IMG/VR virus record: IMGVR_UViG_3300033981_000791
Coordinates: 1-30,611 of that record
DNA: 30,611 nt
Reading direction: 5' to 3' (one strand)
Origin: a virus
Shown: piece after piece, positions 1 to 30,611 of the stretch
Position numbering within the stretch: the first letter of the stretch is position 1
How the letters are laid out: the number at the start of each line of letters is the position of its first letter
Translations under genes and position numbers: made by a program
The notes under the pieces: model-generated
Told to the model about the DNA's origin: nothing
The model's input: the letters and a program-made list of their open reading frames with translations, nothing else
The model's database searches: none

Positions 1-77
1 AATCATTTGGTTATGGATGCAAGATAATACACTTTTACACATTAACCAAAAATATTTTTAATTTATTTTTATTGCCC

Positions 78-85
78 TATATTTG
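78..85 (+). promoter_or_regulatory. possible Bacteroidota -7 promoter box
   Basis: TATATTTG matches the Bacteroidota sigma-factor -7 consensus TAnnTTTG exactly. I see no TTTG at the usual 19-21 base spacing upstream, where the DNA is an AT-rich tract. It lies just before the first gene of the glycan cassette. A start of transcription 5-7 bases downstream would fall on the ATG at 90, so that gene would be leaderless, or the true first gene would be the one at 244. Confidence 0.35.
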
Positions 86-89
86 TGTA

Positions 90-320
90 ATGGAAAAGCA
101 GAAAAGAGGTAGGAAACCAAAGCCTGCACATCTGAAAGTGCAAATGGTTACAGCCTACATTACAAAAGAGCAGAAAGACCTGATAAACAAAGAGTTCGGT
201 AACCTTACTAATGCTGTAAAAATTCACATTTTAAGCAAATTCAATGGACATCGTGATAGCTTTGGGCACTGGCAGCCGGTGGATGGACAACGAGCTGAGG
301 TATGCCCTAAGATCGATTGA
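90..320 (+). CDS. small basic DNA-binding-like protein
   Basis: A 76-residue protein read from the ATG at 90; a longer TTG start at 72 would run through the possible promoter box. The N-terminus is very basic (KQKRGRKPKPAH, with an AT-hook-like RGRKP). The next segment, KVQMVTAYITKEQKDLINK, looks like the strand-helix start of a ribbon-helix-helix fold, which suggests a DNA-binding regulator. The last 25 residues overlap the following gene in another frame by 77 bases. That is unusually long for this genome, so the C-terminus may not be conserved. The function is inferred from composition only. Confidence 0.5.
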   Translation: MEKQKRGRKPKPAHLKVQMVTAYITKEQKDLINKEFGNLTNAVKIHILSKFNGHRDSFGHWQPVDGQRAEVCPKID

Positions 321-933
321 ATCGTATCTTAAAGGGCACTCTGGCCGCATTCTACTAATAGGCGAAAAGCCTAAATGGATAAAGAATGTCGACTACTACG
401 ACATCTCAGATAAGCCGGGCCGCAAGAATTTTAGCATCTTTCAAAAGATACTGACTGGGTGCGAGATGTGTAATGGGGATGACTTTATTTTTTGGAATGA
501 TGACCACTTCTTACTTAAAGACCTAAAAGTTACAGATTTTAAGTATTGGTATGATGGCACTACGGTACAATACTTTCAAAAGGCTGTCGGACTTTATAAA
601 AAGGCTGTTGCAAACACAATGGCTCTGCCTAAAGTCAATGACCTTTATACAGATATTCATGTGCCCATCGTTTACAATAAGCATGAATTTGCCAAGCTCT
701 TAAATATAGACTGGTCAAAAGAGTACGTTATTAAAACTGCCTATACTCGGACTCAGGATGGTGGCTTTGAGTACATGGCAGACCTAAAACTCAATCAGCA
801 GTACAGCCTAAATCAATGGTATGGCAAGCTCCATGCCCGGACATTCTTTAGTATAGGGTCCTATGCGGTCAATGCTGACTTTAAGATACTTATGGAGAAA
901 CTATACCCAAGAAAATCACAATACGAGAAATGA
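244..933 (+). CDS. Stealth/GT-A-like glycosyltransferase
   Basis: A 229-residue protein probably transferring a sugar or sugar phosphate to a glycan. It opens with IVIALGTGSRWMDNELRYAL, the pattern of glycosyltransferase-like and Stealth-type proteins in which an N-terminal strand is followed by an LRYALRS helix. Residues 82-90 (IFWNDDHFL) hold an NDD acidic motif resembling the metal-binding DxD of GT-A enzymes and the NDD of Stealth region 2. The start at 244 is kept because the conserved opening begins there. The stop overlaps the next start as ATGA, indicating translational coupling. It is first of three glycosyltransferase-like genes in a row. The donor and acceptor cannot be told from sequence. 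Confidence 0.65.
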   Translation: MDIVIALGTGSRWMDNELRYALRSIESYLKGHSGRILLIGEKPKWIKNVDYYDISDKPGRKNFSIFQKILTGCEMCNGDDFIFWNDDHFLLKDLKVTDFKYWYDGTTVQYFQKAVGLYKKAVANTMALPKVNDLYTDIHVPIVYNKHEFAKLLNIDWSKEYVIKTAYTRTQDGGFEYMADLKLNQQYSLNQWYGKLHARTFFSIGSYAVNADFKILMEKLYPRKSQYEK

Positions 934-1901
934 GAATCTTTATCCAAAGCCCAAACATCAATAGCCGACATGGAGGCATCAGAGTCATCAATGAGTGGGC
1001 TAACAGGTTAGAAGGCTTTGGGCATAAGGTTATACTTTACAACCAAGCCGGTCCAGTAAGATGCGACTGGATGACTATAACTTGTAAGATTGTAAATACT
1101 ACTAATCTATTGGCAAATTCTGATTTGCTAATAGTAACCAGCCCACATGGGGCAAGCCTATTAAGTAAAGACAAGCCTTATAAGAAAGTAGTCTTTTTGC
1201 AGATGTTGGAGCATCTCTTTAACATCACTAACAAGGCATTTTTTGATAGTTGCTTTACTCTATACTCTACCAAATATCCTCTTATCTCTATAAGCCAGTG
1301 GAATATTAGGATTTTACAAAACACATATAAAAGAACAGGACCGACATTTTATGTAGGTAATGGAGTAAATCTAAATGACTTCCCGATAAGCCATAAACCC
1401 AAAGAGGGAAAGATAGCTTTATTAGAATCGCCTGAGCCTACTAACATGGCTAAAGACACCGAAAAGATAGCAGTACAAGTAGCAAAAAACCTAATAGAGA
1501 AAGGCTGGACAATAAAAGGCTTTGGTTTACAAGCAGCCAAAGACAATATCTATACAGAATACTTTACTAAGCCAAGCCTAGAAACCATGAATCGTTTATA
1601 CGATGAGGCAACAATCATGATAAAGGCTACCAAGTACGATGCAAGATCAACAGCTCCTATGGAAGCTGGCACAAAAGGAACTGTAACCATTCGGGGCATA
1701 ATAGAAGGGGATGATGACCTAAATGATAGCAATAGCTTTAAGACTGGCTACTCTTATGACAAGTTATTTGATGCCACCATGTTTGCAATAAATAACCCAG
1801 AGCAATTAAAGCAACGGTCTGACAATATTAAAGCCCATGTGCAGACTTATACTTGGGATTACTGGATGTATAAAATTAATCAAATCTTATGCAGCTTATA
1901 G
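930..1901 (+). CDS. GT-B glycosyltransferase, family 4-like
   Basis: A 323-residue glycosyltransferase of the GT-B fold. It has the glycine loop near the N-terminus (HGGIRVINEWANRL, residues 14-27), a GNGVNLNDF segment at 143-151 equivalent to the NGVDxxxF of family 4 enzymes, and PMEAGTKGT at 243-251, which matches the donor-binding E-x-x-x-x-G-T region where the nucleotide sugar sits. It is shorter than typical family 4 enzymes (about 350-400 residues), with a compact N-terminal domain. It is coupled to the upstream gene by ATGA and overlaps the next by 13 bases. It probably adds a sugar to the same glycan as its neighbours. Confidence 0.75.
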   Translation: MRIFIQSPNINSRHGGIRVINEWANRLEGFGHKVILYNQAGPVRCDWMTITCKIVNTTNLLANSDLLIVTSPHGASLLSKDKPYKKVVFLQMLEHLFNITNKAFFDSCFTLYSTKYPLISISQWNIRILQNTYKRTGPTFYVGNGVNLNDFPISHKPKEGKIALLESPEPTNMAKDTEKIAVQVAKNLIEKGWTIKGFGLQAAKDNIYTEYFTKPSLETMNRLYDEATIMIKATKYDARSTAPMEAGTKGTVTIRGIIEGDDDLNDSNSFKTGYSYDKLFDATMFAINNPEQLKQRSDNIKAHVQTYTWDYWMYKINQILCSL

Positions 1902-2329
1902 TTGGATGCGGTCCTAACTGGCCTAAAAGAGAAAATGACATCTTTCTTGATTGTCGCAAATTTGACAATGTCGATGTGGTTCATGACCTAAATTTAACCC
2001 CTTGGCCTTTCAAAGATAACAGCATGACAGAGATATCTGCTATTCATGTGGTGGAGCATCTTAATAGTTTATTGGACTTTATGAATGAGAGCTGGAGAAT
2101 ATTAAAAAAAGGTGGAGCCCTATACATAGAAACTCCCGAAGCCGGGGCAAATGTTGACCTCCAATTTGCTGATCCTACACACATAAGATGTTATCGGAAG
2201 CATACCTTTATAAATTACTTTACTTTATCTGAGGCTCCTAAATTTGGTTACACAGACAAATATTGGGCTATAATGCACTTAGAAACTAAAGATGGCAATA
2301 TAATCGCACACCTAACACCATTAAAATGA
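1889..2329 (+). CDS. SAM-dependent methyltransferase, class I (type 11-like)
   Basis: A 146-residue compact methyltransferase. The chain starts directly at SAM-binding motif I (LIVGCGPN, residues 3-10), continues through a VDVVHDLNLTPWPF segment and has the HVVEHL helix and RILKKGGALYIETPE strand of type 11 methyltransferases. About 60-80 residues that usually precede motif I are absent, so it is a minimal version. The substrate is unknown; between glycosyltransferases a sugar or lipid-linked glycan is plausible. It overlaps the genes on both sides, consistent with one operon. Confidence 0.7.
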   Translation: MQLIVGCGPNWPKRENDIFLDCRKFDNVDVVHDLNLTPWPFKDNSMTEISAIHVVEHLNSLLDFMNESWRILKKGGALYIETPEAGANVDLQFADPTHIRCYRKHTFINYFTLSEAPKFGYTDKYWAIMHLETKDGNIIAHLTPLK

Positions 2330-2934
2330 GAATACTAATAGTCGTATTAGAGTACTTAGAGCCGGATTGGTTGCAGACCTTAAAGTGTGTGCAAGACACT
2401 GGCCTACCTTATGAGATTGTCAGCCGGGATGGAGTAGGCAATATGTCGAGGGCTTACAATTCTATCATAAATAAAGAGGCCGACTATTACTGGTTTGTCT
2501 CAAATGTTACTTTCAGCCCTCAGATGCCTTATATGCTGGCAATGGCTTGCGAGGAGAGGGGCTGGGCTGGCATCCATCCGGCAATGCGGTCATCAGATCA
2601 CAAATTCCAATGGCCTAATGGTAACGAACCTAAAGAGACCCCATTTATCGAATGGACTGCTCCTATGGTTAATGCAGAGATATTTAGGGATAATCTCTTA
2701 GATGAGATGCTACCATACTACTACATGGACTTGGATTGGTGTCATAGGGTCAAGCCTAATAAGGTAGGGGTGCATCATGGTCAGGTAGTAGAGCATACTT
2801 ATTTAAGAAACAAGCAAGAGCATCCCATCGGGCAACTAAGAAAGCAACTAAGGAACTACTGGACCCCTATCAGTCAAAGACATATGATCCAGAAATACGG
2901 AAAGGATTGGCAACAAAAACTATGGCCTAAATAA
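2326..2934 (+). CDS. family 2-like glycosyltransferase, degenerate DxD
   Basis: A 202-residue GT-A-like protein. The N-terminal strand MRILIVVLEYLEPDWL, the GVGNMSRAYNSII segment (37-49) and MDLDWCHR (134-141) match the order of elements in family 2 transferases, in which the last corresponds to the D-x-D-W/L-C-x-R motif near the catalytic base. The place where the metal-binding NND/DxD normally sits reads WFVSNVTF (56-63), without acidic residues. It may use another metal ligand or be inactive. It is ATGA-coupled to the preceding methyltransferase. Confidence 0.6.
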   Translation: MRILIVVLEYLEPDWLQTLKCVQDTGLPYEIVSRDGVGNMSRAYNSIINKEADYYWFVSNVTFSPQMPYMLAMACEERGWAGIHPAMRSSDHKFQWPNGNEPKETPFIEWTAPMVNAEIFRDNLLDEMLPYYYMDLDWCHRVKPNKVGVHHGQVVEHTYLRNKQEHPIGQLRKQLRNYWTPISQRHMIQKYGKDWQQKLWPK

Positions 2935-2939
2935 AAACT

Positions 2940-3560
2940 ATGACAACTTTAGAACTACATGGAATTTACCATGAATTAAACTTCTGGCAAGGATTTGTAA
3001 AAACCGACCGATTCTTAAAGGGTTGGGTAGGTAAGGGCAAGACCCCAGAATTAAACCAAGAGGTAGCAGACTTTATCAAAAGTGTTCCACATGAATCCGT
3101 TTTGGATGTGGGATCAGGGGTTTGCTCAATTCTTAATGGATTAGTCAATGTAACCCCTTGCGATCCATTGGGAGACCTCTACAAGCTCGTTTTTGACTTT
3201 GAGAGACATAAACTAAAAGCCCCACTACCAATACCAGCCGAGGAGTTAAACTTTAAGAATGAGTTTGACATAGTACATATCTCAAATGCTCTGGATCATA
3301 CCCAAGAACCAAGAAAGGCCTTAGACTACCTTTTACAAGCGGTCAAGCCCGGTGGGTATCTAATAGTCCAAGGTTTTTTTAATGAGGCGACACATGAGAA
3401 CTGGCAAGGCTTCCATCAGTGGGATATATCTTTAGATGACTATGGCTGCATGGTTATTTTAGGCAAAAACTCCCAGACTATAATTGCATGGCCTGCTCAT
3501 AAATTCTCTACGGTTAACCTATTGGGCAGAGATTGGTATTATTGGATCATAAAAAAGTAA
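2940..3560 (+). CDS. SAM-dependent methyltransferase, class I
   Basis: A 206-residue methyltransferase with SAM motif I VLDVGSG at 54-60, an acidic FDIVHISNALDH segment at 109-120 and a canonical post-motif strand AVKPGGYLIVQG at 134-145. About 50 residues precede motif I, as is usual. The FHQWDISLDD stretch resembles type 11 enzymes acting on small molecules or glycans. It starts five bases after the upstream stop. Its TAA shares an A with the ATG of the DNA methyltransferase. The substrate is not predictable, but it belongs to the glycan cassette by position. Confidence 0.7.
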   Translation: MTTLELHGIYHELNFWQGFVKTDRFLKGWVGKGKTPELNQEVADFIKSVPHESVLDVGSGVCSILNGLVNVTPCDPLGDLYKLVFDFERHKLKAPLPIPAEELNFKNEFDIVHISNALDHTQEPRKALDYLLQAVKPGGYLIVQGFFNEATHENWQGFHQWDISLDDYGCMVILGKNSQTIIAWPAHKFSTVNLLGRDWYYWIIKK

Positions 3561-4195
3561 TGGAAAGCATAGTAAAAAATATAGATTGTATGGTCGGGAT
3601 GGCTGAATATCCTGATAATTATTTTGATTTAGCGGTTGTCGATCCACCTTATGGAATAGAAGAATTAACTGGAAAAGAAAGTGCAAATAATAGAGGACAA
3701 TTGAAAGAGAAAAGAATATATGGGTTACAAAGCGATAAATTCAAAGAATGGGATAAAGCACCTGATAATTTTTATTTTGTAGAATTATTTAGGGTTAGTA
3801 AAAATCAAATAATTTGGGGAGGTAATTATTTTAATTTGCCAAAATATAGATGCCCGATAATTTGGGATAAATGTCAACCTTGGGAAAATTTTAGTCAAGT
3901 AGAATTAGCTTGGTCATCTTTTAACAAACCAGCATCTATAATTAAAATTGATAATAGGACTGGCGATAAAATACACCCAACACAGAAACCAACAAAACTT
4001 TATGATTGGATTTATACTAAATACTTACTAAAGGGTGGTAAGGTATTAGATACCCATTTAGGTTCTGGTAGTAATAGAATAGCAGCGGATAAAGCTGGAA
4101 ATATTGATTTTGTAGGGTTTGAATTAGATAAAGATTATTTTGAAGCACAAGAAAAAAGGTGGGAAGAATATAAAAAACAGTTGACATTATGGTAA
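3560..4195 (+). CDS. DNA methyltransferase, DPPY type (N6-adenine or N4-cytosine)
   Basis: A 211-residue DNA methyltransferase. Catalytic motif IV DPPY is at 28-31 (LAVVDPPYG) and SAM motif I is near the C-terminus (VLDTHLGSGSNRIA, 162-175), followed by FVGFELDKDYFEAQ. This order, DPPY first then motif I, is that of the beta-type amino-methyltransferases common in phages. The ATG at 3560 is preferred over a TTG at 3533 that lies inside the upstream gene. Base composition is unlike its neighbours: sampled 60-base lines are about 25-30% G+C against about 42% in the terminase genes, pointing to later acquisition. It probably protects phage DNA from host nucleases or marks it. Confidence 0.85.
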   Translation: MESIVKNIDCMVGMAEYPDNYFDLAVVDPPYGIEELTGKESANNRGQLKEKRIYGLQSDKFKEWDKAPDNFYFVELFRVSKNQIIWGGNYFNLPKYRCPIIWDKCQPWENFSQVELAWSSFNKPASIIKIDNRTGDKIHPTQKPTKLYDWIYTKYLLKGGKVLDTHLGSGSNRIAADKAGNIDFVGFELDKDYFEAQEKRWEEYKKQLTLW

Positions 4196-4620
4196 TTTGC
4201 TGCGATATAGATGGGTGCCTAACAGATGGCAAAATCTGGGTTGACCACAAAGGCAACATCATAAAGTCATTCAATAACAAGGACATTGGAGCCATCAAAG
4301 AGCTAATCTCTATGGGATATCAGGTACATTTAGTAACTGCATCTAGTTGGACGGGAGCCGAGCAATACCTCAAAAGGTCTGGGGCTGAGTTACATATAAT
4401 CAGAAACAAAGAGACCATTCCTTTTGACTACCAGATAGCCATAGGAGACTCAGCATGGGATATACCTATGCTCTGTAAGGCAAAACACTTATTCTGCCCA
4501 GCAGATGCCTCCTTAGAGGTAAAATGTCTAGATGGGGTGCATCCACTACAAACACTCGGTGGTCAAGGAATCATGCTAGAGTTAGTACGCATCCTATCTA
4601 ACTGGTCAAGTAATGCTTGA
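4189..4620 (+). CDS. HAD-family phosphatase, KdsC-like
   Basis: A 143-residue HAD hydrolase resembling 3-deoxy-D-manno-octulosonate 8-phosphate phosphatase (KdsC) and related sugar-acid phosphatases. Motif I is DIDGCLTDG (6-14) with nucleophile Asp6 and acid/base Asp8; the LTDG ending is typical of the KdsC group. Motif II is the Thr of HLVTASS (Thr50), motif III Lys74 and motif IV GDSAWD (86-91). KdsC proteins act in KDO and sialic-acid-like sugar synthesis, so this gene fits a glycan role. It overlaps the DNA methyltransferase by seven bases and is last before the terminator at 4712. The exact substrate is inferred. Confidence 0.75.
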   Translation: MVICCDIDGCLTDGKIWVDHKGNIIKSFNNKDIGAIKELISMGYQVHLVTASSWTGAEQYLKRSGAELHIIRNKETIPFDYQIAIGDSAWDIPMLCKAKHLFCPADASLEVKCLDGVHPLQTLGGQGIMLELVRILSNWSSNA

Positions 4621-4631
4621 CAACTGATGTG

Positions 4632-4655
4632 TATAAGTTTTAACACTTATATTTG
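4632..4655 (+). promoter_or_regulatory. possible promoter box with overlapping inverted repeat
   Basis: TATATTTG at 4648-4655 matches the Bacteroidota -7 consensus. A 7-base inverted repeat, TATAAGT (4632-4638) and ACTTATA (4645-4651) around six bases, overlaps the box and could be an operator. The -33 region is weak (no TTTG at the usual spacing; ACTG is present). A transcript starting near 4660 would meet a strong terminator about 50-80 bases later. Confidence 0.35.
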
Positions 4656-4711
4656 TTTAAGTGCCAAAAATTTAGTATATTAGGGGGTGAATAAAGGGTA
4701 AAAAATCAACG

Positions 4712-4744
4712 AGCCTACAACCTTTCGGGGTTGTGGGCTTTTTT
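4712..4744 (+). terminator. strong intrinsic terminator
   Basis: AGCCTACAACC at 4712-4722 pairs with GGTTGTGGGCT at 4729-4739 (one mismatch) around TTTCGG, followed by a run of six T at 4739-4744. It closes the glycan cassette and separates it from the packaging genes. If the box at 4648 is active it would also end a short RNA of about 80 bases. Confidence 0.85.
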
Positions 4745-4749
4745 ACATT

Positions 4750-4890
4750 ATGCCTTACAAATCAAGAGCCCAAGCAGCCTTTTTTAACATTAACAAGAAA
4801 AAGCTCGAAAAGCAAGGAGTTAATGTAGAGAAGTGGAATAAAGCCTCTAAAGGCAAGAAACTACCAAAGAGAGCCAAGAAAAAGAAATAA
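4750..4890 (+). CDS. 46-residue basic phage protein upstream of terminase
   Basis: A small gene starting at ATG 4750, five bases after the terminator T-run. The product begins MPYKSRAQAAFF and ends in a very lysine-rich tail (KGKKLPKRAKKKK). The MPYKSxAQxxFF opening and KASKGKKLP segment recall short conserved phage proteins of unknown function found next to terminase or head genes. Its TAA shares the A of the ATG of the small terminase gene, so translation is coupled. The charge suggests nucleic-acid binding, but no function is established. Confidence 0.65.
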   Translation: MPYKSRAQAAFFNINKKKLEKQGVNVEKWNKASKGKKLPKRAKKKK

Positions 4891-5240
4891 TGTCATCCAC
4901 ACCAGCACATATCGATTGGGATGTAGTATCCGACTACCTTATGGCAGGTTGCTCTGGGGTAGAGGTAGCAGCTCAGTTAGGTATCCACGAAAACACTCTG
5001 TATCAACGATGTAAGTCGGACCTAGGTATAGAATTTGTGGCATATAAGCAAGAAAAGCAGGCATCAGGAGAAAGCCTCCTAAGAAAGGTCCAATTCGATG
5101 CAGCTATTAAAGATAAAGACAGAGCGATGCTTATCTGGTTAGGTAAGCAAAGACTCGGTCAGAAAGAAAAAGGCGAGCAAGATATTAAGGTTGATGGAGG
5201 CATTAACATAGTATTCAAGCCAGCCAATGAGACAAGTTGA
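4890..5240 (+). CDS. terS: terminase small subunit
   Basis: A 116-residue protein with an N-terminal helix-turn-helix (DYLMAGCSGVEVAAQLGIHE and TLYQRCKSDLG), the DNA-recognition fold of small terminases, followed by a helical middle (AIKDKDRAMLIWLGKQRLG), which in such proteins forms the oligomerisation region. It recognises phage DNA for packaging and hands it to the large subunit. Position directly upstream of TerL, overlapping it by 14 bases, and size (most are 110-180 residues) support the call. Confidence 0.8.
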   Translation: MSSTPAHIDWDVVSDYLMAGCSGVEVAAQLGIHENTLYQRCKSDLGIEFVAYKQEKQASGESLLRKVQFDAAIKDKDRAMLIWLGKQRLGQKEKGEQDIKVDGGINIVFKPANETS

Positions 5241-6390
5241 GATAAGATACACCAGTGTCTTTGAAAGGAATTTGCAAGCCTATCAGGCTAAACAGTATAG
5301 GGTCATAGCCAATCAAGGCTCAACCCGATCTGGCAAGACCTACTCAATTAGTCAACTACTAGCTCTTTACATACCGCATAAGGAAAAGGTTACTATCTCG
5401 GTGGTAAGCCCATCTCTACCCCATCTGAAACGAGGGGCAAGGAGAGACATCCTAAAGATTTTAGAGGATGCTGGGCTATACTCTGATGACAACTTTAACA
5501 AGACCGACAACGTCTATCATTATCCAAATGGCTCATATATTGAGTTCTTTGGGGCTGAGGATTCTGGTAAGGTTAGAGGACCGGGAAGGGATATACTGTA
5601 TATCAATGAGGCAAATTTATTGCCCCATACGATTTATCAGCAGTTAGCCCTAAGAACCAAGCAAACCATCTTTCTGGACTTTAACCCGGTAGATGAGATG
5701 AGCTGGGTCTATGATGTCTCGGATAGAGAAAGCAATATCCTAATCCACTCAACCTACAAAGACAATCCATTCTTGCCAAGTGAGCAGATAGCAGAGATTG
5801 AGAGTCTGAAAGATGCAGATGAGAATCTCTGGAAAGTCTTTGGGTTGGGAGAGAGGGGTAAGTCATCAGAGATAATCTACACACATTGGAGGCAAGGTCA
5901 GTTACCAAAGGATTGCGAGACCGTTTATGGTCTGGACTTTGGGTACTCAGTGCCAACAGCCTTAGTCAAGGTCGGCTTTCACGAAAGCCAGACATTTGTC
6001 AAGGAGTTGCTTTACGAGACCAAGCTAACAACCACCGATTTGATAGAAAGGTTGAAGCTCTTAAACATCAGAAGGTCAGATGAGATTTACTGTGATGCTG
6101 CTGAGCCTAAGACTATCGAGGAACTGGTTAGGGCTGGATACAATGCCAAGCCTGCCGAAAAAGATGTCTATGCTGGCATCCAGAAGGTCAAAAGCCAACC
6201 ATTGATAGTAACACCTGAGTCTATAAACCTAATTAAAGAGATTAGGTCCTACAAGTGGAAGGTTGACAAAGATGGCAAAGTACATGCAGATGAGCAGCCA
6301 GTCAAGATGTGGGATCACTTATGCGATGCGATGCGGTATGCAATTTACACGAAACTAAACAAGCCCCGATTTGAGGTGATGGCTTGGTAA
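5227..6390 (+). CDS. terL: terminase large subunit
   Basis: The packaging motor and nuclease, 387 residues. Walker A is GSTRSGKT at 31-38 and Walker B with catalytic Glu is ILYINE at 123-128. The RNase H-like nuclease domain follows, with candidate metal-binding acids Asp237 (VYGLDFGYS), Asp290 (IYCDAAEP) and Asp363/Asp367 (DHLCDAMRY). This is the layout of the Terminase_3/PBSX group, and the length is slightly short for it. It pumps DNA into the prohead through the portal encoded ten bases downstream. Confidence 0.93.
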   Translation: MRQVEIRYTSVFERNLQAYQAKQYRVIANQGSTRSGKTYSISQLLALYIPHKEKVTISVVSPSLPHLKRGARRDILKILEDAGLYSDDNFNKTDNVYHYPNGSYIEFFGAEDSGKVRGPGRDILYINEANLLPHTIYQQLALRTKQTIFLDFNPVDEMSWVYDVSDRESNILIHSTYKDNPFLPSEQIAEIESLKDADENLWKVFGLGERGKSSEIIYTHWRQGQLPKDCETVYGLDFGYSVPTALVKVGFHESQTFVKELLYETKLTTTDLIERLKLLNIRRSDEIYCDAAEPKTIEELVRAGYNAKPAEKDVYAGIQKVKSQPLIVTPESINLIKEIRSYKWKVDKDGKVHADEQPVKMWDHLCDAMRYAIYTKLNKPRFEVMAW

Positions 6391-6400
6391 AATAAAGAAA

Positions 6401-7861
6401 GTGGGTAGAATCAAAGAAGCGTGGGATGCACTAACAAAGAAAGCGGTGCCGATGATGCCGATAGGCCAGCCTTTTGCTTCCTATCAGGTAACTGGGGGCA
6501 CTTTTGTTGGCATCAGCGATAACAGAACTAACTACATAAGAGACGGCTATCAAGTTAATGATATCCTCTATGCCACTATTACTCTAATAACCGATAAGTG
6601 TAAGCTGCCAGAATGGTCAACTTACAAGGTGGTCGATGAGGCTGCCTTTAAGTCTTATCAGGGATTGATAAGAAAGAAAGACATCTCTACTGAGGACTTT
6701 CAAAAGGCTATGGGCTATAAGAAAAAAGCCTTAGAGCCTATTTACGTTGACAGACTAACCGAGCTTTTACGATATCCTAATGATTACGAGACCTTTCAAG
6801 ACTTAGTAGCCAACTCAACCGGGTGGAAACTTATCACTGGTGGTCGCTGTGTTTGGGCTCAGATGCTAGACATGGGAGCCAATCAGGGTAAACCATATCA
6901 ACTGCACAATCTCCCTTATCAAGAGGTATCTATCATAGCCTCAACCAATCTGTTCCCCATTGTTGAAGATGGGTATATGATTCCAGTCCTTTCAAATGCC
7001 TTATTCCCTAAACAGCAAGTTCTACATGACAAATACCAGAACTATGACTGGGATGTCAATGGAGCACATCTGTACGGAATGAGCCCACTCAAAGCTGCCC
7101 TTAGAAGGCTAAGCAGAAGTAATTCGGCTATCAAAGCCAGTGCGGCTATGTTAGAAAACCAAGGGGTTAAGGGTGTGCTATATGTTGATGACCCAAGAGT
7201 TATCGGTGGAGGGGTAGATGTAGCAGATACAAGAAAGCAAGTAGAGGCTATTAAGAGTAAACTCGTAGGAAAGGGAGAATGGGTCGGATCAGAGAACTGG
7301 GGCCGCATTGGTGTCTCTGGGTACAAGATGGGCTGGCAGTCTGTTGGACTGAATCCAGTCGAGCTATCCATTATAGACTCTGAGAAATGGGATTTGAAGC
7401 GGTTTGCATCCGTTTATGGAGTACCTAGCCAACTGGTAGGCGATTCTGAGTCTAGCACATATAACAACGTAAGAGAGGCTGAAAAGGCCCTTACAACTCG
7501 TTGTGCGATGCCTCAGTTAGTTTCATTCCGTAACCACTTTAATAGAAAGCTACAAACCGACTGGGGTTATAAAGGTCAGAATGTCTATATCGACTTTGAC
7601 CATACGGTATTTACCGAACTCCAAGAGGATGTAGTAGAGAAGTCCAACTGGATCAAAACTCTGAAGGCACTTAGCCCTAATGAGCAAAGAATGCACTTAG
7701 GACTAGAAAGAATAGACAATCCTCTCTTTGATGAGCCTTGGATTACTCCGCAAGATGGTATGCCACTTAGTGAATACGAGACTCCAAACATGGACCTCAG
7801 CGATGTTAACGAGGTCGAGAATGAGGTAGAGGATGAAAATGAGGAGATGAATGACGATTGA
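6401..7861 (+). CDS. portal protein
   Basis: A 486-residue protein with a GTG start ten bases after the TerL stop. The segment INDILYATITLITDKCKLPEW and the later FASVYGVPSQLVGDSESSTYNNV with an EAEKAL helix are the signature of HK97-like portal proteins (phage_portal family). The C-terminus is a very acidic tail (DVNEVENEVEDENEEMNDD), often seen in portals. Twelve subunits would form the DNA entry ring at one capsid vertex. Position between TerL and the head morphogenesis genes agrees. Confidence 0.9.
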   Translation: MGRIKEAWDALTKKAVPMMPIGQPFASYQVTGGTFVGISDNRTNYIRDGYQVNDILYATITLITDKCKLPEWSTYKVVDEAAFKSYQGLIRKKDISTEDFQKAMGYKKKALEPIYVDRLTELLRYPNDYETFQDLVANSTGWKLITGGRCVWAQMLDMGANQGKPYQLHNLPYQEVSIIASTNLFPIVEDGYMIPVLSNALFPKQQVLHDKYQNYDWDVNGAHLYGMSPLKAALRRLSRSNSAIKASAAMLENQGVKGVLYVDDPRVIGGGVDVADTRKQVEAIKSKLVGKGEWVGSENWGRIGVSGYKMGWQSVGLNPVELSIIDSEKWDLKRFASVYGVPSQLVGDSESSTYNNVREAEKALTTRCAMPQLVSFRNHFNRKLQTDWGYKGQNVYIDFDHTVFTELQEDVVEKSNWIKTLKALSPNEQRMHLGLERIDNPLFDEPWITPQDGMPLSEYETPNMDLSDVNEVENEVEDENEEMNDD

Positions 7862-8048
7862 TGAGATTGTCCGCACAACCTACCCGGTAACAAAGAGGGA
7901 GAGGTGCTGTGCGTTATTGAAAGCTAAAATGGATGCCAAGCGATTGGCTCTAAAAAATAGATTGATGGATGACCGACAAAGAGAGAAAAGAGTATGCGGA
8001 GAACTTCACGAGGACCAATCGGAAGTTTGCCAAAACGCACTTTCCTAA
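7851..8048 (+). CDS. possible small protein between portal and MuF-like gene
   Basis: A 65-residue open frame starting inside the portal stop (11-base overlap) and filling the otherwise empty 107 bases before the next gene. The first 42 residues look protein-like (MTIDEIVRTTYPVTKRERCC, then a basic helix KAKMDAKRLALKNRL). The last part overlaps the MuF-like gene by 80 bases in another frame. I do not recognise it. It may be real with a non-conserved tail; the alternative is simple spacer DNA. Confidence 0.45.
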   Translation: MTIDEIVRTTYPVTKRERCCALLKAKMDAKRLALKNRLMDDRQREKRVCGELHEDQSEVCQNALS

Positions 8049-8787
8049 GGTCAAAAGACAACTAGATAAGGTTGTCAGTTCTTTGATAGGTACAATTAAG
8101 AAAGTAGGAGCCAGACAAGCTCAGACAAGACTAAGGACACAGCTTTGGAATGATGAGCTCTATAAACCAATAGAGGCCATCTACAAGCAAGTAGGTCTCT
8201 ACCATGCCAATCAGATGTATAAGCTAATCCGAAGGGAGGCAAATCAGAAAGGGATAGGGAGAGATGAGCAGTGGACTAGGTTTATCATGGATGAGCTAGA
8301 AAGGACCTTGCTTCAGTTTGCGGTAGTCAAGACCTCAGAGACACTTAGAAACCATTTACTACTCGTTTTACAGAATGCTATCATAAAAGAGCAAACCGTA
8401 GATGAGATAGTCAAGATTCTACAAGACTCTGGGTTTACAGCCATGCAAGCCGAAAGGATTGTTAGGACTGAGGTAGGTCGGGCAGCCAACACTGGAATAA
8501 AGGCAGCAGCCGAGTCTTTTGACTACGCAATGGTCAAAGAATGGATTGCCTTTAGAGATTCAAGGACCAGAGGTTTTAAGCCAGAGCAACCCAAAGACCA
8601 CTTTCACATGGATGGGCAGGTGGTTGACTTTTACGACAACTTTGTCGATCCTAGAAGCGGAGAGAATATAGAATATCCTCTAGCTCCGGGTGGCTCAGCA
8701 GCGATGGTCATAAATTGCAGATGTAGTTGGATTGTTGTACCTAAAAGAGATAGCAGAGGAAGATTAATAAACAGGGGAGGAGCTTGA
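7969..8787 (+). CDS. MuF-like minor head protein
   Basis: A 272-residue protein of the Mu gpF/SPP1 gp7 type, a minor capsid component associated with the portal. The C-terminal half has the family pattern: AERIVRTEVGRAANTG, then EWIAFRDSRTR, HFHMDGQVV, a proline-rich EYPLAPGG segment and the terminal INCRCSW motif. The N-terminal half is helical. It precedes the protease, the normal order in HK97-like head modules. Confidence 0.88.
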   Translation: MTDKERKEYAENFTRTNRKFAKTHFPKVKRQLDKVVSSLIGTIKKVGARQAQTRLRTQLWNDELYKPIEAIYKQVGLYHANQMYKLIRREANQKGIGRDEQWTRFIMDELERTLLQFAVVKTSETLRNHLLLVLQNAIIKEQTVDEIVKILQDSGFTAMQAERIVRTEVGRAANTGIKAAAESFDYAMVKEWIAFRDSRTRGFKPEQPKDHFHMDGQVVDFYDNFVDPRSGENIEYPLAPGGSAAMVINCRCSWIVVPKRDSRGRLINRGGA

Positions 8788-8854
8788 TCGGCTACGGCCA
8801 ATACTGCGGAATAATGAAACAATAACCAGGGTCAACCCTCCCAAAATATTGAAT

Positions 8855-9622
8855 ATGAAAAGATACTTTGAACAAAAGACAGTAAGCAACTCGGTGCAAG
8901 ATGTTAGCACTACCACTAGAAAGGTAAAGGTAGCTATCAGCCAGATGGGCAGCAAAGACTTTGATAACGATGTTATCGACCACAATGCCTACACTAAGAC
9001 ACTAACAGAAAGAGGTCCTAAAGGTGCTAACCTTATTTGGCACTTAACAGACCACAATCCTAGTCTAAAGTCAGCCATTGGCAAGTTCTCTGAGCTGTAT
9101 GTAGAAAAGGACTATCTGGTAGGAATTACCGATGTGCCTAACACTACATGGGGCAACGATGTCCTAGAGTTCTACAAGTCTGGTCATATTAACCAGCACT
9201 CTGTTGGCTTTCGCACTATTAAGCAAGAGAACCAGAAAAGTGTTGAGGGCGAGTACAATCTCATCAAAGAGATACTACTTTTTGAAGGTTCTGCAGTTTT
9301 GTGGGGTGCAAACATTAACACACCTACTATTGAGGTAGGTAAGTCAATGGAGGAGGTTATGACCCAGCATGAGAAACTGTCTAAAGAGCTGAGTATGCTC
9401 TTAAAGTCATTGAAAGATGGCCGCTTCTCTGATGATGCTTTCGAGTTTATCGAAATCAGAGTCGCACAAATTAATGAGGCAATAAAATCACTTATTTCAA
9501 TAGATACCACTCCTAAAGAGGAGCAACCCGCTGAAGCAGTTGCAGAGACTAAGGAGCCGGAGGTAGATTTGAGTGGATTGAAGCATAACTTAAACAATTT
9601 ATTAACTAAATTAAATTCCTAA
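8855..9622 (+). CDS. prohead protease
   Basis: A 255-residue head maturation protease of the HK97 gp4/S78 type; the ATG at 8855 is preferred to a TTG at 8849. Candidate catalytic His63 lies in LIWHLTDHNP and the nucleophile Ser116 in HSVGF (115-119), both in the family order. The region after about residue 150 is helical and charged (EKLSKELSMLLKSLKDG, later a proline/glutamate linker and LKHNLNNLLTKLNS), which may act as a scaffold domain, since no separate scaffold gene is visible. It cleaves the N-terminal delta domain of the capsid protein encoded next. Confidence 0.87.
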   Translation: MKRYFEQKTVSNSVQDVSTTTRKVKVAISQMGSKDFDNDVIDHNAYTKTLTERGPKGANLIWHLTDHNPSLKSAIGKFSELYVEKDYLVGITDVPNTTWGNDVLEFYKSGHINQHSVGFRTIKQENQKSVEGEYNLIKEILLFEGSAVLWGANINTPTIEVGKSMEEVMTQHEKLSKELSMLLKSLKDGRFSDDAFEFIEIRVAQINEAIKSLISIDTTPKEEQPAEAVAETKEPEVDLSGLKHNLNNLLTKLNS

Positions 9623-9624
9623 CA

Positions 9625-10764
9625 ATGGAAGAATTGAAAAACATCGAGACTGCGGTAAAATCAGCTACCGAGTCTGTTGAAAGGATGAAAGCTGCCAATG
9701 AGGCTGCAATCGCTGATGTAAAGAACGATGTAGCCGAGGTAAAGGCTGCTGTCGTAACAATGGATGAGGCTGCTAAGAAAAACCAAGCTGCCCTCGACCA
9801 ACTGATCGCTGAGAAAGCCGCCAAGAAAGTCGATAACAAGACTAAGTCTTTTGGTGATGCTTTTGCTGAGCAAATGGCTGAGGCTTTTGAGGCTAAGCAA
9901 GCTGAAATCAAAGAGTTTCAAAAGAACAAGAATGCCAAGCTGACTATCGACCTTAAAGCTGTCGGTACAATGACTTTGGGTAACAACCTGTCTGGTGATG
10001 GTGTTGCTACTTACAATCAGCGTCAAGGTTTGGTGCCTGCTCAGAAGATTAACATGCGTGATCTTATCCCTACTGCTGTATCTCCAACCGGACTTTATGT
10101 TACCTATCGTGAGACTGGTACTGAGGGTTCTATCGGAATCCAGACTGAGGGTAACGCAAAGAGCCAGATTGACTACGACCTGACTGAGGTGAAAGTAGTA
10201 TCTGACTACATTGCTGGTTTCGCTCGTTTTTCAAAGCAAATGATGTTCCAATTGCCTTTCTTGCAGAATACCCTCCAGAGAATGCTGCTGCGTGATTTCT
10301 ACAAGAAAGAGAACAGCACATTCTTTACTGCTGTATCAACTGCTGCAACTGGTTCTACTACTACCTCTGCCTCTGTTGATGCTGAGCAACTGGTTGACTG
10401 GATTGCCAACCAACTGGATGCTAACTTCGAGGCTTCATTTGCTCTCGTAAGCTATGCTCAGTGGGCTGACTTGCTTAAGACTAAGCCAACTGACTACTCA
10501 GTTCCTGGTGGTTTCGTAATCGATGCCAATGGTAATGTCCGTATCGCTGGAGTGCCTGTAATCGGTGCTTCATGGGTTACTAACGACAAAGCCCTTATCA
10601 TCGATGCTAACTACCTCGAGCGTGTTGAGACCGAGGGATTGCGTGTAGAGTTTTCTTATGAGGATAGCGACAACTTCCAGAGAAACCTGGTAACTGCTCG
10701 TGTTGAGTGTTTTGAAGACATCAACATCATGAGAACAGATGCAATCATCTACGGATCATTCTAA
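9625..10764 (+). CDS. major capsid protein, HK97 fold
   Basis: A 379-residue capsid protein. Residues 1-110 form a long charged coiled coil (ERMKAANEAAIADVKNDVAE and following), the delta domain removed during maturation. The remainder has the HK97-family features: NMRDLIPTAVSPTGLYVTYR, a SDYIAGFARFSKQM E-loop/spine region and a C-terminal VTARVECFEDINIMRTDAII strand pair. Codon use is distinctive: nine of thirteen Arg codons are CGT, whereas the surrounding genes mostly use AGA/AGG, a sign of high expression. A strong terminator follows immediately. Confidence 0.92.
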   Translation: MEELKNIETAVKSATESVERMKAANEAAIADVKNDVAEVKAAVVTMDEAAKKNQAALDQLIAEKAAKKVDNKTKSFGDAFAEQMAEAFEAKQAEIKEFQKNKNAKLTIDLKAVGTMTLGNNLSGDGVATYNQRQGLVPAQKINMRDLIPTAVSPTGLYVTYRETGTEGSIGIQTEGNAKSQIDYDLTEVKVVSDYIAGFARFSKQMMFQLPFLQNTLQRMLLRDFYKKENSTFFTAVSTAATGSTTTSASVDAEQLVDWIANQLDANFEASFALVSYAQWADLLKTKPTDYSVPGGFVIDANGNVRIAGVPVIGASWVTNDKALIIDANYLERVETEGLRVEFSYEDSDNFQRNLVTARVECFEDINIMRTDAIIYGSF

Positions 10765-10788
10765 ATAGGTGCTGTGGTTTGATGTGGT

Positions 10789-10817
10789 GGGGCCGGTTTC
10801 GGCTGGCCCCTTTTTTT
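10789..10817 (+). terminator. strong intrinsic terminator after the capsid gene
   Basis: GGGGCC at 10789-10794 pairs with GGCCCC at 10805-10810. Inner G-U and G-C pairs close a UUCG tetraloop, and seven T follow at 10811-10817. It lies inside a same-strand gene block, so it probably attenuates transcription and leaves capsid message in excess over the connector and tail messages. Confidence 0.85.
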
Positions 10818-10828
10818 AATAAATATCT

Positions 10829-11395
10829 ATGCTTTACAATCTACTTATCGACTGGGAGGACCAGACCAATGAATCGGGAATAGTCGAGCCTCTGACAGTA
10901 AATGAGGTTAAGAACTACCTGAGATTGGAAGGGTTTATAGACAGCTCAGATAGCATCCCTTCTGACTATGACGATGACGATGCTCTGATTGCTGATCTGA
11001 TTACCTCTGCCAGAGAAAGGATTGAGGAGTTTACTGGCCTGAGCTTAATCCCTAAAACATGGGAGATTGAGTTCACTAACTTGGCTGGGGGCTTTGAGAT
11101 TCCCTTTGGTCCGGTAAATACTATCCTAAATGTCAAAGATGATGAGGGAGATAGTATAAGCACAGATGACTTTGATGTGTCCTTAAATGGTCGCATCCTA
11201 AAATGGCCCAAGTATGAAAATATGACCATGCTTTACGAGGCTGGTTATACTGATCTACCTAAAGGACTAAAGGATGCCATGTATAAAGAGGTCGCTTATA
11301 GGTATATCAATAGAGGCGATGAGAATGTCGATGGCATGAGCCGCGAGGCCATGAATCTGGCAAGTAGATATAAAACAGTCAACTGGTTAGGATGA
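10829..11395 (+). CDS. head-tail connector (gp6-like adaptor)
   Basis: A 188-residue protein with the gp6/QLRG-type connector pattern: LTVNEVKNYLRL near the N-terminus, then DDDALIADLITSARERIEEF and TGLSLIPKTWEIEF. These are mainly helical adaptors that sit under the portal ring. The acidic spacer between the first two elements (SSDSIPSDYDDDD) is longer than usual. Stop and next start overlap as ATGA. The gene order capsid, connector, closure, neck, terminator, tube is standard. Confidence 0.82.
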   Translation: MLYNLLIDWEDQTNESGIVEPLTVNEVKNYLRLEGFIDSSDSIPSDYDDDDALIADLITSARERIEEFTGLSLIPKTWEIEFTNLAGGFEIPFGPVNTILNVKDDEGDSISTDDFDVSLNGRILKWPKYENMTMLYEAGYTDLPKGLKDAMYKEVAYRYINRGDENVDGMSREAMNLASRYKTVNWLG

Positions 11396-11709
11396 TAGGC
11401 AACCTCAAACCGATAAAGCTCCTAAAATACACCAACACTATCGATGCCGATGGGGATGCTACCGATACGGTTGCAGTAACCTATAAGATGTGGGCTGAGA
11501 TTAGTGATGAGGGAGGTGGTAGAACTCAGGCTGATGGTCGGACAGATATGTCAGACACTAAGACCTTTAAGCTACCATTCAGAGGCTACAATATCACACC
11601 TGACTACAAGATAGAATATTTCGGACAGACCTATTCTATTAGTGCTGTGAGAAGGATTGATGAGAAACGATTTTATTGGGAAGTAACCGCATTTACCATC
11701 TTTGGTTAA
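11392..11709 (+). CDS. head closure / head-tail joining protein
   Basis: A 105-residue beta-rich protein. It resembles phage head-tail joining proteins (SPP1 gp16 and HK97 types): a short N-terminal strand, TYKMWAEISDEGGGRTQADG, then a TFKLPFRGYNITPDYKIEYF segment and a terminal RFYWEVTAF strand. Such proteins plug the connector after packaging. Position and length (about 100-120 residues) fit, while sequence conservation in this family is low. Confidence 0.75.
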   Translation: MIGNLKPIKLLKYTNTIDADGDATDTVAVTYKMWAEISDEGGGRTQADGRTDMSDTKTFKLPFRGYNITPDYKIEYFGQTYSISAVRRIDEKRFYWEVTAFTIFG

Positions 11710-12235
11710 AGTTAATGTCATAGGATTAGATAGCTTAAAAAGCCGCATAGACTCGGCCAGTAAGGAATTAAAGACCGATGTAGATGCAGAGCTTCAAGCC
11801 GCTGCCTTTGACTTTGTGGCTTTAGCTAAGAGAGATGTAGCCAGTCAAGGAGGAGATAGAGGCACCTTACTAAGGTCGATAACACAAAGCAAGGAAGGGG
11901 ATATGTCCTATGTGGTTTCAGCTAATGTCTTTTATGCTCCATTTATTGAATTTGGCACAAAGAGTAAGTTTAACCCTTACCCGGGGACCGAGGAGTATGC
12001 CTCCCAATTTAAGGGGGCAAAGGGATCGGGTACTTTGAAGCTGATAGATGCTATCAAAGGATGGGTAAAGAGAAAGGGGATTGCAAAGGGTAAAGAGGCA
12101 GACAGAGCAGCCTTTTTGATTGCTCGGTCTATCTACAAGAAAGGAATAAGCCCAAAGCCATTCTTTTTTAAGCAAGTACCGATTGTGAGAGAGAAATTGT
12201 TAACTAATGTTACAAGAGTACTAAATGGCATTTAA
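11702..12235 (+). CDS. HK97 gp10-like neck protein
   Basis: A 177-residue protein with the gp10/tail-completion pattern: VIGLDSLKSRIDSASKEL helix, AAAFDFVALAKRDV, then a VVSANVFYAPFIEFGTKSKF segment, the hallmark 'Y-A-x-x-x-E-F-G-T' of the family, and a C-terminal PKPFFFKQVP region. It sits at the head-tail interface. The start is a TTG overlapping the upstream stop; no ATG occurs before the conserved region, so a rare start is accepted. Confidence 0.8.
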   Translation: MVKVNVIGLDSLKSRIDSASKELKTDVDAELQAAAFDFVALAKRDVASQGGDRGTLLRSITQSKEGDMSYVVSANVFYAPFIEFGTKSKFNPYPGTEEYASQFKGAKGSGTLKLIDAIKGWVKRKGIAKGKEADRAAFLIARSIYKKGISPKPFFFKQVPIVREKLLTNVTRVLNGI

Positions 12236-12650
12236 GACCGCACTATACGACCTAAAGACAGAATGGTACAAAACCCTCGATGGGGTTATTAGTGTACCAG
12301 TCTATAAGGATGCTGTGCCTTTGAGTCAGAATGGCAACTATGTGCTAATAAGGTCAGAGGGTAGTGCCCAGACAGACCTAAACAACTCTGCATTTTTTCA
12401 GTCTGCAATTATTGTGGTAGATATATTAACTAAATTTGCTACCATAGGAAATAGTAAGACTGCTTACGATATAGCCCAAGAGATTTACGATGAGATAATA
12501 CTCGGACCTAACTCTTTTGGCATAACCATACCAGACCACCAGATTACACAGATAACGATTCAATCAGAGACCGAACTTTACGAAGATGATGGCTCTGAGA
12601 AACTATTTAGGCTTTTACTTAGATACGAGCATATTATTAATCAAAATTAA
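12225..12650 (+). CDS. tail terminator-like protein (DUF3168 type)
   Basis: A 141-residue protein in the tail terminator position. The pattern MAFKTALYDLKTEWYKTL, then VPVYKDAVPLSQNGNYVLI and a late YEDDGSEKLFRLLLRYEH strand, is that of DUF3168-like tail completion proteins, which cap the tube and set its end. It overlaps the gp10-like gene by 11 bases and is followed by the tube gene after 11 bases. Confidence 0.7.
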   Translation: MAFKTALYDLKTEWYKTLDGVISVPVYKDAVPLSQNGNYVLIRSEGSAQTDLNNSAFFQSAIIVVDILTKFATIGNSKTAYDIAQEIYDEIILGPNSFGITIPDHQITQITIQSETELYEDDGSEKLFRLLLRYEHIINQN

Positions 12651-12661
12651 ATAAAAACAAA

Positions 12662-13087
12662 ATGGCAGATGCTACAACAATCTCTGGCAGTGTGATGTTC
12701 ATTGAATATTCAGACACTCCGAGTGGTGCAAGAAAGTCGGCTGTTTGCCAGAGTGAGGGATCATTCGATGGCAGCCGCAATGTAGTTAGTGATGAGACTA
12801 ACTGTGGAACTTTGAAAGTATTAGGACCTCAGAACAACCGTTTCACTTTGAATGCGGTAGTTGACACTGTACCTGATGCTAACGAGGCTTCTTTCAATGA
12901 TTTTCAAACTCTGTATGCCAACAACACAAAGAAGTACTGGCATCTGACAGATTCAGCCGAAACCATCTATCATGGTGGTTATGGTTGGATTTCAGCTCTC
13001 GGTCAGCAGAATGTTAGCGGTCAGACTGCTAAGTTCACAATGACTATTGAGATTGAGGGAGACATTGATACAACACCAGCAAGCTAA
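12662..13087 (+). CDS. major tail tube protein
   Basis: A 141-residue protein, the predicted building block of the tail tube. It starts MADATTISGSVMFI and contains alternating strands with GPQNNRFTLNAVVDTVPDAN, and ends GQTAKFTMTIEIEGD, typical of small tube subunits whose last strand packs against the next ring. Position directly before the chaperone pair and tape measure is the standard place for it. Confidence 0.78.
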   Translation: MADATTISGSVMFIEYSDTPSGARKSAVCQSEGSFDGSRNVVSDETNCGTLKVLGPQNNRFTLNAVVDTVPDANEASFNDFQTLYANNTKKYWHLTDSAETIYHGGYGWISALGQQNVSGQTAKFTMTIEIEGDIDTTPAS

Positions 13088-13092
13088 TACAC

Positions 13093-13440
13093 ATGAAACA
13101 AATCACACACACCATCGGAGGCAAAGAGGTTACATTGGATGTCGGCAAGATGTGGTTCTCAAAGTTCTACGGAGAGGCTACATCTTCTGACCCTCTGTTG
13201 ATGTCTGAACTTCTAAGCAAGCCCGACAAGCAATTTGATTTTATTTGTGGCCTTGTTTATGGTGGCTTGAACTGCTATAATAAGGTCAATGGGGTAAAGG
13301 AGTTTATCTCTATCGAGCAGGTCCAAGACTGGGTCGGTGCGATGGATGAGTCCGATGCCGCTAGTTTAATCAATAAGTTTGTAGAGGCTAATAAACCTAA
13401 AGAACAGGGGGAAGCCCCAGCCCAAGTGGCAAATCCTTAA
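13093..13440 (+). CDS. tail assembly chaperone, first frame (G-like)
   Basis: A 115-residue protein between the tube and tape measure genes, the position of lambda gpG. The pattern of an N-terminal strand (ITHTIGGKEVTLDVG), an FDFICGLVYGGLNCY helix and a helical C-terminus (WVGAMDESDAASLINKFVEA) fits the family. Tail chaperones bind the tape measure and guide tube assembly. Near its end a run of five G (13407-13411) offers a -1 shift into the next frame, which would give a G-T fusion of about 222 residues. Confidence 0.75.
   Translation: MKQITHTIGGKEVTLDVGKMWFSKFYGEATSSDPLLMSELLSKPDKQFDFICGLVYGGLNCYNKVNGVKEFISIEQVQDWVGAMDESDAASLINKFVEANKPKEQGEAPAQVANP
13407..13413 (+). other. predicted programmed -1 frameshift site
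   Basis: The heptamer G GGG GAA is in the zero frame of the first chaperone gene; the glycine tRNA can re-pair after a one-base back-slip on the G run. A GGGG/CCCC hairpin (to 13418) follows directly. The -1 frame is open only from 13401 and holds SLTWDEM upstream of the first ATG (13452), a motif that belongs with the second chaperone domain. Confidence 0.6.
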
Positions 13441-13451
13441 CTTGGGATGAG

Positions 13452-13760
13452 ATGAGGTCGGAAGCCTTTGGCCAGATTGGTCTGCTTCCGGTGGAATTTT
13501 ATGGTTTAGAGGTCGAGGAGTACCTGCTTTTACGAAAGGGGTATATCGAAAAGGTAAAGAATGAGTCTGTCTTGTTAAGGTTTCAGACAGCCTTAATATG
13601 TGAGGCTCTGATAGGTAAGGGTAATGGGGCGAGGTTTGTCATGGATAGCTGGCAGCTCGAATCTAAGACAGAATTAGACCAGCAACAAGTCCGGGCACTC
13701 CTGAAAGCCAAGAGAGAGAAAGAGGCCTTAAAAAGGCTTAAAATGAACCAGAATGGCTGA
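13452..13760 (+). CDS. tail assembly chaperone, second frame (T-like)
   Basis: The open -1 frame continues from 13401; 102 residues follow the ATG at 13452. The segment SLTWDEMRSEAFGQIGLLPV, followed by EFYGLEVEEYLLL, resembles the W-D-x-x...LGLSPxEFW...EL motif of phage and gene transfer agent tail chaperones. Since the TWDE part lies before the ATG, the natural product is probably the frameshift fusion, not a separate protein. It overlaps the tape measure start by eight bases. Confidence 0.72.
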   Translation: MRSEAFGQIGLLPVEFYGLEVEEYLLLRKGYIEKVKNESVLLRFQTALICEALIGKGNGARFVMDSWQLESKTELDQQQVRALLKAKREKEALKRLKMNQNG

Positions 13761-15447
13761 AATGCAAATTAAGATAGCGGCTGATGTCAGTAGTGCGGTT
13801 AGCGGCCTTGACAAATTAGGCAGAGAACTCGACCAGACTGGCAAAGATGCTGTCCAATTAGGCAATGCGGTCGAGAATGCAAGCCAAAAGATTAGGACCT
13901 TACCGAATGTCACAGGTCAAGCCACATCTACCTTAACGAACTTTAGCCGAGTGGTGCAAGATGCGCCCTTTGGTCTTATTGGTATAGCCAATAACATTGA
14001 TCCTCTAATTTCATCATTTAATCAACTTAAAGCCACTACCGGAACAACTGGAGGGGCTTTTAGAGCTTTAGTAGGTCAATTAGCTGGTCCTGCTGGTATT
14101 GCTCTTGCTGTCTCTACTGTTACATCTTTGCTTATCACTTTTGGGGATAGGCTTTTTAGCTCAACTCAATCAGCTAAGCAATTAGCCGAGGCAAGTAAGA
14201 AAGTAGCGGATGAGCAAAGAGCCATATTTGAAGGGATAGCGAGTGAAAGGGTAGAGATTGATAAGTTAATAATTGCCCTAAATTCAGAGAACACTACAAG
14301 AGGCCAAAAAGAAGCAATCCTTAAAAAACTAAGAGCTATTAATCCTCAATACTTTGGGGATTTGAAAAATGAGGAAGGCCTTGTAAATAGCCTGAGTATT
14401 GCTTATCAGAAATATACTGCCAGTCTGGTTGCGAGATCAGAGGTAGCCATTCTGACTAAGGAGCTCGAAGACATTACCACAGAGATTCTCAAATTAGAAA
14501 AAGCGGGTGCAACTACTCAGATAATAGATTTAGGTCTGAAAAGGGGCTTAGATGGTAGAATACAAGCTGCAAGATTATTAACTAAAGAGGAACGCAATCA
14601 GCTTGACTTAAATACACAATTATCTCAACAATTAAGAGAAAGAGATAGGTTATTAGGCCAAATAGTACAAAAGCAAACTGGCTTAGAATTGCCATCCATA
14701 TCGGGTGGGGTTGCTGATGTTCAATTTGATTTCAATATAATACCTGGGATAAGGAATCTAACTGAGTTAGAAGCTAAGTTAGCTGGCCCTTTGCCCAGTT
14801 TGTTGCCTGATTTACAAAAGGCAATTAAAAACATACAAAAAGACCCAAAGGATGTAACTATCCCAGTAAAGCCACGAATTGTGGCTGAGGGTACAGATAA
14901 AGCAGTCTTAGATTTTTCAAATAACTTGACTCAGGCTTTACAGAATGCCTTGCAGTCAGGATTAGAAGGAATAGGCGAAAGTCTAGGTAACTTGCTATCT
15001 GGAGAGAACTTTGGGGAAGGTATCTTAAATGTAATTAGCTCTTTACTGACTGCCATTGGTAAAGCATTGATTGCTTACGGTATTGCCAAAGAGGGTATAG
15101 ACAGAATCCTCGGACCAGGTGGTATTGCCATTCCCGGTGCTGCTGCCATTGGCTTAGGTATAGCCTCAATAGCTGCTGCCTCTTTACTAAAGAATTTTGG
15201 CGGTGCAAGGGCTGAGGGTGGACCAGTAAGCGGTAACAAGACTTACTTAGTAGGAGAAAGAGGACCAGAGTTATTTGTTCCTAATGTGGCGGGTACTATT
15301 GTACCCAATGATGAGCTGCCTAGCTTTGGTCAAGGATTGGCCTCTGTCTTAGGTGGTAGGGCATCTGGGGTTACTACATTAAGAGGTCAGGATATTATTT
15401 TAGCATACGCAAGAACACAAAGAAGTCAACTCAGAGTAAATGGCTAA
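13753..15447 (+). CDS. tail tape measure protein
   Basis: A 564-residue helical protein that sets tail length. It starts with repeated helix-forming segments rich in A, Q, L and K, has hydrophobic stretches near residues 115-135 and 430-490 (GKALIAYGIAKEG, PGAAAIGLGIASIAAASLL) and ends with the conserved FGGARAEGGPVSGNKTYLVG and ERGPELFVPNVAGTIVPN found at tape measure C-termini. It is short for the class; at about 0.15 nm per residue the tail would be roughly 85 nm. It lies just after the chaperone pair, as expected. Confidence 0.88.
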   Translation: MAEMQIKIAADVSSAVSGLDKLGRELDQTGKDAVQLGNAVENASQKIRTLPNVTGQATSTLTNFSRVVQDAPFGLIGIANNIDPLISSFNQLKATTGTTGGAFRALVGQLAGPAGIALAVSTVTSLLITFGDRLFSSTQSAKQLAEASKKVADEQRAIFEGIASERVEIDKLIIALNSENTTRGQKEAILKKLRAINPQYFGDLKNEEGLVNSLSIAYQKYTASLVARSEVAILTKELEDITTEILKLEKAGATTQIIDLGLKRGLDGRIQAARLLTKEERNQLDLNTQLSQQLRERDRLLGQIVQKQTGLELPSISGGVADVQFDFNIIPGIRNLTELEAKLAGPLPSLLPDLQKAIKNIQKDPKDVTIPVKPRIVAEGTDKAVLDFSNNLTQALQNALQSGLEGIGESLGNLLSGENFGEGILNVISSLLTAIGKALIAYGIAKEGIDRILGPGGIAIPGAAAIGLGIASIAAASLLKNFGGARAEGGPVSGNKTYLVGERGPELFVPNVAGTIVPNDELPSFGQGLASVLGGRASGVTTLRGQDIILAYARTQRSQLRVNG

Positions 15448-17791
15448 TTTCTATAAAGGTAGTTTTGTTAATACGCAAGTAGATTATTCGGACAATAGCC
15501 CGAATGAGCAGACTATTCATGTAAAGATTACAAATACCTCTGTAACTGATGGAACGGTAGTAAACTTAGAGACTGCGGATGCTCCCATAGTTTTACAGAC
15601 TGTTGACAACTCAGAAGATAAGTTTACCCCTATAAAAAGTAAAAGTTGCAGACTAAGGGTTTTTACTAATGATGTAGTAAATGCCATGACTTTTGCTGGG
15701 GGTGGAGATCAGCAATATAAAGTAGAGATTGCGGTAGGCACTGAATCAGACATCATATTTTCTGGATGGTTGTCTATCTCTGACTTAGGGCAGACCTTTC
15801 AGCCTGACCCCAATGTGTTAGAGTTAATAGCTACGGATGGCATTGCTTTTCTTAGAGATATTGAGCTTTCTGATAATGAGGGTAGATATTTAACTGGTCC
15901 TCATCAGCTCATTAAATATATTGCTTGGTCTTTACAAAAGACTGGCTTAGAGTTAGAGATTTGGATAGAAATGAATCTGTTAGAGGTGTCGGCTACTTAT
16001 GATGACCCAGCAGACCATTTTTACAATATGCTTTATTTAAATGCTCAAACCTTTGAAACCAGCATCGGAGAGTCAGAGAATTGCTTTACTGTATTAGAGA
16101 AAATATTTAAGGAGTTTTGTGATTTAAGCCAGCAAAAGAATGCTTGGTTTATCCGTTCTACTGATGAGGCTGGCTATGCCATCAAGAGACTTTGTAAGTT
16201 CACTTATGATGGCGAGCCTATTGGCTATTCTGCTCCATTTCTGGTCAAAGATATTGGAGCCAGCTATGATATAGCCTTTATGAACGATGATGCAAGGTTA
16301 AGCCTCCAAAGGCCTTATAAAGCGGTCAAGCATCAGTTTGATTACAACTACCCAGCCGAAATAGTACAGAATATTGATTTTGAAAGGGGTACGGAGACAA
16401 GTGCTCCCGATCCTACTGCTCCCACATCTACCGGGGTTTATCGGCCTGAAGGGTGGACCTTAGCCAGAGTTAGTGATGGTACTGGAGGTGTTTGGTTAGA
16501 CCTTTACCAGCAAGCCGGAGCCAGAGGAGAATTGATTAAGGAGTTTGTGTATGGTTATGAGAAAGAGAGATATTTTGTAGTGGAGCATGAGGATGTGCCT
16601 GGCACAGACTATTTTCATTATCTAAAGTCCACTCCTTTCTATGTTCAAAAAGGAGATAAATTGCAAATCTCTGTCGATGTAGGTCAAGATGTAAACTTAG
16701 GATTTATCAACCCACTTCATGTTTGGTTAGAGGGAGACACTAATTATTATACTTGGCATTATGATAATACTGGTCCAACTCTGATAAATGAATGGGTTAG
16801 TAAGCCAAAGCCATTGACTGCTTCCATAGCGGATAACCCTTATAGTGCTTTATGGAGAGCTAGTATGGATGGTGCTCTTGATCCTACCGATGAGCTACCA
16901 AAATATACTAATCTCAGCAGTGAGATAGAGATTCCGGTAGATGGCCGCATTTGGGTTAGGTTGTCTGTTAATGGCAACATTACTGCTCCAATATATTTTA
17001 ACAATCTTAGCATAAACCTAACTCCCAGAGTAAATGGGTCTTATGCAAAGTATAAAGGTCAAGAACATACCTCTGAGCAGCAAGTAGATAACATGGCTGT
17101 CAGAGAGGAGACTGTTTTTGTGTCTGATGCCCCAAGGATTGAAATGAAAGGGGCCTTATTATTGACAGAACTCGGAGAGACTTTATACAATGGTAATGCT
17201 GTTTTTGCCGCTGGCAATGGAGTTAATTTAGATGGTTTTTACACCCCATTCTTTAACATTAACGACTATATTGAGATAAGCAATACCAGCCTAAACAACG
17301 GCAAGTATCGCATTGTTGCAGTAGAATACTCTCTTATTCCTGATAAGACCATCTTAACCTTTGCAGAGCCTACACAAAGCGAGTCTGTTGGTGGTGCTTT
17401 GATAAAGGCTTACGACTATTTGCTATCTGGCAACTTTTACGATTCAATAGAGTTCCAAGGTAGCCCTCCCCAAGAGGATCAGTTACCTTATGGTCAACAT
17501 CAGAATCAAGCGGTTTGGAATCAATACAATCGGGTCTTTACTGCCTTTGAGGCAACCTGTGATGGATTAGATACAGATAAGACCTATGAGAGTTTGCCAG
17601 ACCTGCCAGATTTGCTACATTTGTATAGGCAAAGAGACACACATCCAGCCACTACCAACAAAGGCTTTAAGCTACTGCACTACGAACAAGATACCGATAA
17701 CTGCGAATGGGGTCTTTATATGATTGAGGTAGTTGATTCAACTATCCCCAAGACTTATGATGGTCATTCGTTCAAATATATCCAAGAATGA
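15440..17791 (+). CDS. large tail tip / baseplate-like protein
   Basis: A 783-residue beta-rich protein overlapping the tape measure by eight bases, in the position of distal tail and tail-tip proteins. The N-terminal 150 residues (ANFYKGSFVNTQVDY to LELIATDG) resemble the hub-like start of tail proteins common in Bacteroidota phages. The middle (GVYRPEGWTLARVSDGTGGV, WLDLYQQAG) reads like a carbohydrate-binding jelly-roll with an N-terminal 'GW' strand. The end contains FNINDYIEISN and YRIVAVEYSLIPDKTILTF, a SH3/Ig-like wall. No lytic motif is seen. It likely carries the cell-contact assembly. Confidence 0.6.
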   Translation: MANFYKGSFVNTQVDYSDNSPNEQTIHVKITNTSVTDGTVVNLETADAPIVLQTVDNSEDKFTPIKSKSCRLRVFTNDVVNAMTFAGGGDQQYKVEIAVGTESDIIFSGWLSISDLGQTFQPDPNVLELIATDGIAFLRDIELSDNEGRYLTGPHQLIKYIAWSLQKTGLELEIWIEMNLLEVSATYDDPADHFYNMLYLNAQTFETSIGESENCFTVLEKIFKEFCDLSQQKNAWFIRSTDEAGYAIKRLCKFTYDGEPIGYSAPFLVKDIGASYDIAFMNDDARLSLQRPYKAVKHQFDYNYPAEIVQNIDFERGTETSAPDPTAPTSTGVYRPEGWTLARVSDGTGGVWLDLYQQAGARGELIKEFVYGYEKERYFVVEHEDVPGTDYFHYLKSTPFYVQKGDKLQISVDVGQDVNLGFINPLHVWLEGDTNYYTWHYDNTGPTLINEWVSKPKPLTASIADNPYSALWRASMDGALDPTDELPKYTNLSSEIEIPVDGRIWVRLSVNGNITAPIYFNNLSINLTPRVNGSYAKYKGQEHTSEQQVDNMAVREETVFVSDAPRIEMKGALLLTELGETLYNGNAVFAAGNGVNLDGFYTPFFNINDYIEISNTSLNNGKYRIVAVEYSLIPDKTILTFAEPTQSESVGGALIKAYDYLLSGNFYDSIEFQGSPPQEDQLPYGQHQNQAVWNQYNRVFTAFEATCDGLDTDKTYESLPDLPDLLHLYRQRDTHPATTNKGFKLLHYEQDTDNCEWGLYMIEVVDSTIPKTYDGHSFKYIQE

Positions 17792-18495
17792 ACGATGGTA
17801 AAGTAGTAAGAGGGTCCAATATGATTGCCTCTATTAAAGTTAGTGGCAATTATTATCCGGTATTTTGTGCCAAGTCATGTTCCTTTGAGCTGACTAATGA
17901 GATTATCAATAGGACCTCTGTGAATGATGGCCTCTTTACTAAAAGGAGAATTAGAAGGACCGAATGGTCTGGCTCTGCCTCTGGAGTTCTTGTAACTAAC
18001 AACGATGGCAATAGATACAGCCCTTTTTACCTCATGCAAGAATCTGTCAGGAGGGCTTCTTTGGAGTGGCAGTTTGAGTTTACCAACTTAGATGGAGATA
18101 TTAGAACGATTGAGGGAGAGGCTTTGATACAGAATTTACCTATCTCTGGGGATGTACAATCATTTGTTCAGTGTACGGTCAACATCATAGGAACCGGGGC
18201 ATTTACAATGGATGTTAGCCCTTCAAGTCCTACTCAGGATGAGGATGTAGATTCTGACTATTGGAGTACAACCCCAGGAGCTATATTTATTGGCGGCTTG
18301 TCAACAAATGGCAAGTCATTACAAGGCAAGACCATCCTTGCAATAGCTAGAGAGGGTACTGTTTATGATCCTATCACTACGGGAAGTCCATCAAATCGGA
18401 CTGCACTTTTCAATAGTGCATTAGGAAGGATTACATTTGATTCAAATATACCTTTTAATCCGGGCGAGACAGTCTGGGCAATGTGGAAAGACTAA
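17788..18495 (+). CDS. tail protein with tube-like N-domain and C-terminal duplicated domain
   Basis: A 235-residue protein, ATGA-coupled to the tail-tip gene. Residues 1-150 (CAKSCSFELTNEIINRTS, then RRTEWSGSASGVLVTNN) have the look of a tail-tube fold, which tail tip proteins share. Residues about 165-235 form a separate domain, with AIAREGTVYDPIT, SALGRITFDSNIPFNPGET at the end. That domain recurs as the whole of the next gene. The function is probably structural at the tail tip; a receptor-contact role for the C-domain is inference. Confidence 0.55.
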   Translation: MNDGKVVRGSNMIASIKVSGNYYPVFCAKSCSFELTNEIINRTSVNDGLFTKRRIRRTEWSGSASGVLVTNNDGNRYSPFYLMQESVRRASLEWQFEFTNLDGDIRTIEGEALIQNLPISGDVQSFVQCTVNIIGTGAFTMDVSPSSPTQDEDVDSDYWSTTPGAIFIGGLSTNGKSLQGKTILAIAREGTVYDPITTGSPSNRTALFNSALGRITFDSNIPFNPGETVWAMWKD

Positions 18496-18743
18496 TGACA
18501 TTTGAAAAGATTTATACTACTGTTCCTGAGACTAATATTATCTCTGATGCGGCCATTGCTTATAGTCAAGTGTTAATGGTTAGTCGGGAGGGTAGTGTCT
18601 TGAATATAATAGAAAGCAATAATGACATTCTGGTTACTAATCGGGAGGTCTTATATCAGCCAGCTTTAGGGAATTTGGTCTTTAATGACCAGATGCCTTT
18701 TAACCAGATGGAAACTATACAAATAGTCTATAAAACACTTTAA
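18495..18743 (+). CDS. stand-alone copy of the preceding C-terminal domain
   Basis: An 82-residue protein; the ATG at 18495 shares the A of the upstream TAA and is preferred to one at 18483. Residues 25-82 (VLMVSREGSVLNIIE, then PALGNLVFNDQMPFNQMET) align with the C-terminal domain of the upstream protein, sharing REGxV, ALGxxxF and PFNxxET in the same order and spacing. It is likely a tandem duplication within the tail tip set, free to vary. No enzymatic motif is present. Confidence 0.6.
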   Translation: MTFEKIYTTVPETNIISDAAIAYSQVLMVSREGSVLNIIESNNDILVTNREVLYQPALGNLVFNDQMPFNQMETIQIVYKTL

Positions 18744-18744
18744 C

Positions 18745-21075
18745 ATGAGGCAAATATTCTTTTTAGTACTTTTATTTATCACTACTGGCCTATTTGCTCA
18801 GGCCCCATCAAACTATACCAATATCAATGGGAGATACCGTTGGATAGCTGGTATGTTTGATTCTACCTTTCACATTCCTAAAGGAACAACAACATCTTTA
18901 CGGACTGGGGGTTCTACAAATGCCGGAGCTTTGTTTTATAGGACTACGGATTCCAGTGTTTACTATTATACCGGAACGCAATGGCTAAAGGTAGCTGGGG
19001 CATCTGGTTTTGTGCCTTACACTGGGGCTACACAAAATGTAAACCTCGGTCAATTTGGACTTACTACTAAATTTGTTCAATTTGATACTTCAAGCCAAGC
19101 GGTTACAGATAGGAGGTTGCAATGGTCAAATGCTGAGGGCACACTTCAGTTTGGAATGACCAATGGGTCTACTATAACTCAAAGAATAGGCTTAGAGCAG
19201 TTTGCAAGGGTAAGGAATTTGCAAGGAGATACGATTGAGGCTGGAGATGTTGTTTATGTATCTGGGGCTTCTGGAGATCGTGCTTCTGTAAAGCTGGCTG
19301 ACAATAGAGCTGACTCTACATCTTCAAAGACTTTAGGTGTTGCTACTGAGCAAATTTTGCCTAATGATGTGGGATTGGTTGGGACTTTTGGTGTGGTAGG
19401 CAAGTTAAATCTGTCTGCCTTTACTGCTGGGGATGTGGTTTATTTGGACTCTATTCCGGGTAAACTAACTAAGGTAAAACCTCAAGCTCCTTATCATATG
19501 GTTTTTGTGGGGATAGTAGAGAGGGCAAATGCTGGCAATGGCTTACTTTTTGTGAATGTGCAAAATGGCTATGAGTTAGAGGAGCTGCATAACGTTAGAA
19601 TTACCTCTCCAGTTAGAAATAATGCTATTTTGGCTTATGACTCTGTCGGGAGGCTTTGGAAGGACACTACCTTAAATGCGATAGGAGGTATCACTGGATC
19701 AGGCACCTCAGGTCAGGTGTCCTATTTTAATGGCACTAACTCTATCACATCTTCCCCTACATTCGCCTTTACACCTACCTCACAATTATTACTCAATAAC
19801 TCAGTAACCGCTGCTTCAGCTATTGCAAGGGGTATGAATGTAACCTCTAACCTAACCGCAGCCGCCAATAACGATGTATTAGTAGGATTAGATATTAGCC
19901 CTACCTTTACGAATGGTGCGTTTACGGGGGTTAATAGATTTGGTTTAAGAGTTTTAAATAGTAGAATAAATTTTGGTGGTACATTTGCAGGTTCAGTAGG
20001 GGAAAGTTTAAATCCTCAATACTTTCTTCTTATAAATCCTTCTTATACATCAGTAAACAATAGTGCAACGAATATAGTAAGAATTACCCCTTCGGTAAAT
20101 CTTAATAATCCTGGAATACAAACCGCAGCTGCTTTATATATTGAGCCTACATATACAAATGTTGGTTCTGCAAATCTATATTCAATCGTTGCAACAGGTA
20201 ATAATTTATTTGGAGGTGCAGGAGCTGCTACATCATTTAGTGGTTCTAATGTGAATTTTCTTGGTCAAGCAGGAGCAAGTACTAATCTTAATGCTAGTGC
20301 ACCCAATGGTCAAGGATTTAGAATAAGAGTAAATTCTACAGCAGCCCAATTAAATTTTGAAGTAGACGGAAGTGGAAACTCTGATGTTAGATTTGTAACT
20401 GCAAATACAGAAAAACTAAGAATATTTAATAATGGTAACGTTACAATCCAAAATGGAGGCACACATACAGACGCAGGATTCAAGCTCGATGTAAATGGTA
20501 CTGCTAGAGTGCAGGGGACAGCAACAATTACTCCGGCAGCAAATACCTCTGCATTAGTCTCTAGCGCTTATTCCCTGACAGGTTCAAATGCTCAATCTTT
20601 AATTGATTTAGCTGGAACTTGGAATACCACAGGAAACCCTACGGCTATCAAGTTAAACATCACAAACACCACTTCGGGTGCAAATGCCGACCTTATGGAG
20701 TTGCAAGTAGGTGGGGTCAATCAGTTTTTAGTATCTAAGGCCGGCAATACCGAAATGACTGGGTCTGTAAAGACTGGTGCGCCCTCTGGTGGTACGGCTC
20801 AGGCTTGGAAGCTAGGATCAGTCGTAGCATCCTCAGTTACTTACGACCCCAATAACTATGTAGAGGTAGAAATCAATGGCTCTGCCTATAAATTAGCCCT
20901 AGCCATCCCAAGTGAGCCAGAGCCTCTGTCAAGCCCTGATGGCTATGTGCCTAACTACGGTCCAATCCCTACAAAGCCAGTAGTTCCTACAACATCAGAA
21001 AAAGTAGCTAACTTAGAAAAGAAAATAGCAGAACTCGAATCAATTATTCAACTCTTAAAATCAAAAATCAAATGA
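18745..21075 (+). CDS. large tail fibre-like protein with Sec signal peptide
   Basis: A 776-residue protein. The first 19 residues, RQIFFLVLLFITTGLFAQ after Met, form a clear signal peptide with an AQ-A cleavage site. After it come SYTN-like and beta-rich segments with WYTG-type repeats (YRTTDSSVYYYTGTQWLKV), a VVYVSGASGDRASVKLADN region recalling fibre/head-decoration modules, a long T/N/S-rich beta stretch (about 350-650) and a final coiled coil (SEKVANLEKKIAELESIIQ). Its position after the tail tip genes indicates a fibre or receptor-binding protein. A signal peptide is odd for a virion protein made in the cytoplasm. Confidence 0.65.
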   Translation: MRQIFFLVLLFITTGLFAQAPSNYTNINGRYRWIAGMFDSTFHIPKGTTTSLRTGGSTNAGALFYRTTDSSVYYYTGTQWLKVAGASGFVPYTGATQNVNLGQFGLTTKFVQFDTSSQAVTDRRLQWSNAEGTLQFGMTNGSTITQRIGLEQFARVRNLQGDTIEAGDVVYVSGASGDRASVKLADNRADSTSSKTLGVATEQILPNDVGLVGTFGVVGKLNLSAFTAGDVVYLDSIPGKLTKVKPQAPYHMVFVGIVERANAGNGLLFVNVQNGYELEELHNVRITSPVRNNAILAYDSVGRLWKDTTLNAIGGITGSGTSGQVSYFNGTNSITSSPTFAFTPTSQLLLNNSVTAASAIARGMNVTSNLTAAANNDVLVGLDISPTFTNGAFTGVNRFGLRVLNSRINFGGTFAGSVGESLNPQYFLLINPSYTSVNNSATNIVRITPSVNLNNPGIQTAAALYIEPTYTNVGSANLYSIVATGNNLFGGAGAATSFSGSNVNFLGQAGASTNLNASAPNGQGFRIRVNSTAAQLNFEVDGSGNSDVRFVTANTEKLRIFNNGNVTIQNGGTHTDAGFKLDVNGTARVQGTATITPAANTSALVSSAYSLTGSNAQSLIDLAGTWNTTGNPTAIKLNITNTTSGANADLMELQVGGVNQFLVSKAGNTEMTGSVKTGAPSGGTAQAWKLGSVVASSVTYDPNNYVEVEINGSAYKLALAIPSEPEPLSSPDGYVPNYGPIPTKPVVPTTSEKVANLEKKIAELESIIQLLKSKIK

Positions 21076-21458
21076 AAAAAGCAATCTTAACTCTCTTTTT
21101 GGGGGTCATTACAACCCTAACCTTTGCCCAGCAAGCTCCTGTCATTGACACTAGCTTTCAAGGTATGCAGTCGGTCTTTATTCAGCCTATCCAGCCAATT
21201 ATCACAGACACAGCCTATGCAACCCATTTGGGAGCTTATGTAGTGTCAGATAACTTAAAGAATAGTGCTACATTCTTTTGGGCTTTACTGACTACTGATG
21301 GCAAGCAGTTACTGAATGGCAACTACACAATGACTAGCGAGCAGTATGCGGCATGGTGCGCCCCTAGCAATCCTATCGCTTGTAACCTTTACCCATTTTT
21401 TGTGATTGGGAATGCTTACAACATTACTTTTGCTCCATCATTAACCAAAAAGAAATAA
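21072..21458 (+). CDS. exported protein of unknown function
   Basis: A 128-residue protein, overlapping the fibre gene by four bases. Residues 1-19 (KKAILTLFLGVITTLTFAQ after Met) are a Sec signal peptide with a TFAQ-Q cleavage region. The mature part (about 108 residues) is beta-rich, with two cysteines about ten residues apart near the end (AAWCAPSNPIACN) that could form a disulphide in the periplasm. I recognise no family. Position between fibre and lysis genes suggests a surface or envelope role. Confidence 0.6.
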   Translation: MKKAILTLFLGVITTLTFAQQAPVIDTSFQGMQSVFIQPIQPIITDTAYATHLGAYVVSDNLKNSATFFWALLTTDGKQLLNGNYTMTSEQYAAWCAPSNPIACNLYPFFVIGNAYNITFAPSLTKKK

Positions 21459-21459
21459 A

Positions 21460-21543
21460 TTGACTGAGCAAACCTTTTTTGGCATTATTGTCATAATTCT
21501 GATAGTAATGGCCCTTAAATTTGTGGACAATTTAATCAAATAA
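21460..21543 (+). CDS. 27-residue membrane protein
   Basis: A very small open frame with a TTG start one base after the upstream stop, ending TAA. The product is almost all one membrane helix (TFFGIIVIILIVMALKFV), preceded by MTEQ and followed by DNLIK. It fills the gap between two exported proteins at the start of the lysis block, so it could be an accessory holin-like or antiholin peptide. Support is limited to the frame and the hydrophobic helix. Confidence 0.45.
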   Translation: MTEQTFFGIIVIILIVMALKFVDNLIK

Positions 21544-21545
21544 AC

Positions 21546-21749
21546 ATGAAAAAACTACTTCTTATCGCAGCCATTGGTCTTTTCTCTTTTACAACCCAAG
21601 AGCCTAAGACCGTAACATTAACATTAACCGTAGACGAGGTAAACCTTATCTACATGGGATTGGGTGAGCTTCCAGCCAAAGCTAGTGAGCAACTTAGAGC
21701 TAAGATTGCGCAAGAGGCACAAAAGCAACTGAATCCCGAAAAAAAGTAA
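21546..21749 (+). CDS. small exported protein
   Basis: A 67-residue protein. The first 18 residues (KKLLLIAAIGLFSFTTQ after Met) look like a signal peptide or a single membrane anchor, with no lipobox cysteine. The rest has a short beta strand (TVTLTLTVDEVNL) and a helix (ASEQLRAKIAQEAQKQLN). The TxTVDEVNxIxxxLxxLPAKxSExLxxKI pattern is common in small phage proteins near lysis genes of Bacteroidota phages. It probably acts in or at the periplasm. Confidence 0.55.
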   Translation: MKKLLLIAAIGLFSFTTQEPKTVTLTLTVDEVNLIYMGLGELPAKASEQLRAKIAQEAQKQLNPEKK

Positions 21750-21752
21750 ACG

Positions 21753-21971
21753 ATGACACAGAGTTGGATGATATTCATTCTAGGCCAAGCCGCCACCTAT
21801 GCAGTAGCCTTAATTAAGGTCTGGAACGACACACAAGTAAAAATGGCCCGCATAGAGGAAAGGCTAAAGGTAGCAGAAGATAAAGATGAGATTATCTTTA
21901 AAAAACTAGATCACATATCAACTCAACTAACTGAGTTGTCTATTAATTTATCTAAAAAGCAAGACAAATGA
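21753..21971 (+). CDS. membrane-anchored coiled-coil protein, lysis block
   Basis: A 72-residue protein with an N-terminal membrane helix (WMIFILGQAATYAVALIKVW) and a charged coiled coil (KMARIEERLKVAEDKDEIIF and on). It resembles small phage lysis accessory proteins of the XhlA kind but with the helix at the other end. It overlaps the holin start by four bases, which supports a part in lysis, for example holin control. Confidence 0.55.
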   Translation: MTQSWMIFILGQAATYAVALIKVWNDTQVKMARIEERLKVAEDKDEIIFKKLDHISTQLTELSINLSKKQDK

Positions 21972-22192
21972 GTAACTTTCTGAATCTTGACTTACAAGAC
22001 CTGACTAAGGGTTTTGTGGTAGCCTTTTTGAGTGCTGCCCTGACTGGCATTGTAGCCATCTTAGAAACCAGCCAACTGCCACAGGTAAGCGATCTAAAGG
22101 CCGCTGCCATCGTTGGTTTAACCGCTGGTCTGTCCTATTTGTTAAAGAATGTCCTGACTAATAGCCAAGGGCAAATGTTAAAGAAAGACTGA
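21968..22192 (+). CDS. predicted holin
   Basis: A 74-residue protein with two membrane segments, about residues 13-33 (KGFVVAFLSAALTGIVAIL) and 44-62 (KAAAIVGLTAGLSYLLKNV), joined by a short loop, and a charged C-terminus (KKD). The size, two helices and place directly before a spanin-like lipoprotein and endolysin match class II-type holins. It would form the inner-membrane lesions releasing the endolysin encoded at 22680. Confidence 0.7.
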   Translation: MSNFLNLDLQDLTKGFVVAFLSAALTGIVAILETSQLPQVSDLKAAAIVGLTAGLSYLLKNVLTNSQGQMLKKD

Positions 22193-22686
22193 TGCGAGTT
22201 TTTGTGTTGGCTGGGTTATTGCTCATCGGTTGCAATCCGGGTAAGCAACTATCAAAAGCAGAGGCAAGGCTGGCTCAAGCTGGCCGCCTCCCAGCTATTT
22301 GCGCTGAGAGATACCCGGTTAAAGACACGACTTACATTAAAGACACTTTGGTCCAGATAGACACCTTTCTGTCTGGGGAGTACATCTTTGACACAGCCCG
22401 AATCAATGATACCTTATACGAGGTTAAGTATAAACCCGTAGTCGTATATAAGACAAAATACATAACTAAAGTAGAAAGGGTTGAGGATGTAGCCAAGATA
22501 GAGGCTTTAAGGGCATCTGTGAGCCAATTAGAGGCTAATAGAGCCGCTCTATCGGTTCAGCTAGCAGAATATAAGGACAAGGCTAGGACTCGCCTAAATT
22601 GGCTTATTTTGGTCTTATGCGCGGTCTTTGGGTTTGCTATTCGTAAGCCAGTTATGGCTTTAATCAAATTCCACTTAAAATGGTAA
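22192..22686 (+). CDS. spanin-like lipoprotein with C-terminal membrane helix
   Basis: A 164-residue protein with a lipoprotein signal peptide (VLAGLLLIGC, Cys14 in the lipobox) at one end and a membrane helix (about 136-150, NWLILVLCAVFGFAI) near the other. Between them are a beta-like segment and a coiled coil (VEDVAKIEALRASVSQLEAN). A single protein anchored in both the outer and the inner membrane is the architecture of unimolecular spanins such as T1 gp11, which disrupt the outer membrane at lysis. It sits between holin and endolysin. Because of a possible alternative such as an Rz/Rz1-type subunit, the call is by architecture. Confidence 0.65.
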   Translation: MRVFVLAGLLLIGCNPGKQLSKAEARLAQAGRLPAICAERYPVKDTTYIKDTLVQIDTFLSGEYIFDTARINDTLYEVKYKPVVVYKTKYITKVERVEDVAKIEALRASVSQLEANRAALSVQLAEYKDKARTRLNWLILVLCAVFGFAIRKPVMALIKFHLKW

Positions 22687-23099
22687 CCTCTGCCCAAGCC
22701 TTAAAAAAGTACGGACAGCCCGATCCGGCCAATCCCCACATGGTTTTGTGGGATGTGCCAGCTCATTTAGAGATAGGGGTTATCCCTAAAAGGGTATATT
22801 GCAATAAAGACCTTGTCGGTCCTTTAGAAGCCGCGTTTAAGGCTTTAATAGATACTGGTTATGTAAGCGAGCTAAAGACCTGGGATGGCTGTTTTAATAT
22901 CCGTAAGAAAAGGGGTCTAAGCTCTATGAGCCTACATTCTTGGGGCATAGCCATTGATCTCAACGCCTTTGAGAATGGCCTCGGCAAAGAGCCCAAACTG
23001 AGTGCTGGGTTTGTCAAGTGTTTTACCGATAATGGCTTTGATTGGGGTGGTGTCTGGAAGCGTAAAGACGGCATGCACTTTGAATTAAGCAAAATATAA
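22680..23099 (+). CDS. endolysin, M15 family peptidase
   Basis: A 139-residue peptidase of the VanY/L-Ala-D-Glu type that cuts peptidoglycan cross-bridges. The zinc motif SxHxxGxAxD is SLHSWGIAID at 84-93 (His86, Asp93) and the third ligand is His133 in MHFE (132-135). It has no signal peptide, in keeping with release by the upstream holin. It overlaps the spanin-like gene by seven bases and ends the late lysis set before a hairpin. Confidence 0.88.
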   Translation: MVTSAQALKKYGQPDPANPHMVLWDVPAHLEIGVIPKRVYCNKDLVGPLEAAFKALIDTGYVSELKTWDGCFNIRKKRGLSSMSLHSWGIAIDLNAFENGLGKEPKLSAGFVKCFTDNGFDWGGVWKRKDGMHFELSKI

Positions 23100-23102
23100 T
23101 TT

Positions 23103-23123
23103 GCCAGTATTTCAACTGGCTTT
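23103..23123 (+). terminator. weak intrinsic terminator after the endolysin
   Basis: GCCAGT at 23103-23108 and ACTGGC at 23115-23120 form a 6-base stem around ATTTCA, followed by TTT and, after ACC, more T. It starts four bases after the endolysin stop. A TATATTC box lies just downstream (23129-23135) and could start transcription of the next gene, but it lacks the full consensus. Confidence 0.5.
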
Positions 23124-23146
23124 ACCTTTATATTCAAACATACTGC

Positions 23147-24118
23147 ATGACTAAAGTGTCAGTGGTCAGAGAGTATCGAGATAGATACCCTGACTATCCC
23201 AATCTCAAACTGGCTAGGATTATCTATGCCGAGAACAAAGAATTATTTACCTCTGTCGATACAATAAGAGGTTATATTCGGCAAATACAAGGACAAAAAG
23301 GTAATAAAGATCGAACAGTACAAACACATAAGCAAGGACCTAGACCACTTAACCCTTACAAGTTACCTGAGTCTGATGAGTCAACTTTCGAGCCTTACCA
23401 TCTCAAGGCCAAGCGAATACTTGGACTATTCGACATCCATGCCCCCTATCATTCCATTCCAGCCCTAACAGCGGCTCTCGACTACTCTAAAAAAGAGAAG
23501 CCCGATGCTGTCATCTTGGGGGGTGATTTATTCGACTTTCATGGCTTGTCTAGATTCCTAAAAGACCCACGCAAAAAGAACTTTGCTACCGAACTATCCA
23601 TAGGCTGTCAAGTTATTGAGGTTATACAAAAGACTTTAGATTGTCAGATATACTTTAAGTTCGGCAACCATGATGAGAGATACCAACATTATCTCTGGCA
23701 AAAACTAGGGGAGCTGCAAGGGGTAGAGGACTTTGAATTAGAGAACCTAATTAAGAAAAGGGTCTCCGGGGTTAAATTTATTACAGACAAAAGAATTATA
23801 AAGGCTAATGAATTGAATATCGTGCATGGCCACGAATTTGCCAGCTCTATTATCAGCCCGGTAAACATAGCTAGAGGATTGTATCTTAGAGCCAAAGCCA
23901 ATACTATTTGCGGTCATCATCACCGATCATCAGAACACACAGAACAAAATATAGAGGGTAAGATAGTAACAACTTGGTCCGTGGGTTGTTTATCTGAGTT
24001 ACATCCCCAATATATGCCGATAAATAGTTGGAATCATGGCTTTATTTTGATAGATTTACATGGCACTAAAGAATTTGAGGTAAGAAACAAAAGAATCTGG
24101 AAAGGTCAAGTATTATGA
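23147..24118 (+). CDS. calcineurin-like metallophosphoesterase
   Basis: A 323-residue phosphoesterase. The metal-binding motifs are in order: DIH (96-98), GGDLFD (125-130), GNHDE (173-177), HGH (227-229) and GHHH (256-259). The first 85 residues are a separate basic region, VSVVREYRDRYPDYPNLKLA and RGYIRQIQG, that reads like a helix-turn-helix for DNA. Many phages encode such DNA-linked phosphoesterases; the target could be nucleic acid ends or nucleotides. It is the first of four plus-strand genes after the lysis block. Confidence 0.82.
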   Translation: MTKVSVVREYRDRYPDYPNLKLARIIYAENKELFTSVDTIRGYIRQIQGQKGNKDRTVQTHKQGPRPLNPYKLPESDESTFEPYHLKAKRILGLFDIHAPYHSIPALTAALDYSKKEKPDAVILGGDLFDFHGLSRFLKDPRKKNFATELSIGCQVIEVIQKTLDCQIYFKFGNHDERYQHYLWQKLGELQGVEDFELENLIKKRVSGVKFITDKRIIKANELNIVHGHEFASSIISPVNIARGLYLRAKANTICGHHHRSSEHTEQNIEGKIVTTWSVGCLSELHPQYMPINSWNHGFILIDLHGTKEFEVRNKRIWKGQVL

Positions 24119-24309
24119 CACACAAAAATGCACCCATCATCAAAAAGCAAGTCCAAGAGTTATTAAAGCAACTGCCTCCGATTGAGAGGTTAAATATACT
24201 AGAGCCTTTATGCGAAAAATACAGGGCTGACAGTAGAAAGGAAATAGAAAAGCATGTAACCGAATGGAGCCGCAAGAAAGGAATACCACGAATCAAGACG
24301 GACTATTAA
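24115..24309 (+). CDS. small basic protein, unknown
   Basis: A 64-residue protein coupled to the phosphoesterase by ATGA. It is mostly helical and charged, with IKKQVQELLKQLPPIERLNI and a basic C-terminus (EWSRKKGIPRIK). I do not recognise it. Its last 46 bases overlap the next gene in another frame. Confidence 0.5.
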   Translation: MTHKNAPIIKKQVQELLKQLPPIERLNILEPLCEKYRADSRKEIEKHVTEWSRKKGIPRIKTDY

Positions 24310-24497
24310 CCTTTGATCCGACCCCTCATGATGATATCCAGGCTTGTGCTCAAGCTATGGGTGTCATAGAGGACATGGATTTAGCTTTATTATCTGATGA
24401 TGAGGCCACCATGATTAGGCATATCCGTAAGCTGGCTTTACATATTACCCATCAGGCACTTTACGAAATTTACGAAGGGGGCTGCTATGGCTCCTAA
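24264..24497 (+). CDS. small acidic protein, unknown
   Basis: A 77-residue protein with an acidic, unstructured start (TFDPTPHDDIQACAQAMGV), then DDEATMIRHIRKLAL and HITHQALYEIYE. It overlaps the neighbours on both sides by 46 and 11 bases, typical of compact phage operons. No known family is seen. Confidence 0.55.
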   Translation: MEPQERNTTNQDGLLTFDPTPHDDIQACAQAMGVIEDMDLALLSDDEATMIRHIRKLALHITHQALYEIYEGGCYGS

Positions 24498-24747
24498 GAT
24501 AACTAACCCCCATAAGGTAGAGCATCGTAAGTTAGGCAGAGAGCAAGCCTGGGGGATTGCATGGATGGCCGATAATAAGATTAGCATTGATCCGACTCTA
24601 ACCGGGTACAGATATCTGCTTTACTTACTGCATGAGCACTTTCACTTAAAGCACCCTGACTGGTCAGAGACCAAAGTCCGAAAGGAGTCATCTAAGACTG
24701 CCCGATTCTTATGGCAGATGGGGTTCAGATTGGTGGAGCTGAAATAG
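24487..24747 (+). CDS. minimal HExxH zinc protein
   Basis: An 86-residue protein with a zinc-protease-like motif HEHFH at 49-53 (YLLHEHFHLKHPDW) and a C-terminal helix (TARFLWQMGFRLVEL). The SIDPTLTGYR strand before the motif resembles other short HExxH proteins in phages. It is much shorter than ImmA/IrrE-type peptidases, and I see no clear third ligand beyond Glu61 in SETK or His55. It may be a minimal peptidase or a metal-binding protein. Its end overlaps the convergent minus-strand gene by 39 bases. Confidence 0.6.
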   Translation: MAPKITNPHKVEHRKLGREQAWGIAWMADNKISIDPTLTGYRYLLYLLHEHFHLKHPDWSETKVRKESSKTARFLWQMGFRLVELK

Positions 24748-25038
24748 GTTGCCAAGAATGTAAATATAAAGGCATTTGTCCTTTAGTTCCTCTCTAGTGG
24801 CATTAGGCCACTTTTCTTTTGCATAGTTCCAAAGGTCTAGCTTCTCTGACTTAGGCAAATCCTCTAGCCTTGTAAGACCCAAATAGCAGTCTAGTAAGCA
24901 CTCATTAATAACTCGGCTAGTTGTGCCTAAATTAATTAAGGCTTCAAAGGTTGTCTCAGATTCTTTAGCAGCTTTTAAGGCTGGTTGTAGAACCTCAAAG
25001 GCAATCATCTTCCGTATGTCGTACATAGGCGATTGCAT
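24709..25038 (-). CDS. hypothetical protein at the end of the minus-strand block
   Basis: A 109-residue frame from ATG 25038 (TTG 25044 and ATG 25026 or 25008 are alternatives). The product is helical and mixed in charge (FEVLQPALKAAKESE, TREELKDKCLYIYILGNL). The family is not recognised. If the small membrane ORF at 24995-25114 is real, the start at 25008 would reduce the overlap to 14 bases. It is the last minus-strand gene and overlaps the convergent plus-strand gene tail to tail by 39 bases, with no terminator hairpin visible. Confidence 0.55.
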   Translation of the reverse strand: MQSPMYDIRKMIAFEVLQPALKAAKESETTFEALINLGTTSRVINECLLDCYLGLTRLEDLPKSEKLDLWNYAKEKWPNATREELKDKCLYIYILGNLFQLHQSEPHLP

Positions 25039-25114
25039 AGCCAATAATTATGCCTGAGATAAAGGCGGTTAATACTAATAATCCAGATTCTATCATAATT
25101 GAGATTTTAGCCAT
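24995..25114 (-). CDS. possible 39-residue membrane protein
   Basis: An open frame from ATG 25114 to TGA 24995. It reads MAKISIMIESGLLVLTAFIS then GIIIGYAIAYVRHTEDDCL, one membrane helix flanked by short charged ends. It overlaps the upstream gene by 22 bases and would otherwise leave a gap between the two larger genes. No family is recognised. Confidence 0.45.
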   Translation of the reverse strand: MAKISIMIESGLLVLTAFISGIIIGYAIAYVRHTEDDCL

Positions 25115-25611
25115 GTAAAGTTTCTACCTAACATAATCAACCAGTCAAAGGTCCATTGAACACATGCACATCGGCACTTTTGGTTATCATCCCCATAAGC
25201 AGCTCTTAGAATATCAATATCATCTTTGCCAAATCGTTTGAGCATCTTATTTGACTTTAGATAGTCGTACCACTTATCCATTTGGTTAAAGGGTACTTTC
25301 TCAAAGTTTAACTTGTACATCATTAGGTCATAATCCAACTTCTCTAAGTCTGTCTCTGGCACTTTAGCCTCTTGTATGGTTCGATATCCAGTTGGGGTCT
25401 TTTGTAAGTTATGCCTATCCTTGTTATTATTAGCCCATCTAGCCAGTCTCCTACCAAGGTCCCAGGTTGTCTCCTGTTCAAATCTCATTTTGGTGTTAGA
25501 TTTATTAGGCTCTGACCAATAATCGTAGAACTCTTGCTTCATTTGCTCTGTAAAGGCAAAGGGTTCTATTGCTCTCTTAAAGTCTGCTGCTCTTGCTTCT
25601 ATACTTTTCAT
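25093..25611 (-). CDS. replication-associated phage protein (DUF7833-like)
   Basis: A 172-residue protein. The N-terminal FAFTEQMKQEFYDYWSEPNK with TKMRFEQETTWDLGRRLARW is a conserved segment found in phage replication initiation and DnaD/DnaT-like proteins of Bacteroidota phages. The C-terminus is cysteine- and tryptophan-bearing (CRCACVQWTFDWLIM). It would act at origin opening or helicase loading. It lies directly downstream of the 430-base non-coding region. Confidence 0.6.
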   Translation of the reverse strand: MKSIEARAADFKRAIEPFAFTEQMKQEFYDYWSEPNKSNTKMRFEQETTWDLGRRLARWANNNKDRHNLQKTPTGYRTIQEAKVPETDLEKLDYDLMMYKLNFEKVPFNQMDKWYDYLKSNKMLKRFGKDDIDILRAAYGDDNQKCRCACVQWTFDWLIMLGRNFTWLKSQL

Positions 25612-25923
25612 AGTGTCTAGATATATCCCCTCTATATCCGGTCAAGTATTTGGGAAAGGGTTTAAAGCCTTTGTTCAAATATTTAACTAGAGTAAAGAGA
25701 ATTATTAAAAACCTTTTTGTTTAACTTTTGGCATTCTCTTTCACACAGAACCCATACATTCCTCGGCATCCGTAGGCCGGTTATCACGCATTTTTCACTT
25801 GACCGTCATGAGTTGTCAGGGGTCGACATTGCTCACACTTGATTGCGTTACGTATTTATATGATCTGTGAGGTTATTATTTGTGCAGCCATTTGCACTGG
25901 ATAAAACCTCGGTAAAAACCAAA

Positions 25924-25971
25924 TAAAAAACCTGCTGAGGATTGGCAATCGCAGCCGCACCCCAACAGGTT
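25924..25971 (-). terminator. intrinsic terminator on the minus strand
   Basis: On the minus strand AACCTGTTGGGG (25971-25960) pairs with CCTCAGCAGGTT (25940-25929) as 12 pairs, two of them G-U, around a 19-base loop. A T-rich tract follows (25930-25921). Because two positions pair only as G-U in the minus-strand RNA and mismatch in the plus-strand RNA, the structure is that of a minus-strand transcript. Confidence 0.78.
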
Positions 25972-26018
25972 AGTAATATCTCATTAAAACAAAGCAGATT
26001 TCTCTGGCGATTCTTTGT
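25924..26018 (-). ncRNA. predicted structured small RNA
   Basis: A span of about 95 bases between a good promoter (26024-26055) and the terminator at 25971-25929. The 5' end can fold: ACAAAG (26018-26013) with CTTTGT (25994-25989), continued without interruption on the 3' side by CAGA (26006-26003) with TCTG (25998-25995) around a GAAA tetraloop, leaving a 6-base bulge. There is no reading frame of note. The hairpin starts at the predicted transcript start. The function is unknown; a trans-acting regulator or an origin-linked RNA are options. Confidence 0.5.
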
Positions 26019-26023
26019 CATGG

Positions 26024-26055
26024 CAAATATACGAAAAAAATATCAAACTGCCAAA
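26024..26055 (-). promoter_or_regulatory. Bacteroidota-type promoter for the small RNA
   Basis: On the minus strand TTTG (26055-26052) is followed after 20 bases by TATATTTG (26031-26024). Both match the Bacteroidota -33/-7 consensus, at the usual spacing. It lies in the 3' end of the DnaA-like gene. Transcription would start about 26018. Confidence 0.65.
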
Positions 26056-26468
26056 TTTATTTTGCCTAAATGGTCCACAAATAAGATATCTGAGTAAGAC
26101 CGGACCCTTGTCATCCGCATAGATATCTCCAAATCACTTGCTAAGTCTATGACTTTCAAATAATAAGGAAAAAATTTAGGGTCCTCTGTTTCAATATAAC
26201 TTTCTATTCTAGACCTATAAGTACTCATGGTGGAATGGTCCTTATATCCTACTAATGGGGCTATCTCGGTTAGCTTCATTGGGCAATGGCGATAGATAAA
26301 GTACGATAAAGCCATTCTAATCTCAGCTATCCTAACAACATTGCCATTTTGATCCTTGCATATCTTAAAGTGATTGCGGCCCCTAATGCTTTGCAATTGC
26401 TGTAAGGTTATGCCGTAAAAATCACATGCTGCCTGGACTAGTTGAATCGCTTGCTCTCTGGTGTTCAT
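26043..26468 (-). CDS. DnaA domain IV-like DNA-binding protein
   Basis: A 141-residue protein whose second half matches the C-terminal DNA-binding domain of DnaA: RIAEIRMALSYFIYRHCPMK, LTEIAPLVGYKDHSTMSTY and RSRIESY, the last resembling the DnaA signature GGRDHSTVxxAxxKI. The first third (TREQAIQLVQAACDFYGIT) corresponds to the helix before it. The ATPase domains of DnaA are absent. It may bind DnaA boxes and direct or block the host initiator. It overlaps the C5 methyltransferase gene by 47 bases. Confidence 0.75.
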   Translation of the reverse strand: MNTREQAIQLVQAACDFYGITLQQLQSIRGRNHFKICKDQNGNVVRIAEIRMALSYFIYRHCPMKLTEIAPLVGYKDHSTMSTYRSRIESYIETEDPKFFPYYLKVIDLASDLEISMRMTRVRSYSDILFVDHLGKINLAV

Positions 26469-27336
26469 AAAGTTCTATGGTTTTGAATATTTGATAAACT
26501 ACTTGTGGTACTATTGCGTTTCCTCCTGCTTTGATTGATTCGCTTCGCCATTTAGAAAAGGTAATAGAGTCCAGTCGGTCGGAAAGCCCATCATCTCCAT
26601 TACAAATTGGGGAGACAGTTGGGAAGTTTTGCCATTGGTTTCTGCGTTCCACATTGCTATGTCCATCTGTCTTTTGCCTATTCTGTTGTTCCAATATTTC
26701 TCGCTGTGTCCGTGTTTGACTATTTGTGCAGTTGGAGTTGGTAGCATTCCCATTATTTGTGTCGCAAGATTCGGCATTGTTGTTCCGTTCGGATATTTCT
26801 TCATCCTCTGCTTGAACTTGTCCAAATCTTGTACTTCTTCCCTTGTTGTGGGAGTAAGCAACAAACCAGACTCTATCTCTTTTGTGCGGTGCGTTGACAC
26901 TGCAAGCTGGCAATACATACGGGAATACTTCGTACCCCTCAGCTTCCAGATTAGTTTGCACTTCGTGGAATACCAATCCCCCATTCCAATTAACAAGGCC
27001 GAGAACATTCTCGCCAATGACCCATCTGGGCTTAACTTCTCTAATGACTCTAAGCATTTCTGGCCAGAGATGGCGGTCATCTTCTTTGCCAAGTCGCTTG
27101 CCTGCCATTGAGTAGGGTTGGCATGGGAATCCTCCTGTGAGAACATCAATTTGGTTTGCATACTTAGTAAAATCTGATTTTGTTATGTCAGTAAATAGTT
27201 CTGATTCGGGCCAGTAGTATTTAAGGACTTTTTGACCAAACTCGTTCCATTCACAATGAAACTTATTCTCCCAGCCCATCCACTCAGCGGCAAGGTCAAA
27301 GCCACCAATCCCACTAAATAATGATCCATGTGTCAT
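26422..27336 (-). CDS. C5-cytosine DNA methyltransferase
   Basis: A 304-residue cytosine-5 methyltransferase. Motif I is SLFSGIGGFDLAAEW (5-19), the catalytic motif IV is GGFPCQPYS (68-76, nucleophile Cys72), motif VI is ENV in VIGENVLGL, motif VIII is APHKRDRVWF, and motif X is GGNAIVPQV near residue 271. Residues about 183-228 are low-complexity (rich in N, S, T, Q), where the target recognition domain is expected. It probably shields phage DNA from restriction. It is ATGA-coupled to the HTH gene before it and contains a second protein in the +1 frame. Confidence 0.92.
   Translation of the reverse strand: MTHGSLFSGIGGFDLAAEWMGWENKFHCEWNEFGQKVLKYYWPESELFTDITKSDFTKYANQIDVLTGGFPCQPYSMAGKRLGKEDDRHLWPEMLRVIREVKPRWVIGENVLGLVNWNGGLVFHEVQTNLEAEGYEVFPYVLPACSVNAPHKRDRVWFVAYSHNKGRSTRFGQVQAEDEEISERNNNAESCDTNNGNATNSNCTNSQTRTQREILEQQNRQKTDGHSNVERRNQWQNFPTVSPICNGDDGLSDRLDSITFSKWRSESIKAGGNAIVPQVVYQIFKTIELYEHQRASDSTSPGSM
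26511..27161 (-). CDS. overlapping +1-frame protein inside the methyltransferase gene
   Basis: A 216-residue open frame lying wholly inside the C5 methyltransferase, codons 59-276, shifted by one base on the same strand. It has organised, protein-like motifs: STKCKLIWKLRGTK (65-78), RTKEIESGLLLTPT (92-105), MLPTPTAQI (139-147) and QLSPQFVMEMMGFPTDW (181-197). LPTP repeats and the LSPxFVxxMMGFPxxW ending recur in proteins that accompany or overlap phage C5 methyltransferases, as I recall the family. In the methyltransferase frame much of this stretch is low-complexity. The start could be the ATG at 27161 or the ATG at residue 6. The function is unknown. Confidence 0.7.
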   Translation of the reverse strand: MQTKLMFSQEDSHANPTQWQASDLAKKMTAISGQKCLESLEKLSPDGSLARMFSALLIGMGDWYSTKCKLIWKLRGTKYSRMYCQLAVSTHRTKEIESGLLLTPTTREEVQDLDKFKQRMKKYPNGTTMPNLATQIMGMLPTPTAQIVKHGHSEKYWNNRIGKRQMDIAMWNAETNGKTSQLSPQFVMEMMGFPTDWTLLPFLNGEANQSKQEETQ

Positions 27337-27527
27337 TTGCTAAGTTTGTAAGCTGCAAAGGTTTTATTGTCTTTAGTGATGTAATTGGTCCAAATCGTGT
27401 GGCCTTGGTTTCTAAGGTCAGCAATTCTTGCGGCTAACCTAAAACAGCCAAACTTGTTTAAGGCATCAATGGCGGTAATTTGTTTGCCTGATTTAAGATA
27501 AATCAAGATTCTTTCTGTTTGTGTCAT
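27333..27527 (-). CDS. helix-turn-helix protein (HTH_39 type)
   Basis: A 64-residue protein matching small phage helix-turn-helix proteins: TQTERILIYLKSGKQITAID, ALNKFGCFRLAARIADLRN and a QGHTIWTNYI wing. In the HTH_39 type the second helix is followed by FRLAARIxDLR. It likely binds DNA as a regulator of the early block. It is ATGA-coupled to the C5 methyltransferase downstream. Confidence 0.8.
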   Translation of the reverse strand: MTQTERILIYLKSGKQITAIDALNKFGCFRLAARIADLRNQGHTIWTNYITKDNKTFAAYKLSK

Positions 27528-27747
27528 GTCTGTGGTTTTTTATGGGTGAATAAAAATGAGTAAGTTTTTCGTAAGTGTAATCAAAGCCATGTCTGGATAG
27601 TTTCTCGCATACCCAGGCAAGCTCATCTTCTGTGTGGTGGATTGCATGCTGAGGGAATAAAGTGGTCCGAATAGTCGGGTTATTTTTACTTAATATCCCT
27701 ATGTATTGTCCATTCCACTTAAAACGGTAGGTCGTTACTATTTCCAT
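27493..27747 (-). CDS. hypothetical protein
   Basis: An 84-residue protein. It has a strand-rich start (TTYRFKWNGQYIGILSKNN) and a helical CEKLSRHGFDYTYEKLTHF part, and a polar end. It overlaps NinG by 29 bases and the HTH gene by 35. No family is recognised. Confidence 0.55.
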   Translation of the reverse strand: MEIVTTYRFKWNGQYIGILSKNNPTIRTTLFPQHAIHHTEDELAWVCEKLSRHGFDYTYEKLTHFYSPIKNHRHDTNRKNLDLS

Positions 27748-28138
27748 CTTTTGCAGTTTTTAGTAGTGTGGTGTAAAGAGTAATGATATCCTCTAAGTCT
27801 GCCCGATCCCATTTGTGGACCTTGTTTCGGTTATTCTCAAGCCATTCTACCCTTTTCTTCCCAATCTTTAAGAGTAGGTGCTTTCGATAACCGATAAGGT
27901 GAAACTCATCAAAGCCATTGCATCGTTGGCATTCTCCGTTCACATTGTCCTCATGAAACCTAAGAAAAGAGCCTCCCTTGACTGGTACATAATGTCCGGC
28001 ATTCATGGACTCTACTGGCAAGGTCTTAAAGCAACTAATACAAGTAAAATATCCGTCTTTAGAATCTCTTTGCCTAATATAGGCATTAAAAACCTTTTGG
28101 GCTTTCTCTGTCAGTCGTGGTAAGGTAACCTTTCTCAT
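27719..28138 (-). CDS. ninG: NinG recombination protein
   Basis: A 139-residue NinG/Rap-type protein that helps resolve recombination intermediates. Zinc or HNH-like residues are in order: CISC (33-36), AGHYVPVKGGS (48-57), FHEDNVNGECQRCNGF (61-76, Cys70 and Cys73) and EFHLIGYR (78-85). The match of this stretch to phage NinG is strong. The last residues are DLPF, as in the gene at 28472. It is ATGA-coupled to the preceding gene. Confidence 0.88.
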   Translation of the reverse strand: MRKVTLPRLTEKAQKVFNAYIRQRDSKDGYFTCISCFKTLPVESMNAGHYVPVKGGSFLRFHEDNVNGECQRCNGFDEFHLIGYRKHLLLKIGKKRVEWLENNRNKVHKWDRADLEDIITLYTTLLKTAKDGNSNDLPF

Positions 28139-28500
28139 AAGTTCATTTCGGCTTTACGATACGATACAATGGTTCTAATGGCATCCAACTGATGGGTGGC
28201 AGATGCATTGACCCGGTCAGCCCAGTTGACTAAATAGTTAACCTCTTTGGCATTGGTATTTACAAACTTAGTGATAAGGGATGGACTTAGTTTTTTGTCC
28301 AATCCTTGCTCCATAGCTTGCAGCAAACCTTGATTAATTATTTGATCCTGGGCTAACTTAGCTTCTGCTAGTAGCTGACCTGACTTAGCGACCATTATCA
28401 GTAGATACTCAATCCGTTCTAGGAGCTGATTGGGTTCATGTCCAATAGGGGTTTCTAAGTAGGCCTGCATCTTAGAAAGGGAGGTCCTTATCTGGTCCAT
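28135..28500 (-). CDS. hypothetical helical protein
   Basis: A 121-residue helical protein, read from ATG 28500; an upstream start at 28524 would deepen the overlap with the previous gene from 29 to 53 bases. It has heptad-like leucines (QLLERIEYLLIMVAKSGQLL) and NAKEVNYLVNWADRVNAS. The TDQ/QAMEQGLDKKLSPSLITKF part is unfamiliar. It lies inside a recombination block, so a DNA-related role is possible but not shown. Confidence 0.6.
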   Translation of the reverse strand: MDQIRTSLSKMQAYLETPIGHEPNQLLERIEYLLIMVAKSGQLLAEAKLAQDQIINQGLLQAMEQGLDKKLSPSLITKFVNTNAKEVNYLVNWADRVNASATHQLDAIRTIVSYRKAEMNL

Positions 28501-28771
28501 TGTTTTGAGGTTTGTAAGTGTCAACTACGGTATTCCAACCGCCACCATCTTTGCGTTCCAAAATACTGATCTTTAGCTGCTTGTTACCTTGATAATCCGT
28601 CAAGAGGTCTGGATTGTCTTTAAGCCATTGGAATAGGTCATTTGGGGTGATGATGATTTGACCCTTTACAAACGGGGGGGCATTTTCTCTTGGTGCAAAT
28701 ACCCTAATTCCTTGGGGAAACTTTTTGTCAAGTTGCTTTTGACTGATTGCGGCTGCCATTTTGTAGCTCAT
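28472..28771 (-). CDS. early protein with SSB-like acidic tail
   Basis: A 99-residue protein with a basic N-terminus (AAAISQKQLDKKFPQG), mixed strands (KGQIIITPNDLFQWL, KQLKISILERKDGG) and a C-terminal tail GPDKDLPF. The tail resembles the DDDIPF tip of bacterial single-strand DNA-binding proteins, which docks partner proteins. The body is not a recognisable OB fold, so it may be a phage ssDNA-binding protein or a partner-docking protein. It is the third gene of the recombination block. Confidence 0.6.
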   Translation of the reverse strand: MSYKMAAAISQKQLDKKFPQGIRVFAPRENAPPFVKGQIIITPNDLFQWLKDNPDLLTDYQGNKQLKISILERKDGGGWNTVVDTYKPQNNGPDKDLPF

Positions 28772-28772
28772 T

Positions 28773-29243
28773 TTACTTTAAATTTACGGTTATAGATGTT
28801 GTAGATGTCTTAACTGGGGGGTAAAGGATAACGACCTCATCCTCTACCAAAATCTCTGTGCCGGGCTTTACGGCCTTTAGAAAGGCTTGGCGGTCTTTAA
28901 TCTCTTTCTCTAATTCAGCTAACTTTTCAGCCAGAGCATTATAAACCGGATCGCCACAATTAGAATAGTCGTACTTAACCCCAGCCTCTTTTATTTCAAA
29001 TTTGGCATTGTGTAACTCAAAAGACTTGCCATGCTTGCTAGCTTCCTCTAAGGTCAAATCTTTGTATTCTGGGTGGGTGGTGAGCTGCTTTACGATATCC
29101 TCCAAGCATTTTACTTGCAGATGCACTTTTAAGGGGTCTGTAAGGCCCTCTTTTAGGCTATTTATGACACTTTGGGCAAAGTCTTGCCTTTGAGCTTTAG
29201 TGGTCTCAAATAGGCTTAAATCGGTTGTGGTAACTATTCTCAT
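28773..29243 (-). CDS. conserved phage protein of the recombination block
   Basis: A 156-residue protein with DPLKVHLQVKCLEDIVKQL, KFEIKEAGVKYDYSNCGDPV, a long helix (AEKLAELEKEIKDRQAFLK) and a strand-rich end. This order recurs in phage early regions, usually beside annealing proteins, but its role is not known to me. It is ATGA-coupled to the gene at 29240 and leaves one base before the next start. Confidence 0.65.
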   Translation of the reverse strand: MRIVTTTDLSLFETTKAQRQDFAQSVINSLKEGLTDPLKVHLQVKCLEDIVKQLTTHPEYKDLTLEEASKHGKSFELHNAKFEIKEAGVKYDYSNCGDPVYNALAEKLAELEKEIKDRQAFLKAVKPGTEILVEDEVVILYPPVKTSTTSITVNLK

Positions 29244-29923
29244 TTTACTGTCTTTTTAAGGTGTTTGGAGATGTCTTTTTGTGAGGGGTTAACTATCTGG
29301 TCAATCGGCTTTCTGCGAGCCTCTAAGCGATGCTGCAACTTTTGGTAGGTCTTATAGTCTGGGCAGTTAGTGATGGCTTCTTGAGCCAAGACAGCCTCAT
29401 CATCACTCAAATCAGTATGCCCTATTAAATTAAGTAGGATAAACTTCTCATCGTTGGTAGGGATGTCTTCGGTAACCTTATTAAAGTCCATCTCCTCGGC
29501 AGGGGTAGCCTCAAAGCCAGCCGCTTTCATAAGCCAGCTAATTAGATTCCTAAAGGCCTTGCCAGTGGCTCTGGTCTGAGCCATCGATAGGATAGCATAC
29601 TCATCCCATTGCCTTTTGTTGGCCTCTTTGTTAGAGCAAATAGCCACTCCTTTAGAGATGACCTCATTAGTGCCCCATTTGCAAATACTAACCTCTGCCA
29701 AGTATTTAATCTCGGTTTCGGTAGAGTGATTAGAGATGTAATTAAGCTGAGGGTAAAGACCTAACTGGGCTCCAGCCCACTGCCAAGACTCGACTAAGGG
29801 ATATTCTTTGCCCTTAATGTTGACAGTAAGTTTTTGCTCTTTTACAAATCTTTTTAGTTCGGAGGCTAGTTGCAGCGATTGTGCTGGCTTAGCCAAATCA
29901 TAGATAATTAAATCGTTTGACAT
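29240..29923 (-). CDS. putative ssDNA-annealing-like recombination protein
   Basis: A 227-residue protein. The core VNIKGKEYPLVESWQWAGAQ, SKGVAICSNKEANKRQWDEY and SMAQTRATGKAFRNLISWL recalls phage proteins with a Q-T-R-A-T-x-K-A-x-R motif of the kind found in Rad52/Erf-like annealing proteins and their relatives. The C-terminal third is charged and likely flexible. With NinG in the same operon it suggests a phage recombination pathway. The assignment is tentative because the fold is inferred from one motif. Confidence 0.5.
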   Translation of the reverse strand: MSNDLIIYDLAKPAQSLQLASELKRFVKEQKLTVNIKGKEYPLVESWQWAGAQLGLYPQLNYISNHSTETEIKYLAEVSICKWGTNEVISKGVAICSNKEANKRQWDEYAILSMAQTRATGKAFRNLISWLMKAAGFEATPAEEMDFNKVTEDIPTNDEKFILLNLIGHTDLSDDEAVLAQEAITNCPDYKTYQKLQHRLEARRKPIDQIVNPSQKDISKHLKKTVK

Positions 29924-29942
29924 GATGTGGTTTTTTATAAAG

Positions 29943-30224
29943 TTAAATCGTTTCTGATAACATTGAGCCTAATCCATTAGGATTTTCTTCATTCTTATTA
30001 ACGAACAAAGGGAGAGGAAACTTGCGTTCAAACTCCTTAGCTGGTATTTTCTCATCATCTACAAGATAATATCCTTGACCATCTGGTTCAATACGGAAAG
30101 GAGTAAATTGTCTAATGTACTTGTTACGGACATACTCTGCTGCTGTCATACGGAAATAGTTGTGTACTGCTGTGATCCATTCGTTGTAATCACGCATTGG
30201 GTGTGTGGGGTAAGTGGTTTTCAT
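29943..30224 (-). CDS. hypothetical protein
   Basis: A 93-residue protein starting MKTTYPTHPMRDYNEW, with an NYFRMTAAEYVRNKYIRQFT helix and KEFERKFPLPLFVNK. No family is recognised. It sits 19 bases before the annealing-like gene and follows a terminator, so it likely has its own promoter. Confidence 0.6.
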   Translation of the reverse strand: MKTTYPTHPMRDYNEWITAVHNYFRMTAAEYVRNKYIRQFTPFRIEPDGQGYYLVDDEKIPAKEFERKFPLPLFVNKNEENPNGLGSMLSETI

Positions 30225-30243
30225 GTGGTGAATTTAAGGGTAG

Positions 30244-30276
30244 TTAAAAAATGCCCCCAATGTAGAAACATCGGGG
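30244..30276 (-). terminator. intrinsic terminator on the minus strand
   Basis: On the minus strand CCCCGATGT (30276-30268) pairs with ACATTGGGG (30263-30255), with one G-U pair, around TTCT. It is followed by GCATTTTTT (30254-30246). It ends the gene at 30295-30564 and separates it from the recombination operon. Confidence 0.8.
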
Positions 30277-30294
30277 TTAACCTATTGCTTGCCA

Positions 30295-30564
30295 TCAATC
30301 ATGGGCTAGGCCCATAATGTCATCAATTTTATATTGAGTAGGTTTATAAGCTATGTCTATGACCTTTTCAGTAGCATTCATTCCTAATTGAATACCATAG
30401 TGAAACAATTTGAGCATAGTTATACCCAAATCATCGTGATTAAAAGATATTCTGACTTCATATAAGCCAGAAGGATCGGGGAATAGTTCTACTGTAAATC
30501 CATCGGCTTTGGACTGTAAAAACTCTGCTCTGTCGGAATTTAGAAAAAGTACAATGGTTTTCAT
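30295..30564 (-). CDS. hypothetical early protein
   Basis: An 89-residue protein read from ATG 30564 (a TTG at 30588 is possible). The pattern is beta-rich at the start (KTIVLFLNSDRAEFL, VELFPDPSGLYEVRISF) and helical later (ITMLKLFHYGIQLGMNATE). It is not recognised. It has its own terminator and is the first minus-strand gene in the window; upstream DNA runs out at 30611. Confidence 0.55.
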   Translation of the reverse strand: MKTIVLFLNSDRAEFLQSKADGFTVELFPDPSGLYEVRISFNHDDLGITMLKLFHYGIQLGMNATEKVIDIAYKPTQYKIDDIMGLAHD

Positions 30565-30611
30565 AAAGGGTGTTTTGATTATTGGCAAATGGTGTCTTGT
30601 AAAAGGCCTAT

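Follow-up and report, generated by a model that had tools for sequence, protein, structure and literature searches.

The tandem recognition domains of the C5-cytosine methyltransferases of some Bacillus phages sit between motifs VIII and IX, and the open reading frame (ORF) of the small subunit of M.EcoHK31I lies inside that of the large subunit, in another frame. Several tandem recognition domains are found in the C5 enzymes of the Bacillus phages SPR, SPbeta, phi3T, rho11, and H2 (PMC12707154, PMC8936443). In M.EcoHK31I (Lee, Kam and Shaw 1995), only motif IX is on the small subunit, and the predicted recognition domain was placed on the large subunit (PMC3404938). M.AquI is also a C5 enzyme made of two polypeptides; its split falls in the variable region, and the small subunit has both motif IX and motif X (PMC3404938).

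In the present study, we analysed a 30,611-nucleotide stretch of viral DNA (positions 1 to 30,611 of the IMG/VR record IMGVR_UViG_3300033981_000791; hereafter, the window), in which a C5 methyltransferase gene contains a second long ORF in the +1 frame of the same strand. Our reading, to which we assign a probability of about 0.8, is that the two ORFs encode the halves of one dual-coded, two-subunit enzyme: alpha, with motifs I-VIII and X, and beta, with an array of recognition cassettes and motif IX, where the assembly of the two and the targets of the cassettes are the conjectural parts. Sequence comparisons show the dual coding, the switch of constraint between frames, the lack of motif IX in alpha, the identity of beta as the missing half, and the exchange of cassettes. 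As the relatives of the window were found in viral contigs and mostly in Bacteroidota genomes, the window is most likely derived from a Bacteroidota phage.

The arrangement resembles M.EcoHK31I in that alpha has motifs I-VIII and X and an IX-like segment is on beta, although motif IX was assigned here by position and pattern, with a weak profile match. It differs, as judged from the published description of M.EcoHK31I, in that beta also bears a variable array of 1-5 cassettes, and in that the alpha/beta family is phage-borne and widespread. Recognition is on beta in our reading but on the large subunit in the published view, which counts against our reading. The Bacillus phage enzymes are single chains in one frame, whereas the array here is in another frame and has been exchanged between near-identical phages. 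The split of M.AquI resembles two-gene forms that we found in actinophages, whereas the window keeps motif X on alpha. The literature that we searched, with most subscription journals outside our reach, contained no analysis of the overlap, of the role of the beta subunit, or of the cassettes. Motif IX on a small second polypeptide was already known, with M.EcoHK31I as the precedent. What is new here is the location of recognition cassettes on an embedded subunit, the swapping of these cassettes among near-identical phages, the measured switch of frame, the wide distribution of the family, and its single-chain and two-gene relatives.

The first-pass annotation of the window, made from the sequence alone, had described a methyltransferase ORF at 27336..26422 and a +1 ORF of 216 amino acid residues at 27161..26511, both on the minus strand. 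Both were found exactly there, with the motifs of beta in the reported order (LLLTPT, MLPTPT, LSPQFVMEMMGFPTDW). The features of the locus are as follows.

27333..27527, minus strand: HTH_39 gene upstream of alpha, whose stop overlaps the alpha start (ATGA; Pfam, 4.5e-14)
26422..27336, minus strand: alpha, catalytic subunit of a C5-cytosine methyltransferase, 304 aa (PF00145, 9.8e-48, residues 2-243)
26848..27336, minus strand: alpha residues 1-163, motifs I-VIII (PCQ, ENV, RxR region; PDB sequence match to M.HhaI; AF2 pLDDT mostly >80)
26608..26838, minus strand: alpha residues 167-243, low-complexity linker rich in N/S/T/Q, predicted to be disordered, under the beta cassette array (AF2 pLDDT <50)
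26506..26526, minus strand: alpha residues 271-277, motif X, GGNAIVP (G272, N273, and P277 invariant in the alignment)
26511..27161, minus strand: beta, 216-aa subunit in the +1 frame, starting inside alpha at codon 59 (phrog_1008, 5.6e-20)
26862..27161, minus strand: beta residues 1-100, N-terminal part, conserved and overlapping alpha motifs IV-VIII (alignments)
26745..26861, minus strand: beta residues 101-139, cassette 1, LLTPTTREEV..., family 5 (cassette clustering)
26619..26744, minus strand: beta residues 140-181, cassette 2, LPTPTAQIVK..., family 3 (cassette clustering)
26568..26618, minus strand: beta residues 182-198, motif-IX-like segment LSPQFVMEMMGFPTDWT (invariant residues; motif X comes next in actinophage homologues)

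Among the PHROG profiles, alpha matched phrog_363 (2.7e-69). Searches of beta against Pfam, NCBIfam, and PDB sequences gave no match; the comparison with phage proteins that the first-pass annotation had proposed did place it in a phage family, the phrog_1008 noted above. In the alignment of relatives, L182, V187, M191, G192, F193, and P194 of beta are invariant. The segment GDDGLSDRLD of alpha and MEMMGFPTDW of beta are read from the same bases, one letter apart.

Alpha had been called a canonical C5 methyltransferase. This description is right for motifs I, IV (PCQ), VI (ENV), VIII, and X, which are present in this member of PF00145, but not for the remainder: neither motif IX nor a recognition domain was found in the alpha chain, and residues 167-243 are disordered in the model. 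The PDB sequence match to M.HhaI covered residues 5-163 only, and Foldseek matched the alpha model to M.HhaI across about 163 columns. The AF2 model has a confident catalytic domain, and pLDDT falls below 50 at residues 167-243. No in-frame motif IX was found in the alphas of the 17 PF00145 loci with beta, while LQ/IQ[GS]F[PS] was present in 9 of 12 complete PF00145 enzymes without beta. The locus L193 has IQTFP.

We then compared substitution rates by codon position, using 35 independent pairs of relatives. In the alpha frame, third-position rates divided by first-position rates gave 3.49 [2.95-4.30] before the overlap, 1.83 [1.68-1.99] over the catalytic motifs overlapped by beta, and 0.78 [0.65-0.92] over the motif-IX-like end of beta; a larger set of relatives also showed constraint alternating between the frames. 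In the middle of the gene, the value calculated from aligned cassettes was about 0.23. The third-position rate of alpha fell from 0.280 to 0.203 on entering the overlap with beta residues 1-100. When cassettes of the same family were aligned, change at beta positions 1, 2, and 3 was 0.134, 0.084, and 0.360, which is the pattern of a gene read in the beta frame, and residues differed by 15.7% in the beta frame compared with 44% in the alpha frame. None of 476 cassettes contained an alpha-frame stop, and 14.5% would be expected to be stop-free by chance. These rates show that, along the gene, selection shifts from the alpha frame to the beta frame and then returns to alpha; alpha in mid-gene is mainly required to remain open, and selection there acts on beta. 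The proposal of the first-pass annotation that constraint alternates between two coding frames is thus borne out by the codon-phase data, which do not show preservation of the alpha frame alone. Its remark that the +1 frame looks more protein-like where alpha is of low complexity also holds, since the cassettes change in the manner of a protein only in the beta frame.

For the wider distribution, the alpha query was limited to motifs I-VIII, so that loci were not chosen on beta. In this search, beta was present in the +1 frame of all 80 near alphas and of 82 of 83 distant alphas; the loci kept were the best matches, and the result describes the alpha family rather than all C5 enzymes. The lone distant exception was a second, different methyltransferase cut by the end of the locus. 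A viral search with beta gave 237 relatives, and each of the best 80 overlapped an alpha homologue in its +1 frame. In a survey of 396 Bacteroidota genomes, beta was found in three, including the genome used as the survey centre; such scarcity in genomes is what would be expected if the genes belong to phages or prophages.

Several single loci may be mentioned here. A bacterial contig (L188:1278-2417) contains a very distant alpha/beta pair, again in the +1 frame and with the beta end ALNPGLSRWLQGYPLTWC; the arrangement extends beyond the analysed sets. In a Paludibacter metagenome-assembled genome (L111:2536-3752), the start of alpha is in frame with beta, and the remaining alpha is in another frame, either by a natural frame change or by an assembly error. 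A marine phage record (KT997847, L086:2294-3219) shows only a truncated alpha followed by a +1 ORF named 'cytosine-specific methyltransferase', and its frames look shifted near the beta start.

To separate conservation of beta from what alpha forces, synonymous codons of alpha were shuffled with the alpha protein and its codon use kept, and the +1 frame was scored with a beta model built only from distant phages. A +1 run of the length of beta survived in 0.2% of 500 shuffles. The beta of the window scored 172 bits, compared with a mean of 66 and a maximum of 99 for the shuffles, so none of the 500 reached the real score. The real beta exceeded every shuffle in all 17 loci studied in this way.

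Relatives of the pair with other gene organisations were found in actinophages. In Gordonia phage Jabberwocky, gp4 is a single chain with motifs I-VIII, four LPTP blocks, an IX-like segment (RLNAAFAEWMM...), and then motif X; it matched the alpha profile at 5.7e-40, and also phrog_363, phrog_116, and phrog_1008. In Streptomyces phage Samy, the halves are the adjacent genes 49 and 50, about 60 bases apart, and the second (SAMYPH_50) has 7 and 5 stops in its other two frames. In Mycobacterium phages Rebeuca (genes 80/79) and Shida (6/5), motifs I-VIII are in the first gene, and the LPTP blocks, the IX-like segment, and motif X are in the second (gp79 and gp5, respectively), which is in the +1 frame and partially overlaps the preceding gene. 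Eight LPTP blocks are present in gp83 of Arthrobacter phage Colucci. The beta models matched actinophage proteins at 2e-7 to 3e-17, with no match from reversed controls, and phrog_1008 matched the proteins outside the overlap (Samy, Rebeuca, Shida, and Colucci) at 3e-49 to 2e-91. In these homologues, the beta IX-like segment precedes motif X in frame. The single-chain and two-gene forms, together with the matches of the beta models to them, indicate that beta, read in a different frame, is the half of a C5 methyltransferase that bears target recognition and motif IX. Direct comparison is consistent with this assignment at a level below significance: when beta was aligned with canonical C5 enzymes by hhalign, motif IX fell on motif IX with P of 0.06 and 0.08. 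The AF2 model of beta was poor (pLDDT 59, pTM 0.26). What the first-pass annotation missed is that the two proteins depend on each other as the halves of a single enzyme, and that the swappable recognition-cassette array of beta is encoded over the low-complexity stretch of alpha.

In Sphingobacterium phlebotomi (L132:2784-4819), two divergent beta-like genes of 200 and 159 aa stand free downstream of an overlapping alpha/beta pair and have 13 and 15 stops in the alpha frame. They may be additional specificity subunits that serve the one catalytic subunit. A free-standing Sphingobacterium beta used as the query in a viral search had no close relatives.

After the first 100 residues, beta consists of 1-5 blocks with a median of 41 aa (middle half 36-44), each of which opens with LPTP or a near variant, followed by LSPQFVMEMMGFP. 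The 476 blocks from 178 betas fell into 157 families at 55% identity and occur in many combinations. Strings of blocks differed in 123 of 140 pairs of loci that are at least 88% identical in alpha catalytic DNA, and phages 90-99% identical around the gene have different cassette sets. On the other hand, a given block can show 98-100% identity in two phages whose alphas are just 71-79% identical, and the DNA of cassette 2 of the window is 89-90% identical to its counterparts in phages whose alphas match at only 69-70%. Loci L050 and L056 are 94.7% identical ahead of the blocks and 99.7% identical beyond them, and between these parts 207 bases of one locus are replaced by 339 of the other; similar replacement of blocks was seen in L037/L059 and L032/L051. 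In a published study that compared sibling E. coli phages, the 'Mte8-like' protein was listed among nine divergent genes (PMC5582158).

Tandem modules of about 40 aa thus occur in cis between motifs VIII and IX in Jabberwocky gp4, and in the other frame in beta, and the modules are probably recognition modules. When cassette heads were compared with canonical recognition domains, 11 of 14 best matches fell in the VIII-IX interval (7.0 +/- 1.3 for shuffled heads); an example is SHTLSASDWRG in SPbetaL6. This resemblance is only suggestive, and beta profiles had no significant match to the SPbetaL6 methyltransferase.

The beta of the window starts with ATG at alpha codon 59. No Shine-Dalgarno sequence was found for it, as is expected in Bacteroidota. 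In distant relatives, a Shine-Dalgarno sequence with a start codon for beta was present near the conserved N-terminus in 56 of 80 loci, compared with 22 of 160 in the other two frames, and this excess favours internal initiation. The internal gene has already been annotated in Paenibacillus phage Shelly (gp56, 'g55 internal gene') and in the E. coli phages K1G (gp35) and fTaEco01 ('Mte8-like'). These proteins, as well as phrog_1008, named 'DNA methyltransferase', belong to the same family as beta, with the nested gene annotated in individual genomes. The name 'Mte8-like', given to the fTaEco01 homologue, is only a hint of homology to the EcoHK31I subunits. In a Porphyromonas phage record beta alone is annotated, and in several others alpha alone; gene callers retain one frame of the pair and lose the other.

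We propose that alpha, translated from the full ORF, supplies the catalytic domain and motif X, and that beta, from the internal +1 start, would supply the missing middle, namely the cassette array followed by motif IX. The two would assemble into one enzyme, in which alpha over the cassettes is just a stop-free linker, predicted to be disordered. Each LPTP cassette of about 41 aa most likely reads one DNA target; the tandem domains of the Bacillus phages, the place of the blocks in the single chain, where VIII and IX flank them, and the modest resemblance of the block heads to canonical recognition domains point to this role. Cassette exchange would then change the host restriction enzymes from which the phage genome is protected. 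The arrangement probably originated from a single-chain enzyme by two compensating frame changes, one after motif VIII and the other between IX and X, which put recognition and IX in the +1 frame and returned X to the alpha frame. We also consider it probable, with somewhat less confidence than the two-subunit reading itself, that phages of several bacterial phyla carry an out-of-frame recognition subunit of exchangeable cassettes inside its catalytic partner, in which the overlapping stretch has become a filler linker, such that one recombination could re-target the methyltransferase with both proteins left intact.

Among the alternatives, a programmed ribosomal frameshift, by which the +1 cassettes and motif IX would be fused to motifs I-VIII in a product made alongside alpha, with no internal initiation of beta, has the most in its favour, as Jabberwocky gp4 has exactly this order and the cassettes begin right after motif VIII. 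We regard it as unlikely, however, because about 100 codons of open, conserved +1 frame come ahead of the cassettes, because the ribosome sites of distant relatives lie in that stretch, and because annotators of the Paenibacillus and E. coli phages call a separate internal gene. Beta could also be an accessory protein, such as an anti-restriction factor or a regulator, which merely shares the gene. Such a role would fit a protein that alone has neither a Pfam domain nor a confident fold, but it becomes quite improbable when cassettes and an IX-like segment are found in frame between VIII and X in a single-chain methyltransferase and ahead of X in the two-gene forms, and when alpha lacks exactly the part that beta carries.

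Least probable of all, in our view, is that beta is only a by-product, with conservation in the +1 frame imposed by the conserved alpha protein and beta itself never made. Some resemblance is indeed forced: synonymous shuffles still average 24-66 bits against the beta model, and the motif-IX reading of beta and DG..DRLD of alpha are the same bases, one letter apart. The real beta is nevertheless above all shuffles at every locus scored, only the beta frame behaves as a protein within the cassettes, and beta has its own ribosome sites in distant relatives. Nor would a by-product have homologues free of an overlapping alpha. The first-pass annotation had named the lack of homologues outside methyltransferase overlaps as evidence against its proposal, and such homologues exist in Samy, Rebeuca, Shida, Colucci, Jabberwocky, and Sphingobacterium.

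Long same-strand overlaps in which both proteins have a known job and constraint visibly switches frame are rare. The present pair is widespread, its single-chain and two-gene relatives show how such an overlap may have arisen, and it occurs in tractable E. coli phages. If the cassettes read separate targets, phage sequence could predict the restriction systems evaded, and the cassettes would offer a collection of recognition modules ready for use.

Other ORFs adjoin or overlap the pair in the window. The end of alpha, at 26422-26468, overlaps the start of a downstream gene, whose match to the DnaA C-terminal domain is weak (2.5e-5, under the Pfam cut-off). An antisense ORF of 160 codons (26629-27111, plus strand) also overlaps the pair; in relatives with full-length alpha, the antisense frames have at least three stops each. 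Upstream of the terminase, positions 244-4620 (plus strand) hold a block of sugar- or methyl-transfer-like genes, together with an N6_N4 DNA methylase match at 3533-4195 (1.1e-9) and a HAD hydrolase at 4189-4620.
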